Shown here piece by piece: positions 1 to 64,000 of a stretch of DNA of 64,000 nt; the first letter of the stretch is position 1; each line of letters opens with the position of its first letter. Under the pieces are notes generated by a model. That model did not search any database and was not told the DNA's origin. It saw only the letters and a program-made list of their open reading frames with translations. The DNA lies in assembly GCF_003789055.1 (NCBI RefSeq), contig NZ_ML119084.1, forward strand, positions 186,001 to 250,000. The letters run 5' to 3'. Made by a program: the position numbers and the translations under genes. This DNA comes from Histidinibacterium lentulum. Lineage in GTDB: Bacteria; Pseudomonadota; Alphaproteobacteria; Rhodobacterales; Rhodobacteraceae.

Positions 1-14
1 CGACACCGATGCAT

Positions 15-102
15 GACACCCAGACACCCAGACACCCAGACACCCAGACACCCAGACACCCAGACACCCAGACACCCAGACACCCAGACATCCAGACACC
101 CA
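15..102. repeat. 8-bp tandem repeat array
   Basis: Eleven head-to-tail copies of the 8-base unit GACACCCA fill this stretch. All are identical except one unit with C to T (GACATCCA, 87-94); a decayed unit (GACGTCCG) follows at 103-110. The array lies downstream of the DUF1467 gene and carries no ORF. Because 8 is not a multiple of 3, copy-number changes would shift frame in any overlapping gene. It is a simple-sequence repeat prone to slippage; no function is evident. Confidence 0.95.
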
Positions 103-202
103 GACGTCCGGACGAAAGTCAATCGGCGATCAATCCAGCCTTAACCGAATCGGCCCAGGGTAAAGGGCGGTAGGGAGGGGGAACGCGCAACGCCGGCCGT
201 GA

Positions 203-511
203 TCAATCCTCGGCCGCCTCGCGCGCGCGCAACTCCACCTCGGGCGTCGACATCCGGTCGAACCAGTCGAGATCGCGCACCGTGATCGCGCCCGACCAGA
301 TCGTGCCCGCGATGATCACCCAGGCCAGCGTGGCCCAGATCGTCACCACCCGCACCTTCTGCTTCGGCCGGAAATCCGCCGGCGCCGACTTGTGCGTGCC
401 CGGCACCACCTCGCCTGCGTCGCCCTGGGTCGTCAGGCGCAGCGGCAGCACGATGAACAGGATCATGAACCAGATCACGGCATAGAGCACGAGCGCGGAG
501 GTGATCCCCAT
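203..511 (-). CDS. DUF1467 family small membrane protein
   Basis: A 102-residue protein with two predicted membrane helices (about residues 4-24 and 57-77) joined by a polar loop that ends in a basic KQK segment. Size and layout match DUF1467, a small inner-membrane family widespread in alphaproteobacteria with no assigned reaction. Its ATG overlaps the stop codon of the methylmalonyl-CoA epimerase gene (ATGA at 508-511 region), so the two are probably translated together. Recurrent linkage to mce suggests a shared transcript but does not define a function. Confidence 0.85.
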   Translation of the reverse strand: MGITSALVLYAVIWFMILFIVLPLRLTTQGDAGEVVPGTHKSAPADFRPKQKVRVVTIWATLAWVIIAGTIWSGAITVRDLDWFDRMSTPEVELRAREAAED

Positions 512-915
512 CAGACCTGCTCCAGCTCGATCAGGCAGCCGTTGAAATCCTTCGGATGCAGGAACAGAACCGGTTTGCCATGGGCGCCGATCTTCGGCTC
601 GCCTCCGCCCAACACCCGCGCGCCGCCCGCCGCCAGCCGGTCGCGCGCGGCGAGGATGTCCTCCACCTCGTAGCAGATGTGATGGATGCCCCCCGCGGGG
701 TTCTTGTCCAGGAAGCCCCGGATCGGACTGTCCTCGCCCAGCGGATGCAGCAGCTCGATCTTGGTATTGGGCAGGGCGATGAAGACCACCGTGACGCCGT
801 GATCCGGTTCGTCCTGCGGCAGGCCGACCTCGGCGCCCAGCGTGCCCCGATATTGCTCGGATGCCGCCTCGAGATCGGGCACGGCGATGGCGACATGGTT
901 CAGGCGGCCGATCAT
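511..915 (-). CDS. mce: methylmalonyl-CoA epimerase
   Basis: A 134-residue VOC-superfamily (glyoxalase-like) protein. It starts LNHVAIAVPDL and contains GGIHHICYEV and a C-terminal CLIELEQ, the paired-barrel metal-binding pattern of methylmalonyl-CoA epimerases. The enzyme interconverts (2R)- and (2S)-methylmalonyl-CoA, linking propionyl-CoA carboxylation to the mutase, in the cytoplasm. The ATG at 915 was chosen because AGGAG lies 7-8 bases upstream; a longer frame upstream lacks family similarity. It fits the ethylmalonyl-CoA/propionate route implied by the malyl-CoA lyase gene elsewhere in the window. Confidence 0.93.
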   Translation of the reverse strand: MIGRLNHVAIAVPDLEAASEQYRGTLGAEVGLPQDEPDHGVTVVFIALPNTKIELLHPLGEDSPIRGFLDKNPAGGIHHICYEVEDILAARDRLAAGGARVLGGGEPKIGAHGKPVLFLHPKDFNGCLIELEQV

Positions 916-1063
916 GGGCGTCTCCTTGGCGACTGTCCCGGTGTTATGGGCACCGCCCGCGGGCCCCACAAGCGGGCGCGCGCAGAGGTCGCGGGCTGTT
1001 AGCACGGGATTCACCACCCTGCGCCAGAGTGAGTCGCATTCGTGACAGCCGCTGGATGGACCC

Positions 1064-1780
1064 ATGACCGACGCCGACGACCTGCTGCCCCACCGCGCGC
1101 CGACCGCCGCGCGCCCGCTCCTCGGCGTGACCGTCCTTCTGGTCGAGGACAGCCGCTTCGCCTCCGAGGCCGTGCGCCTGATGTGCCTGCGGTCCGGTGC
1201 CCGCATCCGCCGGGCCGACAGCCTTGCCAATGCCCGGCGCCACCTGCGCATCTACAGACCGACCTGCATGCTCGTCGATCTGGGCCTGCCCGACGGGTCC
1301 GGAGAGGACCTGCTGGCCGAGGTGGCGGCCGCCAGCCCCCCCATCGACGTGATCCTCGCCACCAGTGGCGATCCCGGGGCGGGACCGCGCGCCCTGGCCG
1401 CGGGCGCACGGGCCTTCCTGCCGAAACCCCTCACCTCGCTCGCCGCCTTCCAGCAGTCGATCCTCTCCGCGCTGCCGCCGGACCGGCGCCCCAGCGGCCC
1501 GCGTCTCGCCCCTTCGGCCGAGGTCGCGCCCGACAGCATCGCCCTGCGCGACGACCTCGCCGCCGCCCGCCGCCACCTGTCGGACCCGCGGGAGGACGGC
1601 ACGGTCGACTATGTGGCGCGCTTTCTCGCCGGTCTGGCCCACAGCGCCGGCGACCGGGCGCTCGGCGATGCCGTGGACCGGCTGATGGCGCGCCGCGCCG
1701 CCGGACAGGCGGGCGCGCCGGAACTCGCCACCCTTTCTGCCCTCCTCGAGCACCGGATTGCCGCGCACGCCGCGCTCTGA
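1064..1780 (+). CDS. response regulator with receiver domain
   Basis: A 238-residue cytoplasmic protein. The N-terminal receiver domain (about 20-135) keeps the acidic pocket E28/D29, the phospho-acceptor D72 in LVDLGLPDGSG, T100/S101 and K121, so it should be phosphorylatable. The remaining 100 residues are Ala/Arg-rich and match no DNA-binding output domain that I recognise; a helical C-terminal module is likely. No histidine kinase is adjacent, making it an orphan regulator. The ATG is shortly downstream of the divergent mce gene. Confidence 0.85.
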   Translation: MTDADDLLPHRAPTAARPLLGVTVLLVEDSRFASEAVRLMCLRSGARIRRADSLANARRHLRIYRPTCMLVDLGLPDGSGEDLLAEVAAASPPIDVILATSGDPGAGPRALAAGARAFLPKPLTSLAAFQQSILSALPPDRRPSGPRLAPSAEVAPDSIALRDDLAAARRHLSDPREDGTVDYVARFLAGLAHSAGDRALGDAVDRLMARRAAGQAGAPELATLSALLEHRIAAHAAL

Positions 1781-1894
1781 GGGCCACAAAGCTCCCCATC
1801 ACAGGCCCATTGCCGCCGCATTCCCGGGGCACGGTCGTCCTGTCGCCTGCTCCCGCGCGCGATGCCCGAGCGCCCCCGCAACCGGAGGTTCCCC

Positions 1895-2071
1895 ATGGCC
1901 AGGCTGATCGAGAGATACTGGGACGACAAGTTGGGCAGCAGGGCCGTCGACTGGATCGTGCTCGGCGCGGGCGTGGTGATGCTGTCCACGGCCGTCCTGG
2001 CCGCGACCCTGCCCGAAACGCGGCCCCTCGCCTCCGACCAGGGCCTCCCTCAGACGATCGGGGAAGCCTGA
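1895..2071 (+). CDS. small single-pass membrane protein, hypothetical
   Basis: A 58-residue protein beginning MARLIERYWDDKLG, with one hydrophobic helix (about 19-39) and a short polar tail. The ATG at 1895 is preferred over an in-frame ATG at 1862 because GGAGG lies just upstream at the usual spacing. It follows the receiver gene by 114 bases on the same strand. No family was recognised. A small envelope peptide is the most that can be said. Confidence 0.6.
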   Translation: MARLIERYWDDKLGSRAVDWIVLGAGVVMLSTAVLAATLPETRPLASDQGLPQTIGEA

Positions 2072-2131
2072 CCCCCCCGGCGGTCCGCCGACGCCCCTTC
2101 CGGTTCCGCAGCCGCGAAACCGAAGCCCGGC

Positions 2132-2749
2132 CTAGCCGCGCCGGGCCCGCCCCTTCGGCCGCACCGTCCGCCACATCAGCGCGATGTCCCAGCAGAGCGT
2201 GCGGTTGTCCCGGTAGATGAGATCCAGATGCGCCTTCCGCGGCACGCAGGCACGGGCATAGACCGCATCCGTCTCCTCGGCCGTCGCGCAGCGCGCCAGA
2301 AGCCGCTCCTCGTGGCCGTGGTAGACCAGCGTCGCAAGGCCGGTGATCCCGGGGCGCGCCTTCAGGACCTCGGAATAAAGCTCCGGAAACCGCTCCACAT
2401 ACTCCCGCAGCGGCGGCCTCGGCCCGACGAAGCTGATGTCCCCCCGGATCACGTTCCACAGCTGCGGCAACTCGTCGAGCCGCGTGCGCCGCAGGATCCG
2501 CCCGATGGGCGTGATCCGCGCCGCCTTGTCCCCGCCCGAGACGCCGCTGTCGCGCTCCGCCACGGTCATGGTGCGGAACTTCACCAGGGAAAACCCCTCC
2601 TTCGGCGTCTTCATCCGCTCCGAGACATAGAACACCGGCGCGCCCTCCCGCACCCGGATCCACAGCGCGAGGCCGAGGATCACCGGCCCCAGCAGCACCG
2701 CCAGCCCGAGGGCCACGACGAGATCGAAAGCGCGTTTGAGAGGCGTCAT
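2132..2749 (-). CDS. bacterial sugar transferase (priming glycosyltransferase)
   Basis: A 205-residue protein with the bacterial sugar transferase signature (PF02397): an N-terminal membrane segment (about 7-30), then KFRTM, RRTRLDELPQLWNV and GDISFVGPRP. Such enzymes transfer a sugar phosphate from a nucleotide sugar to undecaprenyl phosphate at the inner membrane, priming exopolysaccharide or glycoconjugate synthesis. This is the short, catalytic-domain-only form. Its ATG overlaps the stop of the epimerase gene (ATGA), the last junction of a four-gene overlapping unit. The sugar substrate cannot be read from sequence. Confidence 0.9.
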   Translation of the reverse strand: MTPLKRAFDLVVALGLAVLLGPVILGLALWIRVREGAPVFYVSERMKTPKEGFSLVKFRTMTVAERDSGVSGGDKAARITPIGRILRRTRLDELPQLWNVIRGDISFVGPRPPLREYVERFPELYSEVLKARPGITGLATLVYHGHEERLLARCATAEETDAVYARACVPRKAHLDLIYRDNRTLCWDIALMWRTVRPKGRARRG

Positions 2750-3561
2750 GGCGCGTCCTTGACGCCCTCTCCCTCCGCGATCAAGGCCATGGCGCTCCCC
2801 TCGCCCCCCGTAAACCGATGCACCGCCGCAAGCCGGGCACAGTCGAGCGTCACCCATTGCACCGCCGAGGCCGGCGCCTCCTGCCAGCGCCACGCCGCGC
2901 CCGCCGCCTCGAGCAGCGCCTCCATGGCCACGGGCTCCGGCGCCGCCACGTTCAGCAGCGGCGGCAGCGGCGCCTCGGCGCGGGCGAGACTTTCGAGCAC
3001 CCGCGCCAGCTCCCGCGGCCCGATGTAGCTGCGCATCGGTCCGCCCCCATCGGTGAACCGGTCGAGAAGCACCTCACGCCCCGGCGCCATCCCCCCGAGG
3101 AGCGAATCGGCCCAGGCGACATTGCCGATCCTGAGGCAGACGGTCTCCACCTCCGCTCCCGCCACGGCCTCCTCCATCTCCAGCTTCGCCGCGCCATAGG
3201 CATTCACGGGCCGGCAGGGCGCCGTCTCCGCCACCGCGCGGCCCGGCCCGTAGACCGCCGAGGACGAGGCCAGCAGCACCCGCCGCGCCCCGATGCGCCG
3301 CGCCGTCTCCACCGCCCCGCGCCCCAGCGCGACGTTCAGCGACAGATCCGCCCCCGGCGCGGGCACCACACCGGCAAAGGCCAGCACCACGTCCGCCCGG
3401 ACCGGCGGGTCCGGGTCCAGCGGATCCCACTCGAGACAGCCCTCGCCCGCCCGCCGCGACTGCGCCACGAGGTGCACGCCCTCCGGCGGCGCCCCGGCCC
3501 AGTGCCGGCGCAGCATCCGCCCGACCCGGCCGGTCGCGCCCAGAAGAAGCCAGGTCGTCAG
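2746..3561 (-). CDS. NAD-dependent epimerase/dehydratase family protein (SDR)
   Basis: A 271-residue short-chain dehydrogenase/reductase-fold protein. It opens TTWLLLGATGRVGRM, a GxxGxxG nucleotide-binding loop, and has LLASSSAVYGPG and an AYGAAK segment matching the catalytic Ser-Tyr-x3-Lys layout of extended SDR sugar epimerases. The only start that gives a normal N-terminus is CTG at 3561, overlapping the upstream stop as CTGA; an in-frame upstream start would add 58 unrelated Arg/Gly-rich residues. It probably modifies a nucleotide sugar for the sugar transferase encoded next; the substrate is unknown. Confidence 0.85.
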   Translation of the reverse strand: MTTWLLLGATGRVGRMLRRHWAGAPPEGVHLVAQSRRAGEGCLEWDPLDPDPPVRADVVLAFAGVVPAPGADLSLNVALGRGAVETARRIGARRVLLASSSAVYGPGRAVAETAPCRPVNAYGAAKLEMEEAVAGAEVETVCLRIGNVAWADSLLGGMAPGREVLLDRFTDGGGPMRSYIGPRELARVLESLARAEAPLPPLLNVAAPEPVAMEALLEAAGAAWRWQEAPASAVQWVTLDCARLAAVHRFTGGEGSAMALIAEGEGVKDAP

Positions 3562-4739
3562 AGCAGCAGCCCCGGATCGGCGCCAAGCTCCAGCCCCGGA
3601 AAGACCGCCCCCTCGATCGTCTGCCCGGGCAGACCGTAAAGACCCCGCAGCAGCCAGCCCGCATGGGCGCGCACGTCCCGCGTCGGCATCAGGTCGCGGC
3701 GGTTGTAGAGATCGGCCTCGCCGAGCCCGGGCCAATCGCTAAGCACCCGCCCGCCGCGCACCGCCCCCCCGGCCAGCACCATCGCGCCGCCCGTGCCGTG
3801 ATCGGTGCCGTTGCTGCCGTTCTGCCGCGCGGTGCGCCCGAACTCGGTCATGCAGACCACCGCCGTCCGCGCCCAGGCCTCCGCCGACAGGCCCGCCTTC
3901 AGCGTCAGGATCGTCTCGCCGAGATCCTCAAGCACCCGCCTGATCCGCGGCCCCTGGCTCTGGTGCGTGTCCCAGCCGTTGATCGAGAAAGACGCGATCC
4001 GCGTGTCGCCCATCAGCCGCTCGGCCACGAATCGCGCCAGCTCCACATGGGGTCCCTGCCCCACCGCCTCGCCCGACCCGTCGCCGTCGCGCACCGTGCG
4101 CGCGATGGAAAGCGCCGCCCCACCCGCCTCCCGGAACAGTGGATCGTCGTGCCAGACATGGGCCAGGAGCTCCTCCGTCGCCGGGCTCAGCCGCATCCGC
4201 ACGGCGGGCGCCCAACTCGACACCGGCGCCTCCCCCGACAGGATCAGCATGGCCCGTTCCTCGACCGCATAGGCGATTTCTGGCTCCAGCCCCGGCACGG
4301 TGGCGAGCATCCGGTTCAGCCAGCCGTCATGCACCCCGCTTTCGAGGTCGGGCACCCCCGCCTCCAGCAGGTCCTGCCCGTCGAAATGGCTGCGCCGGTC
4401 CCGGTAGGGCGTGGAAACCGCATGGGCAAAGGACAGCTCTCCCGCGCGCCAGAGCGGCATCAGCGCGCCGAGCCCCTCATGGAGCGCAAAGTACCCGTCG
4501 AGGTCCCGGTGCCCGGTCGCCCCCGTCAGGTCCGGCCGCAACGCGGCGAAATCCCGGTCCCCCAGCGGCCGCACCACGTCGAGCCCGTCCATCGCGCCCC
4601 TCAGCAGGATCACGACGAGCCGCTGCTCCCACGGCGCGGCGGCCATCGCCACGGGCGTGACCAGCGGGCTCGCCGCCGCCGAACAGCCCAGCGCGAGACC
4701 GCGCACCAGGAATTGCCTGCGCCCCATGCCCATCGTCAT
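3558..4739 (-). CDS. DUF1501 family Tat-exported protein
   Basis: A 393-residue protein with a twin-arginine signal (GRRQFLVRG, then a hydrophobic stretch ending near AMA) and the DUF1501 body: LVVILLRGAMDGLD, HEGLGALMPLW, GWDTHQSQG, TEFGRTARQNGSNGTDHG. The last motif resembles the sulfatase/alkaline-phosphatase metal-site region; no substrate is established. The start was placed at the ATG overlapping the DUF1800 stop (ATGA). A second in-frame ATG at 4733 has better spacing to AGAGGAG and is equally plausible. It pairs with DUF1800, its usual neighbour. Confidence 0.88.
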   Translation of the reverse strand: MTMGMGRRQFLVRGLALGCSAAASPLVTPVAMAAAPWEQRLVVILLRGAMDGLDVVRPLGDRDFAALRPDLTGATGHRDLDGYFALHEGLGALMPLWRAGELSFAHAVSTPYRDRRSHFDGQDLLEAGVPDLESGVHDGWLNRMLATVPGLEPEIAYAVEERAMLILSGEAPVSSWAPAVRMRLSPATEELLAHVWHDDPLFREAGGAALSIARTVRDGDGSGEAVGQGPHVELARFVAERLMGDTRIASFSINGWDTHQSQGPRIRRVLEDLGETILTLKAGLSAEAWARTAVVCMTEFGRTARQNGSNGTDHGTGGAMVLAGGAVRGGRVLSDWPGLGEADLYNRRDLMPTRDVRAHAGWLLRGLYGLPGQTIEGAVFPGLELGADPGLLL

Positions 4740-6115
4740 CTCCTCTGGAATGCTGCCGAGGCGAGGATCAGCCCCACGCCCTCGGCCCGGGTCTCGGCGG
4801 CCCGCGCGGCGAACAGCACCTCTTCGGTGGCGAAGGGCCCCAGCGCCACCTCCGCCAGCCGTCTCGGATCGGGCAGCGGATCGGCGAGCTGCGAGGGAAT
4901 CTCCATCGCCCAGTCGATGCGCGCGGCAAGGCCCTGCGGCGTCACCCAATCCGACACACGGTCGGGGAAGCCCGCCGGGCTGAGCGGGTTCTCCCACTCC
5001 TGCCCCATCCGCAGGAGCGGCCTCCGGTAGCGCACCTGGACGATCCGCCGCTCATGGTTGCGCACCTCGCGGTCCGGCGGATCGAGCGCGCGGAGCGCCG
5101 CCTGCAGATATTCGACCGGCAGCCGCACCTTGCGCCGCTCGGGCGCCCAGGCCGCGGGATGCGACAGCAGCGCGTCGTAACAGGCCAGAAGATCGCCCCC
5201 CGTCGCGCGCCAGGTGCCGGCGACCCGGTCCACCACTGCGGGATCGGGCACATCGCTCAGGAAATGGCGCACCAGCTTTCCCGCAAGATGCCGCGCCGTC
5301 GCCGGATGGACGGCCACATCCGCGAGGAACGCCTCGACATGCTCCAGGCGTTCCGGCCCTCCCGGAGTGCCGTAGCTGCGTCCCAGCACCTCCTCGGCCC
5401 CCGGTTCCGCGGTCATCACGCGGTAGTGAAACCCCCGCCGCGTGTTGGAGAAAAGCCCGGACAGGAGCTCCGCCAGTTCGCGCACGTCCTTCTGGCCATA
5501 GGGCCCTCCGGCCCCGACGGTGTGAAGCTCCAGCAACTCGCGCGCCAGGTTCTCGTTCAGCCCCCGCCCGGTATCGCGCCCGTACTGCGAGTTCGGTCCG
5601 ATCGACCGGTGCTGATCGAGGTAATGCAGCATCATCGGATGCCGGACGACGGCGCGCAGCATGTCCCCGAACCGGCCGGTCACATGGGGCCGGATCACGT
5701 CCTCGACGTAAGAGGCGACAAGGTGACGGGTCGAGCCGTAGCGTGGCACCACCGTGAAATGATTGGCCCAGAAGGCGACGAGCCGCTCCCGCATCCCGTC
5801 CCGCGTACGCGCGCCTCTCAGGAGCGTGTGGACAAGGGCGCGGTCCCGCTGACGCCGCGCCTCCTCGAACAGCGCCTCGCGCGCGCGGCGCGCCGCTTCG
5901 AGCCCGGCCGCCGGCGCCCGGCGCACCGCCTGCACCGCGGCATGAAGCTCCGCCTCCGCGGGGCGCATCCGCTCCGTCCGCGGGATCGGAAAAGCCTCCG
6001 CCATGACGTCCGGCCCGGCCAGCTTCTCCAGCATGTCGTCCAGACGGGCGGGCGGCTGACGCCGCGGCGAAAGGCCGGTCCCGAACCGGATCTCGGCAAG
6101 ATAGGGGTCGTACAT
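4736..6115 (-). CDS. DUF1800 family protein
   Basis: A 459-residue protein with hallmarks of DUF1800: RERLVAFWANHF, MLHYLDQHRSIGPNSQYGRD, GLNENLARELLELHTVG and the LVRHFLSD segment. The family is usually encoded directly before a DUF1501 gene, and the two are thought to work together in the envelope. No clear signal peptide is visible. It heads an overlapping minus-strand set of four genes that continues into an epimerase and a sugar transferase, an association that hints at a glycan-related role (inference). Confidence 0.88.
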   Translation of the reverse strand: MYDPYLAEIRFGTGLSPRRQPPARLDDMLEKLAGPDVMAEAFPIPRTERMRPAEAELHAAVQAVRRAPAAGLEAARRAREALFEEARRQRDRALVHTLLRGARTRDGMRERLVAFWANHFTVVPRYGSTRHLVASYVEDVIRPHVTGRFGDMLRAVVRHPMMLHYLDQHRSIGPNSQYGRDTGRGLNENLARELLELHTVGAGGPYGQKDVRELAELLSGLFSNTRRGFHYRVMTAEPGAEEVLGRSYGTPGGPERLEHVEAFLADVAVHPATARHLAGKLVRHFLSDVPDPAVVDRVAGTWRATGGDLLACYDALLSHPAAWAPERRKVRLPVEYLQAALRALDPPDREVRNHERRIVQVRYRRPLLRMGQEWENPLSPAGFPDRVSDWVTPQGLAARIDWAMEIPSQLADPLPDPRRLAEVALGPFATEEVLFAARAAETRAEGVGLILASAAFQRR

Positions 6116-6226
6116 CGTCGACTGTGGTCCTCTGCCCCGGCCCGGGGTCCGTGCTCCGCATCCTACCCGATCGCGCGGCCTGCGTCCCGCGCCCGATGCG
6201 GGGGAGCGCGGAAACCTGCGCGGGCG

Positions 6227-7342
6227 TCAGATGATCTCGTCCTCGTCGAACAGCGGATCGCGGCTGTGATGGCGGGCGATCTCCTCCAGCGCCGCGCCCG
6301 CGCCGTCGGGCCGCGAGACCCTGGCGAGGTGAAAGATCGCGTCGCCCTCGTTGACGATCGGCATGACCGCCCGCCCGACGATCAGCCCCGAGAAGGGCGC
6401 CACGACCTCGGTCTCGGTCTCCCCGAACGGCCCGCTGACCGCCGCCAGCAGCGTGCCCTCCTCCACCGCCTCGCCATCGGCACGGAACGCCCGGAAGAGC
6501 CCGCCCCGCGGCGCCCTCAGCCAGACCGTCTCCGTGGCCACCAGGGGCCCGCTCTTCGGGCGCCGGATGCCACGGGCCGAGACCATGCCCCGATGATGCA
6601 GCACGCGCAGCACGCCCGCGACGCCCGTCCGCACCGCCATCTCGTCGAACCGCAGCCCCTCGCCCGCCTCGTAAAGCAGAATATCGACCCCCCGCCGCTC
6701 CGCCTCGCCGCGCAGGGTGCCGGGCCGGACCGGCGAGGTGATCACCACCGGCGCGCCGAAGGCCTCCGCCAGCGGCGGCAGCGAGGGGTCATCCGGGCTG
6801 ATCCGGATCTGCGGCAGGTTCGTGCGGTGGATCGCGGCGGAATGGAGGTCGATGCCCAGATCGCAGCGCAGCACGATCTCCCTCAGGAAGAGATCCGCCA
6901 GCCGCGCCGCAAGCGATCCCGTGGGGCTCCCCGGAAACGAGCGGTTCAGGTCGCGGCGGTCCGGCAGGTACCGGGACCGGTTCAGAAAGCCGAAGGAATT
7001 GACGATCGGCACCACCAGCAGCGTGCCCCGCAGGCCCCGAAGCACCGGAGAGCGCAGCAGCCGACGCGCGATCTCCACGCCGATCACCTCGTCGCCATGA
7101 ACCGCCGCGCTGACAAAGACCGTGGGGCCGGGCAGCCTGCCGTGAACCACCTCCACCGACAGGCTTACCGGCGTGTGATCCGAGAGGACCGACACGGGCA
7201 ATTCGACCCGCGCCCGCGACCCGGGCCGGACCAGCGTACCGGCAATGTCGAAAGGGGCCTGCACCGACACGTTCGCCTCCGCTGCGCCAGGCCCCGAGAA
7301 CGTCACAGCCGCGGCCCGGGCGCAAGACCCGCGCCACGACAT
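6227..7342 (-). CDS. succinylglutamate desuccinylase/aspartoacylase family protein
   Basis: A 371-residue zinc carboxypeptidase-fold (M14, AstE/AspA type) protein. VSAAVHGDEVIGVE supplies the first His and Glu ligands, DLGIDLHSAA the second His, and DRRDLNRSFPG the substrate-binding Arg/Asn. The C-terminal third (VVAPFSGLIVGRAVMPIVNEGDAIF) is the beta-barrel typical of the family. It probably deacylates an N-acyl amino acid, or is an esterase; the substrate is unknown. The start is uncertain: the ATG at 7342, 8 bases after the DUF1150 stop, has a weak ribosome site. Confidence 0.85.
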   Translation of the reverse strand: MSWRGSCARAAAVTFSGPGAAEANVSVQAPFDIAGTLVRPGSRARVELPVSVLSDHTPVSLSVEVVHGRLPGPTVFVSAAVHGDEVIGVEIARRLLRSPVLRGLRGTLLVVPIVNSFGFLNRSRYLPDRRDLNRSFPGSPTGSLAARLADLFLREIVLRCDLGIDLHSAAIHRTNLPQIRISPDDPSLPPLAEAFGAPVVITSPVRPGTLRGEAERRGVDILLYEAGEGLRFDEMAVRTGVAGVLRVLHHRGMVSARGIRRPKSGPLVATETVWLRAPRGGLFRAFRADGEAVEEGTLLAAVSGPFGETETEVVAPFSGLIVGRAVMPIVNEGDAIFHLARVSRPDGAGAALEEIARHHSRDPLFDEDEII

Positions 7343-7349
7343 CGGGGTG

Positions 7350-7574
7350 TCAGTGCACCGTCATCGGCGACATGTGGTTCTGCCGGGCCAGCGCAAAGGC
7401 CATCCGCCGGTCCGCCACCAGGGCGAGCTGCTGGCCCTGCGCATCATGCACGGCAAAGATCTGCTCCAGGTCGCCCGCCTGCTCGCGCAGCTCGTCGGGC
7501 AGGTCGGCCACCGCCACCGGTTTTACATACACGATGCGATTGTCGAGCTGGTCGAAACTCTTGGGAATGGCCAT
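7350..7574 (-). CDS. DUF1150 family protein
   Basis: A 74-residue acidic protein, IVYVKPVAVADLPDELREQ followed by an FAVHDAQGQQLALVADR stretch, matching DUF1150, which in alphaproteobacteria nearly always follows an hsp20-type gene. The gap to the Hsp20 stop is 3 bases, and GGAGGAAG at the end of that gene serves as ribosome site. Co-expression with a small heat-shock protein suggests a role in protein quality control, but the function is not known. Confidence 0.88.
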   Translation of the reverse strand: MAIPKSFDQLDNRIVYVKPVAVADLPDELREQAGDLEQIFAVHDAQGQQLALVADRRMAFALARQNHMSPMTVH

Positions 7575-7577
7575 CGG

Positions 7578-7988
7578 TCACTTCCTCCGGATCTCTATCG
7601 TCTGGACAACGCTCTCCGGCACGTGCCGGTTCAGATCGACATGCAGAAGGCCGTTCTCCATCGAGGCCTCGCCCACGTCCACGCCCTCCGCCAGCACGAA
7701 ACTGCGCTGGAACTGGCGCGCCGCGATTCCGCGGTGCAGGAAGACCCGACCGTCGCCGTCGTCGCGCTGCCGGCCGCGGATCACCAGCTGGTTGTCCTCC
7801 AGCGTGATCGCGAGATCGCGCTCGGAAAAGCCGGCCACGGCCAGCGTGATCCGGTAGGAGGTCGGCGATGTCTGCTCGATGTTGTAGGGGGGGTAGCCGT
7901 CCGCCGATTTCGCGGTCCTCTCGACAAGGCGCTCGAGCTCCTCGAAGCCGAGCAGGAACGGGTGGGCCCCCAGCGTGAGTTTCGTCAT
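7578..7988 (-). CDS. Hsp20-family small heat-shock protein
   Basis: A 136-residue IbpA-type small heat-shock protein. The N-terminal TLGAHPFLLGFEELERLVER segment is followed by the alpha-crystallin domain (about 30-130, with YRITLAVAGFSERDL and ASMENGLLHVDL). It binds unfolding proteins as oligomers in the cytoplasm. The ATG at 7988 (MTKL) is preferred to the in-frame ATG at 7997 because AAGGA sits at a workable spacing. A heat-shock-type promoter lies upstream at 8057-8083. The C-terminal IxI-like element is the short TIEIRRK. Confidence 0.93.
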   Translation of the reverse strand: MTKLTLGAHPFLLGFEELERLVERTAKSADGYPPYNIEQTSPTSYRITLAVAGFSERDLAITLEDNQLVIRGRQRDDGDGRVFLHRGIAARQFQRSFVLAEGVDVGEASMENGLLHVDLNRHVPESVVQTIEIRRK

Positions 7989-8056
7989 TCGCGACATGTC
8001 CTTGGTGTAAGCGACTGTCCTTCATTCGGCCCCGCAACGGCGACCGCCCGCGAAAT

Positions 8057-8083
8057 ATGGGGCCTCGCGAGGCGGGCCGCAAG
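8057..8083 (-). promoter_or_regulatory. heat-shock (RpoH-type) promoter for hsp20-DUF1150
   Basis: Reading the minus strand, CTTGCG (8083-8078) and CCCCAT (8062-8057) are separated by 15 bases and followed by ATTT. This resembles the RpoH consensus, CTTGAA and CCCCATnT with a 13-15 base spacer. It lies about 70 bases upstream of the Hsp20 start, in the right orientation. Function is inferred from the match and the gene it precedes. Confidence 0.6.
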
Positions 8084-8167
8084 GGCTCCGCCGCGTGTCG
8101 CGGGGGCTATGCCGGGACCGTTCCGGGCGCTATGCTCGGGGCCTCGCCAGAGGAGTGCGCCGCCGCC

Positions 8168-8389
8168 ATGAACACCTCCGCCCGGATGGAACAGATCGAG
8201 GTCCTGAAGGTCGAACTCTCGGTCCTGCGCCAGGAGCATCGCGATCTCGACCAGGCGATCCGGGCGCTGGAGGAGCGCAACAGCCCGTCCGACATGCTGA
8301 CGATCCGCCGCCTGAAAAAGCAGAAGCTGCACCTGAAGGACCGGATCCAGCTCCTCGAGGACAGGATCACGCCGGACATCATCGCCTGA
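8168..8389 (+). CDS. DUF465 (YdcH-like) coiled-coil protein
   Basis: A 73-residue protein that is almost wholly one heptad-patterned helix (RMEQIEVLKVELSVLRQEHRDL) followed by the DUF465 core LTIRRLKKQKLHLKDRIQLLED. The family is small, cytoplasmic and of unknown function. The ATG at 8168 follows AGAGGAG; an in-frame ATG at 8186 is possible, and the longer upstream frame is Gly/Arg-rich and unsupported. Confidence 0.85.
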   Translation: MNTSARMEQIEVLKVELSVLRQEHRDLDQAIRALEERNSPSDMLTIRRLKKQKLHLKDRIQLLEDRITPDIIA

Positions 8390-8927
8390 GGGCCCGGCCC
8401 CCTGGGCCTTCCTCCGGCACGCAGATCTGAGCGCCTGCAAGGGTGCGGCCCCGCGGCGGGGCTGTCGTGGCGACCGATCCCGACACCGCAGGAGCCGCCG
8501 CAATCGCCCGCCGCGGCGCCCCCACCCGCGACCTCGCCTCAGCACCTGGCCCGCCCCCCCGACGTCCCCGCCGCGCGCGGCCCCTACACCGCACCAGCGA
8601 CCGGCCCGCCATGTCCGGTACAGGCGCGTCCGCAACGCTCGCCCCGACGCCCAATCCCGCAACGGCCGGATGTGATCCCCGTCGCCGCAACGGCGGTCCC
8701 CGCCATGTCAGTCGCCGGCAAGACGCGGGCCCCGACAGTCGGCGCACCGGCCGCGAACCGATCGATCGCCGCACCTCCGGATTGCCGCCCGTCAGCTGCC
8801 GGAGCACGGCCTCACGCGCGGGCCTGCATCGTCCCGCTGTCGCTCCCGGTTCGCGCCTTGCAGTCCCGCCCTGCGCACGGGTCGATGGGACGTCCCTGTG
8901 CTCCCGATCCCCGGAAGTCGCCCCGAC
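8390..8927. other. gene-poor spacer
   Basis: About 540 bases of very GC-rich sequence between the DUF465 gene and the purE promoter. Open frames exist on both strands, but their translations are Arg/Pro/Gly-rich and match no family, as expected from GC-rich noncoding DNA. No hairpin terminator with a T-run and no repeat unit was recognised. Confidence 0.6.
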
Positions 8928-8955
8928 TTGCACGCCGGTCGCTCGCCCCTATAGT
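8928..8955 (+). promoter_or_regulatory. sigma-70 promoter for purEK
   Basis: TTGCAC (8928-8933) and TATAGT (8950-8955) are separated by 16 bases, close to the housekeeping consensus, and sit 44 bases before the purE start codon. It is the only good match in this GC-rich spacer. Confidence 0.6.
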
Positions 8956-8998
8956 GCGCGTCCTCGGCACGGGAACGGCCGGGAGGACAGGAGGTCCG

Positions 8999-9490
8999 AT
9001 GCCGGCGCCAGTGGTGGGGATCGTGATGGGCAGCCAGTCCGACTGGCCCACCATGCGCCTTGCGGCAGAGATCCTCGCCGAACTCGAGGTGCCCCACGAG
9101 ACCCGCATCGTCTCGGCGCACCGGACCCCGGACCGGCTCTGGGCATATGGGACCGAGGCGGCGGGCCGCGGCCTTCTGGCCATCGTCGCGGGGGCGGGCG
9201 GGGCCGCGCACCTGCCGGGAATGCTCGCGTCCAAGACGCGGGTGCCCGTGATCGGCGTGCCGATCCGAACCCAGGCGCTGAGCGGCGTCGATTCGCTCTA
9301 TTCCATCGTCCAGATGCCGCGCGGCTATCCCGTGGCGACCATGGCCATCGGTCCCGCGGGGGCCATGAACGGCGGGCTGATGGCGGCGCAGATCGCAGCC
9401 CTGTCCGATCCGGCGCTGGCCGCCCGGCTCGATGACTGGCGGGCGGCGCTCTCGGCCTCGATCCCGGAGGTGCCGCTCGATGACGGCTGA
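8999..9490 (+). CDS. purE: 5-(carboxyamino)imidazole ribonucleotide mutase
   Basis: A 163-residue class I PurE. It has GIVMGSQSDWPTM (phosphate and substrate loop), VSAHRTPDRL with the catalytic His, and AGAGGAAHLPGM. It converts N5-CAIR to CAIR in de novo purine synthesis. The ATG at 8999 follows GGAGGACAGGAGG at good spacing. The gene overlaps purK by 11 bases, so the two-step route through PurK and PurE is encoded as one unit. Confidence 0.97.
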   Translation: MPAPVVGIVMGSQSDWPTMRLAAEILAELEVPHETRIVSAHRTPDRLWAYGTEAAGRGLLAIVAGAGGAAHLPGMLASKTRVPVIGVPIRTQALSGVDSLYSIVQMPRGYPVATMAIGPAGAMNGGLMAAQIAALSDPALAARLDDWRAALSASIPEVPLDDG

Positions 9491-10556
9491 GCCACTGCCG
9501 CCCGGCGCGACTCTCGGCATCCTCGGCGGTGGCCAGCTCGGCCGAATGCTGGCCCTCGCCGCGGCGAGGCTGGGTATTCGCGTCCATGTCTACGACCCCG
9601 CGGCCGGTGGTCCGGCGGCCCAGGTCGCGGCGGCCGAAACCGTGGCGGCCTGGGACGACACCGGCGCGCTCGCCCGCTTCGCCGCCGAGGTGGACGCGGT
9701 GACCTACGAGTTCGAGAACATCCCCACCGCCAGCCTCGACGCGATCGAGGCGCTGGTGCCGATCCGCCCCGGACGCCGCGCCCTCGCGGTTTCCCAGGAC
9801 AGGCTGACGGAAAAGCGCTTCCTGCGCGACCTCGGGCTCGCCACCGCCCCTTTCGCGCCGGTGGACTCCCTCGCAGAGCTCGAGTCCGCGCTGGCGGAAC
9901 TCGGAACGCCCGCGATCCTGAAGACCCGGCGCTTCGGATATGACGGCAAGGGGCAGGCCCGCCTCCGCGATGTCGCCGAGGCCCCTGCGGCCTGGGCCGC
10001 CATGGGGGGCGCCCCCTCGATCCTCGAAGGGCTCGTGCCCTTTTCGGCGGAACTTTCGGTGATCGGCGGGCGCGGCGCGGACGGCGCGGTGGCCTGTTTC
10101 GATCCGGGCGAGAATGTCCACGAGGACGGCATCCTGCGCCGGACCAGCGTCCCCGCGACGGTCCCCGCCGCCCTGGCCACCGACGCGGTGCTGATCGCGG
10201 GCCGCATCCTGAATGCGCTCGATTACATCGGGGTGCTGGGGGTCGAACTCTTCGTCACCGACGCCGGGCTCGTCGTCAACGAGATCGCGCCCCGGGTGCA
10301 CAATTCGGGGCACTGGACCCAGACGGGATGCACGATCTGCCAGTTCGAGCAGCATGTGCGCGCGGTCTGCGGCTGGCCGCTCGGCGACGGGTCGCGACAT
10401 TCCGACGTGGTGATGGAGAACCTGATCGGCGACGACATCGCCCGGGTTCCCGCCCTTGCCGCGGAAGGGGCGGCGCTGCATCTCTACGGCAAGGCGGAGG
10501 CCAGGCCGGGCCGCAAGATGGGCCATGTCAACCGCATCGTCGCCCGTTCGGGCTGA
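9480..10556 (+). CDS. purK: 5-(carboxyamino)imidazole ribonucleotide synthase
   Basis: A 358-residue ATP-grasp enzyme that carboxylates AIR with bicarbonate and ATP to N5-CAIR, the substrate of PurE. The N-terminal ATLGILGGGQLGRMLA loop, the RRFGYDGKGQ nucleotide-binding segment and NEIAPRVHNSGHWT near the ATP/metal site are all present. The ATG at 9480 lies inside the end of purE, indicating translational coupling. Length is normal for the family. Confidence 0.97.
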   Translation: MTAEPLPPGATLGILGGGQLGRMLALAAARLGIRVHVYDPAAGGPAAQVAAAETVAAWDDTGALARFAAEVDAVTYEFENIPTASLDAIEALVPIRPGRRALAVSQDRLTEKRFLRDLGLATAPFAPVDSLAELESALAELGTPAILKTRRFGYDGKGQARLRDVAEAPAAWAAMGGAPSILEGLVPFSAELSVIGGRGADGAVACFDPGENVHEDGILRRTSVPATVPAALATDAVLIAGRILNALDYIGVLGVELFVTDAGLVVNEIAPRVHNSGHWTQTGCTICQFEQHVRAVCGWPLGDGSRHSDVVMENLIGDDIARVPALAAEGAALHLYGKAEARPGRKMGHVNRIVARSG

Positions 10557-10670
10557 CCGCCGCATGGCCCCGCCCGCCCCTTCGCCCGGACCGGACCGGG
10601 ACCCCCGCGCCGAAGCCTCGACCCGCCTGATCGCCCGGGATGTCCGGCGCTGTCCCGCAACGCGGCGGAC

Positions 10671-11126
10671 ATGGCCATGAGCCGGGCGCCCGTTCGCCTC
10701 GCCGTCCGGGCGGTCCTGATGCACGGGACGCGGCTGCTGCTCGTCAACGCCTATGCAGGGCGCGACGATCTGTGGTGCGCGCCGGGCGGCGGCGCCGAGC
10801 CGCACCAGAGCCTGCCCGACAACCTCCGCCGCGAGGTGCGGGAGGAGACGGGGCTCCAGATCGCCGTGGGCGCGCCCTGCCTCGTCAACGAGTTCCACGA
10901 CCCGGAGGGCGCCTTTCACCAGGTCGACATCTACTTCCGCTGCACCCTTGCAGGGCCTGCGGAGCTGCGCCCCTGGACCGATCCCGAGGGCATCGTGTCC
11001 CACCGCAGGTGGGTCACCGAAGCGGAGGCCCGCGCGCTCCGGATCAAGCCCGACAGCCTGCCCGCCGCGGCCTGGCCATCCGGTGCGCAGCTTCTCTACG
11101 ATCCGCTGGAGCCGATCCTGCGCTGA
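10671..11126 (+). CDS. Nudix hydrolase
   Basis: A 151-residue Nudix-fold protein. The box reads GGAEPHQSLPDNLRREVREETGL, keeping the catalytic REVREETG helix; the Glu expected seven residues into the box is Gln. The protein probably hydrolyses a nucleoside diphosphate derivative, but the substrate cannot be assigned. It stands 114 bases after purK on the same strand, and starts MAMSRAP; the second Met is also possible. Confidence 0.85.
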   Translation: MAMSRAPVRLAVRAVLMHGTRLLLVNAYAGRDDLWCAPGGGAEPHQSLPDNLRREVREETGLQIAVGAPCLVNEFHDPEGAFHQVDIYFRCTLAGPAELRPWTDPEGIVSHRRWVTEAEARALRIKPDSLPAAAWPSGAQLLYDPLEPILR

Positions 11127-11188
11127 CCTGACCCGGCCAGCCGCGGCATGCCCGGCGCGCCGGACCCGCCGGAAGAGCTCCCCCTCCC

Positions 11189-12052
11189 TCACGCGGCCCG
11201 GGCAGGGTCCGCGCCGCGCACGCAGTTGCTGCCCTCGTCCTTGGCCCGCGCCAGCTCCGCCCCCGCGATTTCCAGTGCGCCCTCGATCGCTTCTCCGCCG
11301 GGATGGGCCGCCAGACCCACCGAGGCGGTCAGGGACACGCCCCGGGTGGTGACCTTCTCCGCGATCTCGCGGCGCAGCCTCTCGGCCACCCGCGCCGCCA
11401 CTTCCCGGGTTGCGCCGGGCAGGAACACCAGGAATTCCTCTCCGGCGATGCGCGCCAGAACGTCGTCCTGACGCAGCGCGTCGGAGCAGACCTGCACCAC
11501 CTCGCGCAGGATGCGGTCCCCCTCCGCCTGGCCGGCGCGCTCGTTCACCTTGTGGAACCTGTCGAGGTCGATGAGCATGAGCCAGCCCGGCGGCGCATCC
11601 CGGAGCAGCCGCTCCGCCCCGCGCCGGTTCAGCGCCCCGGTCAGCGGATCGGTGTCCTGTTCGCGCCGGGACTGGTCCAGCGACCGCTGCGCCCGCGCCA
11701 TCAGCCGGTTGGTGCGCACCATCAGCACACCCACCTCGTCCCCGAAGTCCTCGGGCAGGATCTGCAACTGCCCGCTGCGGCCCCAGAGATCGAGCGCGCC
11801 GGTCACCGCGAACACCGGCTCGAGCAGCGCCCGTATCCCGAGGAACGCCAGCACCAGCCCCGCCGTGCCCGAGGCCAGCACCACCGCGATCAGCGTCCGG
11901 TCCGCCGCGGCGCCGGCCTGCAACCCGTAGGCGAGAATGCCCAGGAAAGGCAGCACGAATCCCGCACCGACCACGGCGAAGGCCTTGGCCACGAAACTTC
12001 GGGGAAAGGGGCGTTGAAGCAGGCGATAGAGAACCATCGGACCACCGGACAT
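11189..12052 (-). CDS. membrane-anchored diguanylate cyclase (GGDEF domain, AGEEF variant)
   Basis: A 287-residue protein with two N-terminal membrane helices (about 19-43 and 52-75), a linker helix, and a GGDEF domain (about 125-275) containing DPLTGALNRRG and LIDLDRFHKVNE. The signature loop is AGEEF in place of GGEEF; some cyclases with Ala at this position are active, so c-di-GMP synthesis remains plausible. No RxxD inhibitory site is seen five residues before the loop (sequence there is DDVLARI). The start is ATG 12052; TTG 12058 and ATG 12037 are alternatives. Confidence 0.82.
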   Translation of the reverse strand: MSGGPMVLYRLLQRPFPRSFVAKAFAVVGAGFVLPFLGILAYGLQAGAAADRTLIAVVLASGTAGLVLAFLGIRALLEPVFAVTGALDLWGRSGQLQILPEDFGDEVGVLMVRTNRLMARAQRSLDQSRREQDTDPLTGALNRRGAERLLRDAPPGWLMLIDLDRFHKVNERAGQAEGDRILREVVQVCSDALRQDDVLARIAGEEFLVFLPGATREVAARVAERLRREIAEKVTTRGVSLTASVGLAAHPGGEAIEGALEIAGAELARAKDEGSNCVRGADPARAA

Positions 12053-12127
12053 CCTCAAGACACGGCCTGTCTAGGGCAACGGTCTTAAGGCCGGGTTGAC
12101 GCGCAACGCCCCCTGCCTCGCGCCACG

Positions 12128-12152
12128 AAAAAGGGGCGCCCGAAGGCGCCCC
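12128..12152 (-). terminator. rho-independent terminator of groESL
   Basis: On the minus strand, GGGGCGCC, loop TTCG, GGCGCCCC (12152-12133), then TTTTT (12132-12128). A strong 8-bp GC stem with a stable tetraloop and a T-run, 27 bases after the groEL stop codon. Confidence 0.9.
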
Positions 12153-12178
12153 CCTGTCTCGCGAAAGGCGAGGCTGGC

Positions 12179-13876
<1,698 letters not shown>

Positions 13877-13899
13877 TCAGACTGTGCGGCCGGCGGCGT

Positions 13900-14211
13900 T
13901 CAGGCCGCGGCGGCCTGCGCGCTGTCCTCGATGATGCCGAGGATGTCGCTCTCCTTCATGATCAGGAGATCCTCGCCATCGACCCGCACCTCGGTGCCGG
14001 ACCACTTGCCGAAGAGAATGCGGTCGCCCTCCTTGACGTCCATCGAGATGCGGTCGCCATCCTCGTCGCGAGCGCCAGCGCCCACGGAGACGATCACGCC
14101 CTCGGCGGGCTTTTCCTTGGCGCTGTCGGGGATGATCAGGCCGCCCTTGGTGGTTTCGTCGGACTCGACGCGGCGCACCAGGACCCGGTCATGCAGCGGT
14201 TTGAAAGCCAT
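13900..14211 (-). CDS. groS: co-chaperonin GroES
   Basis: A 103-residue Gro[29 protein letters not shown] (mobile loop included), [17 protein letters not shown] and a slightly extended Ala-rich C-terminus. It caps GroEL. The ATG at 14211 is preferred over an upstream in-frame TTG/ATG because translation of the family begins with MAFKPLHDR. It lies 33 bases downstream of the CIRCE operator. Confidence 0.98.
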
Positions 14212-14243
14212 CTGTCGTAGCTCCCTCATTGGGTGTTGGATCG

Positions 14244-14270
14244 TTAGCACTCACCTTGTTGGAGTGCTAA
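14244..14270 (-). promoter_or_regulatory. CIRCE operator (HrcA site)
   Basis: A perfect inverted repeat TTAGCACTC - 9 bases - GAGTGCTAA, the consensus CIRCE element bound by the HrcA repressor. It begins 8 bases after the -10 box of the groES promoter and so covers the transcription start. hrcA itself is not in this window. Confidence 0.97.
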
Positions 14271-14277
14271 TGCGCCG

Positions 14278-14306
14278 GAATTAGGCAAGCGCGCCGCACC
14301 TGTCAA
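14278..14306 (-). promoter_or_regulatory. groESL promoter
   Basis: On the minus strand, TTGACA (14306-14301) and TAATTC (14283-14278) are separated by exactly 17 bases, immediately upstream of CIRCE. A near-consensus vegetative promoter under HrcA repression; no separate RpoH-type site was identified. Confidence 0.8.
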
Positions 14307-14675
14307 CACCTTGTGACGGGCAAAATCATCGCCGATCGCAGGCGAGGGCGCGGCCTTCCGGCAACGGTTCCCGGGACTGCCCGCGCCGGGCCTCACCGGC
14401 CCTTGCCGGAGCCCGTCGCCGGGCCTATCGAACCGACATCCTGAGTCAAGGGGAGGGCCCCGCATGCGCCATGGGACATTGACCATCCGCCGCTGACGCG
14501 GCCTGCCCTCGGCCCGCCGCTCCTGCGGTGGTGCCTGACCCGCACAGGATATCCGCACGACCGCGCCGCCCTGCGCCCTCCCGCCCGTTCCGGGCCGGGG
14601 CCGCAACTCGTCCCGCCTTCGCGGCTGCCGTGCACCCTCGACCTCGATCCCGAAACCGAACCCACGGAGGCTTTC
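14307..14675. other. gene-poor spacer
   Basis: Region upstream of the groES promoter and before a small plus-strand gene. No supported coding frame; translations on both strands are Arg/Pro-rich. Nothing else was recognised, apart from GGAGG at the right end that serves the next gene. Confidence 0.5.
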
Positions 14676-14963
14676 ATGCATCCCCCCTTCTTCGACATCC
14701 CGCCCCCGGCACGCCCGCAGCGGCCCGGTCCCCGGCGCGCCCGCTCTGTTCCGGTCCTCGCCGGCGCACGCCGGCTCTCATTCGCGCCCGTGCCTCCGGC
14801 GGAGCCGCCGCCGCGCGCCATCGCGCCCCCGGCGACGCTCGCCGATCTGGCCCGTCCCGTCCCGAGCCCGGCCGCCAACGCGCCCCCGGCCCTGCGCCGC
14901 GCGCTCGGCCTGTGGCTCATCCGTCTCGGCAGCCGCCTCGCCGGCCCCAGTCCCGGCCATTGA
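14676..14963 (+). CDS. small proline/alanine-rich protein, hypothetical
   Basis: A 95-residue protein: a Pro-rich disordered N-terminal two thirds (FFDIPPPARPQRP onward) and a C-terminal helix PALRRALGLWLIRLGSRLAG that looks amphipathic and may touch the membrane. GGAGG lies six bases before the ATG, the main reason for calling it. No family recognised. It could be a spurious frame in GC-rich DNA, but the ribosome site and plausible helix favour a real gene. Confidence 0.5.
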   Translation: MHPPFFDIPPPARPQRPGPRRARSVPVLAGARRLSFAPVPPAEPPPRAIAPPATLADLARPVPSPAANAPPALRRALGLWLIRLGSRLAGPSPGH

Positions 14964-15081
14964 GCCATCCCGCCCGGGCGGATCCCGCCCCTGCGCCTGC
15001 CGCGCCGATCCCCGGCTTGAGCCCCGGGCCTTGGGCCGCTAGCCTCCTGCCGACCCGTCATGCCGCGCCCGAGGACTGCCC

Positions 15082-16068
15082 ATGCCCCCCAGCAGACCAG
15101 CCGCCGCAGCCCTCCTCTGGCTCCTCGCCGCTCCCGCGTTGGCCGCCTGCGACGGACTCAGCCTCGCCGACACCCTCACCGAGGCCGAATCGCGCGCCGT
15201 CGCGGTCGAGACCGCGGCGATCCCCTATCCCGAGGGCATCTTCTGGACCGCGACTCTCGGCGACCGCCGCATCGACCTGATCGGGACGATGCATGTCCAC
15301 GATCCCCGCCTCGCCCCCCTCCGGGACCGCGCCCTGCCGCTGCTCGCCGGGGCCGAGGTGCTCTATGTAGAGGCAACCCGCGCCGAGGAGGCGGAGATGG
15401 AGGCCACCATCCTCGCCGAGCCACAGCGCATCTTCGTCCTTGACGGCCCGACCCTGCCCGAGCGCCTGTCCGAAGATGACTGGCAGGCCCTCGCCGAGGC
15501 CGCCGAGGCCCGCATGGTGCCCGCCTTCATGGCCGCCAAGATGCGGCCCTGGTACCTGACCATCGCGCTTGCCGTCCCGCCCTGCGCCATGACCGACATG
15601 ATCGAGGGGCGGCGCGGGCTCGATCACATGCTGCTCGACGAGGCCGCGGCGATGAACCTCGAGGCCCGCGCCCTCGAACCCTGGGAGACCGTGCTGGACC
15701 TGTTCGCGGACAGCCCCGAGTCGGACCAGCTCGCCATGCTGCGCCTGTCCGCCGGTCCGCCGGAGCTTCAGACCCAGGCCTTCGTCGCCATGCTCGACGG
15801 GTATTTCGCGGGCCGCATTGCCGAGATCTGGGCGATGTCCCGCATCGCCGGATACCGTACGCCCGGCCTCGACCCCGCCGAGGCCGACGCGCTGATGGCC
15901 ACCACCGAGGAGCTGCTGATCGCCTCGCGCAACCGCGCCTGGATCGAGCGGCTCGAAGCCGCCTCGGAAACCCGCATCGCCGTCGCCGTGGGCGCCCTGC
16001 ACCTGCCCGGAGACGAAGGCCTGCTGCGGCTTCTGGAAGAGCGCGGCTGGCACATCGCCCCGCTCTGA
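15082..16068 (+). CDS. TraB/GumN family exported protein
   Basis: A 328-residue protein with a signal peptide (AAALLWLLAAPALAAC) and the TraB/GumN (PF01963) landmarks: IDLIGTMHVHDPRL near the N-terminus, LYVEATRAEEAEME, and VGALHLPGDEGLLRLLEERG near the C-terminus. The Gly-x-x-His motifs at both ends resemble the metal-binding residues of Tiki-type proteases, to which the family is distantly related. Cys at the signal end (AAC) could be a lipid-attachment site. It ends one base short of the convergent DUF2161 gene. Confidence 0.85.
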   Translation: MPPSRPAAAALLWLLAAPALAACDGLSLADTLTEAESRAVAVETAAIPYPEGIFWTATLGDRRIDLIGTMHVHDPRLAPLRDRALPLLAGAEVLYVEATRAEEAEMEATILAEPQRIFVLDGPTLPERLSEDDWQALAEAAEARMVPAFMAAKMRPWYLTIALAVPPCAMTDMIEGRRGLDHMLLDEAAAMNLEARALEPWETVLDLFADSPESDQLAMLRLSAGPPELQTQAFVAMLDGYFAGRIAEIWAMSRIAGYRTPGLDPAEADALMATTEELLIASRNRAWIERLEAASETRIAVAVGALHLPGDEGLLRLLEERGWHIAPL

Positions 16069-16069
16069 C

Positions 16070-16723
16070 TCAGGGCGCGCTGTCGCCCCAATCCGCGAGC
16101 CCCGTCCGTCCCGCCTCGGTCAAGCCGTATACCCCCCGCTCGACCCGCGCGAACCAGCCGTAATGGTTGTCCGCCATGATCTGGCGCGCTGCGGGCACCT
16201 CCGCCCACTCCGCGACCTTCGCCGCGCGGCTCGGCCCGTGCACGGCAAGGAACCGCGCGCAGGCCAGCGCGTCCTGCCGGTAGCCCGTCACCAGCCCGTG
16301 CCGCGTGGCCCCGCCGGCATTGGGATCGCCCCTCAGCCGGTCGAAGGCCCGAAGCAGCCGCTCCGCGGCCTTCGGCGCCTTCCTCGGCCGGAACGGACCG
16401 GGATCGCAGAGGACCTCCACCAGCCCGTCCCTCGGCCGCACCGTCAGGACGCCCAGCCCCAGCTTGCGCGCCAGCCCGACATTGCGCTCCAGCGCAACCT
16501 TCCCGGGCCGCGCCACTCCCAGGTAGACCGTCTCCGTCGCTGCCTGCCGCGCCACCCCCTGGTGAAACAGCGCCAGCGAAAAACCGGTCTTCAGCTCCAC
16601 CACCACCGGCGGCTCCTGCCCGCGACGCGCGACGACATCGGCGGCGCCGACCTCGCCCTTCACCTCGTAGCCCTGTCGTTCGAGAAACGCCTTGATCGGC
16701 GGATAGAGCTCGGCCTCGCGCAT
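16070..16723 (-). CDS. DUF2161 family PD-(D/E)XK phosphodiesterase
   Basis: A 217-residue protein. The nuclease-like core near the N-terminus reads YPPIKAFLERQGYEVKGE, then AADVVARRG and VVVELKTGF, which supply the Glu, Asp and E-x-K of a PD-(D/E)XK site. DUF2161 members are predicted phosphodiesterases without a known substrate. The C-terminal half has an HTH-like AKVAEWAEVPAARQIMADNHYGWF. The gene is convergent with the TraB gene. Confidence 0.85.
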   Translation of the reverse strand: MREAELYPPIKAFLERQGYEVKGEVGAADVVARRGQEPPVVVELKTGFSLALFHQGVARQAATETVYLGVARPGKVALERNVGLARKLGLGVLTVRPRDGLVEVLCDPGPFRPRKAPKAAERLLRAFDRLRGDPNAGGATRHGLVTGYRQDALACARFLAVHGPSRAAKVAEWAEVPAARQIMADNHYGWFARVERGVYGLTEAGRTGLADWGDSAP

Positions 16724-16776
16724 GGGCCGAACCCTGCCCCGGCCTGCGCCGGGGGCAAGGAACCTCGTGCCGCCGC

Positions 16777-16986
16777 CTAGCGCTGGCCGGGCCTGCGTGG
16801 AATCGGCGCGGGCTTCGGCGCCGCGGGCCGCCCCTTGGGGCCGGGCAGCGTCCTCGGCGGCTTGCCGGTCGCTCCGCCGGACTTGCGCCCCGGCTTCCGG
16901 GGGGCACGGACGGAGGGGCCCGACAGGGATGCGGGCGACGACGGCAGGAGCCCGCCCACAGCGGGCAGGACAAACGTAACGGTCAT
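16777..16986 (-). CDS. small basic protein, hypothetical
   Basis: A 69-residue protein: short hydrophobic start (MTVTFVLPAVGGLLP) followed by a Pro/Lys/Arg-rich tail. GAGG is seven bases before the ATG, which supports translation, but composition is also what random GC-rich DNA gives. No family recognised; it sits between DUF2161 and a pair of strong hairpins. Confidence 0.35.
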   Translation of the reverse strand: MTVTFVLPAVGGLLPSSPASLSGPSVRAPRKPGRKSGGATGKPPRTLPGPKGRPAAPKPAPIPRRPGQR

Positions 16987-17018
16987 GACTGAACCTCGTT
17001 CGACGAGAGAGAAGGTAT

Positions 17019-17066
17019 CCGTGCGGCGCGCCGCACGGCGGATCGCAGGCCCGGAAGGCCGGGCCT
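17019..17066. repeat. two adjacent perfect hairpins
   Basis: CCGTGCGGCGCGCCGCACGG (17019-17038) is a perfect 20-base palindrome. Eight bases on, AGGCCCGG - AAGG - CCGGGCCT (17047-17066) is a perfect 8-bp hairpin. They lie in the 330-base spacer before the pyrophosphatase gene. No T-run follows on either strand, so they are not ordinary terminators. The rest of the spacer (16987-17252) holds no supported gene. Confidence 0.75.
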
Positions 17067-17252
17067 CAGAGGTGCCGGATCATCGTCAGGGAACTCCCCG
17101 TTGGAGAGATGCGCACCCCGGTGAGGGGCGTCACTGCCAGGGGCGGGCGGTATGGACGCGCTGATCCATTGTCTGGGTCCTCCGGTCGAACGACGCGACA
17201 CTACACCACATCGCCCGTTGCCGCAACGCCAGCGGCGGCGACGCGCCCGGGG

Positions 17253-17281
17253 GTGACAGGCCCGGGGGGCCACCATATAAG
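17253..17281 (+). promoter_or_regulatory. sigma-70-like promoter for ppaC
   Basis: GTGACA (17253-17258) and TATAAG (17276-17281) with a 17-base spacer, 40 bases before the start codon. A good housekeeping match in otherwise GC-rich sequence. Confidence 0.55.
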
Positions 17282-17320
17282 GCCCGCGACCTCACGAAAC
17301 CGTCAAGCCGAGGGACTCCC

Positions 17321-18241
17321 ATGACGACGCTCGTTTTCGGCCACAAGGCCCCCGACACCGATTCCACCGGCAGCCCGCTGATCTGGGCGTGGTACCTCTC
17401 CGAGGTCCGCGGCGAGCCCGCCGAGGCCCGCCTCCTTGGCGCGCCCAACACCGAGGCCGCCTTCGTGGCCGAACGCTGGGGCTTCGACCTGCCGCCCGTG
17501 CTGGACGACGTCGAGGACGGCCAGCCCTGCGTCGTCGTCGACACCAACAATCCCGCGGAACTGCCCGCCAACATCAACGGCGCCGACCTGCGCTCGATCA
17601 TCGACCACCACAAGCTGACGGGCGGGATCGAGACGAAAGGCCCCATCGACATCACCATCCGCCCGCTCGCCTGCACCGCCACCATCATGCACGAGATGAT
17701 GGGCGAGAAGGCCGCCGGGATGCCCGAGGGCATCAAGGGCCTGATGCTGTCCTGCATCCTGTCCGACACGCTGGAATTCCGCTCGCCCACCACCACGCCC
17801 GTGGACCGCGCCCTGGCCGAGAAGCTCGCCGCCGAGCTGGGCATCTCGATCCCCGACTACGCCGGCGAGATGTTCGCGGCAAAATCCGACGTTTCCGCCT
17901 TCTCCGAGGCGGAACTGCTGCGGATGGACTCCAAGGAATACGAGGTCGGCGGCACCAGACTGCGCGTGTCGGTGCTGGAAACCACCGCCCCCGCCTCGGT
18001 GCTCGGCCGCAAGGACGCGCTCATGGCCGCCATGCCCGCCGTGGCCGAGGAGGACGGGGCCGACGAGGTGATGCTCTTCGTGGTGGACATCCTCAACGAG
18101 GAGGCGACGCTGCTGGTGCCCAACGATCGGGTCAAGGAGATCGCGGAGGCGAGCTTCGACACCACCGTCGAGGGCGACACCGTGGTCCTTCCCGGCATCA
18201 TGAGCCGCAAGAAGCAGATCATCCCCGCGCTGCGGACCTGA
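17321..18241 (+). CDS. ppaC: manganese-dependent inorganic pyrophosphatase (family II)
   Basis: A 306-residue DHH-superfamily enzyme that hydrolyses pyrophosphate to phosphate in the cytoplasm. GHKAPDTDSTGS supplies the first metal ligands, VVDTNNPAEL and IIDHHKLTGG the DHH site, and SRKKQIIPAL the C-terminal substrate-binding motif. Length is normal; no CBS regulatory domain is inserted. It is followed on the same strand, after 52 bases, by a HAD hydrolase. Confidence 0.97.
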   Translation: MTTLVFGHKAPDTDSTGSPLIWAWYLSEVRGEPAEARLLGAPNTEAAFVAERWGFDLPPVLDDVEDGQPCVVVDTNNPAELPANINGADLRSIIDHHKLTGGIETKGPIDITIRPLACTATIMHEMMGEKAAGMPEGIKGLMLSCILSDTLEFRSPTTTPVDRALAEKLAAELGISIPDYAGEMFAAKSDVSAFSEAELLRMDSKEYEVGGTRLRVSVLETTAPASVLGRKDALMAAMPAVAEEDGADEVMLFVVDILNEEATLLVPNDRVKEIAEASFDTTVEGDTVVLPGIMSRKKQIIPALRT

Positions 18242-18293
18242 TCCCGGTGCCGCGCCCCCCGGCGCGGCCCCCGTCCCGACCAAGGAGCCGCCC

Positions 18294-19166
18294 GTGAGCC
18301 GAGTGATTTCCTCCCTCGACGAGATCGCCGGGGATTACGACCTCGCGCTGGTCGATCTCTGGGGCTGCCTGCATGACGGCATCCGCCCCTACCCTGAGGC
18401 GGTGGAGGCCTGCCGCCGCTTCCGCGCGCGGGGCGGTGCCGTGGTTCTCGTGACCAACGCCCCCCGCCCCCGAGCGGATGTGGAGCGGCAGATCGCCGGG
18501 ATCGGCGTGCCCGCCGACTGCTGGGACACCATCGCCACCTCCGGCGACAGCGCACGCGCCGCGATGTTCCGCGGCACCGTGGGCCGCCGGGTCTGGACCA
18601 TCGAGGGTCCGGGCGATCATGGCTTCTTCGCGCCCATGGCCCTGATCGACGACCCGGTGGAGATCGCCGAGGTCCCCCTCGCCGAGGCGGAGGGCATCGT
18701 CTGCCTCGGCCCCGCCGATCCCCATGCCGACCCGGCCGTCTACCGCCCGCAGTTCCTCGTGGCAAAGCAACGGGGGCTGAAACTCCTCTGCGCCAATCCC
18801 GACATCGTGGTGGACCGCGGAGGCGTGCGCGAATGGTGCGCCGGGGCGCTGGCCGCGCTCTATACCGAGATGGGCGGCGAGAGCCTCTATTTCGGCAAGC
18901 CCCATCCGCCGATCTACGACCTCGCGCGCCGCCGCTACGCCGAGCTGCCCGGCGCCCTGCCCGAGCCGCGCGTCCTCGCCATCGGCGACGGCATCCGCAC
19001 CGATATCCTCGGCGCCCAGCAGGAGGATATCGACAGCCTCTTCATCACCGGCGGCATCGCGGCCGAAGAGACGAAGACCGAAGGACAGCCCGACCCGGAC
19101 GCTCTGGCGGCCTTCCTCGCCGCCGAACAGGTCACCCCGACATTCGCGATCGGCTACTTGCGCTAG
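18294..19166 (+). CDS. TIGR01459 family HAD-type hydrolase
   Basis: A 290-residue class IIA HAD hydrolase. The first motif is LVDLWGCLHDG, where the usual second Asp of DxD is Trp, a feature of this subfamily. VLVTNAPRP is motif II and FGKPHPPIY with AIGDGIRTDILGA provides Lys and the acidic motif. The start is GTG at 18294, chosen for AAGGAG upstream. The substrate is unknown; the family is typical of alphaproteobacteria. Confidence 0.87.
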   Translation: MSRVISSLDEIAGDYDLALVDLWGCLHDGIRPYPEAVEACRRFRARGGAVVLVTNAPRPRADVERQIAGIGVPADCWDTIATSGDSARAAMFRGTVGRRVWTIEGPGDHGFFAPMALIDDPVEIAEVPLAEAEGIVCLGPADPHADPAVYRPQFLVAKQRGLKLLCANPDIVVDRGGVREWCAGALAALYTEMGGESLYFGKPHPPIYDLARRRYAELPGALPEPRVLAIGDGIRTDILGAQQEDIDSLFITGGIAAEETKTEGQPDPDALAAFLAAEQVTPTFAIGYLR

Positions 19167-19201
19167 CCTCTGACACGAAACCGATGATGCGGCGGCCCGC
19201 G

Positions 19202-19268
19202 CCGCCGTAGGGTGGGTTTCCAACCCACCTGCCGCCCGCACCGCCGTAGGGTGGGTTTCCAACCCACC
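19202..19268. repeat. tandem pair of hairpin repeats (GTAGGGTGGGTT type)
   Basis: A 28-base sequence occurs twice as an exact direct repeat (19202-19229 and 19241-19268). Each copy holds the inverted repeat GGTGGGTT - TCC - AACCCACC. Both lie between two convergent genes, in the place of a bidirectional terminator, although no T-run follows. Motifs of this GTAGGGTGGGTT kind are scattered through many bacterial genomes. Confidence 0.9.
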
Positions 19269-19325
19269 CGGACCCCCGCCCCGGGGCAGCGGCCCGCCGC
19301 GCCTGCCGCGCAGCGCCCTCCCGGA

Positions 19326-20699
19326 CTACCCGCCGAACACCGCCCTGACGGCCGCCGCGGTCTTCTCCACAAGCTCGTCCGCCTCGGCCTCGGTCAGGCA
19401 GAACGGCGGGGCGAAGCCCACCACCTCCGCATGGGGCATCGCCCTGGCGATCACGCCGTTCTGCATCATGTGCCCCACGACCTTCGCCGTCACCTTGTCC
19501 GCCGGGTCGGGCGCGGCGCGCGTGGACCGGTCGGCGGTCAGTTCCACCGCGCAGAGCATCCCCTCGCCGCGCACCTCGCCGACATTGGGATAATCCCCCA
19601 GCGCCTCGGTCATCCGCGTTTTGAGATAGGCGCCGACCCTCCCGGCATTGCCGACGAGGTCCAGCTCGTCGATGAGCCTGAGGTTCGCCACACCCGCAGC
19701 GGCGCCGATGGGATGCGCCGAATAGGTCCAGCCGTGGCCCAGCGCGCCGGTGAGATCCGCCGCCTCCTCCAGCACCTTCCACACCTTCTCCGACACGATG
19801 GAGCCCGAGAGCGGCGCATAGGCGGATGTCAGCCCCTTCGCGATGGTCATGAGATCCGGCTTCATCCCGTAATGCTCCGAGCCGAACATGGTCCCGAGCC
19901 GTCCGAAGCCCGTCACCACCTCGTCCGCCACCAGCAGGATGTCATGCTTCTCCAGCACCTCCTGGATCGCGGGCCAGTAGCCCTCGGGCGGCATGATGAT
20001 GCCCCCGGTCCCCAGCACAGGCTCCGCCCAGAAGGCGGCGATGGTCTCGGCGCCCTCGCGCTCGATCATCTGCTCGAGTTCGCTCACGAGATACGCGGTG
20101 AACTCCCGCTCCGTCATCGCCTCGCGCGGGCGCTGGTAATAGTAGGGCGCCTCGGTATGAAGCACCTGCGGCAGCGGCAGGTCGAAATGCTTGTGCCACA
20201 TCGGCAGGCCGGTCAGCGAGCCGGTCATCAGGCCCGAGCCGTGATAGCCCCGCTTGCGGCTGATGATCTTCTTCTTCTCCGGCCGGCCGAGGATGTTGTT
20301 CATGTACCAGACGAGCTTGACGTTGGTCTCGTTCGCGTCCGAGCCGCCGAGGCCGAAATAGACCTTCGACATGTGATCCGGCGCGCGGTCCATGATCATC
20401 TTGGCGAGCGTCACGCTCGCCTCCGTGCCGTGGCCGACATAGGCGTGGTAATAGCTCAGCTCCCGCGCCTGGGCGGCGATGGCCTCCGCGATCTCCTGCC
20501 GCCCGTAGCCCACGTTGACGCAGTAAAGCCCCGCGAACCCGTCGAGAAACCGGTTTCCGTTCCGGTCCACGATATGGCTGCCCTCGCCCCCTGTGACGAT
20601 CCGCTGAGCGACGTTGCCGCGCGCGAAGTCGGCAAGATGGGTGGAGGGGTGCAGGAAATTCTCGCGGTCCCACTGCTCCAGAGGATCGTTCTTCAGCAT
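19326..20699 (-). CDS. class III (omega) aminotransferase, PLP-dependent
   Basis: A 457-residue fold-type I aminotransferase. [19 protein letters not shown] is the PLP-phosphate cradle, [16 protein letters not shown] contains the Asp that binds the pyridine nitrogen, and [10 protein letters not shown] follows the catalytic Lys in IAKGLTS. It resembles omega-amino acid/diamine:pyruvate transaminases (SpuC-like); the true amine donor is unknown. The ATG at 20699 is supported by GGGAG upstream. It faces the HAD gene, with hairpin repeats between. Confidence 0.9.
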
Positions 20700-20885
20700 G
20701 GCGCTCTCCCGGTCGGCACTGTCGCTTTGCCTCTGCCTATCCGATCCGGCCACCAGGCGACAGGGGGGCCGTCGGCGCGCGCCCGATGCCGCCTTCCCGA
20801 CATGGCTCCCTTTACCATGTGGACAGCGTCCCGGCCCCGCCCTTAACCTCGGCCCTGAGACGCACCGATCGGAAAGGCCCGTCCT

Positions 20886-21455
20886 CTGGAAACGATCCTG
20901 CTCTTCGCGCTCGCCGCGGCCGCCGTCCTCGTGGTCGCCCGGAGACGCCACGTTGCATCCCGCCCCTCAGGCAGGCGGGAGCCCCTCCCGCCCGATCCGC
21001 AGCCCGCCGTCACCGCCCGCCCTGCACCGGCGCACCCCGTCTTGCACGGACCCGCCTATGTCGTCGACGGCGACGGCCTACGGATCCGCAAGACGGAGAT
21101 CCGCCTCTTCGGAATCGACGCGCCCGAGATGAATCACCCTCACGGTCGCAAGGCGAAATCCGCGCTCATCGCGCTCTGCAGGGGACAGAGAATCACGGCG
21201 GAGTTCACCGGCCTCGACGTTCACGGCAGGACCGTGGCCCGCTGCCACCTGCCAGACGGTCGCGATCTTTCCGCCGAAATGGTCAAGCTCGGCCTCGCCC
21301 TCGACTGGCCGAAGCACTCCGGCGGCGCCTACCGCGATCTCGAGCCGCCGGACGCCCGCAAGAAGCTCTGGCTGGCGGATGCACGCCAGAAGGGCCGGAT
21401 GGACGTATGGGAACGCTTCGAGGCGTCGGCCCGGGAGCGCGCGGCGCGCCGGTAA
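20886..21455 (+). CDS. membrane-anchored thermonuclease-like (SNase) protein
   Basis: A protein of about 189 residues whose C-terminal domain matches staphylococcal nuclease homologues: VVDGDGLRI, the [10 protein letters not shown] loop with its conserved Arg and Asp, and [15 protein letters not shown]. If translation starts at the unusual CTG at 20886 (GGAAAGG eight bases upstream) it has a membrane anchor [20 protein letters not shown]; the first standard start (GTG 20931) would cut the anchor in half. It is probably an envelope-located nuclease or nuclease-fold protein. Confidence 0.78.
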
Positions 21456-21513
21456 CCTGCCCCGACACCGCACTCCTGCGGGCCGAGCCTCAGCCCGGTC
21501 CACCCGACCCCGA

Positions 21514-21544
21514 AAACGACAAAGGCCGGGCTGAAGCCCGGCCT
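21514..21544 (-). terminator. terminator of rpmI-rplT
   Basis: On the minus strand, AGGCCGGGC - TTCA - GCCCGGCCT (21544-21523) then TTTGTCGTTTTC. A 9-bp GC stem and a broken T-run 28 bases after the rplT stop. It could also slow convergent transcription of the SNase gene. Confidence 0.85.
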
Positions 21545-21572
21545 GCGCCTTCCTCAGGCAATCACGCAGCCC

Positions 21573-21932
21573 TCAGGCCAGCGCGGCCTTCGCGCGGTCG
21601 ACGATGCCCGCAAAGGCCTCGGGCTCGTTCACGGCGAGATCGGCCAGCACCTTGCGGTCCACCTCGATCCCGGCAAGGCTCAGCCCGTTGATGAAGCGCG
21701 AATAGGTCAGCGCCTCGTCATGGGCGCGCACGGCGGCGTTGATCCGCTGGATCCACAGCGCGCGGAAGTTGCGCTTGCGGTTGTGCCGGTCGCGGGTTGC
21801 ATACTGGTTCGCCTTGTCGACCGCCTGGCGGGCGACCTTGAAGGTATTCTTGCGCCGGCCGTAATAGCCCTTCGCGGCGTCGGTGACCTTCTTGTGGCGA
21901 CGATGGGTGACGGTTCCGCCTTTGACTCGCAT
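21573..21932 (-). CDS. rplT: 50S ribosomal protein L20
   Basis: A 119-residue, highly basic protein: [53 protein letters not shown] and the TYSRFINGL segment. It is an early-assembly 23S rRNA-binding protein of the large subunit. It sits 14 bases after rpmI; infC is not adjacent here. Normal length. Confidence 0.98.
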
Positions 21933-21946
21933 CTGTCAGTCCTCCT

Positions 21947-22147
21947 TCAGCGCGCGTAGGGCATCATCGGCTTGATGATCTGCTCATCAGCCTTTGCCAG
22001 GATGGTGGTTCCGCGCGCATCGCGGATGAACTTGTTCGAACGCTTGATCATGCCGTGGCGCTTGCCCGCCTGGCCGGCCTTGATCCGGCCGGTGGCCGTC
22101 ACCTTGAACCGCTTCTTGCAGCTCGACTTGGTCTTCATCTTGGGCAT
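21947..22147 (-). CDS. rpmI: 50S ribosomal protein L35
   Basis: A 66-residue basic protein, [33 protein letters not shown], typical of L35. AAAGGAG six bases before ATG 22147 fixes the start; an upstream in-frame start would add 14 unrelated residues. First gene of the rpmI-rplT unit, with a good promoter 70 bases upstream. Confidence 0.97.
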
Positions 22148-22216
22148 TTCGGTCTCCTTTGCCGTCGACGCCGCGACTCGGCATGCCACACCGGCCGGCC
22201 GCAGCCTGAGCGCGCG

Positions 22217-22245
22217 CGTATAGAAGAGGAGAGCGGGCCTGGCAA
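22217..22245 (-). promoter_or_regulatory. promoter of rpmI-rplT
   Basis: On the minus strand, TTGCCA (22245-22240), 17-base spacer, TATACG (22222-22217), placed 70 bases before the rpmI start. The leader is long enough for regulation but no L20-binding fold was worked out. Confidence 0.65.
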
Positions 22246-22276
22246 GCCCTGCGGGCGAACCCGCGGGCCCCGGGCG

Positions 22277-22501
22277 TCAGTTGAACGTCTGTGCGAACGC
22301 GCGGGCCACGATGTCGGGAAGGTCCGCCATCTGGAACGCGCCGGGCGTCTGGTTCGCACCCACCGCGATCAGCGCGAGGCCCCCGATCAGGAGCAGCATC
22401 GGGAACCGCACGCTGCGTCCATGGGTGAAGGCGCTCAGGATCGCGGGGAAAGAGATCGCCGCGAAGAGGAGGCCCAGGGTTATCATCACGTCGTTGCTCA
22501 T
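22277..22501 (-). CDS. small two-helix membrane protein, hypothetical
   Basis: A 74-residue protein with two hydrophobic helices (about 5-25 and 34-50) and a short polar C-terminus. It lies between pyk and rpmI on the same strand. No named family recognised. Its hydrophobic pattern and compact spacing make it a credible inner-membrane protein. Confidence 0.7.
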   Translation of the reverse strand: MSNDVMITLGLLFAAISFPAILSAFTHGRSVRFPMLLLIGGLALIAVGANQTPGAFQMADLPDIVARAFAQTFN

Positions 22502-22580
22502 GACGCGACGATAGCCGCGAATCGCGACGACAATAAGGCGCGGTCCCGCCGATTGTGGCGAAGGGCCCCGCGGCCCCCGG

Positions 22581-24026
22581 TCAGCCCGGCTCCTGCCGGA
22601 AGATCAGCTTCTCCTCGCAGGGGGCGACCCGCAGGATGTTGGTGGAGCCCGGCGTGTTGAACGGCACGCCTGCCACGACGATGATGTTGTCCTCCGCCTG
22701 CGCGCCGAGGATCGTCCGCGAGGCGCGCACCGCGTAGACCACCGCGGTCTTGAACCGGTCGAGGTCGCCCGTCATCACCGGGTAGACCCCCCATGTCAGG
22801 CAGAGCGCCCGCGCCGTCAGCGGCACCGTGGTCATGGCGATGATCGGCACCTGCGGCCGCTCCCGCGCGGTCAGGAGCGCGGTGGTGCCGCTTTCGGAGA
22901 AACAGCAGATGGCGAGCACGTTGGTTGCCTCGGCGATCTCCCGCGCGGCCGAGACGACGCCGTCGGCGACGGTGGCGCGCTTGGCCGACCGGCTCGCGGC
23001 CATGATCTGCAGGTAGGTCGGATCGCGCTCCACCTCGGCCGCCACGTTGTTCATGGTCGTGACCGCCTGGACAGGATAGGCGCCCGCGGCGCTCTCGGCC
23101 GAGAGCATGATGGCATCCGCCCCCTCGTAGATCGCCGCGGCGACGTCGGAGACCTCGGCCCGCGTCGGCATCGGGCTCTCGATCATCGATTCGAGCATCT
23201 GCGTGGCGACGATCACCGGCTTCGCGGCGGCCCGGCACTTGCGCACCAGCCGCTTCTGGATCGGCGGCACCGCATGGACGGGCAGTTCGACGCCCAGGTC
23301 GCCGCGCGCGACCATGATCCCGTCGGAGACGGCCAGGATGTCGTCGAAGGAATTGACCGCCGCGGGCTTCTCGATCTTCGACAGGACCTTGGCGCGGCCC
23401 TTCACGATGGCGCGGGCCTCCTCCACGTCGGCGGGACGCTGCACGAAGGACAGCGCCACCCAGTCCACGCCCAGCTCCATGACGAAATCGAGGTCGCGCC
23501 GGTCCTTCTCGCTCAGCGCCGCCAGCGGCAGCACCACGTCGGGCACGTTCACGCCCTTGCGGTTGGAGATCGTGCCGCCCACCTCGACCTCGCAATCGGC
23601 GAAGTCGCGGCCGCAGTCCCGGACCTTCAGCCTTATCTTGCCGTCGTTCACCAGAAGATGCGCGCCCGGCTCCAGCGCGTCGAAGATCTCCTTGTGCGGC
23701 AGCTGCACCCGGGTCGCGTCGCCCGGGGTAGCGTCCAGATCGAGCCGGAAGGCCTGTCCCGCCTCGATCTCCTCCGAGCCGCCCGCAAAGACCCCGAGCC
23801 GCAGCTTCGGCCCCTGAAGGTCCGCGAGGATGCCGATGGGGGCGTTCACCTCCTTCTCGATCTGCCGGATGATCTCGTGACGGGCCCGGATCTCGGAATG
23901 GTCGCCATGGGACATGTTCAGGCGAAAGACGTCGGCTCCGGCGGTGTAGAGGGCCCGGATCATGTCGGCATCGCTCGACGAGGGCCCGAGGGTCGCGACG
24001 ATCTTGACGTTGCGATTGCGTTTCAT
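22581..24026 (-). CDS. pyk: pyruvate kinase
   Basis: A 481-residue glycolytic enzyme transferring phosphate from PEP to ADP. It has KIVATLGPSS, FRLNMSHG, ILADLQGPKLR, the active-site VLSKIEKPAAV (catalytic Lys and metal Glu), GIMVARGDLGVELP and a C-terminal allosteric domain. The ATG at 24026 follows AAGGAG; a longer upstream frame adds 51 unsupported residues. It is divergent from the N-formylglutamate amidohydrolase gene. Confidence 0.97.
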   Translation of the reverse strand: MKRNRNVKIVATLGPSSSDADMIRALYTAGADVFRLNMSHGDHSEIRARHEIIRQIEKEVNAPIGILADLQGPKLRLGVFAGGSEEIEAGQAFRLDLDATPGDATRVQLPHKEIFDALEPGAHLLVNDGKIRLKVRDCGRDFADCEVEVGGTISNRKGVNVPDVVLPLAALSEKDRRDLDFVMELGVDWVALSFVQRPADVEEARAIVKGRAKVLSKIEKPAAVNSFDDILAVSDGIMVARGDLGVELPVHAVPPIQKRLVRKCRAAAKPVIVATQMLESMIESPMPTRAEVSDVAAAIYEGADAIMLSAESAAGAYPVQAVTTMNNVAAEVERDPTYLQIMAASRSAKRATVADGVVSAAREIAEATNVLAICCFSESGTTALLTARERPQVPIIAMTTVPLTARALCLTWGVYPVMTGDLDRFKTAVVYAVRASRTILGAQAEDNIIVVAGVPFNTPGSTNILRVAPCEEKLIFRQEPG

Positions 24027-24160
24027 GGCTGGCGCTCCTTCGGGTCTCACGCTTGCGGACTGCGTCACTGGCTGAAGGTCGTTATCGCTAACGGCCGGGT
24101 CCCGCGCCTTATTGCGGAATTCCCTTCCGCGGACAACTGGCCTATGGCCGGTGTGATCCG

Positions 24161-24949
24161 ATGACTGGTTCCATGCCACACGACGCCTACGAAATCATCA
24201 CCGCGGCCGCCACCTCTCCGTGGCTCCTGACCTGCGACCACGCATCCAATCGCGTGCCGCCAGGGGTGTCGGGGGGCGATCTCGGCCTCGCGGCGGGCGA
24301 GATGGAGCGCCACATCGCCTATGACGTCGGCGCCGCCGGCGTGACCCGCCATCTCGCCGCCGCCCTCGGCTGCCCCGCGGTGCTGTCGCGCTTCACCCGA
24401 CTCGCCATCGATCCGAACCGGGGCGAGGACGACCCGACGCTGGTGATGAAGCTCTACGACGGCACGATCGTCCCCGGGAATCGCGCGGTGGACGCCGCCG
24501 AGGTGACGCGCCGCAAGGCCGCGCTCTACGATCCCTACCACGGCGCGGTGGCGGAACTCGCCGCCCGCCGCCCGGACACGATCTACGTCGCCATCCACTC
24601 CTTCACGCCGCGCCTGCGCGGCCGCCGCCCCCGGCCCTGGCACATCGGCATCCTGCACGCCTGGGACGAGCGGTTCTCCCGGCCGCTCCTCGACCGCCTG
24701 GCCGAGGAGGCCGACATCATCACCGGCGAGAACGAGCCCTATCCCGGGCACCTGCCCGGCGACGCGGTGGACCGCCATGCGCTGAAACACGGCCGGCCCA
24801 ACGCCCTGATCGAGCTGCGTCACGATCTCATCGACACCGAGGCGGGCCAGCGCGCCTGGGCCACGCGCCTTGCCCCGATCCTCGAGGACGCCCGCGCCGC
24901 GATGGAGGCCGCGGACCGCAAGCAGACCCCCGGCGCAAGGACTTTCTAG
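24161..24949 (+). CDS. N-formylglutamate amidohydrolase family protein
   Basis: A 262-residue protein: WLLTCDHASNRVP, AIDPNRGEDDPTL, YDPYHGAV, IYVAIHSFTP and the ENEPY(P) segment are landmarks of the FGase family (PF05013). The reaction is hydrolysis of N-formyl-L-glutamate to glutamate and formate in histidine breakdown, although many members act on other N-acyl substrates. No hut genes are adjacent. Its TAG stop lies at the centre of a perfect palindrome. Confidence 0.88.
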   Translation: MTGSMPHDAYEIITAAATSPWLLTCDHASNRVPPGVSGGDLGLAAGEMERHIAYDVGAAGVTRHLAAALGCPAVLSRFTRLAIDPNRGEDDPTLVMKLYDGTIVPGNRAVDAAEVTRRKAALYDPYHGAVAELAARRPDTIYVAIHSFTPRLRGRRPRPWHIGILHAWDERFSRPLLDRLAEEADIITGENEPYPGHLPGDAVDRHALKHGRPNALIELRHDLIDTEAGQRAWATRLAPILEDARAAMEAADRKQTPGARTF

Positions 24950-24989
24950 AAAGTCCTTGCCGCGCCACGATCTTCTCGAAGATCGTGGC
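24937..24989. repeat. twin palindromes overlapping a stop codon
   Basis: AAGGACTTTCT/AGAAAGTCCTT (24937-24958) is a perfect 22-base palindrome containing the ACT TTC TAG end of the upstream gene. Five bases later, GCCACGATCTTC - TC - GAAGATCGTGGC (24964-24989) is a 12-bp hairpin. Together they span the whole gap up to the DUF1244 ribosome site. No T-run; possible mRNA-end structure. Confidence 0.9.
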
Positions 24990-25009
24990 CCCCGTCAAAG
25001 GAGAGAGCC

Positions 25010-25312
25010 ATGGACGACGCCACCCGCACCGAACTCGAGGCCGCCGCCTTCCGCCGCCTGCGCCATCACCTGATGGAGGAGCGCCCCGACGCCCAGAACA
25101 TCGAGCTGATGACCCTCGCCGGCTTCTGCCGCAACTGCCTCAGCCGCTGGTATCAGGAGGCCGCCGCCGAGCGGGGCATAAAGATGTCGAAGGACGAGGC
25201 GCGCGAGATCTTCTACGGCATGCCCTACGACGACTGGAAGGCCCGGCACCAGTCCGAGGCCACGCCCGAGCAGCAGGCCGCCTTCGACGCCAGCCACCCG
25301 ACCCGGGACTGA
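25010..25312 (+). CDS. DUF1244 family protein
   Basis: A 100-residue protein with the family core RLRHHLMEERPDAQNIELM, GFCRNCLSRWYQEAAAERG and GMPYDDWKARHQ. The paired Cys in FCRNC and nearby His could bind metal. Function unknown; small, cytoplasmic and conserved in proteobacteria. AAAGGAGAGAG precedes the ATG, right after two palindromes. Confidence 0.9.
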   Translation: MDDATRTELEAAAFRRLRHHLMEERPDAQNIELMTLAGFCRNCLSRWYQEAAAERGIKMSKDEAREIFYGMPYDDWKARHQSEATPEQQAAFDASHPTRD

Positions 25313-25955
25313 TCACGGCCGGCCGGTTTTGGCCCTTACGTCATTTCCGTCCGATTCGCACGATTGTGGCGGGATTGACGGCCTTGGCTCCGGCAATCCG
25401 GACCGGATCTCCCGCGTTGTGCCCGGCGACGAAACGATCGCCCCCGAAATTTGACGGGACCGCCGCAATTCGGCTCTCTGGGGGCGTTCCGAGGCAGTCT
25501 GACGCCCGGACGACCAGCGGGCCGCGCAGCCCAGCCAACGACCGGACGACGTCTTTCGCCCACCCTCCTCGGGGTCCTCTCACCCCTCGGGCGCCAGACG
25601 ACGATCCGGGGGATCACCGGCCGATCCCGCGGCGGACCGCGCACCGCTCCGGATACCGCCCGCGCGCGCCGGATCGGGACCTCCCCCGGCGCGCGCGGAC
25701 GCTTCCCCGTTCCCGGCGTTCCCGACCTCGTGATCCCCCGTGACTTGATCGGCCCGCTGCGGCGACGCATCCTCGTGCATCGCTGGCAGACGCCGTCCCC
25801 CAGGAGGCTGCGCCACGACGTCCCGGCACCGGTTCGCGCATTTGCCGGCCCGGTGACTTCAGTCGCCCGTCCCGGCGGCGCCCTGCGGCCGCAGCTTCCG
25901 GGCTGCGGCCGTGAAGGCCTCCGGACCGCGCGAGATGGGGCCGCCGGATGCCGCG
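25313..25955. other. gene-poor spacer
   Basis: About 640 bases between DUF1244 and the D-amino-acid transaminase gene. Several long open frames exist, but all give Arg/Pro-rich translations without a family match or ribosome site. No repeat or terminator with a T-run was identified. Together with 8390-8927 it is among the longest unexplained spacers. Confidence 0.55.
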
Positions 25956-26813
25956 TCAGATCGCCGTCTTGAGGCTCTCCTCCAGGTAGATCTCCCGCAG
26001 CCGCGTCGCCACGGATCCCGGCCGGCCGTCGCCCACCGCCACGCCGTCGATCTCCACCACCGGCATGACGAAGGTGGTGGCCGAGGTCACGAAGGCCTCG
26101 TCAGCCGCCTTCGCCTCCTCGGGCGTGAACCCCCGTTCCTCCACCCGCATCTGCGCCTCCCGCGCGAACCGCAGGACGGCGGCGCGGGTGATCCCGCTCA
26201 GGATCTCGTTCGACAGGTGCCGCGTGATGATGACCCCGTCCTTCACGATGTAGGCGTTGTTCGACGTGCCCTCGGTGACCTGCCCGTCCTCGACCATCCA
26301 GGCGTCGTCGCACCCCGCCTTCAGCGCCATCATCTTGCCCATCGACGGGTAGAGAAGCTGCACCGTCTTGATGTCCCGCCGTCCCCAGCGCTCGTCGGGG
26401 ATGGTCACCACCCGGATGCCCTTCTTCGCCACAGGGCTTTTCGCCAGCCCCGGCTTCGACTGGGTGAAGAGCACCAGCGTCGGATCCGTCTCCTCGGCGG
26501 GATAGGCGAAATCCCTGTCCCCCGGCGCCCCCCGGGTGACCTGCAGGTAGACCATCCCGTCCTCGATCTCGTTCAGCCGCACCAGCTCGCGGTGGATCTC
26601 CAGAAGCTCGTCACGGTCCGCAGGCGCCGCCATCTCCATCTCGCCCAGCGATCGCTCCAGCCGCGCGACATGGCCGTCGAAATCCACCAGCTTCCCGCCG
26701 AGGACGCTCGTGACCTCATAGACGCCGTCGGCGAAGAGAAAGCCCCGGTCGAAGATCGAGACGGTGGCCTCCTGCTCGGGCAGGTACTGGCCGTTGACAT
26801 AGACGGTGCGCAT
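25956..26813 (-). CDS. dat: D-amino-acid transaminase
   Basis: A 285-residue fold-type IV PLP enzyme. FDRGFLFADGVYEVTSV carries the active-site Tyr31, RRDIKTVQLLYPSM the PLP Lys149, and VTEGTSNNAYIV the Glu181 that binds the pyridine nitrogen; these match D-amino acid transaminase more than branched-chain or ADC-lyase members. It interconverts D-amino acids and 2-oxo acids, producing or consuming D-glutamate and D-alanine. Its ATG overlaps the Nudix stop (ATGA), and dgcA/dgcN lie upstream, suggesting a D-amino-acid unit. Confidence 0.9.
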   Translation of the reverse strand: MRTVYVNGQYLPEQEATVSIFDRGFLFADGVYEVTSVLGGKLVDFDGHVARLERSLGEMEMAAPADRDELLEIHRELVRLNEIEDGMVYLQVTRGAPGDRDFAYPAEETDPTLVLFTQSKPGLAKSPVAKKGIRVVTIPDERWGRRDIKTVQLLYPSMGKMMALKAGCDDAWMVEDGQVTEGTSNNAYIVKDGVIITRHLSNEILSGITRAAVLRFAREAQMRVEERGFTPEEAKAADEAFVTSATTFVMPVVEIDGVAVGDGRPGSVATRLREIYLEESLKTAI

Positions 26814-27403
26814 CAGGAGGTCTCCTCGGGCATCAGGTGCAGGGCCGCATATTGCAGAAGCAGGACGGTCTTTGAATCCCGGATTTCACCCGCCGCCACC
26901 ATGGCGAGCGCCGTCCCGAGCGGCAGGTCCAGCACCTCGGTCTCCTCCCCTTCCTCGGCAAGGCCGCCGAACCGCGCCACGGCATCGCCGGCGCCGTAGG
27001 GCGCCACGAAATAGGTCAGCCGCTCGGTCACCGACCCGGGCGAGGAGTAGAGCTCGAAGAGCCGCGTCACCGGACCCAGCGTCAGCCCCAGCTCCTGCTC
27101 CGCCTCGGCGCGGATACAGGCCTCGGGGTCGTCGGCATCGAGCAGCCCCGCCGCCGCCTCGATCAGAAAGGCATCGGTCTCGCCGTTGTAGGCCGCCGGC
27201 CAGCGAAACTGCCGCACCAGGAGGACATGCCGCCGCTCGGGATCATAGGGCAGGATCACCGCCCCGTCGCCCCGGTCGTAGGTCTCGCGCCACTGCTCGC
27301 TCATCGCGCCGTCGCGGCCCGTCAGCCGCAGCCGCGTCGTCTTCAGCACCGCCCAGTTGTCCGACAGCAGCCGCGTCTCCAGCACCTCCCAGTCCCGGCT
27401 CAT
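26813..27403 (-). CDS. Nudix hydrolase (NudK-like) with degenerate box
   Basis: A 196-residue protein with the ADP-ribose/GDP-mannose pyrophosphatase layout (YDRGDGAVILPY, HVLLVRQFRWP, LYSSPGSVTERLTYFVA). The Nudix box reads GLLDADDPEACIRAEAEQELGL: the conserved Arg is Ala and one Glu of the metal-binding EExG pair is Gln, so activity may be altered or lost. It is embedded between dgcA and dat, overlapping the latter, which implies co-translation rather than a metabolic link. Confidence 0.8.
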   Translation of the reverse strand: MSRDWEVLETRLLSDNWAVLKTTRLRLTGRDGAMSEQWRETYDRGDGAVILPYDPERRHVLLVRQFRWPAAYNGETDAFLIEAAAGLLDADDPEACIRAEAEQELGLTLGPVTRLFELYSSPGSVTERLTYFVAPYGAGDAVARFGGLAEEGEETEVLDLPLGTALAMVAAGEIRDSKTVLLLQYAALHLMPEETS

Positions 27404-27437
27404 GACGCGGCCGCCCGCCTGGGCTCCTCGGCCCGGC

Positions 27438-28385
27438 TCATCCCCAGAGCTCCCGCTCCGGCGGATGCACCAGCGTCCCCTCGTAGCGGAGCGGCGGATC
27501 GCGGTCCTCCGCCAGCAGCAGCGGCGCGTCGAGATCGACCACCTCCGCCCCCTGCGCCACCAGCACAGCCGGCGCCATGGCGAGCGACGATCCCACCATG
27601 CAGCCCACCATGACCCGGAACCCCGCCTCGCGCGCCGCGTCGCGCAGCGCCAGCGCCTCGGTCAGCCCGCCGGTCTTGTCGAGCTTGATGTTGACCATGT
27701 CATACCTGCCCCTCAGCCCCGCCAGAGAGGCCCGGTCATGACAGCTCTCGTCGGCACAGACAGGCAGGGGCCGCGCGATCTCCGAGAGCATCCCGTCCTC
27801 GCCCGCGGGCAGGGGCTGCTCCACCATCTCCACCCCCAGCCGCACGAGATGCGGCGCAAGCTCGGCATAGACCTCCGCGGTCCAGCCCTCGTTGGCATCG
27901 ACGATGATCCGGGCCGCGGGCGCCCCCCGCCGCACCGCCTCGAGCCGCGCCATGTCGCCCTCGCCGCCCAGCTTGATCTTCAGGAGCGGCTTGTCCCGGT
28001 GCCGCGCCGCCGCCGCCTCCATCGCCGCGGGCTCCCCCAGCGAGAGCGAGTAGGCCGTGGTCACCGGCCCCGGCGCCGCGATCCCCGCCAGCTCCCAGGC
28101 CCGGAGGCCCTTCGCCTTGGCCTCCGCATCCCAGAGCGCGCAATCGACCGCGTTCCGCGCCGCGCCCCCGGGCAGAGCCTCCTGCAACCCGGCCCGGTCC
28201 ACATCGCCCAGCTTCTCGATCTCGGCCATGACGCTCTCCGGCGTCTCGCCGTAGCGGGCGTAGGGCACGCATTCCCCGCGCCCCTCGCCCGCATGGACGG
28301 TCAGCACCCGCGCCTCGGTCCGCGCCCCCCGCGCGATCACGAAGGCCTCCGCCAGCCGGAAACTCTCGGTCTCGACCCTCAGCAC
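27438..28385 (-). CDS. dgcA: enolase-superfamily epimerase, DgcA-like (N-acetyl-D-glutamate racemase / dipeptide epimerase)
   Basis: A 315-residue enolase-superfamily protein of the L-Ala-D/L-Glu epimerase group. Catalytic Lys138 is in LLKIKLGG and Lys237 in IKLDKTGG; metal ligands fall at Asp163 (VDANEGW), Glu189 (VEQPLP) and Asp212 (ADES). The start is GTG 28385 with GGGAGG upstream. Placed next to a DUF1611 gene, the arrangement matches dgcN-dgcA, where DgcA racemises N-acetyl-D-Glu to N-acetyl-L-Glu. The alternative is Ala-Glu epimerisation of peptidoglycan peptides. Confidence 0.82.
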   Translation of the reverse strand: MLRVETESFRLAEAFVIARGARTEARVLTVHAGEGRGECVPYARYGETPESVMAEIEKLGDVDRAGLQEALPGGAARNAVDCALWDAEAKAKGLRAWELAGIAAPGPVTTAYSLSLGEPAAMEAAAARHRDKPLLKIKLGGEGDMARLEAVRRGAPAARIIVDANEGWTAEVYAELAPHLVRLGVEMVEQPLPAGEDGMLSEIARPLPVCADESCHDRASLAGLRGRYDMVNIKLDKTGGLTEALALRDAAREAGFRVMVGCMVGSSLAMAPAVLVAQGAEVVDLDAPLLLAEDRDPPLRYEGTLVHPPERELWG

Positions 28386-28540
28386 CGCGCGCCTCCCGCC
28401 ATCCGCCCGGACCGAAGCCGACCGCGCCGGACCCGCGCCGCACCGACACCCTCGGTCCGCCACCTCGTCCAGCATGGCCCGCAACACGCCTCGCCCCTCA
28501 TCGCGCCCGCCTCGCTCGTCAGCACCGCGCCCTCTCCTCA

Positions 28541-28566
28541 TCTGGCCCGAAATACTCCCGCCGGAG
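28541..28566 (-). terminator. composite terminator, copy A (TATTT-GGCCAGA type)
   Basis: On the minus strand, CTCC - GGCG - GGAG hairpin (28566-28555) followed by TATTTCGGGCCAGA, 30 bases after the dgcN stop. The same hairpin-TATTT-GGCCAGA arrangement occurs behind two other genes (41744-41800, 60316-60342). The stem is short and the T-run weak, so termination efficiency is uncertain. Confidence 0.65.
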
Positions 28567-28596
28567 GCGATCCCGCCCCCCGCGTCCGCGCCCTCC

Positions 28597-29601
28597 TCAG
28601 GCGGGAAGCGCGTCCACCAGCCGCCCGGCCCCCTGCCGGAACGGATCGACCGTCGGCAGCCCCATCCGGTCCTCGATCTCGCGCAGGCAGGCCACCGCCT
28701 CTGCCTCGCCGAGCGCTGCCGTGTTCACCGACACGCCGATCACCTGGCAGTCGGGGTTCGCGATCCGCGCCAGCGGCAGCGCCGTGTCCCGCAGCGCCTC
28801 CAGCGACGGCAGCGGGTAGTCCGGCAGGCCGCGCATGTGGGTCCGCGTCGGCTCGTGGCTCAGCACCAGCGCGTCCGGCTGGCCGCCGTGGATCAGCGCC
28901 ATGGTCACCCCGGAATAGGAGACGTGGAACAGGCTCCCCTGCCCCTCGATGTGGTCCCAGTGGTCGGGATCGTTGTCCGGCGTCAGCCATTCCACCGACC
29001 CGGCCATGAAATCCGCCACCACCGCGTCGAGCGGCACGCCCTCGCCGGTGATCAGGATGCCGGTCTGCCCCGTGGCGCGGAACGAACTCTTCATCCCGCG
29101 CCGCCGCATCTCCGCATCCATGGCCAGCGCCGTGTACATCTTCCCCGCCGAACAATCGGTCCCCACCGCCAGACAGCGCCTGCCGGTCCGCTTCCTTCCG
29201 TCCGCGATGGGATACTTCACCGAGGGCAGCCGCACGTCATGAAGCGACCGCCCGTGCGCCTCGGCCAGCGCCACCAGCGGCGGCTGGTCGCGCAGCAGCG
29301 TGTGCAGCCCGGCGGCAAGGTCGAAGCCCGCCTGCAGCGCGTCCTCCATCACCTGCATCCAGCTCTCCGAGAACACGCCGCCCCGGTTCGCCACGCCGAT
29401 CACCAGCGTCTGCGCCCCGGCGCCGCGCGCCTCCTCCAGCGTCATGTCCGGCAGCTTCAGGTCCGCCTTGCAGCCCGGCAGGCGCAGCTGGCCCACGGCA
29501 TTCTCGGGCCGCCAGTCCCTGATCCCCTGGGCGACCTTCGCCGCCAGCGGGTCGGGCGCATCGCCCAGGAACAGCAGATAGGGGGTCTTGATCATGGCCA
29601 T
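28597..29601 (-). CDS. dgcN: DUF1611 protein, DgcN-like N-acetyltransferase
   Basis: A 334-residue DUF1611 protein. The C-terminal domain contains a P-loop-like AVGTDCSAGKMYTAL (147-154 GTDCSAGK) and GQTGILITGEGVPLDA; the N-terminal domain has ANRGGVFSESW. In marine bacteria DgcN of this family acetylates D-glutamate to N-acetyl-D-glutamate, which DgcA racemises, opening a D-Glu catabolic route. Direct linkage to a dgcA-like gene and a D-amino-acid transaminase supports that role. The first ATG is 29601; ATG 29595 has better spacing to GAGG. Confidence 0.82.
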   Translation of the reverse strand: MAMIKTPYLLFLGDAPDPLAAKVAQGIRDWRPENAVGQLRLPGCKADLKLPDMTLEEARGAGAQTLVIGVANRGGVFSESWMQVMEDALQAGFDLAAGLHTLLRDQPPLVALAEAHGRSLHDVRLPSVKYPIADGRKRTGRRCLAVGTDCSAGKMYTALAMDAEMRRRGMKSSFRATGQTGILITGEGVPLDAVVADFMAGSVEWLTPDNDPDHWDHIEGQGSLFHVSYSGVTMALIHGGQPDALVLSHEPTRTHMRGLPDYPLPSLEALRDTALPLARIANPDCQVIGVSVNTAALGEAEAVACLREIEDRMGLPTVDPFRQGAGRLVDALPA

Positions 29602-29835
29602 CGTCCTCGCTGCGACAGGGCGCTTCCGGCCGCACCCGGGGCCGGCGCGCCCGGATCGGATCGAGGCGCGCCCCGCCTATCCCCATCACGCTCCCCGATC
29701 CGGTGCAACCCGCGCCGCGCCCGGCCGCTTCGGCAGGGACATTCTGCACCCGCAAAAGCAGCTTGTGACCGAATGCGCAAGAATATAACCCGAAGACCAA
29801 TCGCCACGACCGTTCCTTTCGCGAAAGATCCGCCC

Positions 29836-30795
29836 ATGTCCTTCCGCCTCCAGCCCGCGCCGCCCGCCCGCCCGAATCGCTGCCAGCTCTTCGGCCCCGG
29901 CTCGCGCCCCGCGCTCTTTCCGAAGATGGCCGCCTCCGCCGCCGACGTGATCAACCTCGACCTCGAGGACAGCGTCTCTCCCTCCGACAAACCGCAGGCC
30001 CGCGCCAACATCGTCGAGGCCATTGGCGCCGTGGACTGGGGCACCAAGACGCTCTCGGTGCGGATCAACGGCCTCGACACCCCCTTCTGGTACCGCGACG
30101 TGGTGGACCTCATGGAACAGGCGTCCGAGCGGCTCGACCAGATCATGATCCCCAAGGTCGGCTGCGCCGCCGATCTCTACGCCGTCGACGCGCTCGTGAC
30201 CTCCATCGAGGCCGCGACAGGCCGCACGAAACCCGTCGCCTTCGAGGTCATCATCGAATCCGCCGCCGGCATCGCCCATGTGGAGGAGATCGCCGCGGCC
30301 TCGCCGCGCCTGCAGGCCATGAGCCTCGGCGCCGCCGACTTCGCCGCCTCGATGGGCATGGCCACCACCGGCATCGGCGGCACCCAAGAGAATTACTACA
30401 TGCTCCACGAGGGCCGGAAGCACTGGTCCGATCCCTGGCACTGGGCCCAGGCCGCCATCGTCGCCGCCTGCCGCACCCACGGCGTGCTGCCCGTGGACGG
30501 CCCCTTCGGCGACTTCTCCGACGACGAGGGCTACCGGGCCCAGGCGCTGCGCTCCGCCACGCTCGGCATGGTCGGCAAATGGGCGATCCACCCCAAACAG
30601 GTCGCGCTCGCCAACGAGGTCTTCACCCCCTCCGAGGCCGCCGTCGCCGAGGCGCGCGAGATCCTCGCCGCCATGGAGGAGGCCAGGGCCCGCGGCGAGG
30701 GGGCGACGGTCTACAAGGGCCGCCTCGTCGACATCGCCTCGATCAAGCAGGCCGAGGTCATCGTCCGCCAGTCCGAGATGATCGCCGGACGCTGA
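29836..30795 (+). CDS. mcl1: L-malyl-CoA/beta-methylmalyl-CoA lyase
   Basis: A 319-residue HpcH/HpaI-CitE-fold enzyme. FGPGSRPALFPKMAASAADVINLDLEDSV contains the CoA loop and metal Asp/Glu, AFEVIIESAAGI the second Glu, and KWAIHPKQVALANEVF the C-terminal lid. Mcl1 cleaves L-malyl-CoA and (2R,3S)-beta-methylmalyl-CoA to glyoxylate plus acetyl- or propionyl-CoA, the final steps of the ethylmalonyl-CoA pathway in Rhodobacteraceae. Length and start (MSFRLQPAPPARPNRC) match known homologues. It is divergent from dgcN. Confidence 0.95.
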   Translation: MSFRLQPAPPARPNRCQLFGPGSRPALFPKMAASAADVINLDLEDSVSPSDKPQARANIVEAIGAVDWGTKTLSVRINGLDTPFWYRDVVDLMEQASERLDQIMIPKVGCAADLYAVDALVTSIEAATGRTKPVAFEVIIESAAGIAHVEEIAAASPRLQAMSLGAADFAASMGMATTGIGGTQENYYMLHEGRKHWSDPWHWAQAAIVAACRTHGVLPVDGPFGDFSDDEGYRAQALRSATLGMVGKWAIHPKQVALANEVFTPSEAAVAEAREILAAMEEARARGEGATVYKGRLVDIASIKQAEVIVRQSEMIAGR

Positions 30796-30892
30796 CCCGC
30801 AACATGCTGCCATGATTGCGAAAACCGGGGGATACTTCCCCCGGGACCGCTGTCGTCCTATCTCCGGCAAAGACCGGACGCAGGGGAAGGAC

Positions 30893-31318
30893 ATGGCAAG
30901 GAAGCCCACCGACTGGCCCGCCCGCTACCGCAAGGCCAAGCCGCCCCATGTCGTCACGCTCCCCAACGATTTCGCCGGCGTGAAGGCCGGACAGACCATG
31001 CTCATCTCCTCGCCCGAAGAGATCGGCCGCTGGATCGACGCCATTCCCCGCGGCGAGACCCGGACGATCCTGCGGATGCGCACCGAACTCGCCCGCCGCG
31101 CAGGCGCTGACGCCATGTGCCCGGTCACCGCGTCGATCTACCTGCGCGTGGTGGCCGAATGCGCCCTGAAGGCGCTCGACGACGGACAGACCCCCGATGC
31201 CGTGACCCCCTTCTGGCGGGTGATCGGGCCGGGCGACAGGCTGGCCGCGAAACTCTCCTGCGGCACCGAGGGCCTCGTCCACCTGCGCGCCCTCGACAGC
31301 GCCCTCGACCCTGCCTGA
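30893..31318 (+). CDS. small MGMT/alkyltransferase-like protein (uncertain)
   Basis: A 141-residue basic protein. The segment IPRGETRTILRMRTELARRAGADAMCP, then SIYLRVVAE and TPFWRVIGPGDRLAAKLSCG, resembles the DNA-binding C-domain of O6-alkylguanine-DNA alkyltransferases, with PFWRV where PCHRV is expected. The catalytic Cys is therefore absent, as in alkyltransferase-like proteins (PWHRV). The similarity is weak and judged by eye. The start ATG 30893 has GGGGAAGGA upstream. Confidence 0.5.
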   Translation: MARKPTDWPARYRKAKPPHVVTLPNDFAGVKAGQTMLISSPEEIGRWIDAIPRGETRTILRMRTELARRAGADAMCPVTASIYLRVVAECALKALDDGQTPDAVTPFWRVIGPGDRLAAKLSCGTEGLVHLRALDSALDPA

Positions 31319-31457
31319 CGGGCAGGCGCCCCGCGGGACGGCGGGCGGGGCGATGCGCGGCACGCGCGAGCGACGTCCCGCCGGCGCCGCCTCACCGCGA
31401 AAAATCCGCGCCCCGGCCGACGATCCGTGCTATCCTCCCCGCGCCGGAGGATGCCCC

Positions 31458-32090
31458 ATGCGCGCCAGACTCGCCGCCAGCGCCCTGTGCCTTCCCGCCG
31501 CCGCCACGGCCCAGGGCGCCTGTCCGGCCGAGGAGGTGATGGCCGACCTCGACCCCTGCCTCGTGGGCAACTGGATCGGCGAGAACACCGCCTTCGCCGC
31601 CTTCGAGCGCGCCATGAGCCAGATCGAGGGCGGCGCCGCGATCCCCGGCGTCTCGCCGGTCCTCGGCATCAGCATCTACGACGGCGGTCTCTACATCACC
31701 CTCCCCTTCCATTCGAGCATGACCGGGACGGTCACCGACGACGACGGCACCACGACCCTGGCCATGGACCTGAGCATCCACACCGCCGTGGGCCGGGTCT
31801 GGGGCGACGACGGCATCCTCGGCTTCTGCTCCGATACCGAACAGCCGCCGCTCATCGCCGTCGAGGCCACGGCTCCGGACGGAGCGACCGGAACATGGAG
31901 CGGCGCGCCCATGGGAGGCGAGGACTTCACCCCGCTGACCACCTACAGCTGTGCGGGCGACCTGATGACCATGACCGTGCATCTGCCGGAGCCGCTGGGG
32001 CCGGTCGATTACATCATGAACCGTTTTCCCGACAGCCGCTTCGACGCGGAATTCGGGCGTCTCGTCGCGGAGCGCTTCGAGGGCGGCTGA
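31458..32090 (+). CDS. exported protein, hypothetical
   Basis: A 210-residue protein with a short signal peptide (RLAASALCLPAAATAQG) and a mature part rich in Asp, Gly and Thr, with five Cys in the mature part. It contains CLVGNWIGEN and a beta-rich pattern, but no family was recognised. GGAGG upstream of ATG 31458 supports the start. It precedes accA, with a promoter between them. Confidence 0.7.
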   Translation: MRARLAASALCLPAAATAQGACPAEEVMADLDPCLVGNWIGENTAFAAFERAMSQIEGGAAIPGVSPVLGISIYDGGLYITLPFHSSMTGTVTDDDGTTTLAMDLSIHTAVGRVWGDDGILGFCSDTEQPPLIAVEATAPDGATGTWSGAPMGGEDFTPLTTYSCAGDLMTMTVHLPEPLGPVDYIMNRFPDSRFDAEFGRLVAERFEGG

Positions 32091-32113
32091 CCCGGGCCGA
32101 GGCCCCGCGAATG

Positions 32114-32142
32114 TTGCATCGCCCCCCCGCCCCCGCCATATA
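32114..32142 (+). promoter_or_regulatory. sigma-70-like promoter for accA
   Basis: TTGCAT (32114-32119) and CATATA (32137-32142), 17-base spacer, 31 bases before the accA start codon. The overlapping TATAGC two bases later is an alternative -10. Confidence 0.5.
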
Positions 32143-32173
32143 GCGCGGCAGAGCAGCAGACGCCCGGACTCCC

Positions 32174-33136
32174 ATGACCCATTACCTCGACTTCGAGAAA
32201 CCGCTGGCCGAGATCGAGGGCAAGGCCGCGGAACTGCGCGCCATGGGCCGCGCGAACGAGGACATGGACGTGGAGGACGAGGCCGCGGCGCTCGACCGCA
32301 AGGCCGCGGATCTTCTGAAATCGCTCTATGCCGGGCTCAGCCCCTGGCGCAAATGCCAGGTCGCGCGCCACCCCGAGCGACCCCATTGCAAGGACTACAT
32401 CGAGGCGCTCTTCACCGAATGGACGCCGCTCGCCGGGGATCGCAACTTCGCAGACGACCAGGCGGTGATGGGCGGGCTGGCGCGGCTCGACGGGCGGCCC
32501 GTCATGGTGATCGGCCACGAAAAGGGCAACGACACCCGCTCCCGGCTCGAACGCAATTTCGGCATGGCCCGCCCCGAGGGCTACCGCAAGGCGATCCGCC
32601 TGATGCAGATGGCCGACCGCTTCGGCCTGCCCGTGGTGACGCTGGTGGACACCCCCGGTGCCTATCCCGGCAAGGGCGCCGAGGAGCGCGGCCAGTCCGA
32701 GGCCATCGCCCGCGCGACCGAAACCTGCCTCGCGCTCAAGGTGCCGCTCGTGAGCGTCATCATCGGCGAGGGCGGTTCGGGCGGGGCCGTGGCCTTCGCC
32801 ACCGCCAATCGCGTGGCGATGCTGGAACACGCGATCTATTCCGTGATCTCCCCCGAAGGCTGCGCCTCGATCCTCTGGAAGGACGCCGAGAAGATGCGCG
32901 AGGCCGCCGAGGCCCTGCGTCTCACCGCCCAGGACCTGAAGGAACTGGGCGTCTGCGACCGCATCATCCGCGAGCCCGCGGGCGGCGCCCACCGCGCCCC
33001 CGAGGCCGCGATCTTCGCCGTGGGCGACGCCATCGCCGCCATGCTGAAGGAGCTCTACGGCAAGGACGGCACCGCGCTCCGCGACGCGCGGCGCAAGAAA
33101 TACCTGGCCATCGGCTCGAAGGGCCTCGCCGCGTGA
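32174..33136 (+). CDS. accA: acetyl-CoA carboxylase carboxyltransferase subunit alpha
   Basis: A 320-residue Acc[64 protein letters not shown], and [13 protein letters not shown] with the oxyanion glycines, then [13 protein letters not shown]. With AccD it transfers carboxyl from carboxy-biotin to acetyl-CoA, the first step of fatty-acid synthesis. Its stop overlaps the GTG of the next gene (GTGA). Confidence 0.98.
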
Positions 33137-33663
33137 CCCGCCCCCGCCGCAGCGCGTTCCCCCTCGCGGCCGCGCTCGCGGCCTTCGCCACCGCCGCCGC
33201 CGCCCAGACCGCCCCCGGCGGGCTCGAAGGCCGCACCGTGACCTTCGGCGGGCTCCTCTACGAGGAGACCGAGGACGACCCTACGTTTCTCGGCGACCGG
33301 CACGTCGCGGTGGTCGGCCCCGGCGTGGAATACGGTCTCGGCCCCGAGGGCCCGCAGAACGGCTGGGACATCGTCCCCGCCATCGTCGACATCTCCGACA
33401 GCCGGGTGACGATCACCTATCCAGACATCCCCGGCGACACCTTCCCCGCGCTCGAGTTCAACGGTTACGTCCTCGATTTCCTGACCGACTGCGTGCTCTT
33501 CTCGGGCGCCCGCGTCGACAAGAGCGTCTCCTCCGGCGACTTCTCCGACGCCGACGTCTTCACCAAGCGCGCGCGGCTCTACATCGACATGAGCGGCCAC
33601 GCCTACGGCCCCGGCATCAAGTACGCCATCGACCTCGACGTGATGGACTGCCCCATCGGCTGA
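33133..33663 (+). CDS. exported protein, hypothetical
   Basis: A 176-residue protein with a clear signal peptide ([21 protein letters not shown]) and a beta-rich mature domain ([27 protein letters not shown]). Start is GTG 33133 within the accA stop, so translation is coupled to accA. Two Cys (LTDCVLF and VMDCPIG) could form a disulfide. No family recognised; likely periplasmic. Confidence 0.7.
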
Positions 33664-33686
33664 GCCGCGGCGCGGGGCGCAGGCCC

Positions 33687-34289
33687 TCACCACATCCGCG
33701 GCGCCGCATACTCCGGATACCCGGCGTCATACCCTTCGGCGTCCTCCACCACGGCGCGTTCCTTCAGGAACTCCCCGGCCGTCGGCACGGACCCGCTCTC
33801 GTCTCCGGAACTCCAGAGGCCGGACCGCATCACCGCCTTGGCGCACTGGAAATAGACCTCCCCCACGGCGATCTCGACCACCGTGCGCGGATGCCGCCCG
33901 GCCTGCTCGAAAAGCCCCGTCAGTCCCGCGTCGGCGCTCACCCGCGCCCGCCCGTTCACCCGCACCACGTTCTGCGCGCCGGGCACCATGAACAGCAGCG
34001 AGACCCGCCCGTCCCGCACGATGTTGCGCAGCGAATCCATCCGGTTGTTGCCGCGCCAGTCCGGCAGCAGCAGCGTCCGGTCGTCCGCGACCCGCACCAC
34101 CGGCCCCGCGTCCCCCCTCGGACTCGCATCCGTGCCTTCGGGGCCGACCGTGGACAGGATGACGAAGCGCGAGGCCTCGATCCAGCGCCGGTAGGCCGGG
34201 GTCAGCCGGTCCGCGACCTTGTCCAGCGAGGCCGGCACCGGCACATCGTAGAGCGCCTCCAGAGCCTCGATGTCAGTGATCCAGTCCAT
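33687..34289 (-). CDS. FMN-dependent PPOX-type flavoprotein (MSMEG_1061-like)
   Basis: A 200-residue split-barrel flavin-binding protein: FVILSTVGPEGTDASPRGDAG, LLLPDWRGNNRMDSLRNIV, VRVNGRARVSAD and VYFQCAKAVMRSGLW are the pyridoxamine-phosphate-oxidase-like motifs of this subfamily. It is probably an F420/FMN-linked oxidoreductase or flavin-storage protein. ATG 34289 overlaps the plsC end by 17 bases. A paralogue of similar layout lies at 60455-61108. Confidence 0.87.
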   Translation of the reverse strand: MDWITDIEALEALYDVPVPASLDKVADRLTPAYRRWIEASRFVILSTVGPEGTDASPRGDAGPVVRVADDRTLLLPDWRGNNRMDSLRNIVRDGRVSLLFMVPGAQNVVRVNGRARVSADAGLTGLFEQAGRHPRTVVEIAVGEVYFQCAKAVMRSGLWSSGDESGSVPTAGEFLKERAVVEDAEGYDAGYPEYAAPRMW

Positions 34290-35028
34290 CCTCGTCCTCC
34301 CTGATCGGGGCAAAGCCCGCCTCCGCCATCAGCATGTTCGACCGCGGCTCGATCACCGCCTCCAGCTTCGCCATGAACTCCCGCGGCGGCAACCCCTCGG
34401 GGATCGGCGGCAGGAACTCCACGACCGCAAGGCCCGGCGTCCTCCGGATGCCCCTCCGCGGCCAGAAGAGGCCCACGTTGGTGGCCACCGGCACGCAGGG
34501 CTGGCCCAGTTCCTCGTAAAGCGCCGCGGTCCCCATCTTGTAGGGCGCCCGCACGCCCGGCGCGATCCGCGTGCCCTGCGGATAGATGATGAGCTGCCCC
34601 GGATCGGCGCGTCCCGCGCGCACATCGGCCACCATCTTGCGCATCGCCTCGCCGCGCTTGCCGCGATCGACGGGAATGCAGCCCATCCTGAGCGCGTACT
34701 GCCCCAGGATCGGCGCCCAGACCAGTTCGCGCTTCATGATGAACTTCGGCCGCGGCATGGCGCTGAAGATCAGGATGATGTCGAGGAAACTCTGGTGCTT
34801 GGCCGCGACCAGAACCTCTCCCTCGGGCGGCTGTCCGCGCACCTCGGTGCGGATGCCCACCATCCAGGCGGCCGTCCAGCGCACCCAGGCGCAATAGGCC
34901 TGCGCGCCCGCCACAGCCCCCCGGCGCGAGGCCACGGCCCAGGGCAGGTAGATCAGCGCGATGGGCAGCATCATCAGATACATCTGCCCGATGAAGACCA
35001 GCGCCCGCAGCGTCTGCACGACCGTCAT
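34273..35028 (-). CDS. plsC: 1-acyl-sn-glycerol-3-phosphate acyltransferase
   Basis: A 251-residue acyltransferase with an N-terminal membrane anchor (about 7-31), the catalytic H78-x4-D83 in KHQSFLD, and YPQGTRI (Gln where EGTR is usual). It acylates lysophosphatidic acid to phosphatidic acid at the inner membrane. ATG 35028 overlaps the ftsX stop (ATGA), so the minus-strand set ftsE-ftsX-plsC-PPOX is probably one unit. Confidence 0.93.
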   Translation of the reverse strand: MTVVQTLRALVFIGQMYLMMLPIALIYLPWAVASRRGAVAGAQAYCAWVRWTAAWMVGIRTEVRGQPPEGEVLVAAKHQSFLDIILIFSAMPRPKFIMKRELVWAPILGQYALRMGCIPVDRGKRGEAMRKMVADVRAGRADPGQLIIYPQGTRIAPGVRAPYKMGTAALYEELGQPCVPVATNVGLFWPRRGIRRTPGLAVVEFLPPIPEGLPPREFMAKLEAVIEPRSNMLMAEAGFAPIREDEDGLDH

Positions 35029-35927
35029 GACCGCTCCCCCAGTGACCTGAGCGCGGCGAAGCGCGTCGCGGCGAAGGCCACGAGCGCCGCCAGAAGCGGG
35101 ATCAGCAGGGGCCAGAGCCACCCCGCCCCGCGAAACCCGAGCCCGGTCAGAAAGCCCCCCGCCGGGTCCGCATCGGGCAGGAGCCAGATCGCCGCCATGC
35201 CCAGAACGGTCCCCGCCGCAGCCCCCGCGAGCGCGCGCATGGTGAACCGCCGCACGAAGGCCCGGGCGATATAGCTGTCCTTGGCGCCCACGAGGCGCAG
35301 CACCCGGATCACCTGGTCGTTCGCCGCCAGCGCCGCCTGGGCGGCCAGCGTGATCATCGCCGCCGTCGCCCCCGCAATGAGCAGGAGCGCGGTCAGGCCC
35401 AGCGTCCGCAGCCGCGACGCCGCATCGACCAGAGGATCGCGCCAGCGCGTGTGATCGTCGAGCACCGCGCCCGGAACCTCCGCCTGCAGCCGGGCGCGCA
35501 GCCCGGTGGCGTCATAGCCCTCGCCGGTCTCAACCACCTCGATCAGCTGCGGGATCGGCAGCGCCTCCACCGGCAGGTCCGGCCCGAACCAGGGCTCGAG
35601 CAGCGCCCGCGTCTCCTCCACCGGCAGGGCGCGGGCCGAGGCGATGCCCGGCGTCGTCTCCAGCACCCGCAGCGCAGCGGCGGTCTGCGCCGCCACCTGA
35701 CCCTCCGGCGCCGAGATCCGCAGCGTCGAGGATCGCGCCAGCTCCTCCGCCCAGCGGTCGGCAAGGCGCCCCGTCGCCATCGACAGCGCGAGCGCGAAGA
35801 CCGCAAGGAAGGCCATCGCCGCCGAAGTGAACACCGTCAGCCGCGCGGTGAAACCGGTGGGCGGCACCACCCGGTCGGCATGGGGATCGCCTTTCACCAG
35901 GTCGCCGACCCGCCCCGCCACGCTCAC
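35025..35927 (-). CDS. ftsX: cell division protein FtsX
   Basis: A 300-residue permease with four membrane helices (about 29-49, 177-200, 233-252, 268-288) and a large periplasmic loop after the first (about 50-175), the FtsX pattern. With FtsE it forms an ABC-type complex that activates cell-wall hydrolases at the septum. Start is GTG 35927, overlapping the ftsE stop (GTGA). Sequence is divergent from enterobacterial FtsX but topology and context are decisive. Confidence 0.9.
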   Translation of the reverse strand: MSVAGRVGDLVKGDPHADRVVPPTGFTARLTVFTSAAMAFLAVFALALSMATGRLADRWAEELARSSTLRISAPEGQVAAQTAAALRVLETTPGIASARALPVEETRALLEPWFGPDLPVEALPIPQLIEVVETGEGYDATGLRARLQAEVPGAVLDDHTRWRDPLVDAASRLRTLGLTALLLIAGATAAMITLAAQAALAANDQVIRVLRLVGAKDSYIARAFVRRFTMRALAGAAAGTVLGMAAIWLLPDADPAGGFLTGLGFRGAGWLWPLLIPLLAALVAFAATRFAALRSLGERS

Positions 35928-36598
35928 AGGTCCGCCCCCGCCGCCACCAGCCGCCGGTCCTTCAGCCGCAGCACCCGGGCCTGCACCTGTGCCTTCGCCG
36001 CGCGGATCAGCTGCAGGTCATGGGTCGCCACCAGGACCGCCTTGCCCATCCGGTTCAGCTCGACGAGCAGCGCCAGCAGCCGCTGCGACATCTCCCAGTC
36101 GATGTTGCCCGTTGGCTCGTCCGCCAGGATCACGTCGGGGCTCAGGATGATCGCCCGCGCGAGCGCCGCGCGCTGCCGCTCGCCGCCCGAAAGCTCCGGC
36201 GGAAGCTGCTCCGCCTGCCGGCTCAGCCCGACCCAGGACAGGAGCGCGGCGAGGTCCTCGTCCTCCGCTCCGCCCCGGCCCGAGACCGTCAGCGGCAGGG
36301 CCACGTTCTCCTTGAGCGGCAAATGGTCGAGGAACTGGCAATCCTGGTGAACCACCCCGATGCGCCGCCGCGCCAGCGCCACGCGGTCGCGGTCCATGGC
36401 CCGCACCTCCTCCCCGAAGAGGCGCACCTGCCCCGCCGTGGGCCGCAACTCGGCATAGCAGAGCTTCAGCAGCGTGGTCTTGCCCGCCCCCGATGGCCCG
36501 GTCAGGAAATGGAACGTCCCCGGACCGAGCGCGAGCGAGAGGTCCGAGAAAAGCTCGCCCCCGCCGTAGGAATACGCCACACGATCGAGCTCGATCAC
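35924..36598 (-). CDS. ftsE: cell division ATP-binding protein FtsE
   Basis: A 224-residue ABC ATPase. Walker A GPSGAGKTT (34-42), Q-loop HQDCQFLDHLPLKENV, signature LSGGERQR (136-143), Walker B VILADEPTGN (156-165) and switch His in VATHD. The start is GTG 36598 (family start MIELDRVAYSYGG); the ribosome site is weak. It couples ATP hydrolysis to FtsX. Confidence 0.95.
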   Translation of the reverse strand: MIELDRVAYSYGGGELFSDLSLALGPGTFHFLTGPSGAGKTTLLKLCYAELRPTAGQVRLFGEEVRAMDRDRVALARRRIGVVHQDCQFLDHLPLKENVALPLTVSGRGGAEDEDLAALLSWVGLSRQAEQLPPELSGGERQRAALARAIILSPDVILADEPTGNIDWEMSQRLLALLVELNRMGKAVLVATHDLQLIRAAKAQVQARVLRLKDRRLVAAGADL

Positions 36599-36757
36599 CC
36601 CGGGGACCCCGCATTGCCGTCGCCGGTCGTTCTGCCCCAAGGGACCGGGGCTTGCAATCGCGCGCCGGCTTTGCATTCGCCATGGCTTTGGGGCATTCTC
36701 CCGCGCAAAGGCGCCGGACGCGCGCCGACCGGGGAACGGGCAGCAAGGATTACGGGC

Positions 36758-37546
36758 ATGAGGCTGACTTGCCCCAATTGCGGGGCGGAGTACGAGGTCC
36801 CCGACGACGCGATCCCCGACAGCGGGCGCGACGTGCAATGCTCCAATTGCGGTCACACCTGGTTCGAGGCGGGCGCCGCCGCGGCCGAGACCGCGGAGCC
36901 TGCGGAGCCGCCCGCTCCGCGCCCGCCCCGCGCGCCGCGTCCCGCCGCGCCCGCCGAGACCGCCCGGGACCGCGCCCAGCCCGATCCCGACGCCCCGCGT
37001 CCGGGCCGGCCGCCGCCCGATCCCGAGGCGCCCCATCCCGATCCGGGCCAGCCGGCGCCCCGACGCAGGCTCGACCCCGCCGTGGCCTCCGTGCTGCGCG
37101 AGGAGCGGGCCACCTCCGAGGCCCTGCGCCGCGCTTCCGCGCCCGAACCCATGGAACGCCAGGAGGACCTGCCGCTCGCCGAGCCGGCCTCCCCGGCGCG
37201 CCGGCCCGCGCCCGCGCCGCAACCCCGGCGCGAACGGCTCCCCGATGTGGACGACATCAATCGCAGGCTCGGGGCGGACCCCGCGCCCCGCGCCTCCGAC
37301 AGGACCGCCGAGGAGCAGGCGGCCCTGCGCTACCGGCAGGGCTTTCGCTACGGGTTCGGCATCGTCATGCTGATCGCGGCGGCGGCGACACTGGTCTATG
37401 TCTACGCGCCCCGCATCGCCGAGGCAGTGCCGTCCCTCTCGCCCCCTCTCGCCGCCTATACCGAGACCGTGGACGGTCTGAGACTCTCGCTCGACAACTC
37501 CGTCCAGTCCCTGACCACGCGCCTCTCGCCTCCCGACCCCGGCTGA
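36758..37546 (+). CDS. zinc-ribbon (MJ0042-type) single-pass membrane protein
   Basis: A 262-residue protein. An N-terminal MJ0042-type zinc ribbon (LTCPNCGAEYEVPDDAI...VQCSNCGHTW, four Cys) is followed by about 140 residues of Pro/Ala/Arg-rich disorder, a membrane helix (about 199-220) and a short periplasmic tail. Such proteins lie next to ftsE in many alphaproteobacteria, divergently as here. Role unknown; the ribbon would face the cytoplasm. Confidence 0.85.
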   Translation: MRLTCPNCGAEYEVPDDAIPDSGRDVQCSNCGHTWFEAGAAAAETAEPAEPPAPRPPRAPRPAAPAETARDRAQPDPDAPRPGRPPPDPEAPHPDPGQPAPRRRLDPAVASVLREERATSEALRRASAPEPMERQEDLPLAEPASPARRPAPAPQPRRERLPDVDDINRRLGADPAPRASDRTAEEQAALRYRQGFRYGFGIVMLIAAAATLVYVYAPRIAEAVPSLSPPLAAYTETVDGLRLSLDNSVQSLTTRLSPPDPG

Positions 37547-37760
37547 TCCCCGCGCGTCCCGATCCCATGTCCCGGACCTCGCGCCCGGCGACCGGCACCC
37601 GCCGCGAACCGCCGCGCGCGTGCGGGAAGACGGTCCTTCGCGCGGACCGCCAGGCAGATGACCCGGTCCATGCCCGATCGGCTCCGGTCGCAAGTGATCC
37701 GCCTGCCCCCGCAGCCTGCCCCGGGCGCAACGCCCGGCAGCCGGCCCCGCGGGCAATGTC

Positions 37761-40409
37761 CTAGAAGCGCTTCAGCAGCCGCCGCAGGTAGTCGAGCTCC
37801 TCCTCGGGCCGCTCCTGCTCGGAGGATCTCCGCCGCAGCTCGTCCAGAAGCTCCTCCGCCCGGCGATAGACATCCTCGCCCTGGAGCATGTTCTCTTCCG
37901 TCCCGAACTGCCCGCTTTCGCCAAGCTGGCGGCCGAGCGGGTCGCGCCGCATCGGCTCGACCCGGCCGGTCTGGCTGCCATCGGCCTGACCCTGCCCGGG
38001 CTGGCCATCCTGCTGGTTCTCGGCCAGGGCCTGGCCCAGGCTCCGGATGCCCTCCCGCAGGGCGTCCATCGCCTCGGACTGCCGGTCGATGGCCTCGGCC
38101 ATGTCGCCCTCGCGCAAGGCGTCCTCGGCGCCGTCCATGGCCCGATCGGCCCGGTCGAGCGACTCCCGCGCACCGTCCGCGGCCTCGCCACCCAGGTTCG
38201 GCAGCTCCGAGCGCTGGCGCTCCAGCTCCTGCCGCAGGGCGCGCTGCCGGTCCGCAAGGCTCTGCTCGCCACCCGGACCGCCTTCCTGGCCCTCGCCGGG
38301 GCTGCCCTGACCCGGCTGCTGGTTCTGTCCGTTCTGCTGCCCCTGCTGCCCCTGCCCCTGCTGGCCGGGCTGCCCCTGCTGTGGCTGGCCCTGACCGAAC
38401 TGCTCCTGCAGGTCGCGGAACGCCTCGTCGCTGAGCCCCTGCTGGTCGCGCAGCGTCTCGCTCAGGTCCTGCATCGACTGCTGGCCGGGCGACTGCTGCC
38501 CCTGGCCGCCCTCGCCCTGCGTGACCTGCATGTTCTCCATCAGCTGGTTGAGCTGCTCCATCAGCTCCTGGGCCTCGGCCATGCGGCCCTCTTCCATCAG
38601 CTCCTGGATGCGGTCCATCAGCGCCTGAAGCTCGTCCTGGCTGAACTCGAAGCTCTCGCCCTCCGCGGTCTGCGGCTGGTCGGTGCCGTCGCCCGAGGGG
38701 TCCGACTGCTGCGCCAGCATCCGGGTATAGTCGTCCACCGCCTCGCGCAGCTCCTGCATCAGCTCGGCGATCTCCTCGTCGCTGGCGCCGTTGCGCATGG
38801 CCTCCGACAGCCGCTCCTGCGCCCGCCGCAGCCGCTCCCGCGCATCCGCCAGCGTGCCGTCCTCGAGCTGGATCGCCAGATCCCACAGCGCCGAAGCGAT
38901 CTCCTCCTGGCCCTCGTCGTCCATCCCGAACCGCGCCATGGCGTCGAGCCTCCGGGTGATCACCCGAAGCCGCAGATAGGAGGTCTCGGACCGGATCAGC
39001 CGGTCCTCGGGCCGGTGCGCGATGGCCTTCAGCAGGTCCGCGGATCTCTGCGCATTGCCCTTCGACCACAAGAGGTCCCGCCGCACCTCGATCACGGCCC
39101 TCGCGACGGGCTGAAAGAACCGCCGTCCCGGCAGCACCATCTCGCGCGGCTCCGAGACGCCGGTCTGGCCCGGCGCATCCTCGACCTCCATCGTCAGCAC
39201 CACCGGCAGATTGGCCCAGGGATGCTGCGAGAAGTCGTCGATCATCGCCTCTTCGAAGGCCCCCCGGTCCCCGGCGAAGGGCATCGGCAGATCGACCACG
39301 ATCGGCTCCCGCTCCTGCGGCTCCGCGGCAAGTCCGAACCGCCGGTCGACGGCCCCGAGATCGAGCGTCACCACCGCCCGCCCCCCGGTCACGCCATGGT
39401 CGTCCTCGGCCCGGAACCGCTGGCTCATCTCGCCCAGCGCCTCGACCTCGACCTCGCCCAGGATCTCAACGACCGGCGCGGCATCGGGGATCACCGTGAC
39501 CTCCCAGGCGCGGCCGCCCGGGCCCTCCACGGCGATCCGCCCGCTCGACGCCACGGCGAATCGCTGCTCGGGCCGCTCCCCGGGATCGAGCGCGGCGGTC
39601 TCGTCCTCCGCGCCCCCGTCCGCATCCGCCGGCGCGGCGACCGGAGACACCGGCGCCACGGACTGCGTGACCCGGAGCGCCCCGGCATCGCCGTAAAGGC
39701 GCAGCGTGATCTCCGACCCCTCGGGAAGGCTCAGCGGTCCCGCCGGAATGTCGTTGAGATAGAGCGTGGGCTTGCCGGTATAACCCGGCGGCTCGGCCCA
39801 GCCCTCCCAGACCGGACCCGTCGCCAGCACCGGATCGCCCGCCCCCGGCGCCATGTCGGCGACACTGCCCACCCGCCAGACGGAGCCGAAGAGCAGCGCC
39901 GCCACGAAGGCGATCAGCGCCATGTAGCGCAGCCCGTAGCGGTCGAGCCGCGAGACCCGCAGGTCGGGCTCCACGGCCCGCGCCGCCCGGCTGCGCTCCC
40001 GCATCCGCTCGAGATGCACGCGCCACACACCGGCGGAGCCCGCATCCGCGGCCCCCACGGCCTGCGCATCCGCCAGCGCCGTCAGCGGCCGCCCCGGCAG
40101 CGTCGCATCCACGCGCGCCCGCGCCTCCTCCGCGCTCGGCCAGCGGAAGCCGCTCCACCCGCGCCACAGCGCCACGCCCAGGGACACGACGGCCAGCACC
40201 GCCAGCGCCCAGAAGGCCTCCAGCGGCAGAAGGTCGTGCCAGCCCATCATGAGCGGGGCCAGCGCAAGGAACAGGATCGTCCAGACGGGCCAGAAACTCC
40301 GCGTCACCCGTTCGGCCACGAGGCCCGCTCGGGTCAGCGCGATGGGTCGGTTCAGGTGCGACAGGTCTTCGGCATCGTAGGACAGAACGGCACTCCCAGC
40401 GGCTCTCAC
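37761..40409 (-). CDS. TIGR02302/DUF4175 family membrane protein
   Basis: An 882-residue protein. Three N-terminal membrane helices (about 38-58, 64-82, 160-178), a beta-rich periplasmic middle, then a long coiled coil (about 500-620) and a low-complexity Gln/Gly/Pro region (about 665-735) rich in GQQ repeats. Family function is unknown. Its place after lysA and argH is conserved in alphaproteobacteria. The start is GTG 40409; CTG 27 bases downstream, preceded by GGGAG, is possible. Confidence 0.85.
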   Translation of the reverse strand: MRAAGSAVLSYDAEDLSHLNRPIALTRAGLVAERVTRSFWPVWTILFLALAPLMMGWHDLLPLEAFWALAVLAVVSLGVALWRGWSGFRWPSAEEARARVDATLPGRPLTALADAQAVGAADAGSAGVWRVHLERMRERSRAARAVEPDLRVSRLDRYGLRYMALIAFVAALLFGSVWRVGSVADMAPGAGDPVLATGPVWEGWAEPPGYTGKPTLYLNDIPAGPLSLPEGSEITLRLYGDAGALRVTQSVAPVSPVAAPADADGGAEDETAALDPGERPEQRFAVASSGRIAVEGPGGRAWEVTVIPDAAPVVEILGEVEVEALGEMSQRFRAEDDHGVTGGRAVVTLDLGAVDRRFGLAAEPQEREPIVVDLPMPFAGDRGAFEEAMIDDFSQHPWANLPVVLTMEVEDAPGQTGVSEPREMVLPGRRFFQPVARAVIEVRRDLLWSKGNAQRSADLLKAIAHRPEDRLIRSETSYLRLRVITRRLDAMARFGMDDEGQEEIASALWDLAIQLEDGTLADARERLRRAQERLSEAMRNGASDEEIAELMQELREAVDDYTRMLAQQSDPSGDGTDQPQTAEGESFEFSQDELQALMDRIQELMEEGRMAEAQELMEQLNQLMENMQVTQGEGGQGQQSPGQQSMQDLSETLRDQQGLSDEAFRDLQEQFGQGQPQQGQPGQQGQGQQGQQNGQNQQPGQGSPGEGQEGGPGGEQSLADRQRALRQELERQRSELPNLGGEAADGARESLDRADRAMDGAEDALREGDMAEAIDRQSEAMDALREGIRSLGQALAENQQDGQPGQGQADGSQTGRVEPMRRDPLGRQLGESGQFGTEENMLQGEDVYRRAEELLDELRRRSSEQERPEEELDYLRRLLKRF

Positions 40410-40425
40410 CCCGAAGGTAGGGCGC

Positions 40426-41691
40426 TCAGAGCCATGGGGGAAGGCTATCGCGTGCGATCATCTCGTCAATCGTCGGGCGCCGGCGGATGACCGCAAAGTG
40501 ATCGCCGTCCACCAGCACCTCCGGCACAAGCGGGCGCGAATTGTATTCGCTCGCCATCACCGCGCCATAGGCCCCGGCGGACCGGAAGGCCACCAGATCG
40601 CCCTCGCCCACCTCGGGCATCTCGCGGCCCCGCGCGAAGGTGTCGCCGGTCTCGCAGACCGGCCCCACGATGTCGAAGGCCCGCGTGGGCGCGCCCGCCA
40701 CCGGCTCCGCCACGGGCACGATATCGTGCCAGGCGTCGTACATGGCGGGACGGATCAGGTCGTTCATCGCCCCGTCGAGGATCAGGAAATCCCTGTCCTC
40801 CCCTGTCTTCACATAGATCACCCGGCTCAGCAGCACGCCCGCATTGCCCGAGATCAGCCGTCCCGGCTCGATCTCCACCTCGCAGCCCAGATGCCCAACT
40901 GTCCGCTCGATCAGCGCGCCGTAGTCGCGCGGCAAGGGCGGTACCTCGTTCGACCGGGTGTAGGGAATCCCCAGCCCCCCGCCCAGATCGAGCCGCTCGA
41001 TGGCATGGCCCTCCGCCCGCAGGACCCCCGTCAGGTCCGCCACCTTGGCGTAGACCGCCTCGAACGGGGCGAGGTCGGTCAGCTGGCTGCCGATATGCAC
41101 GTCGATCCCCACGACGCGCAGCCCCGGCAGCGCGGCCGCCTCGGCATAGACCTCGACTGCCCGCGAAATGGGCACGCCGAACTTGTTCTCCGACTTGCCC
41201 GTGGCGATCTTGGCATGGGTCTTCGCGTCCACGTCCGGGTTGACCCGCACGGTCACGGGCACCTCGACGCCCATCGACACGGCCACCTCCGACAGCGCCG
41301 CCATCTCGGGCTCGCTCTCGAGGTTCACCTGCCGGACGCCCCCCTCCAGAACGATGCGCATCTCCTCCCGCGTCTTGCCTACGCCCGAAAAGACGATCCG
41401 CTCGCCGGGCACGCCCGCCGCCTTCGCGCGCAGGTATTCCCCGGCCGACACCACATCCATCCCCGCGCCCTCGCGGCCCAGCAGCGTCAGGATCGCCACG
41501 TTCGACAGCGATTTCACGGCAAAGCACACCAGGTGCGGCCCCCAGGCCAGCGCCTCGTCGAACAGCCGGTAATGCCGCAGGAGCGTCGCCGTGGAATAGA
41601 CGTAAGCCGGCGTGCCCACCGCCTCCGCGATCTCCCGCAGCGGCACGTCCTCGGCCATCAGCTGGCCGTCCCGGTAGAGAAAATGATCCAT
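40426..41691 (-). CDS. lysA: diaminopimelate decarboxylase
   Basis: A 421-residue fold-type III PLP enzyme converting meso-diaminopimelate to L-lysine. PLP Lys60 is in HLVCFAVKSLSN; GIDVHIGSQ, LDLGGGLGIPY, EPGRLISGNAG and GPVCETGDTFA are the phosphate, barrel and catalytic Cys motifs. It is separated from the upstream DUF2834 gene by a composite terminator, so it may have its own promoter. Confidence 0.97.
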   Translation of the reverse strand: MDHFLYRDGQLMAEDVPLREIAEAVGTPAYVYSTATLLRHYRLFDEALAWGPHLVCFAVKSLSNVAILTLLGREGAGMDVVSAGEYLRAKAAGVPGERIVFSGVGKTREEMRIVLEGGVRQVNLESEPEMAALSEVAVSMGVEVPVTVRVNPDVDAKTHAKIATGKSENKFGVPISRAVEVYAEAAALPGLRVVGIDVHIGSQLTDLAPFEAVYAKVADLTGVLRAEGHAIERLDLGGGLGIPYTRSNEVPPLPRDYGALIERTVGHLGCEVEIEPGRLISGNAGVLLSRVIYVKTGEDRDFLILDGAMNDLIRPAMYDAWHDIVPVAEPVAGAPTRAFDIVGPVCETGDTFARGREMPEVGEGDLVAFRSAGAYGAVMASEYNSRPLVPEVLVDGDHFAVIRRRPTIDEMIARDSLPPWL

Positions 41692-41743
41692 CCCGCGCCC
41701 CTCGTCTCGGCCCTGCCTCGCCAGCGCCCCCGCCCCCCGCTTT

Positions 41744-41800
41744 TCTGGCCTGAAATACTCCCGGGGGAGTCCGGCGCAGCCGGACGGGGGCAGCGCCCCC
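41744..41800 (-). terminator. composite triple-hairpin terminator, copy B
   Basis: Reading the minus strand from the DUF2834 stop: GGGGGC-GCT-GCCCCC, then TCCGGC-TGC-GCCGGA, then ACTCCC-CC-GGGAGT, then TATTTCAGGCCAGAAAA. Three hairpins follow one another and end in the TATTT-GGCCAGA tail also seen at 28541-28566 and 60316-60342. It lies 50 bases before lysA. Confidence 0.75.
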
Positions 41801-42114
41801 TACACGGCCCGCGTCCGCAGGAACAGATAGAGCGGCAGACCGCAGCTCAACCCGATACAGAAGGTCGCGGGGATCGCCAGCAGCCCCAGCCAGTTCCGCC
41901 GCACCCAGACCTCCGCGATCACCCAGACCGTCAGCGCGATCGCCGCGATGGTCAGGTCCCACACCAGCCCCGTGGACCCCGCGTTGACATACCAGGAGTC
42001 GATCAGCAGCCGCAGCGACCAGCCTTCCGTCTGCCAGAAGGTCACGAACCAGTACATCGGATGCACCGCGCCCCAGATCGCGAGCGCCAGATAGACGATC
42101 CTCAGACCCGACAT
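41800..42114 (-). CDS. DUF2834 family membrane protein
   Basis: A 104-residue protein with three hydrophobic helices and the DUF2834 pattern: IVYLALAIWGAVHPMYWFV at the start, LVWDLTIAAIALTVWVIAE in the middle and LSCGLPLYLFLR at the end. Function unknown. It lies 3 bases after the LptM-like gene and its stop abuts the composite terminator. Confidence 0.82.
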   Translation of the reverse strand: MSGLRIVYLALAIWGAVHPMYWFVTFWQTEGWSLRLLIDSWYVNAGSTGLVWDLTIAAIALTVWVIAEVWVRRNWLGLLAIPATFCIGLSCGLPLYLFLRTRAV

Positions 42115-42117
42115 CCC

Positions 42118-42228
42118 TCACAGCCCCCCGATCGTGCCGACCTGCGGCCCCGGCCCGTCGCCGGGCCGCTCCGGCTCGCCATCCGCCCCGCAGGCCGCGA
42201 GCGCGAGACACAGCATCAGCCACCTCAT
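42118..42228 (-). CDS. lptM: LptM-like small lipoprotein
   Basis: A 36-residue peptide too short for routine gene callers. [19 protein letters not shown] is a lipoprotein signal with lipobox LAAC; the mature peptide starts [10 protein letters not shown], matching the C-G-x-x-G-x-x-x-P pattern of the LptM (YifL) lipoprotein-attachment family (PF13627), which in alphaproteobacteria stands by lysA. LptM stabilises the LptDE lipopolysaccharide translocon in E. coli. Its ATG overlaps the argH stop (ATGA). Confidence 0.7.
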
Positions 42229-43622
42229 CCCAGAACCTCCCGCCACCGCGCCACCTGCTCCCTGACCCGCTCCGGCGCCGTCCCGCCGTAGGACCGCCGC
42301 GAGGCCACCGAGGCCTCCACCGTCAGCACCCCGAACACGCCCTCGGTGATCCCGCCATGCACGCCCCGCATCTCCCCGAGCGACAGCTCCGCCAGCTCGC
42401 AGCCCCTCGCCTCCGCCATGGCCACAAGCGCCCCCGTCACATGATGCGCCTCCCGGAACGGCAGCCCCAGCTCCCGCACGAGCCAGTCCGCCAGATCCGT
42501 CGCCGTGGAGAACCCCGACGCCGCCGCCGCCCTGAGCGTCTCGCGCTCGGCCGTCATGTCCGCCACCATCCCCGCCATGGCCCTCAGCGACAGAAGCCAG
42601 CTGTCCGAGGCGTCGAAGACCTGCTCCTTGTCCTCCTGCATGTCCTTCGAATAGGCCAGCGGCAGCCCCTTCATCACCGTCAAGAGCGCCACGTTCGCCC
42701 CCAGGATCCGCCCGATCTTCGCGCGCAGCAATTCCGCCGCATCCGGGTTCCTTTTCTGCGGCATGATCGACGACCCCGTGGACCAGCGATCCGACAGCCG
42801 CACGAACCGGAACTGCGCCGAGGACCAGATCACCAGCTCCTCCGCCAGCCGGCTCAGGTGCATCGCGGAAATCGTCGCTACCGACAAAAACTCCAGCGCG
42901 AAATCCCGGTCCGACACCGCATCCAGCGAATTGGCCATGGGCCGGTCGAACCCCAGCTCCCGCGCCGTCATCTCCCGGTCGACGGGAAAGCCCGTCCCGG
43001 CCAGCGCCGCCGCCCCCAGCGGGCATTCGTTCATCCGTGCCCGCGCGTCCCTCAGCCGCGACAGATCCCGCGCGAACATCTCCACATAGGCCATCATGTG
43101 ATGGCCCCAGGTCACGGGCTGCGCGGTCTGGAGGTGCGTGAAGCCCGGCATCACCCAGTCCGCCCCCGCCTCCGCCTGCGCGAGGCACGCTCGCAAGAGC
43201 GTGACGAGCAGCCCCTCCGCCTCGTCGCAGCGCTCGCGCACCCACAGCCGGAAATCCGTCGCCACCTGGTCGTTCCGCGACCTTGCGGTGTGCAGCCGCT
43301 TCGCGGGCTCCCCGATCAGCTCCGTCAGCCGCGCCTCCACGTTCATGTGGATGTCTTCCAGCGCCGCCGAGAACCGCGCCTGCCCCGTTTCAATCTCCGA
43401 CAAGACCGTGAGCAGCCCTTCCCGGATCGCCTCCGCATCCCTATCACTCAGGATGCCCACTGCCGCGAGCATCGCGGCATGGGCGCGGCTGCCGGCGATG
43501 TCCTGGGCCGCCAGACGCTGATCGAAGGAGATCGAGGCGTTGATCGCCTCCATGACCGCGTCGGGCGCCTCGGAGAACCGGCCGCCCCACATGGCGTTGG
43601 ACCCGTTGGAGGAATTGGACAT
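42225..43622 (-). CDS. argH: argininosuccinate lyase
   Basis: A 465-residue fumarase/aspartase-superfamily enzyme that splits argininosuccinate to arginine and fumarate. [47 protein letters not shown] (catalytic His) and the [12 protein letters not shown] signature are present. ATG 43622 overlaps the start codon of the divergent TlpA gene in the same CATG. A ribosome site GGGGG lies 6-7 bases upstream. Confidence 0.97.
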
Positions 43623-44223
43623 GACAGGCCCCCGGATGCTTGAGACCCTCGCGCGGATGAGGGCAGGGCTCGCATATATCGCGCTCGCCGCCGTTGCAAA
43701 CGCGGGCCTCACCCTGTCGGCCGCCGCCGATCCCCTCGGGCTGGAGCCCCTGCGCGAGGGCGACATGCGCAAGCTCACCGTCCACGCAGAGCCCCAGCCT
43801 GGCTCCGACGCCGCCTTCGAAAGCGCCGACGGCGGCGAGATGACGCTGGCCGCCTACGAGGGCCAGGTCGTGCTCCTGAACTTCTGGGCCACCTGGTGCG
43901 CCCCCTGCCGCCACGAGATGCCCGCCCTGTCCCAGCTCCAGACAGAGCTTGGCGGCGAGGACTTCGCCGTGGTCACCGTCGCCGCCGGCCGCAACGCGCC
44001 GGCCGCCATGGCCCGCTTCTTCGACGAGATCGCCGTCGACAACCTCCCCCTCCACCGCGACCCCCAGCAGAGCCTCGCCCGCGAGATGGGTGTTCTGGGC
44101 CTGCCCGTGACGATCCTGCTGGACCGCGACGGCACCGAGCTCGCCCGCCTCCAGGGCGGCGCCGACTGGGCCACCGACAGCGCCCGCGCGATTGTCAGGG
44201 CGGCTATGGGGGTGGAGGGGTAG
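43621..44223 (+). CDS. TlpA/ResA-like periplasmic thioredoxin
   Basis: A 200-residue protein with a signal-anchor (about 12-37, ending LTLSAAAD) and a thioredoxin domain whose active site is [14 protein letters not shown] (WCxxC). The cis-Pro loop is [12 protein letters not shown]. It probably reduces disulfides in the periplasm, for example in cytochrome c or oxidase assembly. GGAGGAATT precedes ATG 43621; ATG 43636 is an alternative that would separate it from argH. Confidence 0.9.
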
Positions 44224-44267
44224 GGGGACGATTGGGTTAGGCAGGACCTTTACATCGACCTCTGCTA

Positions 44268-45438
44268 GTGTTCCGAGTCTGACGCTTCCTACCTGTTTCC
44301 ACGGATTTCATCGAGTGCGTTCAGCGCGCGGCGTTCGCGGGCGAGGATGTCTTCGGCGGTTTTGGTCCATCTGAAGGGCTTCGGCGTCTCGTTGTGCTGC
44401 GCCAGATAGTCGTAGATTGCGGCCTCCAGATCATCGACGCTGGAATAGCTGCCGCGTCGGATGCGCCGGGACGTGAGTTCGGCGAAGAAGCGTTCGACCA
44501 GGTTCAGCCAAGACGCGCTGGTGGGCGTGAAGTGCAGCCTGAAGTGCGGGTGCTTGTCCAGCCACGCCCGCACCTCGGGTGTCTTGTGGGTGGCGTAGTT
44601 GTCGAGCACCAGATGGACATCGCGCCCCGCCGGCACTGTCTTGTCGATGTTGCGCAGGAACTTCACGAACTCCTTGGCACGATGGCGCGGCATGCAGTCG
44701 CCGATGACCGCGCCTGTCTTCACATCGAGCGCCGCGAACAGCGTGGTCGTGCCGTGGCGCTTGTAGTCGTGGGTCATCGTGGCGGCGCGCCCCTTCTTGA
44801 GCGGTAGCCCCGGCTGGGTCCGGTCGAGCGCCTGGATTTGCGACTTCTCGTCCACGCACAGCACCACGGCCCGATCTGGCGGATCGAGATAGAGCCCGAC
44901 GATCTCGGTGACCTTCTCCTCGAACATCGGGTCGTTCGAGACCTTGAACCCCTTGATGACATGCGGCTTGAGACCGGCCTCCGCCCATATGCGGCCCACG
45001 CTCGACGGCGAGATACCCATGGCTTCGGCCATCAGCGCACGGGTCCAGTGCGTGGCATTGGGCGGGGTTTCCTGCACCGTCTTGGCGATGACCTTCAGCC
45101 TTGTTTCCATGGGCAATGGCGGCACGCGCGAGGGCCGCGTCTTGTCGCGCTTGAGACCGGCCACGCCCTCAGCGAGATACCGCGCCTGCCACCGCCAGAC
45201 CGTGGGCTTGGACGTGCGTGCGCGCCGCATGATCTCGAAGGTGCCGTGACCATCCGCGGTGGCAAGGACGATCTCGGCCCGCCAGACGAGCTTGCGCGGC
45301 GTGTTGCGGTTGGCGGTCAGCGCTTCAAGTTCAACGCGGTCGGCGGGGCCAAGGTAAAGGCAGATATCGGAGCGTCTCATGCGCCAGAATATGGCACACC
45401 ATGTCAGCGCTGGGAATCTTGTGTCAGGTGGCGAACAC
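44268..45438. mobile_element. IS630-family insertion sequence
   Basis: An intact element of about 1171 bp. Ends are imperfect inverted repeats beginning GTGTTC (left GTGTTCCGAGTCTGAC, right complement GTGTTCGCCACCTGAC), and TA dinucleotides flank both sides (44266-44267 and 45439-45440) within CTAG, the TA target duplication typical of IS630/Tc1. A single transposase gene fills the interior on the minus strand. The right-hand TA forms part of the TAG stop codon of the neighbouring toxin gene, which is left intact. Confidence 0.92.
44289..45380 (-). CDS. IS630 family transposase
   Basis: A 363-residue DDE transposase. An N-terminal helix-turn-helix region (about 30-85, with [12 protein letters not shown]) precedes the RNase-H-like domain; the catalytic triad is Asp177 (CVDEKSQ), Asp260 ([10 protein letters not shown]) and Glu296 ([12 protein letters not shown]). 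No frameshift or internal stop, so the element could be active. Codon usage resembles the host but its GC content is lower than that of adjacent core genes. Confidence 0.95.
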
Positions 45439-45815
45439 TAGCAGCGGATGAGGATCTTGTCCTTGGCGACCAGGATTTTGACCGGCCGGCCAGCGGTCCG
45501 TGCAAACGTGAACTCGATGAGGTCCAGCACTTCTTGCAGTCGCGAGGCACCTTCTGGTTCAGGACACGAAAAGCCTATTCGGCTAAGGTCATTGAAACGT
45601 GGTTTCATGAACCGCTGGTGGTTGAAGTCCTTGTCCCATGTGACCAAGGTGCGGCCCGCCCGCATGGCCGCCTCAGCCACCACAGGGTCCTTAGCGTCAA
45701 CCGGCATGATTTCGCGAACGCGAACAACGTCATGACCGCGATCAATAAGCAGTTTTGGGACAGACTCCGGAACGTTGTGATCAGTCAGAAAACTGGTCGT
45801 TGTCCCAGAGAGCAT
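45438..45815 (-). CDS. DUF5615 PIN-like toxin
   Basis: A 125-residue protein with the DUF5615/Mut7-C-like PIN pattern: FLTDHNVPESVPKLL (first Asp12), VVRVREIMPVDAKDP, and TLVTWDKDFN near the centre. PIN-like toxins of this kind are predicted RNases, paired with DUF433 antitoxins. The ATG overlaps the antitoxin stop (ATGA). The TAG stop is completed by the TA target site of the IS630 insertion. GC content is clearly lower than in flanking core genes, suggesting acquisition. Confidence 0.85.
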   Translation of the reverse strand: MLSGTTTSFLTDHNVPESVPKLLIDRGHDVVRVREIMPVDAKDPVVAEAAMRAGRTLVTWDKDFNHQRFMKPRFNDLSRIGFSCPEPEGASRLQEVLDLIEFTFARTAGRPVKILVAKDKILIRC

Positions 45816-46456
45816 CAGGCGGCATGGGATCCGTCGAACGTACGAGCAGCATCCACGTCTTCAGCAGTCAAATCCGGAAACTCCTCAAGGATCTGGTCGG
45901 TACCATACCCACGTTCGAGATACCGCTTCACGGAAGCGACAGGGATTCGCGTGCCCTCAAAAACCGGCTGATTGTTCTGCACAAAGCGACCGCTCAGAAC
46001 CTGACCGCACTCGCCATGACTCCTATGATTCAGTTCTTCAATCGCCCGTTTTGTGTCGGAGATCGCGACCCGGAGTGGGATATCGAGCACGCGCTGCCCG
46101 CTAACCACCTCCCGGCGCTTGCTGTCGCGCGGATCATCAAAGACAACACGTTTTCCAAGCACGAAGAGCGTCGTCGCAGTCCATTTCTTCTCACCCAAGT
46201 GCGCGAGCTCTGCTGCGACCTTGCGGAGGTGCTGCATCGGGATGCCGGCATCGTTCCTCAGGGCGTTCAGTACCCGAAGCGAGACGATGTCCCTGAACGA
46301 GTAGACCCGGCTGTAGGCCTGTCGCCGATCTTCCGAGGCATAACTTGGGCGCAAGAAACCAGACCGGTCCCAGTCACGTAGCTGGAAGATCGACACGCCA
46401 GTCAGGCGAGTGGCGTCCTCCTCGGAGAAAGCACCTATAACTTCAGTCTCGGTCAC
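45815..46456 (-). CDS. MerR-type HTH / DUF433 antitoxin
   Basis: A 213-residue protein. An N-terminal MerR-like winged helix (about 12-85, LTGVSIFQLRDWDRSGFLRPS...YSFRDIVSLRVL) is joined to a C-terminal DUF433 domain (about 145-205, PVFEGTRIPVASVKRYLERG). DUF433 proteins are antitoxins of DUF5615 toxins; the added MerR domain probably represses the operon. The start is GTG 46456 with GGAGGGAG upstream; earlier in-frame codons lack support. Confidence 0.83.
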   Translation of the reverse strand: MTETEVIGAFSEEDATRLTGVSIFQLRDWDRSGFLRPSYASEDRRQAYSRVYSFRDIVSLRVLNALRNDAGIPMQHLRKVAAELAHLGEKKWTATTLFVLGKRVVFDDPRDSKRREVVSGQRVLDIPLRVAISDTKRAIEELNHRSHGECGQVLSGRFVQNNQPVFEGTRIPVASVKRYLERGYGTDQILEEFPDLTAEDVDAARTFDGSHAA

Positions 46457-46651
46457 TAAACTCCCTCCGGCGATCACCGGATCGCTTACTACAGAAATGG
46501 TTGAAGCATTCCTGCCAGTCAACGTCTCTGCCGGCCAAATGAATCCTAGTTGTTCGCCGTTGCCGCCCACGCGCACGGCGGGAGATCGTCGAGGGCCGAG
46601 CAACCGCTCTTAACCGATTCCATGTTCCTAGCCCAACCCCGCTCTCCTTCC

Positions 46652-46897
46652 TCAACCGACATTTAAGGTCTCCAGTCTGCGAAATCTCCACTTTCCACAT
46701 TCCGGCGGGCGGGTCTCGCGCCGCTCCCGGGCCATGCGCGGGTGCTGCACCAGAAGGTCTAGGTCCGCCGCAAGCCCCCGGACATAGGCCTCCGCCTGCC
46801 CGACCGACCAGGTGCGCGCCGCATAGTCCCAGATGCCGTCCAGATCGGTCAGCGCCGCCGGCGACAGCCGGTACTCAGCGACCACCCGGTCCGGCAT
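46652..46897 (-). pseudogene. truncated ParE/RelE-family toxin
   Basis: The first 62 or so residues (MPDRVVAEYRLSPAALTDLDG...ARERRETRPPE) match the ParE N-terminal two thirds. Then the frame runs into unrelated sequence at about 46705, where a copy of a dispersed repeat begins, and stops after 81 residues. The C-terminal strands carrying the toxic site are missing. It overlaps the 3' end of parD by 23 bases, the normal parDE arrangement. Confidence 0.8.
46667..46703. repeat. dispersed palindromic repeat, partial copy 3
   Basis: Thirty-seven bases related to 47216-47251: the 14-base ACTTTCCACATTCC is identical and the GGTCTCCAGTCTGC part is a degraded form of the GGACTCCCGTCCGG hairpin. The second palindrome of the full-length copies is missing. 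It replaces the 3' end of the parE gene. Confidence 0.75.
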
Positions 46898-47129
46898 CCC
46901 GGTCCCGCTTGCGCGCAAGGAAGGCCTCCACGTCCAGCCCCGCGCCCGGACCGCTTGCCAGCCCCTCGTCGACCAGACGCTGCAGCTCGGCGATGGCCCG
47001 CTGCCGGTCCTGATCGCGGCGGATCAGATCGCGGACATAGTCGCTCGCATTGCTGTAGCGCCCGTCCCGGGTCTGGTCCTCGACCCAGGCCTTCATCGGG
47101 TCGGGCAAGGAAACATTCATCGTGGCCAT
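46875..47129 (-). CDS. parD: ParD-family type II antitoxin
   Basis: An 84-residue ribbon-helix-helix protein: MNVSLPDPMKAWVEDQ (strand and first helix), SNASDYVRDLIRRDQ, then an acidic toxin-binding tail ending LDVEAFLARKRDRD. Start ATG 47129 has AAGGAG nine bases upstream; the in-frame Met three codons on is also possible. It is intact while its toxin gene is truncated. A palindrome over its promoter is a likely self-operator. Confidence 0.88.
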   Translation of the reverse strand: MATMNVSLPDPMKAWVEDQTRDGRYSNASDYVRDLIRRDQDRQRAIAELQRLVDEGLASGPGAGLDVEAFLARKRDRDAGPGGR

Positions 47130-47142
47130 GGTCGCAATCTCC

Positions 47143-47170
47143 TTGCCAGGAAGATGGCACATCTTGGCAA
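47143..47170 (-). promoter_or_regulatory. probable parD promoter/operator palindrome
   Basis: TTGCC-agg-AAGATG-gca-CATCTT-GGCAA: exact 6-bp arms around GCA, flanked by 5-bp arms with a three-base bulge. It starts 14 bases upstream of the parD ATG. TTGACA on the minus strand lies at 47180-47175, so the palindrome would cover the -10 region, a position suited to autorepression by ParD. Confidence 0.6.
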
Positions 47171-47210
47171 AGTTTGTCAAATCCGCTCGAGGCTGTCGGC
47201 TCGCCGCTAT

Positions 47211-47297
47211 TTCCCGGACTCCCGTCCGGAAAAATCCCCACTTTCCACATTCCCAAACAATTCCAACAGGATAACCCAGCGTCCACGTGTGGACGCC
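47211..47297. repeat. 87-bp two-palindrome repeat, copy 1
   Basis: The left end has hairpin CCGGAC-TCCC-GTCCGG followed by AAAAA; the right end has palindrome CGTCCAC-GT-GTGGACG. It aligns without gaps to copy 2 at 50770-50856 at 64 of 87 positions, with the ends almost identical and the middle diverged. It lies 60 bases beyond the stop of the receiver-like gene at 47358. No coding potential. Confidence 0.85.
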
Positions 47298-47357
47298 CCG
47301 GCCCCGGCTCGGCCCCCGGCCTCCTCCATCGCGCTCTCCTCGAAGGCGGGCAGTCCC

Positions 47358-48146
47358 TCACCCCCGGCGAAGAGCCCGCGCCCTCGGCCCGTCCGCCAGC
47401 CCGTCGTCCGCCAGCCGGTTCTCCCACATGGCGTCGATGCCGACCAGCAGCCGGCAACGGAACACCGGCTTCTGCAGCGTCGCGTCCCCGATCGCCCGGC
47501 GATGACCGGACAGCTCGTCCCGGCTGACCGATCCCGACAGCAGAAGGACGGGGATCGCGGCGCAGTCCTGCCGGAAGGAGATCAGCTCGTCGACGCCGTC
47601 CGCCAGATCGTCGAACAGATCGAGGTCGACGATCATGAAACGCCAGTCCGCCGGACGCGCCCGGACGGAATCGAACATGGCGTCGGCATCCGTGGTGTGC
47701 TGGACGTCATGGCCCTGCTCGGCGAGATCCGTGGCGATCTGCCGAGTCTGCACGGAGGGCGGCGCGACCAGCGCGACCCGCGGCGGATCGCCCTCCCCTT
47801 CGAGGCGGGAATAGGACTGCCAGATCGCCAGGTCCGGCGCGACGGGGTCATGCTGCGGCCCTTCCGACAGCCCCCCCGCGCCGGCCCGCTTCGATCGGTA
47901 GCAACCGACCGCCAGCACCGCCAGAAAGACCGAGAGCTGCAGCAGCACGGTCAGCACCACCGCACCCGCAAGCGAGGTGCCGGACCACCAGAGAACCGGA
48001 ACGGAAACGAGCGCCAGCGGGCCGCAGAGAAGTGCCGCCGCGACCGCGAGGCCGGGGCCACCCTCGTCCTGTCGTCGCTTGCGCCCTTCCGCGGACCCTG
48101 GCTTCGCGCCCGGGCCGCGCGGCCGGCGACTGAAACGAAAAGCCAT
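47358..48146 (-). CDS. membrane-anchored receiver-like protein A
   Basis: A 262-residue protein. A basic N-terminus is followed by two membrane helices (about 33-56 and 61-82), a linker, and a receiver-like domain (about 123-240). The phospho-acceptor equivalent Asp174 (IVDLDLF), Ser204 (LLLSGS) and Lys226 (LQKPVF) are present, but the acidic pair of the metal site is replaced by ALVAPPS, so it is an atypical receiver. No output domain. ATG 48146 (MAFRFSRR) was chosen by alignment with its paralogue at 49570-50322. Confidence 0.78.
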   Translation of the reverse strand: MAFRFSRRPRGPGAKPGSAEGRKRRQDEGGPGLAVAAALLCGPLALVSVPVLWWSGTSLAGAVVLTVLLQLSVFLAVLAVGCYRSKRAGAGGLSEGPQHDPVAPDLAIWQSYSRLEGEGDPPRVALVAPPSVQTRQIATDLAEQGHDVQHTTDADAMFDSVRARPADWRFMIVDLDLFDDLADGVDELISFRQDCAAIPVLLLSGSVSRDELSGHRRAIGDATLQKPVFRCRLLVGIDAMWENRLADDGLADGPRARALRRG

Positions 48147-48207
48147 ATGCCGGAACCCGATACAAGGTATTACAATAGCTGATACACGCGCCCTGGCGAT
48201 CAAGCTC

Positions 48208-48220
48208 TTACCTAACGTAA
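48208..48220 (-). promoter_or_regulatory. TTAC-N5-GTAA motif upstream of receiver-like gene A
   Basis: TTACCTAACGTAA, an inverted repeat TTAC-CTAAC-GTAA, 62 bases before the start codon. A nearly identical motif in nearly identical flanking context occurs upstream of the paralogue (50408-50420) and nowhere else noticed in the window. A shared regulator-binding site is inferred. Confidence 0.55.
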
Positions 48221-48351
48221 CACCCCGGGGCGTTCTCCCATCTGCCCGGAAAATCCGCGGGAATCCGCCGCATCACGATCCCGGGAACAGGGTGCCGCGT
48301 CTCCGCCCGTCCCCGCCCCCGGCGCGCGCCCGAAGGCGCGCCATGGTTGCC

Positions 48352-48828
48352 TTACTCCACGACGACACGGCCGTAGACCTCTTCGGGCGGCACGCCCTGG
48401 TCGCGGACGTAGATCGGGTAGACCCCCGGTCTCATCGGGTGAAAGCTGAACCGCGCGGTGCCCGACTCGTCGCACTGGATGGCCCGGAACGTCAGCCCCT
48501 GCATGTAGAACTCCACGTCGGTCTCGCCGATGGACAGGAGGCGGATGTGCGAATTCTCGAGCAGCTCCGTCACCTCGAAATGATAGCCCGTCTCTGACGT
48601 CAGCTCCTCCGGGCAGACGACGTTGAACCGGTAGTAGCCGCCCAGCGCGAGGTCGAACTGCTCCGGCTCGATGACGGGCGCGCCGTCCTCGCCGCGGGTG
48701 ATCTCCATGAAGAAGTCCTCCGGCGCGCCCGATCCCACGCGCCCCGACTCCTGATCCTGCGCCAGCGCCGGCGACAGGGCCAGCGCGCAGAGCGCCGGTG
48801 CGATCCGGCAAAGCATCCTCACGGTCAT
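48352..48828 (-). CDS. exported cupredoxin-like protein, hypothetical
   Basis: A 158-residue protein with a signal peptide (LCRIAPALCALALSPALAQ). The mature part has a Greek-key beta pattern (GGYYRFNVVC, HIRLLSIGETDVEFYMQG, ARFSFHPMRPGVYPIYVRD) that recalls cupredoxins, but no full His/Cys/Met copper set is obvious. Two Cys may pair. It lies between the two receiver-like paralogues, divergent from the pentapeptide gene. Function unknown. Confidence 0.7.
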   Translation of the reverse strand: MTVRMLCRIAPALCALALSPALAQDQESGRVGSGAPEDFFMEITRGEDGAPVIEPEQFDLALGGYYRFNVVCPEELTSETGYHFEVTELLENSHIRLLSIGETDVEFYMQGLTFRAIQCDESGTARFSFHPMRPGVYPIYVRDQGVPPEEVYGRVVVE

Positions 48829-48918
48829 GCAGTCTCTCCCTTCCGATACTCGGTCAGGCAGGAACGCATCGGCCGCCGCCGTGTTTCAGACCCAAGCCCC
48901 GACGCCGGACCGACCGAC

Positions 48919-49518
48919 ATGCGCCTCGCCTCCCTCGTTCCTGCCCTGCTCCTGACATGGGTCACTCCCGCGGCCGCGCAGGGCGATCCGCGCGCGCGCC
49001 TCCTGAGCGAGAACGCCTGCCGCGACTGCGACCTCTCCGGCGCCGACCTGCAGGACGCCGATCTGGCCGAGGCCTATCTCACCTATGCCGTGTTCGACGG
49101 CGCCAATCTGCGCGGGGCGACCCTCGCCGACGCCTTCATGCCCTTCACGAGCTTCGAGGGCGCCGACATGACCGGGACCGTCCTCGACCGCGCCAACATC
49201 CGCAATTCCGTCCTGACGGGCGCCCTGCTCCGAGATGCCTCGCTGGCGGGCGCCGGGCTGCCGCAGGCCACCATGCGCGGGGCCGACCTGACCGGCGCGG
49301 ACCTGTCGGGCGCCTATCTCGAGAGCGCGAACCTGGGCGAAGCGATCCTTCTCGACGCCCGGCTCACCGAGGCGGATCTGACCGGAGCGACCCTCGACGG
49401 CGCCGATCTGACCGGAGCCGACCTCACCGGCGCGACACTCCGGGCGACCGGCGTCTCCGGCGCCACCTTCTGCGGCACGACCATGCCGGACGGGGAGAGC
49501 CGGAACGACGGCTGCTGA
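48919..49518 (+). CDS. exported pentapeptide-repeat protein
   Basis: A 199-residue protein: signal peptide (LVPALLLTWVTPAAAQ) and about 28 A(D/N)LxG-type pentapeptides (for example LSGADLQDADLAEAY, LTGADLTGATL) forming a right-handed quadrilateral beta-helix. Four Cys near the ends could cap the solenoid. Secreted members have no general function. It is divergent from the cupredoxin-like gene and convergent with receiver-like gene B. Confidence 0.88.
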   Translation: MRLASLVPALLLTWVTPAAAQGDPRARLLSENACRDCDLSGADLQDADLAEAYLTYAVFDGANLRGATLADAFMPFTSFEGADMTGTVLDRANIRNSVLTGALLRDASLAGAGLPQATMRGADLTGADLSGAYLESANLGEAILLDARLTEADLTGATLDGADLTGADLTGATLRATGVSGATFCGTTMPDGESRNDGC

Positions 49519-49569
49519 CCCGGCAGGCCAGGAGCCCTCCGACCGGCGGCGTCGGAGGTCCGCTCGCCC

Positions 49570-50322
49570 CTAATCCGGCCTCTGTCCCTCCCGGTTCAAC
49601 CTCATGGCGTCGATCCCGGTCAGCAGCCGGCAGCGGAAGACCGGCTTGCGCAGGGTCACATCGCCGATCGCGCGACGATGATCCGACAGTTCGTCCCTGC
49701 CGACCGATCCCGACAGCAGCAGCACCGGGATCGCCGCACACTCCTTTCGGAAAGACATCAATTCGTCGACGCCGCCCTCGAGCGTATCGAACAGGTCGAG
49801 ATCGACGATCAGGAAATTCCATTCCGTCGGGTGCATCCGAATGATCTCGAAAATGTCGTCGACGGCGGTGGTGTGGTGAATATCGTATCCGAGCTGGGCC
49901 AGGTCGGTGGCAATTTGCCGGTTCTGAACACAGGCCTGTCCGATCAGTGCGACCCGTTGGCAATGTCCGTGATTCTCGAGCGCGGAATAGGAATGCCAGA
50001 TGTCGAGATCCGGCGCGACCCGGGTCTCCCGGTCCGGGTCCCAGGGGCTTTCTGCGTGACGGCCGGAGGATCGCCAGCACCCGATCCCCACCACGGCGAC
50101 AAAGACCGCAAGCTGCAACAGAAAAGTCAGAAGCAGCGCCTGCAGAACCGTGACTCCGGCCAACCAGAAAGCCGGAACCGAGATCAGGGCGATCGGCCCG
50201 CACAGCAGCGCAGCGGCAATCGCGAGACCGGGACGACCGTTCTGCCCGGCACGAATCCGCCGATCCGGAGAGGACCGCTTCTCGGACAGGTCTTGTGGCC
50301 GTTTCCTGAACCACAGTCTCAT
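49570..50322 (-). CDS. membrane-anchored receiver-like protein B
   Basis: A 250-residue paralogue of the protein at 47358-48146, aligning without gaps through residue 240. Membrane helices at about 33-56 and 60-82; receiver-like domain 123-240 with Asp174 (IVDLDLF), Ser204 and Lys226, and again no acidic pair (ALIGQAC). The linker PDLxIWxSYSxLE is conserved between the two. It begins MRLWFRKR at ATG 50322. Likely an inner-membrane signalling or scaffold protein; no kinase is adjacent. Confidence 0.78.
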   Translation of the reverse strand: MRLWFRKRPQDLSEKRSSPDRRIRAGQNGRPGLAIAAALLCGPIALISVPAFWLAGVTVLQALLLTFLLQLAVFVAVVGIGCWRSSGRHAESPWDPDRETRVAPDLDIWHSYSALENHGHCQRVALIGQACVQNRQIATDLAQLGYDIHHTTAVDDIFEIIRMHPTEWNFLIVDLDLFDTLEGGVDELMSFRKECAAIPVLLLSGSVGRDELSDHRRAIGDVTLRKPVFRCRLLTGIDAMRLNREGQRPD

Positions 50323-50769
50323 CAGAGAGATCCGATTTCTACTGCTCTGAGAATTCCACTTTCAGCAGACGAATTCAAATATCTCCTTATAACTTGCCAG
50401 CAACCCCTTACGTAACGTAATCCACCTGTTCCCTCGCGGAATAGTTCTGGCTATTCTCATTCAGATCGCGAGTTTCTGGAAATTGTGTTTCACCTTCGGG
50501 AGAGAGTCATCCCGTTATTTCCGGACATGCGCCGATCCGCGCTGTGTCCGCCGCCGGCTTGGTCCATCTCCGCCCTCGCATCGCGGACCGGGGTCCCGGC
50601 CCGGCAGCACCCGTCCCGCCAATCCGCTGCAGCCTGGCCCGCGCGTCGGGAGGCCTCGCAGACCTCCCCGCAGACCGGGCATCAGCCCGGCCCACCGACC
50701 GCCCTCACGCAGGGGCGTGACACCGACGACGATCAAGACAACGCCTTGATTGATGTGCCGTCCCTGCCA
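50323..50769. other. long upstream region, locally AT-richer
   Basis: The first 160 bases (50323-50480) are markedly less GC-rich than the window and hold AAGGAG and the TTAC-N5-GTAA motif, consistent with a regulatory leader. The rest is GC-rich; frames there are Arg/Pro-rich with no family match. TCAAGACAACGCCTTGA (50731-50747) is a small inverted repeat. Confidence 0.5.
50408..50420 (-). promoter_or_regulatory. TTAC-N5-GTAA motif upstream of receiver-like gene B
   Basis: TTACGTAACGTAA, inverted repeat TTAC-GTAAC-GTAA, 86 bases before the ATG of the paralogue. Twelve of 13 bases equal the motif at 48208-48220, and neighbouring bases also agree. Candidate operator for one regulator controlling both genes. 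Confidence 0.55.
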
Positions 50770-50856
50770 TTCCCGGACTCCGGTCCGGAGAAACTTGCAA
50801 CTTCAGCATTCTTGAGCCATTTCAAAAGGATAGACGACCGTCCACGCGTGGACGCT
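50770..50856. repeat. 87-bp two-palindrome repeat, copy 2
   Basis: Hairpin CCGGAC-TCCG-GTCCGG at the left end and perfect palindrome CGTCCACGCGTGGACG at the right end, the same order and spacing as copy 1 (47211-47297). It ends 5 bases from the UPF0301 stop codon. Conserved ends with a drifting centre suggest the palindromes are the selected parts. Confidence 0.85.
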
Positions 50857-50861
50857 TCGCC

Positions 50862-51434
50862 TCAGGCCCGCCCGGCCTCCCCCGAGAGCAGCAGCGGGTC
50901 GATGCCCAGCGACTTCAGCGCTCCCGACCACTTGTGCTCGTTGGCCCGACCGAAGACCAGCTCCGGCCGCGCGGCGCAGGTCAGCCAGCCGTTCTGCCCG
51001 ATCTCCCCCTCGAGCTGCCCCGGCCCCCAGCCGGAATACCCCAGCGCCAGGAGCGAGGACGACGGCCCCCGCCCCTGCGCCAGTTCCTCCAGCACGTCGA
51101 GCGTCGCCGTCAGCCCGATCTCCCCGTCCACCGGCAGCGTCGCCCCCTCCGAGCGATAGTCCGAGGAATGCAGCACGAAGCCCCGCGCCGCCTCCACCGG
51201 CCCGCCGTAGTGCACCCGAATATCCCGCGCGTCCGGCGCCCGGTCGATCTCCAGCTGCTTCAGCAGGTCGCGGAAGCTCACCTCCGGCGTCGGCTTGTTC
51301 ACGATCAGCCCCATCGCGCCCTCCGCCGAATGGGCGCACATGTAGATCACCGCCTGCTCGAAGCGCGGATCGCCCATCCCGGGCATCGCCACCAGCAGCC
51401 GACCGACGAGGTTCTCGGGTTCCATCTCCGTCAT
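50862..51434 (-). CDS. UPF0301 (YqgE/AlgH) family protein
   Basis: A 190-residue protein: [57 protein letters not shown] and [18 protein letters not shown] are the family landmarks. Function is unknown despite the AlgH name. ATG 51434 follows GAGAGGG closely; ATG 51425 is an alternative. Convergence of its 3' end with a structured repeat is noted. Confidence 0.93.
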
Positions 51435-51539
51435 CCCTCTCAGGATGTGATGCACGGCCGCCACTGGCAAGGGCAGGCGCCCGCCACGCTCCCGGAGAGG
51501 TTACTTTTTCTTTCAGCGGCCCCTGCCTAGGGTGCGCCG

Positions 51540-52352
51540 ATGACCACCAGACTCGCCTCCGCCGCGGCGCTAGCCCTCACCATCCTGACCGCCCCGCTGC
51601 CCGCTCCCGCGCAGACCGGCCTGTCGGATGGCGTCGTCTCCGCCCGCATCCTGCCGGGCTGGCGGACAGAGGCCGGAACCCACATGGCCGGGCTCGAGAT
51701 CACCCTCGCCCCGGGCTGGAAGACCTACTGGCGCGCGCCCGGCGACACCGGCATCCCGCCCGATTTCTTCTGGCAGCACAGCCAGAACGTCTCCGGCCTG
51801 CGCCTGCACTGGCCGGTGCCCGAAGTGAGCCACACCAACGGCATGCGCTCCATCGGCTACAGCGACCATGTCGTGATCCCGCTCGAGTTCACAACGCCCG
51901 AGGCCGGCCGCGGCGCGATGATCGCGGGCGAGGTGGAGATCGGCGTCTGCGCGGACATCTGCATCCCGGTCCGCCTGCCCCTCGTGGCGGAACTGCCCCC
52001 CGAGGGCAGCCGCTCCGCCGAGATCGTGGCCGCGCTCGTGGACCGCCCGGCGACCGCCGCAGAGGCCGGCGCGGGTCCTCTCGCCTGCCGGGTGACCGCG
52101 CTCGGCGACGGTCTCAGGCTCGAGATCGCGCTGACCCTGCCGCCGACCGGCAGCGCCGAGGAGGTGGTGATCGAGGCGGGCGATCCCTCCGTCTGGGTCA
52201 GCGAGCCGGTGATGCACCGCGACGGAAACAGCCTCCTCGCCGTCGCCGACCTCTTCGACATGGACGGCGGCAGCGTGGCCCTCGACCGGTCGCGGGTGCG
52301 GATGACCGTGCTCGGCACCGACCGCGCCGTCGACCTGCTGGGCTGCGACTAG
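51540..52352 (+). CDS. periplasmic DsbD N-terminal-domain-like protein
   Basis: A 270-residue protein with a signal peptide (ALALTILTAPLPAPAQ) and a domain resembling the DsbD alpha (thiol:disulfide interchange N-terminal) domain: GLEITLAPGWKTYWRAPGDTGIPP, then VEIGVCADICIPVRLPL with a C-x3-C pair. No membrane or thioredoxin domains follow, so it is a stand-alone partner, perhaps in cytochrome or metal-centre assembly. A third Cys pair (LLGC/LACR) may be structural. Confidence 0.82.
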   Translation: MTTRLASAAALALTILTAPLPAPAQTGLSDGVVSARILPGWRTEAGTHMAGLEITLAPGWKTYWRAPGDTGIPPDFFWQHSQNVSGLRLHWPVPEVSHTNGMRSIGYSDHVVIPLEFTTPEAGRGAMIAGEVEIGVCADICIPVRLPLVAELPPEGSRSAEIVAALVDRPATAAEAGAGPLACRVTALGDGLRLEIALTLPPTGSAEEVVIEAGDPSVWVSEPVMHRDGNSLLAVADLFDMDGGSVALDRSRVRMTVLGTDRAVDLLGCD

Positions 52353-52520
52353 CCCCCGGGGGTCCGGTCCCGTGCCGCCGCCGGTCGCAGACGGTCGCGG
52401 ATCGCGGCGCGGAGCGGGGACAGCGGCGGGGCGCCGCGCGACCGATCGCCCTGCGCGGTGCCCGGCATCGACCGCCCCGCCGATCTTGCGGGCTGCGACG
52501 AGGCCCCGGGGCGAGGGTCC

Positions 52521-53459
52521 CTAGCTCCTCGGCGCCGCCGCCCGCCGCAGCCGGTCGTTGATCGCGAGACCGAGGCCGGTCTCCGGGATCGGCGCCACCG
52601 CGATCCGCGCCACCCCGGCCGCATCGAGCCTGTGCAGCACCGGGAACAGCGCCGCCGCCGCCTCCACGAGGTCGCCCGCGGGCGACAGGCTGACCTCCCC
52701 CGCCACCGCGGCGAAACCCACGAGCACCTCGCCCTCCCGCGCCGCCGTCGCCCCCATCCGCAGCGACCCGCGCGGCGCGTAATGCGAGGCGAGCTGGCCC
52801 GGCGCGCTGACCGGCCCGCCCGGCGCGCCTTCGGACAGCGGCGCGCCGAGGCACGCCTCCAGCGCCTCCCGCGGGAGCCCGCCGGGACGCAGCAGCACCG
52901 GCTCGGGATCGAACCCAACGATCGTCGACTCGACCCCCACTCCGCAGGGACCGCCGTCCAGCACCGCCGCGATCCGTCCGTCGAGACCCGCCAGCACATG
53001 CGCCGCCGTGGTCGGGCTCAGCCGTCCGGACGGATTGGCGGAGGGCGCCGCCACCGGCCGCCCCGCCGCGCGCAGCAGGTCCCGCGCGACTCCATGGGCG
53101 GGCACCCGGACGGCCAGCGTGTCGAGCCCCGCCGTCACCAGCGGGGAGACCCCGGCACCGGCCCTCAGCGGCAGCACCAGCGTCAGCGCCCCGGGCCAGA
53201 ACGCCGCCGCCAGCCGCTCCGCCGTCTCGGGCATCCGGCACAGTGCGGCAACAGCCTCGGGATCGGGCAGATGCACGATGAGCGGATTGAACCGCGGCCG
53301 GTCCTTGGCCGCGAAGATCGCCGCCACCGCCCGGTCCGACGTGGCATCGGCGCCCAGCCCGTAAACCGTCTCCGTCGGAAAGGCGACGCAGTGCCCCGTG
53401 GCCAGCAGGCCAGCCGCGCGGGCGATGCCCTCTCGGTCGGATGTGAGCCTTTCGGTCAT
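52521..53459 (-). CDS. L-threonylcarbamoyladenylate synthase (Sua5/YwlC type)
   Basis: A 312-residue protein. The N-terminal YrdC domain has GHCVAFPTETVYGLGADA, KDRPRFNPLIVH and SANPSGRLSPTTAAHV, binding Thr, bicarbonate and ATP; the C-terminal Sua5 domain (about 210-312) follows GQLASHYAPR. It makes threonylcarbamoyl-AMP for the t6A37 modification of ANN-decoding tRNAs. Full length. Confidence 0.95.
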   Translation of the reverse strand: MTERLTSDREGIARAAGLLATGHCVAFPTETVYGLGADATSDRAVAAIFAAKDRPRFNPLIVHLPDPEAVAALCRMPETAERLAAAFWPGALTLVLPLRAGAGVSPLVTAGLDTLAVRVPAHGVARDLLRAAGRPVAAPSANPSGRLSPTTAAHVLAGLDGRIAAVLDGGPCGVGVESTIVGFDPEPVLLRPGGLPREALEACLGAPLSEGAPGGPVSAPGQLASHYAPRGSLRMGATAAREGEVLVGFAAVAGEVSLSPAGDLVEAAAALFPVLHRLDAAGVARIAVAPIPETGLGLAINDRLRRAAAPRS

Positions 53460-53590
53460 GACGCTGCGTTTCGGTTGTTTTGGGTCTCGCCCTCCCTAGC
53501 CTCGGAGGAAGGGGTCGCCCCGCCGTCTAGCGGTCGGCCCCAGGCGTGCCAAGTGACCGCGGCGCGCATCGCAACCGCAAGGAAGACGCC

Positions 53591-55264
53591 ATGTCCTACC
53601 GCGCGCCTGTCAAAGACACCCTGTTCCTTCTGCGCCATGTGGCGGATTACGGCGCGGTGGCCGCCACCGGCCGCTTCGCCGCGGCGGATCTCGGCATGGT
53701 CGAGGCCGCCCTCGCCGAGGCCGGCCGCCTGTCGGAGGACATCCTCGCCCCGCTCCAGACCATCGGCGACCGCACGCCCCCCCGGCTCGACGAGGCGGGC
53801 GTGGTCATGCCACCGGGCTACGCGGAGGCCTGGACCCGGGTCGCCGGGGGCGGCTGGATCGGCCTCGCCGCGGATCCGGCCCACGGCGGGCAGGGCCTGC
53901 CCGGCACCCTCGCCGCCGCGATCACCGAGATGATCTCGGGCGCCTGTCTCTCCTTCGCCATCGCCCCCCTGATGAGCCAGAGCCAGATCGAGGCGCTCGA
54001 GACCCATGCCGACGACGCGCTCAAGGCGCAGGTCCTGCCCCGGTTGATCTCGGGCGACTGGGCCGCCACGATGAACCTGACCGAACCCCAGGCCGGCTCC
54101 GACGTGGGCGCCGTCCGCACCCGGGCGGAGCCGCTCGGCGACGGGCTCTACGCGGTGACCGGCCAGAAGCAGTGGATCAGCTACGGCGACCACGACATGA
54201 CCGCGAACATCTGCCACCTCGTCCTCGCCCGCCTGCCGGACGCGCCCGCGGGCACGAGGGGCCTCTCGCTCTTCCTGGTGCTCAAGATCCTGCCCGACGG
54301 GAGCCGCAACGCGGTCGCCGCCACCTCCCTCGAGCACAAGATGGGCCAGCACGGCGCCCCTACCTGCGTCATGTCCTTCGAGGGTGCGAAGGGCTGGCTC
54401 GTCGGCGCGCCCCACGGCGGGATGGCGGCGATGTTCACGATGATGAACAACGCCCGCCTAGGTGTGGCGATGCAGGGCGTGGGCGTGGCCTCCGCCGCCC
54501 TTGACCGGGCCCGCGCCTTCGCGGGCGAGCGCGTGCAGGGCGGCGCGCCGATCGAGGCCCATCCCGATGTGCGGCGGATGCTCGCGGAGATGGAGGCCGA
54601 CGTCCTCGCCGCGCGGGCGATCGGCCTGATGTGCGCCGTTTCGGCGGACATGGCCCTCGCCACCGGCGAGGCCGCCCATGCGGCCCGCGCCGGGGTCCTG
54701 ACGCCGCTGGCCAAGATCTTCGGCACCGAGACCGGCTCACGCGTCGCGGACCTTGGCATCCAGGTCCACGGCGGCGCGGGCTATGTCTCGGACACCGGGG
54801 CGGAGCAGTACCTCCGGGACATCCGCGTGACCGAGATCTACGAGGGCACGACCGGCATCCAGGCGCTCGACCTCGTGGGCCGCAAGATGCAGGACGGCGG
54901 CGCCGCCGTCCTCGCCCTGATCGAGGAGATCTGCGACGGCGCCGAGGCCGCCCGCGCGAGCCTGCCGGATCTGGCCGATCCCGTCTACGAGGCCGCAGAG
55001 AACCTGCGCGACGCAACCGACCGGCTTCTCGAGGCCCCGGCCGAGTACCGCCGCGCCGCCGCCGTGCCCTTTGCGCGGGGCTTCGCGCGGGTGCTGGGCG
55101 CCCATGCTCACCTCGCCGCCGCCCGCGCCGGGGACGCGGATCGCCGCGCCCTGGCCGAGGCCTATGTCGGCCTGCTGCTGCCGGAGCACGCCGCGCAGCT
55201 TGCCGCCGCCTCCGCCGCCGGGCATCTGCTGATCACAAGCCCCGGCAAGGACGCAGCCGCTTGA
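53591..55264 (+). CDS. acyl-CoA dehydrogenase (DmdC-like)
   Basis: A 557-residue acyl-CoA dehydrogenase with the extended C-terminal region seen in 3-methylmercaptopropionyl-CoA dehydrogenase (DmdC) paralogues. MNLTEPQAGSDVGAVRT binds FAD/substrate, KQWISYGDHD the FAD, and VTEIYEGTTGIQALDLVGRK carries the catalytic Glu. It oxidises an acyl-CoA to the 2-enoyl form; the true substrate could be MMPA-CoA or another short chain. Start ATG 53591 follows AAGGA. Its stop overlaps the MBL gene TTG start. Confidence 0.88.
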   Translation: MSYRAPVKDTLFLLRHVADYGAVAATGRFAAADLGMVEAALAEAGRLSEDILAPLQTIGDRTPPRLDEAGVVMPPGYAEAWTRVAGGGWIGLAADPAHGGQGLPGTLAAAITEMISGACLSFAIAPLMSQSQIEALETHADDALKAQVLPRLISGDWAATMNLTEPQAGSDVGAVRTRAEPLGDGLYAVTGQKQWISYGDHDMTANICHLVLARLPDAPAGTRGLSLFLVLKILPDGSRNAVAATSLEHKMGQHGAPTCVMSFEGAKGWLVGAPHGGMAAMFTMMNNARLGVAMQGVGVASAALDRARAFAGERVQGGAPIEAHPDVRRMLAEMEADVLAARAIGLMCAVSADMALATGEAAHAARAGVLTPLAKIFGTETGSRVADLGIQVHGGAGYVSDTGAEQYLRDIRVTEIYEGTTGIQALDLVGRKMQDGGAAVLALIEEICDGAEAARASLPDLADPVYEAAENLRDATDRLLEAPAEYRRAAAVPFARGFARVLGAHAHLAAARAGDADRRALAEAYVGLLLPEHAAQLAAASAAGHLLITSPGKDAAA

Positions 55265-56295
55265 CGCGACATACCGACGGACTGAGCTTTCCATGGGAGA
55301 GCGCCCCCGCCGAAGGGGAGGCGACGGAAATCGCCGAGGGCCTGCTGTGGATGCGGCTCCCACTGCCGATGGCGCTCGATCACGTCAACGTCTACGCGCT
55401 CGACGACGGCGACGGCTGGACGCTCGTGGATACCGGCATCTCGTCGCGACGCTGCATCGCGATCTGGGAGCGTCTGCTGGCGGGACCGCTCGCCGGCCGT
55501 CCGGTGCGGCGCGTCATCGTCACGCACCACCATCCCGACCACGTCGGCCTCGCCGGCTGGTTCGCCGGTCGCGGCGCGGACATCCTGACCTCGCGCACCA
55601 GCTACCTGATGGCGCGGATGCTGACGCTCGACGTGCAGGAGACATGGCCCGCCGAAACGCTCGCCTTCTACCGAGCCGCGGGCATGGAGCCCGGGATCCT
55701 CGCCGCCCGCCGCGCCGAACGACCGTTCAACTTCGCCGACACCGTCACGCCCCTGCCGCTGGGTTTCCGGCGACTGACCGAGGGTGCGCGGGTCACCGCC
55801 GGAGGACGGCGCTGGCATGTGGCCATGGGCGGCGGTCACGCGCCCGAGCATGTGACGCTCTGGTCCGCGGAGGGCGACCTGGTGCTCGGCGGCGACCAGC
55901 TGCTGCCCGGCATCTCTCCCAATCTGGGAGTCTATCCCACGGAGCCCGGGGCCGATCCCGTCGCCGACTGGCTCGAAGCCTGCCGCAAGCTCTCGCATCT
56001 GGCGACCGAGGCGCAGCTCGTGCTGCCCGGACACAAGCTGCCGTTCCGCGGCCTGCCCCTGCGGCTGACCCAGCTCATCGAGAACCATGTCTCCGCCCTC
56101 GACCGCCTCGCGGATCATCTCGCCACGCCCCGTAGCGCCGGCCAGTGCTTCCTGCCGCTCTTCCGGCGCGAGATCCGCGGCGGCGAATACGGGCTCGCCC
56201 TCGTGGAGGCCTACGCCCATTGCCTGCACCTCTGGCACCACGGCCGCGCGCGGCGCTGGCGCGAGGACGGCGTCGACCTCTTCGAGGCGCTCTGA
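55261..56295 (+). CDS. MBL-fold metallohydrolase
   Basis: A 344-residue metallo-beta-lactamase-fold enzyme. VTHHHPDHVGLAG (H89-x-H-x-D-H94) and GGGHAPEHVTLW plus LPGHKLPFRG supply the two-zinc site; VYALDDGDGWTLVDTG is the usual N-terminal strand. Start is TTG 55261, overlapping the acyl-CoA dehydrogenase stop (TTGA). Such hydrolases often act as thioesterases or glyoxalases; coupling to an acyl-CoA dehydrogenase suggests a CoA-thioester-related role (inference). Confidence 0.87.
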   Translation: MTRHTDGLSFPWESAPAEGEATEIAEGLLWMRLPLPMALDHVNVYALDDGDGWTLVDTGISSRRCIAIWERLLAGPLAGRPVRRVIVTHHHPDHVGLAGWFAGRGADILTSRTSYLMARMLTLDVQETWPAETLAFYRAAGMEPGILAARRAERPFNFADTVTPLPLGFRRLTEGARVTAGGRRWHVAMGGGHAPEHVTLWSAEGDLVLGGDQLLPGISPNLGVYPTEPGADPVADWLEACRKLSHLATEAQLVLPGHKLPFRGLPLRLTQLIENHVSALDRLADHLATPRSAGQCFLPLFRREIRGGEYGLALVEAYAHCLHLWHHGRARRWREDGVDLFEAL

Positions 56296-56388
56296 CGCGA
56301 AGGTGCGACAGGCTGACATCTTCGTGAGCGTGACAGTCCCGCCCGGATCGACTATTGCCCATCTCGCCCGAACGCGGAGGATGATCGC

Positions 56389-56523
56389 ATGGCAGAGCAC
56401 AAGCACGGCACCATGAATATCGAGACCCAGGAACGCACGTTCGACGGGTTCCTCAAGATGGTGACCCGCGCGACCGTCGTGATCGTCGTCGGCCTCGTCC
56501 TGCTCGCCCTCATCAACGGCTGA
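56389..56523 (+). CDS. aa3-type cytochrome c oxidase subunit IV
   Basis: A 44-residue peptide (MAEHKHGTMNIETQERTFDG...), with one C-terminal membrane helix (FLKMVTRATVVIVVGLVLLAL). It matches the PF07835 small subunit of alphaproteobacterial aa3 oxidases: polar N-terminus with TFxGF, then one helix. GGAGG lies upstream at 56377-56381. It is not linked to the other oxidase genes. Found by reading the sequence, as it is below normal gene-size cutoffs. Confidence 0.88.
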   Translation: MAEHKHGTMNIETQERTFDGFLKMVTRATVVIVVGLVLLALING

Positions 56524-56536
56524 GCGACCCGGCACG

Positions 56537-57190
56537 ATGAACCGCAGGGCCTTCCTACTCGGCGCCTCCGCCCTCGGGCTGACCGCCTGCGGGGCGGCCG
56601 AGCCAGTGTCCACGCCCCAGTCGGTCCTCTCGGCGCGCGCCTACGTTCATCCGGGCCCCAAGATGCTGACGCTCTTCACGATGAAGAGCACGTCCTCGGA
56701 CCGCGGGATGCATACCGGCCTGATGACCAACGCCAGCCAGCGGGTGATCTTCGATCCCGCGGGCACCTTCGGCGGCGATGTGGCGGCGCAGCCCTGGGGC
56801 TATCTCGTGCCCGAGAACAACGACGTGCACTTCGGCATCACCGACGAGATCGCCGATTTCTACGCCCGCTACCACGCCCGCATGACCTATTACGTCCTGC
56901 GCCAGGACGTGCCGGTCTCCGCCGCGCAGGCGGAGGCCGCGCTCCGGGCCGCCATGTCCTACGGCGCCGTGCCCAAGGCCCATTGCACCATCGCCACCAG
57001 CCGGGTGCTGCGCCAGGTTCCGGGCTTCGAGGGCATTTCCGAAACCTGGTTCCCCGACCGCCTGTCCGAGCAGATCGCGCGCTTCTCCGGCGTGACGACG
57101 CGCGAATACCGGGAGAACGACAGCGACGACAAGTCGCTCGCCGCCGCGGCCTTCGGCGCGGACCTGCCCGTCGAGGCGTTCAACCCATGA
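56537..57190 (+). CDS. exported lipoprotein, hypothetical
   Basis: A 217-residue protein with a lipoprotein signal (RRAFLLGASALGLTAC, lipobox LTAC). The mature domain has RGMHTGLMTNAS and KAHCTIATSRVLRQVPGF; the His and Cys placements recall NlpC/P60-like or LRAT-like Cys peptidases, but this is a weak visual match. Possible cell-wall role. It is tail-to-tail with azlD, overlapping by 11 bases. Confidence 0.72.
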   Translation: MNRRAFLLGASALGLTACGAAEPVSTPQSVLSARAYVHPGPKMLTLFTMKSTSSDRGMHTGLMTNASQRVIFDPAGTFGGDVAAQPWGYLVPENNDVHFGITDEIADFYARYHARMTYYVLRQDVPVSAAQAEAALRAAMSYGAVPKAHCTIATSRVLRQVPGFEGISETWFPDRLSEQIARFSGVTTREYRENDSDDKSLAAAAFGADLPVEAFNP

Positions 57191-57503
57191 TCCAGAGCCC
57201 GCCATAGAGCATGAGCGCCCCGGCGCCCACGGCGAGGATCACGTCCCGCCGCCAGGCCCCCACCGCCAGCGCCGCGACCGCCGCCGCGAGCCGCACCGGG
57301 TCGGTCTCTCCGCCGGTCGCCGCCGGAAAGGCCACCAGCGGCGCCACGATGGCCGGAATCACCGCGACGGGCGTGTAGCGCAGCAGCCGCAGCAGCCAGC
57401 CAGGCAGCGGACGGTCGCCCACCAGCCCGAGGAACGAGAAGCGGATCAGGAAGGTCCCCACGGCCATGCAGCCGATCAGCGCCCAGATCTGCGCGTCGCT
57501 CAT
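57180..57503 (-). CDS. azlD: AzlD family branched-chain amino acid exporter subunit
   Basis: A 107-residue, four-helix protein with AIIPAIVAPLVAF-like and RFSFLGLVGDRPLPGWLLRLLRYTPVAVIPAI motifs of AzlD. With AzlC it exports branched-chain amino acids (or analogues). ATG 57503 overlaps the azlC stop (ATGA), the conserved azlCD arrangement. Confidence 0.92.
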   Translation of the reverse strand: MSDAQIWALIGCMAVGTFLIRFSFLGLVGDRPLPGWLLRLLRYTPVAVIPAIVAPLVAFPAATGGETDPVRLAAAVAALAVGAWRRDVILAVGAGALMLYGGLWIMG

Positions 57504-58207
57504 GCCCACCGCCCCCGCACCGTCTCCACGGTCGCGCCCACCGCCATCGCCGCCGCCGCCGCGATCAGCAGCCCCGTGCCCGCCGGCATCCCCCGCAGCG
57601 CCAGCGCCACCACGACCGAGGTCGCCGCCGCGGCCACATGGGCCAGCGTCTTCAGCATCGGCGCCACCAGCGCGATGAAGGTGATCGGCAGCGCGAAATC
57701 GAGCGCGAAGCCCTCGGGGATGCGCGCGCCGACGAGCGCGCCCACCATGGACAGCGCCACCCACATCACCGCCATGGGCAGGCCCACGCCGAGGTAATAG
57801 GCGATCTTCGCCGCCACCGGCTCGGCCGGGCGCGCCTCGTAGCGCAGCACGCCCAGCGCATAGGGCTGGTCGAACATCACGAAGGAGGCCACCGCCCTCT
57901 GCCACAGCGGCGCGGGGCCGAGCCACGGGATCAGCGCCGCGGAATACATCATCATCCTGAGGTTCACGGCGAGCGCGCCGGCGAGGATCAGCCAGAACCC
58001 CGCCCCGTCCTGCATCAGCTGCAAGGCAGCGAACTGCGAGGCTCCCGCGATCACCAGCGTCGTCATCGCCAGCGTCTGCGTGAGCGTCAGCCCGGCCTCG
58101 GTCGCCAGCACGCCGAAGAGCACGGAGAGCGGTCCTACGACCACCCAGAACGGCAGGCCGTCGCGGGCGCCCGCGAGCGCGGCGGATTTCACGGTGGAGG
58201 CGATCAT
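57500..58207 (-). CDS. azlC: AzlC family branched-chain amino acid exporter subunit
   Basis: A 235-residue membrane protein with about seven helices: VVVGPLSVLFGVLATEAGL, TTLVIAGASQFAALQLM and NLRMMMYSAALIPWL are AzlC signatures. It is the larger subunit of the AzlCD exporter in the inner membrane. GATC-rich start region MIASTVKSAALAGARDGLP is normal. Confidence 0.93.
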   Translation of the reverse strand: MIASTVKSAALAGARDGLPFWVVVGPLSVLFGVLATEAGLTLTQTLAMTTLVIAGASQFAALQLMQDGAGFWLILAGALAVNLRMMMYSAALIPWLGPAPLWQRAVASFVMFDQPYALGVLRYEARPAEPVAAKIAYYLGVGLPMAVMWVALSMVGALVGARIPEGFALDFALPITFIALVAPMLKTLAHVAAAATSVVVALALRGMPAGTGLLIAAAAAMAVGATVETVRGRWA

Positions 58208-58257
58208 GGGGTCCGTCTAAACTCCGGCCAGCGCGGCCTAGGCCCGCCCGGAGGCAG

Positions 58258-58869
58258 ATGCAAGCGGACCCCGCCATGGCTCAGGCGCAGGACACGGACC
58301 CGGGGCCTGCCGGGATCATTCTCGCGGGCGGCCGGGGCCGCCGGATGGGCGGCGCGGACAAGGCCCTGTGTCGTCTCGGCGGCCGGACGCTTGGCGCCCG
58401 TGTCCGCGACCGGCTCCGGCCGCAGGTTCCGGCGCTCGCCCTGAATGCCAACGGCGATCCCGCGCGCTTCGCCGCGCTCGGCCTGCCGGTGATCCCCGAC
58501 ACCCTGCCCGATGGCGGCCCCCTCGCCGGGGTGCTCGCGGGACTCGACTGGGCCGCCTCGCTCGGCGCGACGCGGCTCCTGACCGCCGCCGCCGACACGC
58601 CCTTCCTGCCCTGCGACCTCCTGCATCGCCTCGCCGCCGCCGGCACCCTGCCCGCCTACGCCGCCACCGCGGAGGGCGCACATCCCACCGCCGCCCTCTG
58701 GCCCGTCGCCCTGCGCGACGCCTTGCGCGCGGAGCTCGACGACGGCACCCGCAGGATGCGGGAGGCGATGGACCGGCTCGGCGCGGTCCCGGTGCCCTTC
58801 CCCGACCCCGCCGCCTTCTTCAACGTGAACACGCCCGAAGACCTCGCCATGGCAGAGACCTTCCCGTGA
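58258..58869 (+). CDS. mobA: molybdenum cofactor guanylyltransferase
   Basis: A 203-residue MobA. GIILAGGRGRRMGGADKAL binds GTP, LNANGDPARF and PDTLPDGGPLAGVLAGL are typical, and TAAADTPFLP provides the metal-binding Asp. It transfers GMP to molybdopterin for bis-MGD in DMSO-reductase-family enzymes. The start may be ATG 58258 or ATG 58276. Its stop overlaps the GTG of the next gene (GTGA). Confidence 0.93.
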   Translation: MQADPAMAQAQDTDPGPAGIILAGGRGRRMGGADKALCRLGGRTLGARVRDRLRPQVPALALNANGDPARFAALGLPVIPDTLPDGGPLAGVLAGLDWAASLGATRLLTAAADTPFLPCDLLHRLAAAGTLPAYAATAEGAHPTAALWPVALRDALRAELDDGTRRMREAMDRLGAVPVPFPDPAAFFNVNTPEDLAMAETFP

Positions 58870-59711
58870 TCTGGGACGAGGTCGCCATGGTCGACTGGTC
58901 CGGCGGCAACGACCGGGGCGCCGCGCCGAAAGCCGATGCCATCTGGATCGCCACCAGCCGCCCAGGCGAGGCGCCTCTCTACTGCCGCAACCGCGGACAG
59001 GCCGAGGCCTGGCTTCTCGCCCGCATCGAGGAGACCCTCGCGCGCGGCAGACGGCTCCTGATCGGCTTCGATTTCCCCTTCGGCTACCCCTCGGGATTCG
59101 CCGCCGCCATCACCGGACGGCCCGATCCCCTCGCGCTCTGGTCCTGGCTCGCGGACCGGATCGAGGATGCCCCGGGGGCCAACAACCGGTTCGACGTCGC
59201 CGCCATGATGAACCGCAGGCTGCCCGGCCTTGGCCCCTTCTGGGGCAACGCGCTGAAACGCGACATCCCGGACCTGCCGCGCCGGGGCAACGCCCGCAGC
59301 TTCCGCTGGCACCGCCCCCGCCGAGCGGCCGAGGACCGGGCCCCCGGCGCCTTCGAGGTCTGGCAGCTTGCCGGCGCGGGCGCCGTGGGCAGCCAGGCCC
59401 TGATGGGCCTGCCCGTGCTCTGGCGCCTCCGCGCGGCCTTTCCGGGCCGCATCGCCGCCTGGCCCTTCGACCCGCTGGACCTGCCCGTGGCCTTCGTGGA
59501 GATCTGGCCCTCCCTCGTCTCCTCCGCCATCGCCGCGCGCTACCCTCACGAACCGATCCGCGACCGCGCGCAGGTGGCGGCCCTCGCCGCCGCGGTCCCT
59601 GCCCTCTCTCCGGCCACGCTCTCTGCCATGCTCGCCGTGGAGGCCCCGGAGGAAGGCTGGATCTTCGGCCTCGGGCACGAGGAGGCGCTGTCCCGCGCGG
59701 TTGCGCCATGA
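58866..59711 (+). CDS. conserved protein, RNase-H-like (DUF429-type) fold suspected
   Basis: A 281-residue protein starting at GTG 58866 in the mobA stop. MVDWSGGNDRG, LLIGFDFPFGYP and the C-terminal EAPEEGWIFGLGHEEA echo the acidic positions of DUF429 RNase-H-like proteins; judged by eye only. It overlaps the GNAT gene by 4 bases, so mobA, this gene and the GNAT gene form a coupled unit. A link to molybdenum cofactor is only contextual. Confidence 0.7.
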   Translation: MIWDEVAMVDWSGGNDRGAAPKADAIWIATSRPGEAPLYCRNRGQAEAWLLARIEETLARGRRLLIGFDFPFGYPSGFAAAITGRPDPLALWSWLADRIEDAPGANNRFDVAAMMNRRLPGLGPFWGNALKRDIPDLPRRGNARSFRWHRPRRAAEDRAPGAFEVWQLAGAGAVGSQALMGLPVLWRLRAAFPGRIAAWPFDPLDLPVAFVEIWPSLVSSAIAARYPHEPIRDRAQVAALAAAVPALSPATLSAMLAVEAPEEGWIFGLGHEEALSRAVAP

Positions 59712-60286
59712 TCGTGCGCCAGGGGTTCGAGCCCCGCGACCGCGACAGCCTCGCCCGGCTCTACTGGGCGGCGTTCGGCGGCAAGCTCGGCCGTGTCCTT
59801 GGCCCCGAGCGCCACGCCCTCGCCTTCGTCGCCCGCGTGGCCAATCCCGAGCGCGCACTCTGCGTCCACGAGGGCGGCCGCCTCGTCGGGGTCGCGGGGT
59901 TCCATGCGGGCGGTCTCGCGCTGGTGGGCGGCGGCATGTCCGACCTCGCCGCCGTCTACGGCCGGGCCGGGGCGCTCTGGCGCGGCGCGGCCCTGACGGT
60001 GCTCGAACGGCCCCAGGCGCGCGGCGACCTGCTGGTGGACGGCATCTTCGTCGCCGACAGCCACCGCGGCCGCGGCGTGGGCTCCGCCCTGATCGAGGCT
60101 CTCGCCCGCGAGGCCCTCTCCCGCGGGCTCGACCGCGTGCGGCTCGACGTGACACACGAGAACCCCCGAGCCCGCGCGCTCTACGAACGCCGCGGCTTCG
60201 TCCCCGTGGCGCAGCAGTCGGGGCGGCTCCTGCCCTGGCTCTTCGGCTTTTCCGGCGCGGTGACCATGGTCCGGCAGGTCCGGTAG
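59708..60286 (+). CDS. GNAT family N-acetyltransferase
   Basis: A 192-residue GCN5-related acetyltransferase. FVADSHRGRGVGSALIEALAREA is the acetyl-CoA pyrophosphate loop (RGRGVG), and VTHENPRARALYERRGF the C-terminal strand and helix. Substrate unknown. ATG 59708 overlaps the previous stop (ATGA). A composite terminator follows 30 bases after its stop. Confidence 0.92.
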   Translation: MIVRQGFEPRDRDSLARLYWAAFGGKLGRVLGPERHALAFVARVANPERALCVHEGGRLVGVAGFHAGGLALVGGGMSDLAAVYGRAGALWRGAALTVLERPQARGDLLVDGIFVADSHRGRGVGSALIEALAREALSRGLDRVRLDVTHENPRARALYERRGFVPVAQQSGRLLPWLFGFSGAVTMVRQVR

Positions 60287-60315
60287 GCCGACCGCCGCGC
60301 GCGGCGCAGAGGCTG

Positions 60316-60342
60316 CTCCCGAAGGGAGTATTTGAGGCCAGA
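60316..60342 (+). terminator. composite terminator, copy C (TATTT-GGCCAGA type)
   Basis: CTCCC-GAA-GGGAG (60316-60328) followed by TATTTGAGGCCAGA (60329-60342), then GATGAGGAGG and a GGGGGCGC-GGCGCCCCC hairpin-like end. Third copy of the arrangement found behind dgcN and the DUF2834 gene, here on the plus strand after the GNAT gene. Confidence 0.7.
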
Positions 60343-60454
60343 TGAGGAGGGGGCGCGGCGCCCCCGCACGGCTGGGGTCTCGAGACCGCTGCGGTTCGTT
60401 GCAGGGAGCCCTCCGCCGGGCGGGCAGGCCCTGCGCCCTGACGCGGGATGCCCG

Positions 60455-61108
60455 TCAGTACATCGACTGCCGGTACTTTTCCTCGAGCCCTTCATCGAGG
60501 CGCTTCTGCTCTTCCGGGTCGGAGGGGGCGCCGGTCGTCTGGTCCAGGATGATCTTCATCAGCGAGGGAACGTCCCGTCTGTTCTGGAACTGACCGGCAT
60601 CCCAGAGGCGCGACCGCCGGAGCGCCTTCGCGCAATGGATGAAGACCTCGTCGACATGCACCGCGATGGCGATCCCCGGAATGCGTTCATTGACGGCCAT
60701 CGACGACAGGAGCGCCGGGTCCCGCGTGAGCTCTGCCCTGCCGTTGACCCTCATGGTGTCGTCGAAGCCGGGGACGAGGAAGAGCAGGCCCACCTTCGGG
60801 TTCGTCAGGATATTCGACAATGTGTCGAGACGGTTGTTCCCCGGCCTGTCCGGGATCAGGAGGGTACGGGAATCCAGCACTTTCACGAAGCCGCGCGGAT
60901 CGCCTCTCGGGCTTACGTCCGCCGCGCCGTTCGCGGACTGGGTGCCGATGCAGACGAAGGGGGACCTTTCGATGAAGGCCCGCGCATGGTCATCGACGTG
61001 ATCGAGGCATTTCTTGATGGCGATGTCGTGTGTCGCCGGGAATCGCGCCCTGAGATCGGCTTCGGTTCGAACCAGGAATTCGGGGTTCAGCACAGTGTCG
61101 CCTGACAT
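60455..61108 (-). CDS. FMN-dependent PPOX-type flavoprotein (MSMEG_1061-like), second copy
   Basis: A 217-residue split-barrel flavoprotein: VCIGTQSANGAADVSPRGDPRG, LLIPDRPGNNRLDTLSNIL, MRVNGRAELTRD and VFIHCAKALRRSRLWD match the protein at 33687-34289 motif for motif. ATG 61108 follows GGAGAG. The C-terminus is longer, with KIILDQTTGAPSDPEEQKRLDE. Substrate unknown; GC content is a little lower than in neighbours. Confidence 0.88.
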   Translation of the reverse strand: MSGDTVLNPEFLVRTEADLRARFPATHDIAIKKCLDHVDDHARAFIERSPFVCIGTQSANGAADVSPRGDPRGFVKVLDSRTLLIPDRPGNNRLDTLSNILTNPKVGLLFLVPGFDDTMRVNGRAELTRDPALLSSMAVNERIPGIAIAVHVDEVFIHCAKALRRSRLWDAGQFQNRRDVPSLMKIILDQTTGAPSDPEEQKRLDEGLEEKYRQSMY

Positions 61109-61315
61109 GGTCTCTCCAGCTTCCGTCCGGATCATCGCCCGGAGTATGTCCGGCCGGAGAAGAGCTACACCGCAGGGCGACGGCCGTTCAAGGTGACGCA
61201 CGGGGGGGGGCCGGACCCTCAGGAGCGCGTCGCGCCTGCATCGGGCCGTATCCGGCGCCGAACGCCAGGGCGCGGCACGGAAGTCTCCGGGCACGCGGCG
61301 CGCCGCACCCGGGCC

Positions 61316-61777
61316 TCAGCCCTCCTCCGGCCGTCCGTCCACCGGGGTGAGGAACTCCGTCCCGCCCGCCACGAGGGCCTGCACGCAGGGCGCGGCGCCG
61401 TAGCTGTCGCAATAGCTGCCGTGCCGGGAGAGCAGGATCACCCGCATCCCGTCGAACTCCGTCAGCGACCAGTGATGCGCCCACCAGCTTCGCGACCTCG
61501 CGCCGTCGATCACGAAATGGATCGGCGCGCCGCCCGTGCCGTGCCAGTGCGAGAGGTTGTAGTCGCAGAAGACGGCGGCGAAATCGACGACCGCGTCGTC
61601 CTCGAGCCCGTCGCCGTCGAGATCGGCCGGCGTGACCGCGCCCGGCTCGACGCTCAGCCCGCCCGCGTCCATCCCGGCGCATTCCACCTCCGCCGAGGCG
61701 AGGATCTCTGCCACCCGATCGGCCCGCGCCATGGCCGGCATTGCCAGAAGCGCCGCTGCGGCAAGGAGCCGGATCAC
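61316..61777 (-). CDS. exported protein with EF-hand-like loop, hypothetical
   Basis: A 153-residue protein: signal peptide (RLLAAAALLAMPAMARA) and an acidic calcium-loop-like ADLDGDGLEDDAVVD as in FG-GAP/EF-hand repeats, then a Trp/His-rich segment (SHWHGTG, WWAHHW) and four Cys. Start GTG 61777 overlaps the plsY stop (GTGA). No named family. Probably periplasmic. Confidence 0.72.
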   Translation of the reverse strand: MIRLLAAAALLAMPAMARADRVAEILASAEVECAGMDAGGLSVEPGAVTPADLDGDGLEDDAVVDFAAVFCDYNLSHWHGTGGAPIHFVIDGARSRSWWAHHWSLTEFDGMRVILLSRHGSYCDSYGAAPCVQALVAGGTEFLTPVDGRPEEG

Positions 61778-62382
61778 CGGCGGCTCCCGATCCTGGGCTC
61801 GGTTCCGGCCCTGAGGCGGATCAGGTTCTCGCCGTGCCGCCAGAAGACCAGCGCCGCCAGCACCACCGCCAGAAGCACCAGATCCCCCCGCCCCAGCACC
61901 AGCGCCCAGACCGGCGCCAGCGCCGCCGCGCCCAGCGCGCCGACAGAGGAGATCCGGCTCATCCCCGCCGCCGCCAGCCACGAGACGCAGGCCGCCAGCC
62001 CCACCGGCCAGGCGAGCGCGAGGAGGATGCCGAGGAAGGTCGCGACTCCCTTGCCGCCCCGGAACCCCAGCCAGACCGGAAAGCAATGCCCGACGAACGA
62101 GGCCAGCGCCGCCGCCTGCGCCGCGTCCGCCCCCGCAAGGCCCAGCGCCGCCAGCGTCACGAACGCCCCCTTGCCGCTGTCCATCACCAGCGTCAGCGCG
62201 GCGGCGGGCTTGTGCCCCGTGCGCAGCACGTTCGTCGCCCCGATGTTGCCCGACCCGACCTTGCGCAGGTCCCCGAGCCCGAAGACCCGCGCGAAGACGA
62301 TCCCGAAGGGCACCGACCCGGCGAGATAGCCCAGCACCAGCCACAGCAGGAGCACCGGGGCAGAGGAGACCAGATCCGGCAT
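61774..62382 (-). CDS. plsY: glycerol-3-phosphate acyltransferase PlsY
   Basis: A 202-residue, five-helix membrane enzyme. LAGSVPFGIVFARV, VGSGNIGATNVLR, MDSGKGAF, GHCFPVWLGFRGGKGVAT are the PlsY motifs, including the GSGNxGATN and GGKGVAT loops. It acylates glycerol-3-phosphate from acyl-phosphate at the inner membrane. ATG 62382 overlaps the pyrC stop (ATGA). Confidence 0.96.
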   Translation of the reverse strand: MPDLVSSAPVLLLWLVLGYLAGSVPFGIVFARVFGLGDLRKVGSGNIGATNVLRTGHKPAAALTLVMDSGKGAFVTLAALGLAGADAAQAAALASFVGHCFPVWLGFRGGKGVATFLGILLALAWPVGLAACVSWLAAAGMSRISSVGALGAAALAPVWALVLGRGDLVLLAVVLAALVFWRHGENLIRLRAGTEPRIGSRR

Positions 62383-63653
62383 CACCCTTCCCACACCCTT
62401 TGCCCGGCGACCCAGGTGCCGCGCACGCGCCCCTGCAACCTTGCCCCGTCGAACGGCGTGTTCTTCGACTTCGACCGCATCGTGAAGCGGTCGAGCACGA
62501 AGGGCGCATGGGGATCGAAAAGCACGAGATCCGCCGGCGCCCCCGCCCCGAGCCGCCCCGTCTCCAGCCCCAGCCTGCGCGACGGCGCCAGCGACAGCGC
62601 GCGAAAGAGCTGCGGCAGGCTCAGGTTCCCCCCGTGGAACAGCCGCAGCGCGGCGGGCAGCAGCGTCTCCAGCCCCACAGCCCCCGAGGCCGCCTCCTCG
62701 AAGGGCAGGCGCTTGCTCTCCTCGTCCTGCGGCGTATGCATCGACGAGATCACGTCGATCAGCCCCGAGGCCACCGCCTCCACCATCGCGACCCGGTCGT
62801 CCTCGGACCGCAGCGGGGGCTTGAGCTTGAAGAAGGTCCGGTAGTCCGCGACGTCGAACTCGTTCAGCGTCAGGTGATGGATGCCCACGCCCGCGGTGAT
62901 GTCGAAGCCGTTGCGCTTTGCCCGCTCCAGCGCCGGCAGGGCGCGGGCCGTGGTCACCTGATCCACATGCAGCCGCGCGCCCGTCATCTCCAGCAGGGCG
63001 ATATCCCGGTCGAGACCCATTCTCTCGGCCATGGGCGACACCGCCGGCAACCCGCGCAGCGAGGCGAACTTGCCCGATGTGGCGCAGGCGCCCGCGCTCA
63101 GGCCGGGCTCCTGCACATGGGTCACGACAAGCGCGCCGAGCGAGCGGGCATAGGTCAGCGCGCGCGCGTAGATCCGCGTGTCGGTCACCACCCGGTCGCA
63201 ATCGGTGAAGGCCACCGCGCCCGCGTCCATCAGGAACCCGATCTCGGTCATCTCCCGGCCCTCGCGGCCCTTCGTGAGCGCCGCCATGGGGAGCACCCGC
63301 ACGATGCTGTCGGCACTCGCCCGGCGGGCCACGAATTCCAGCGTCTCGGGCGTGTCGATGGCGGGGTCCGTGTCCGGCCGGGTGACCATGGTCGTTACGC
63401 CCCCCGCCGCCGCCGCCCGGCCCGCCGAGGCAAAGCTCTCCTTGTGCCGTTCCCCGGGCTCGGAGACCTTCACCCCGAGATCGACGATCCCCGGTGCCAG
63501 GCAATGCCCCCGGCAGTCGAGCGCGCCCCCTGGCACTTCCGCCCCCTCCCAGACCTCGGCGATCCGGTTGCCCTCGATCCGGAGACCGCCGATCCGCGTC
63601 TCGGGGGCCTCGGGGTCGATCAGCTGGGCATTGGCGAGAAGGATGGGGGGCAT
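62382..63653 (-). CDS. pyrC: dihydroorotase homologue, probably non-catalytic
   Basis: A 423-residue amidohydrolase-fold protein with overall dihydroorotase sequence. However, the metal-binding HxH of the DxHxHxREPG motif is replaced (PGIVDLGVKVSEPG), and the C-terminal DHAPH motif reads SMHTPQ. The normal Zn ligands are therefore missing, as in the PyrC-prime/PyrX proteins that only support aspartate transcarbamoylase assembly. pyrB may lie just beyond the window. An active dihydroorotase should be encoded elsewhere. Confidence 0.85.
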   Translation of the reverse strand: MPPILLANAQLIDPEAPETRIGGLRIEGNRIAEVWEGAEVPGGALDCRGHCLAPGIVDLGVKVSEPGERHKESFASAGRAAAAGGVTTMVTRPDTDPAIDTPETLEFVARRASADSIVRVLPMAALTKGREGREMTEIGFLMDAGAVAFTDCDRVVTDTRIYARALTYARSLGALVVTHVQEPGLSAGACATSGKFASLRGLPAVSPMAERMGLDRDIALLEMTGARLHVDQVTTARALPALERAKRNGFDITAGVGIHHLTLNEFDVADYRTFFKLKPPLRSEDDRVAMVEAVASGLIDVISSMHTPQDEESKRLPFEEAASGAVGLETLLPAALRLFHGGNLSLPQLFRALSLAPSRRLGLETGRLGAGAPADLVLFDPHAPFVLDRFTMRSKSKNTPFDGARLQGRVRGTWVAGQRVWEG

Positions 63654-63706
63654 CGGTCCGTCCGGATGGGTGTCGACGCGGTCTCTAGCGCCTCGTGGGG
63701 GGGATG

Positions 63707-64000
63707 TCAGCCGCCCGCGACCGACGGCGGGTCCGGGCGCGGCGCGGTCGCGGACACGGGGCCGGGCAGCACCGACCAGCGCCAGCCGTCGGGGCGGAGC
63801 GGCGCATTGGCCCTTGCCGCCGCGCGCACCAGTTCCGCGACCCGGGCTCCCTCTCCGATCATGTCGAGGCGATACTCCTGCCAGGTCGTCTGGCGCCCGC
63901 CGTGCCCGGTGGCAAAGGACAGCGGCCCCCGGCCCAGGATCACGCAGTCGGGCGGCCCGGGATCTAGCCGCACCGCCCCGGGATCGAGCGGCAGGATCTC
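63707..64000 (-). CDS. partial protein, hypothetical (runs off the window edge)
   Basis: The frame is open to the window end, giving at least 97 C-terminal residues (EILPLDPGAVRLDPGPPDCVILGRG..., then TTWQEYRLDMIGEGARVAELV and a Pro-rich end). Sequence GPLSFATGHGGRQTTWQEY suggests a globular end; no family recognised. It is followed by pyrC after 53 bases on the same strand. The start is outside the window. Confidence 0.6.
   Translation of the reverse strand, partial: EILPLDPGAVRLDPGPPDCVILGRGPLSFATGHGGRQTTWQEYRLDMIGEGARVAELVRAAARANAPLRPDGWRWSVLPGPVSATAPRPDPPSVAGG

Follow-up and report, generated by a model that had tools for sequence, protein, structure and literature searches.

The locus and its surroundings

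The window analysed here, a stretch of 64,000 nucleotides from Histidinibacterium lentulum, carries two minus-strand genes for membrane-anchored pseudo-receivers, namely paralogue A (47358..48146, 262 aa), identified by BLASTP, an AF2 model and structure comparison, and paralogue B (49570..50322, 250 aa), identified by BLASTP and a profile search. In BLASTP, 142 of 244 residues (58%) are identical between A and B with zero gaps (E 2e-92), so the likeness is not due to chance, and the ungapped alignment over 240 residues described in an earlier note on this DNA is borne out over 244. Both reading frames are intact despite this strong divergence. A and B are the result of a true duplication and stand as sisters in the tree described below.

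Between them lie a gene for an exported protein of no known family (48352..48828, minus strand) and a gene for an exported pentapeptide-repeat protein (48919..49518, plus strand). The earlier assignment of the latter is clear (Pfam, E 9e-43). The former had been regarded as cupredoxin-like; it gave neither a Pfam match nor a significant sequence match in the PDB, and a single-sequence model, with a pLDDT of 53, was unusable. A lies on the same strand as the gene at 48352-48828, and the pentapeptide gene runs antiparallel to the latter and to B. Hence the stretch from A to B is not one operon, and the two exported genes do not constitute a transcriptional pair as had been proposed. A scan for sigma-70 promoters and terminators yielded nothing above shuffled sequences. 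A search of 54 further pseudo-receiver loci (786 kb) found no homologue of either exported protein, and for the 48352-48828 protein the closest homologues (76% and about 50%) belong to two genomes (G039 and G052) in which no pseudo-receiver is present within the surrounding 16 kb. The exported genes were therefore rejected as part of a unit with A and B. The earlier note had made its proposal depend on the paralogues and the exported genes occurring together in other genomes; no such case was found among these loci, which speaks against the unit but leaves the rest of the reading untouched. What stands of the duplicated inner-membrane unit are the anchored pseudo-receivers, their duplication and a signalling context in relatives, and what falls is the membership of the exported genes. 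With mixed strands inside a genome-specific insertion, the four-gene neighbourhood is probably accidental.

In the congeners G002, G003 and G004, argH, a thioredoxin-like gene and algH are contiguous. Here, congener comparison, GC content and Pfam matches delimit an insertion of about 6.6 kb between the last two (44.24-50.86 kb; 44240..50861), with a GC content of 0.645 versus about 0.72 in the flanks. It contains an IS630-type transposase gene (44289-45380), a DUF5615/MerR-DUF433 pair (45438-46603), ParDE (46652-47180), A, the two exported genes and B. A search of four congeners detected nothing closely related to A. The insertion is likely to be a mobile island; a search for carriage on plasmids returned one weak partial match, to a Rhodobacter plasmid. 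At 45438-46603, the PIN-like DUF5615 protein adjoins a protein combining a MerR-type HTH with DUF433, an arrangement that resembles a toxin-antitoxin pair in which one partner is of the MerR type.

Direct repeats of 114-117 bp with 73% identity (47211..47327 and 50770..50883) bracket the segment from A to B. Each contains the palindrome CGTCCACGYGTGGACG (47280-47295 and 50839-50854), which occurs at 19 sites in the genome, the reversed control being present at none. Since it is dispersed in this way, the palindrome was rejected as an island-specific attachment site, and the direct repeats look like a common intergenic repeat. An A/T-rich stretch precedes the palindrome at several sites.

Receiver fold, membrane hairpin and active site

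The AF2 model of A, built with 16 family sequences (mean pLDDT 81), comprises two long helices (residues 32-54 and 59-89), a flexible segment at about 91-106 and a receiver core with a pLDDT of about 88-97. This core (residues 121-247; 47406..47786, minus strand) displays the (beta-alpha)5 fold of receiver domains, and comparison with the PDB structures of the receivers PmrA, KdpE, DivK and CheY gave Z scores of 12.7-13.9, the best match having a Z of 13.9 and an rmsd of 2.5 over 117 residues. At the position of alpha4, residues 206-221 are modelled as coil at high confidence and the helix is not predicted. A sequence search of the PDB matched NtrX (E 5e-4). The earlier note was thus right to assign a receiver-like domain, though Pfam Response_reg remained sub-threshold with E values of 0.008 (A) and 0.11 (B) and PF00072 scores of 16.8 and 13.1 bits, below the gathering score of 30.2 bits. 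The corresponding fold of B (residues 121-247; 49582..49962, minus strand) was transferred by ungapped alignment to A.

The long helices make up a transmembrane hairpin (residues 32-89 in both proteins, minus strand), which was assigned in A (47880..48053) from the AF2 helices, hydropathy and Lys/Arg counts and in B (50056..50229) from the ungapped alignment to A and hydropathy. Nine to ten Lys/Arg residues (nine in A) precede the first helix, and the turn between the helices contains none. Judged by the positive-inside rule, a guide to membrane topology, both termini and the receiver would be located on the cytoplasmic side. The proteins end at most about 15 residues past alpha5; an output domain after the receiver is absent, and no other Pfam domain scored above cut-off. 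Both the two membrane helices per protein and the anchored architecture lacking an output domain agree with what had been read from the sequence before.

Alignment to NtrX assigned D174 (phospho-Asp), S204 (Ser/Thr) and K226 (Lys) as active-site residues of A and placed A128-P129 at the acidic pair, in line with the earlier reading that the Asp, Ser and Lys positions are kept and the acidic metal pair is lost. The full five-residue active site of receivers (two acidic residues, Asp, Ser/Thr and Lys) is found in neither A nor B. Across the 15 anchored members neither position of the pair is ever acidic; D174 and S/T204 are present in all 15 and K226 in 12, and five have an acidic residue one position after the pair, where A has P130 and B a Cys. 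Among 35 soluble relatives, D174 is retained in 19 and the Lys in four, and 32 retain D176, an Asp two positions further along. Given that the pair is absent from every anchored member and that the soluble relatives so often lack D174 and the Lys, the family conserves something other than phospho-chemistry. Conservation peaks at 2.1-2.6 bits in beta4, the loop replacing alpha4 and beta5, compared with 1.0-1.6 bits from beta1 to alpha2. The beta4-beta5 region is the usual contact face of receivers.

Pseudo-receivers are defined by a receiver fold without key phosphotransfer residues (PMC12632262); in A and B the fold is present and such residues are missing. Metal binding by the acidic pair is required for the usual phosphotransfer reaction (PMC12632262), and from their sequences we infer that A and B are incapable of phosphorylation.

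Distribution, phylogeny and gene neighbourhoods of the family

A profile search of sampled genomes, in which no more than six candidates were scored for each, found family members in at least 46 of 395 Rhodobacteraceae genomes. Among 385 genomes sampled from the class, it gave at least one match outside this family. The weakest matches are long and could be ordinary hybrid kinases. Among the carriers are Marivita, Sediminimonas, Alexandriicola, Salinihabitans, Pseudorhodobacter, Tropicibacter and Citreimonas. In the maximum-likelihood tree, which comprises 50 members and has many long terminal branches (median 1.2), the anchored proteins form a single clade (support 98/92, or 93/82 when the most distant member is added), and its sister is a soluble clade (99/89) that holds a third Histidinibacterium lentulum member, encoded on contig 13. 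A and B group together (99/97), followed by a Marivita protein (L096:8001-8756; 100/100). From this topology, the hairpin anchor was probably gained once, and A and B stem from a later duplication. Several other genomes carry two anchored copies, there on separate contigs. The family probably originated within Rhodobacteraceae in the form of soluble pseudo-receivers without an output domain.

In the surroundings of the approximately 50 members inspected, the recurrent neighbour is a LuxR-type response regulator, usually with a hybrid kinase. Such a regulator lies within 11 kb of a pseudo-receiver in six of the 32 genomes that had been left out of regulator-profile building to avoid circularity (0.58 expected, P 3e-5), and CsgG (PF03783) is found within the same distance in four genomes (0.07 expected, P 7e-7); these P values are approximate because uniform placement on a 4-Mb genome was assumed and the 11-kb limit was chosen post hoc. 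A signalling context, in line with part of the earlier reading, is thus seen in relatives. In Marivita, the nearest relative of A and B directly follows a soluble pseudo-receiver, the order being curlin-repeat protein, hybrid kinase, molybdopterin-like protein, LuxR-type regulator, small membrane protein, soluble and then anchored pseudo-receiver, and two exported proteins. On contig 13 of Histidinibacterium lentulum, the third member is accompanied by CsgG, two LuxR regulators and a hybrid kinase bearing PAS and GAF domains. The regulator/kinase/CsgG context occurs in only about one quarter of the loci inspected and for about four of the 15 anchored members, none of it beside A or B, and most CsgG-bearing genomes are without a pseudo-receiver. 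Neither CsgG nor curlin genes are present at the A/B locus, the CsgG of this genome being the one on contig 13, and around anchored members no conserved gene order was found beyond the regulator/kinase/CsgG signal.

The CsgG loci also encode exported proteins with a repeated STTALGAVNTG-type motif; two were scanned and none reached the Pfam cut-off. At L089:115-3575 (contig 13 of the organism itself), L168:3908-6345, L169:6977-10160 and L152:8265-12756, a CsgG-type gene is followed by tandem exported proteins of this type that match no convincing Pfam family; they may represent a Rhodobacteraceae system for a fibre or for secreted repeat proteins that has yet to be described. Further arrangements were seen at soluble members. 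Three tandem pseudo-receivers in a record deposited as Maritalea mobilis (L104:6970-10070) are followed by an NYN-like protein, a LuxR regulator, a FIST protein and a hybrid kinase. Three soluble pseudo-receiver genes are each immediately preceded by a gene of a small protein family that matches nothing in Pfam (L066:1032-1715, L065:8589-9038 and L068:3588-4139) and may be a partner. Another soluble subgroup seems to stay beside a YebC/PmpR-type gene in two genomes (L106:7719-9162 and L138:8026-9500).

A genome-wide search revealed a 13-bp element upstream of both paralogues, TTACGTTAGGTAA for A (48208..48220, minus strand) and TTACGTTACGTAA for B (50408..50420, minus strand). The element, TTACGTTASGTAA, lies 74 nt upstream of A and 98 nt upstream of B, and exact copies are found only at these two places in 4.35 Mb, with about 0.03 exact matches expected by our estimate from base composition; one more site, with a single mismatch, is located on contig 5 (L181, about 1501-1513). 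The element is present neither at the Marivita gene nor at the contig-13 locus, and it was rejected as a family-wide operator, being carried by A and B only. As its flanks are only partly alike between A and B and it is missing at the Marivita gene, the element is either an operator that has been retained or a leftover from the duplication. Its absence from the Marivita and contig-13 loci also implies that the regulator of A and B need not be the LuxR/kinase module. Both genes reside on the island with a common upstream element and are therefore probably expressed together.

Relation to known systems and possible mode of action

Curli systems with CsgD and CsgG resemble several pseudo-receiver loci in combining a CsgG-type gene with LuxR-type regulators. 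A and B, however, have no DNA-binding domain, and the exported proteins of most of these loci match no curlin model, the Marivita protein being the only one that does. For FrzS of Myxococcus xanthus, we know of no report of a membrane hairpin. FrzS is similar in having an atypical receiver that binds neither Mg2+ nor a phosphoryl group and makes localised protein contacts (PMC1974792); it lacks the Asp, whereas A and B keep it. CmrT of the Clostridioides difficile CmrRST system is likewise a pseudo-receiver encoded alongside a kinase and a response regulator that are otherwise normal (PMC12632262). CmrT is described as an atypical response regulator (PMC12632262), whereas the A/B family has no output domain, one of its clades is membrane-bound and no kinase is encoded beside A or B. 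With bacterial pseudo-receivers in general (PMC12632262), A and B share the receiver fold by profile and structure, the loss of key residues, here the acidic pair, and a likely role in protein contact; they add a transmembrane hairpin and have neither an output domain nor a predicted helix alpha4. In the main text of that review, a word search found 'transmembrane' zero times and 'membrane' once. A limited literature search for work on response regulators anchored in the membrane, or on how curli are regulated in Rhodobacteraceae, returned nothing relevant. A and B are a real variant of pseudo-receivers, for which the sources searched here gave no name, and their function is inferred.

Our preferred reading, which we put forward tentatively and with less than even confidence, holds A and B to be membrane-tethered pseudo-receivers that, independently of phosphorylation, contact proteins of a two-component, curli-type surface pathway and were duplicated on the island. 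Soluble, output-less pseudo-receivers would originally serve a module of LuxR/NarL-type regulator and hybrid kinase, which in several genomes sits beside a CsgG-type export gene and genes for exported repeat proteins. The hairpin of one clade would hold the receiver face at the inner membrane, and the tethered domain would bind a kinase or response regulator via its conserved beta4-beta5 face, a binding that may dampen or localise, or conceivably boost, that two-component pathway. The gene would have been duplicated here, with both copies on the likely mobile island and one common upstream element. We favour contact over phosphorylation because in this family the receiver face is retained whereas the chemistry is lost, and the neighbours of relatives make a LuxR-type regulator or hybrid kinase the likely partner.

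The anchoring, the missing output domain and the lost chemistry would also suit a scaffold similar to FrzS, where the anchored pseudo-receiver marks or organises an inner-membrane site without direct two-component contact and A and B possibly form a heterodimer. FrzS provides the precedent of an atypical receiver working by protein contact (PMC12632262, PMC1974792), and some anchored members without a regulator are near surface or secretion genes, namely an RTX protein with HlyD (L063) and a Tad-type protein (L057). A scaffold is a serious alternative, though we consider it rather unlikely, since the gene association is stronger for regulator and kinase and the anchored clade is sister to a soluble clade found in regulator/kinase loci. 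It is improbable that A and B are mere passengers, former signalling genes that now do little or nothing in this strain: the insertion with its IS630 and toxin-antitoxin genes, its low GC content and its absence from congeners would fit, but the frames are intact at 58% identity, and key residues and upstream element are kept in both copies.

Acceptance of phosphate, for instance as a sink for a hybrid kinase and with some other residue standing in for the acidic pair, would explain the retention of D174 and S/T204 in every anchored member and of K226 in most, and would fit the acidic residue one position on in five. It is quite improbable, however, given that both metal positions of anchored members are devoid of acidic residues, that the next position is P130 in A and Cys in B, that half of the soluble relatives lack the Asp and that the usual reaction needs metal binding by the acidic pair (PMC12632262). 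As to the two exported proteins, adjacency speaks for their being extracytoplasmic partners of the anchored pair, an option we regard as extremely improbable in view of the mixed strands, the lack of relatives at the 54 loci and the homologues of one protein elsewhere.

How pseudo-receivers switch was called a mystery in a 2025 review, and nearly all that have been studied are orphans without a partner kinase (PMC12632262). The family of A and B offers natural cases in which a likely kinase and regulator are adjacent, in soluble as well as membrane-tethered forms, and the anchor of one clade is a clear evolutionary step open to test. It is possible, if doubtful, that Rhodobacteraceae possess a two-component kind of their own, in which output-less pseudo-receivers, singly or several together and some of them fixed to the inner membrane, would be a standard third component beside hybrid kinase and LuxR-type regulator and would control a CsgG-type exported repeat-protein fibre. 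The gene neighbours often found beside relatives of these tethered proteins suggest a so far unstudied means of adjusting bacterial signalling at the membrane.
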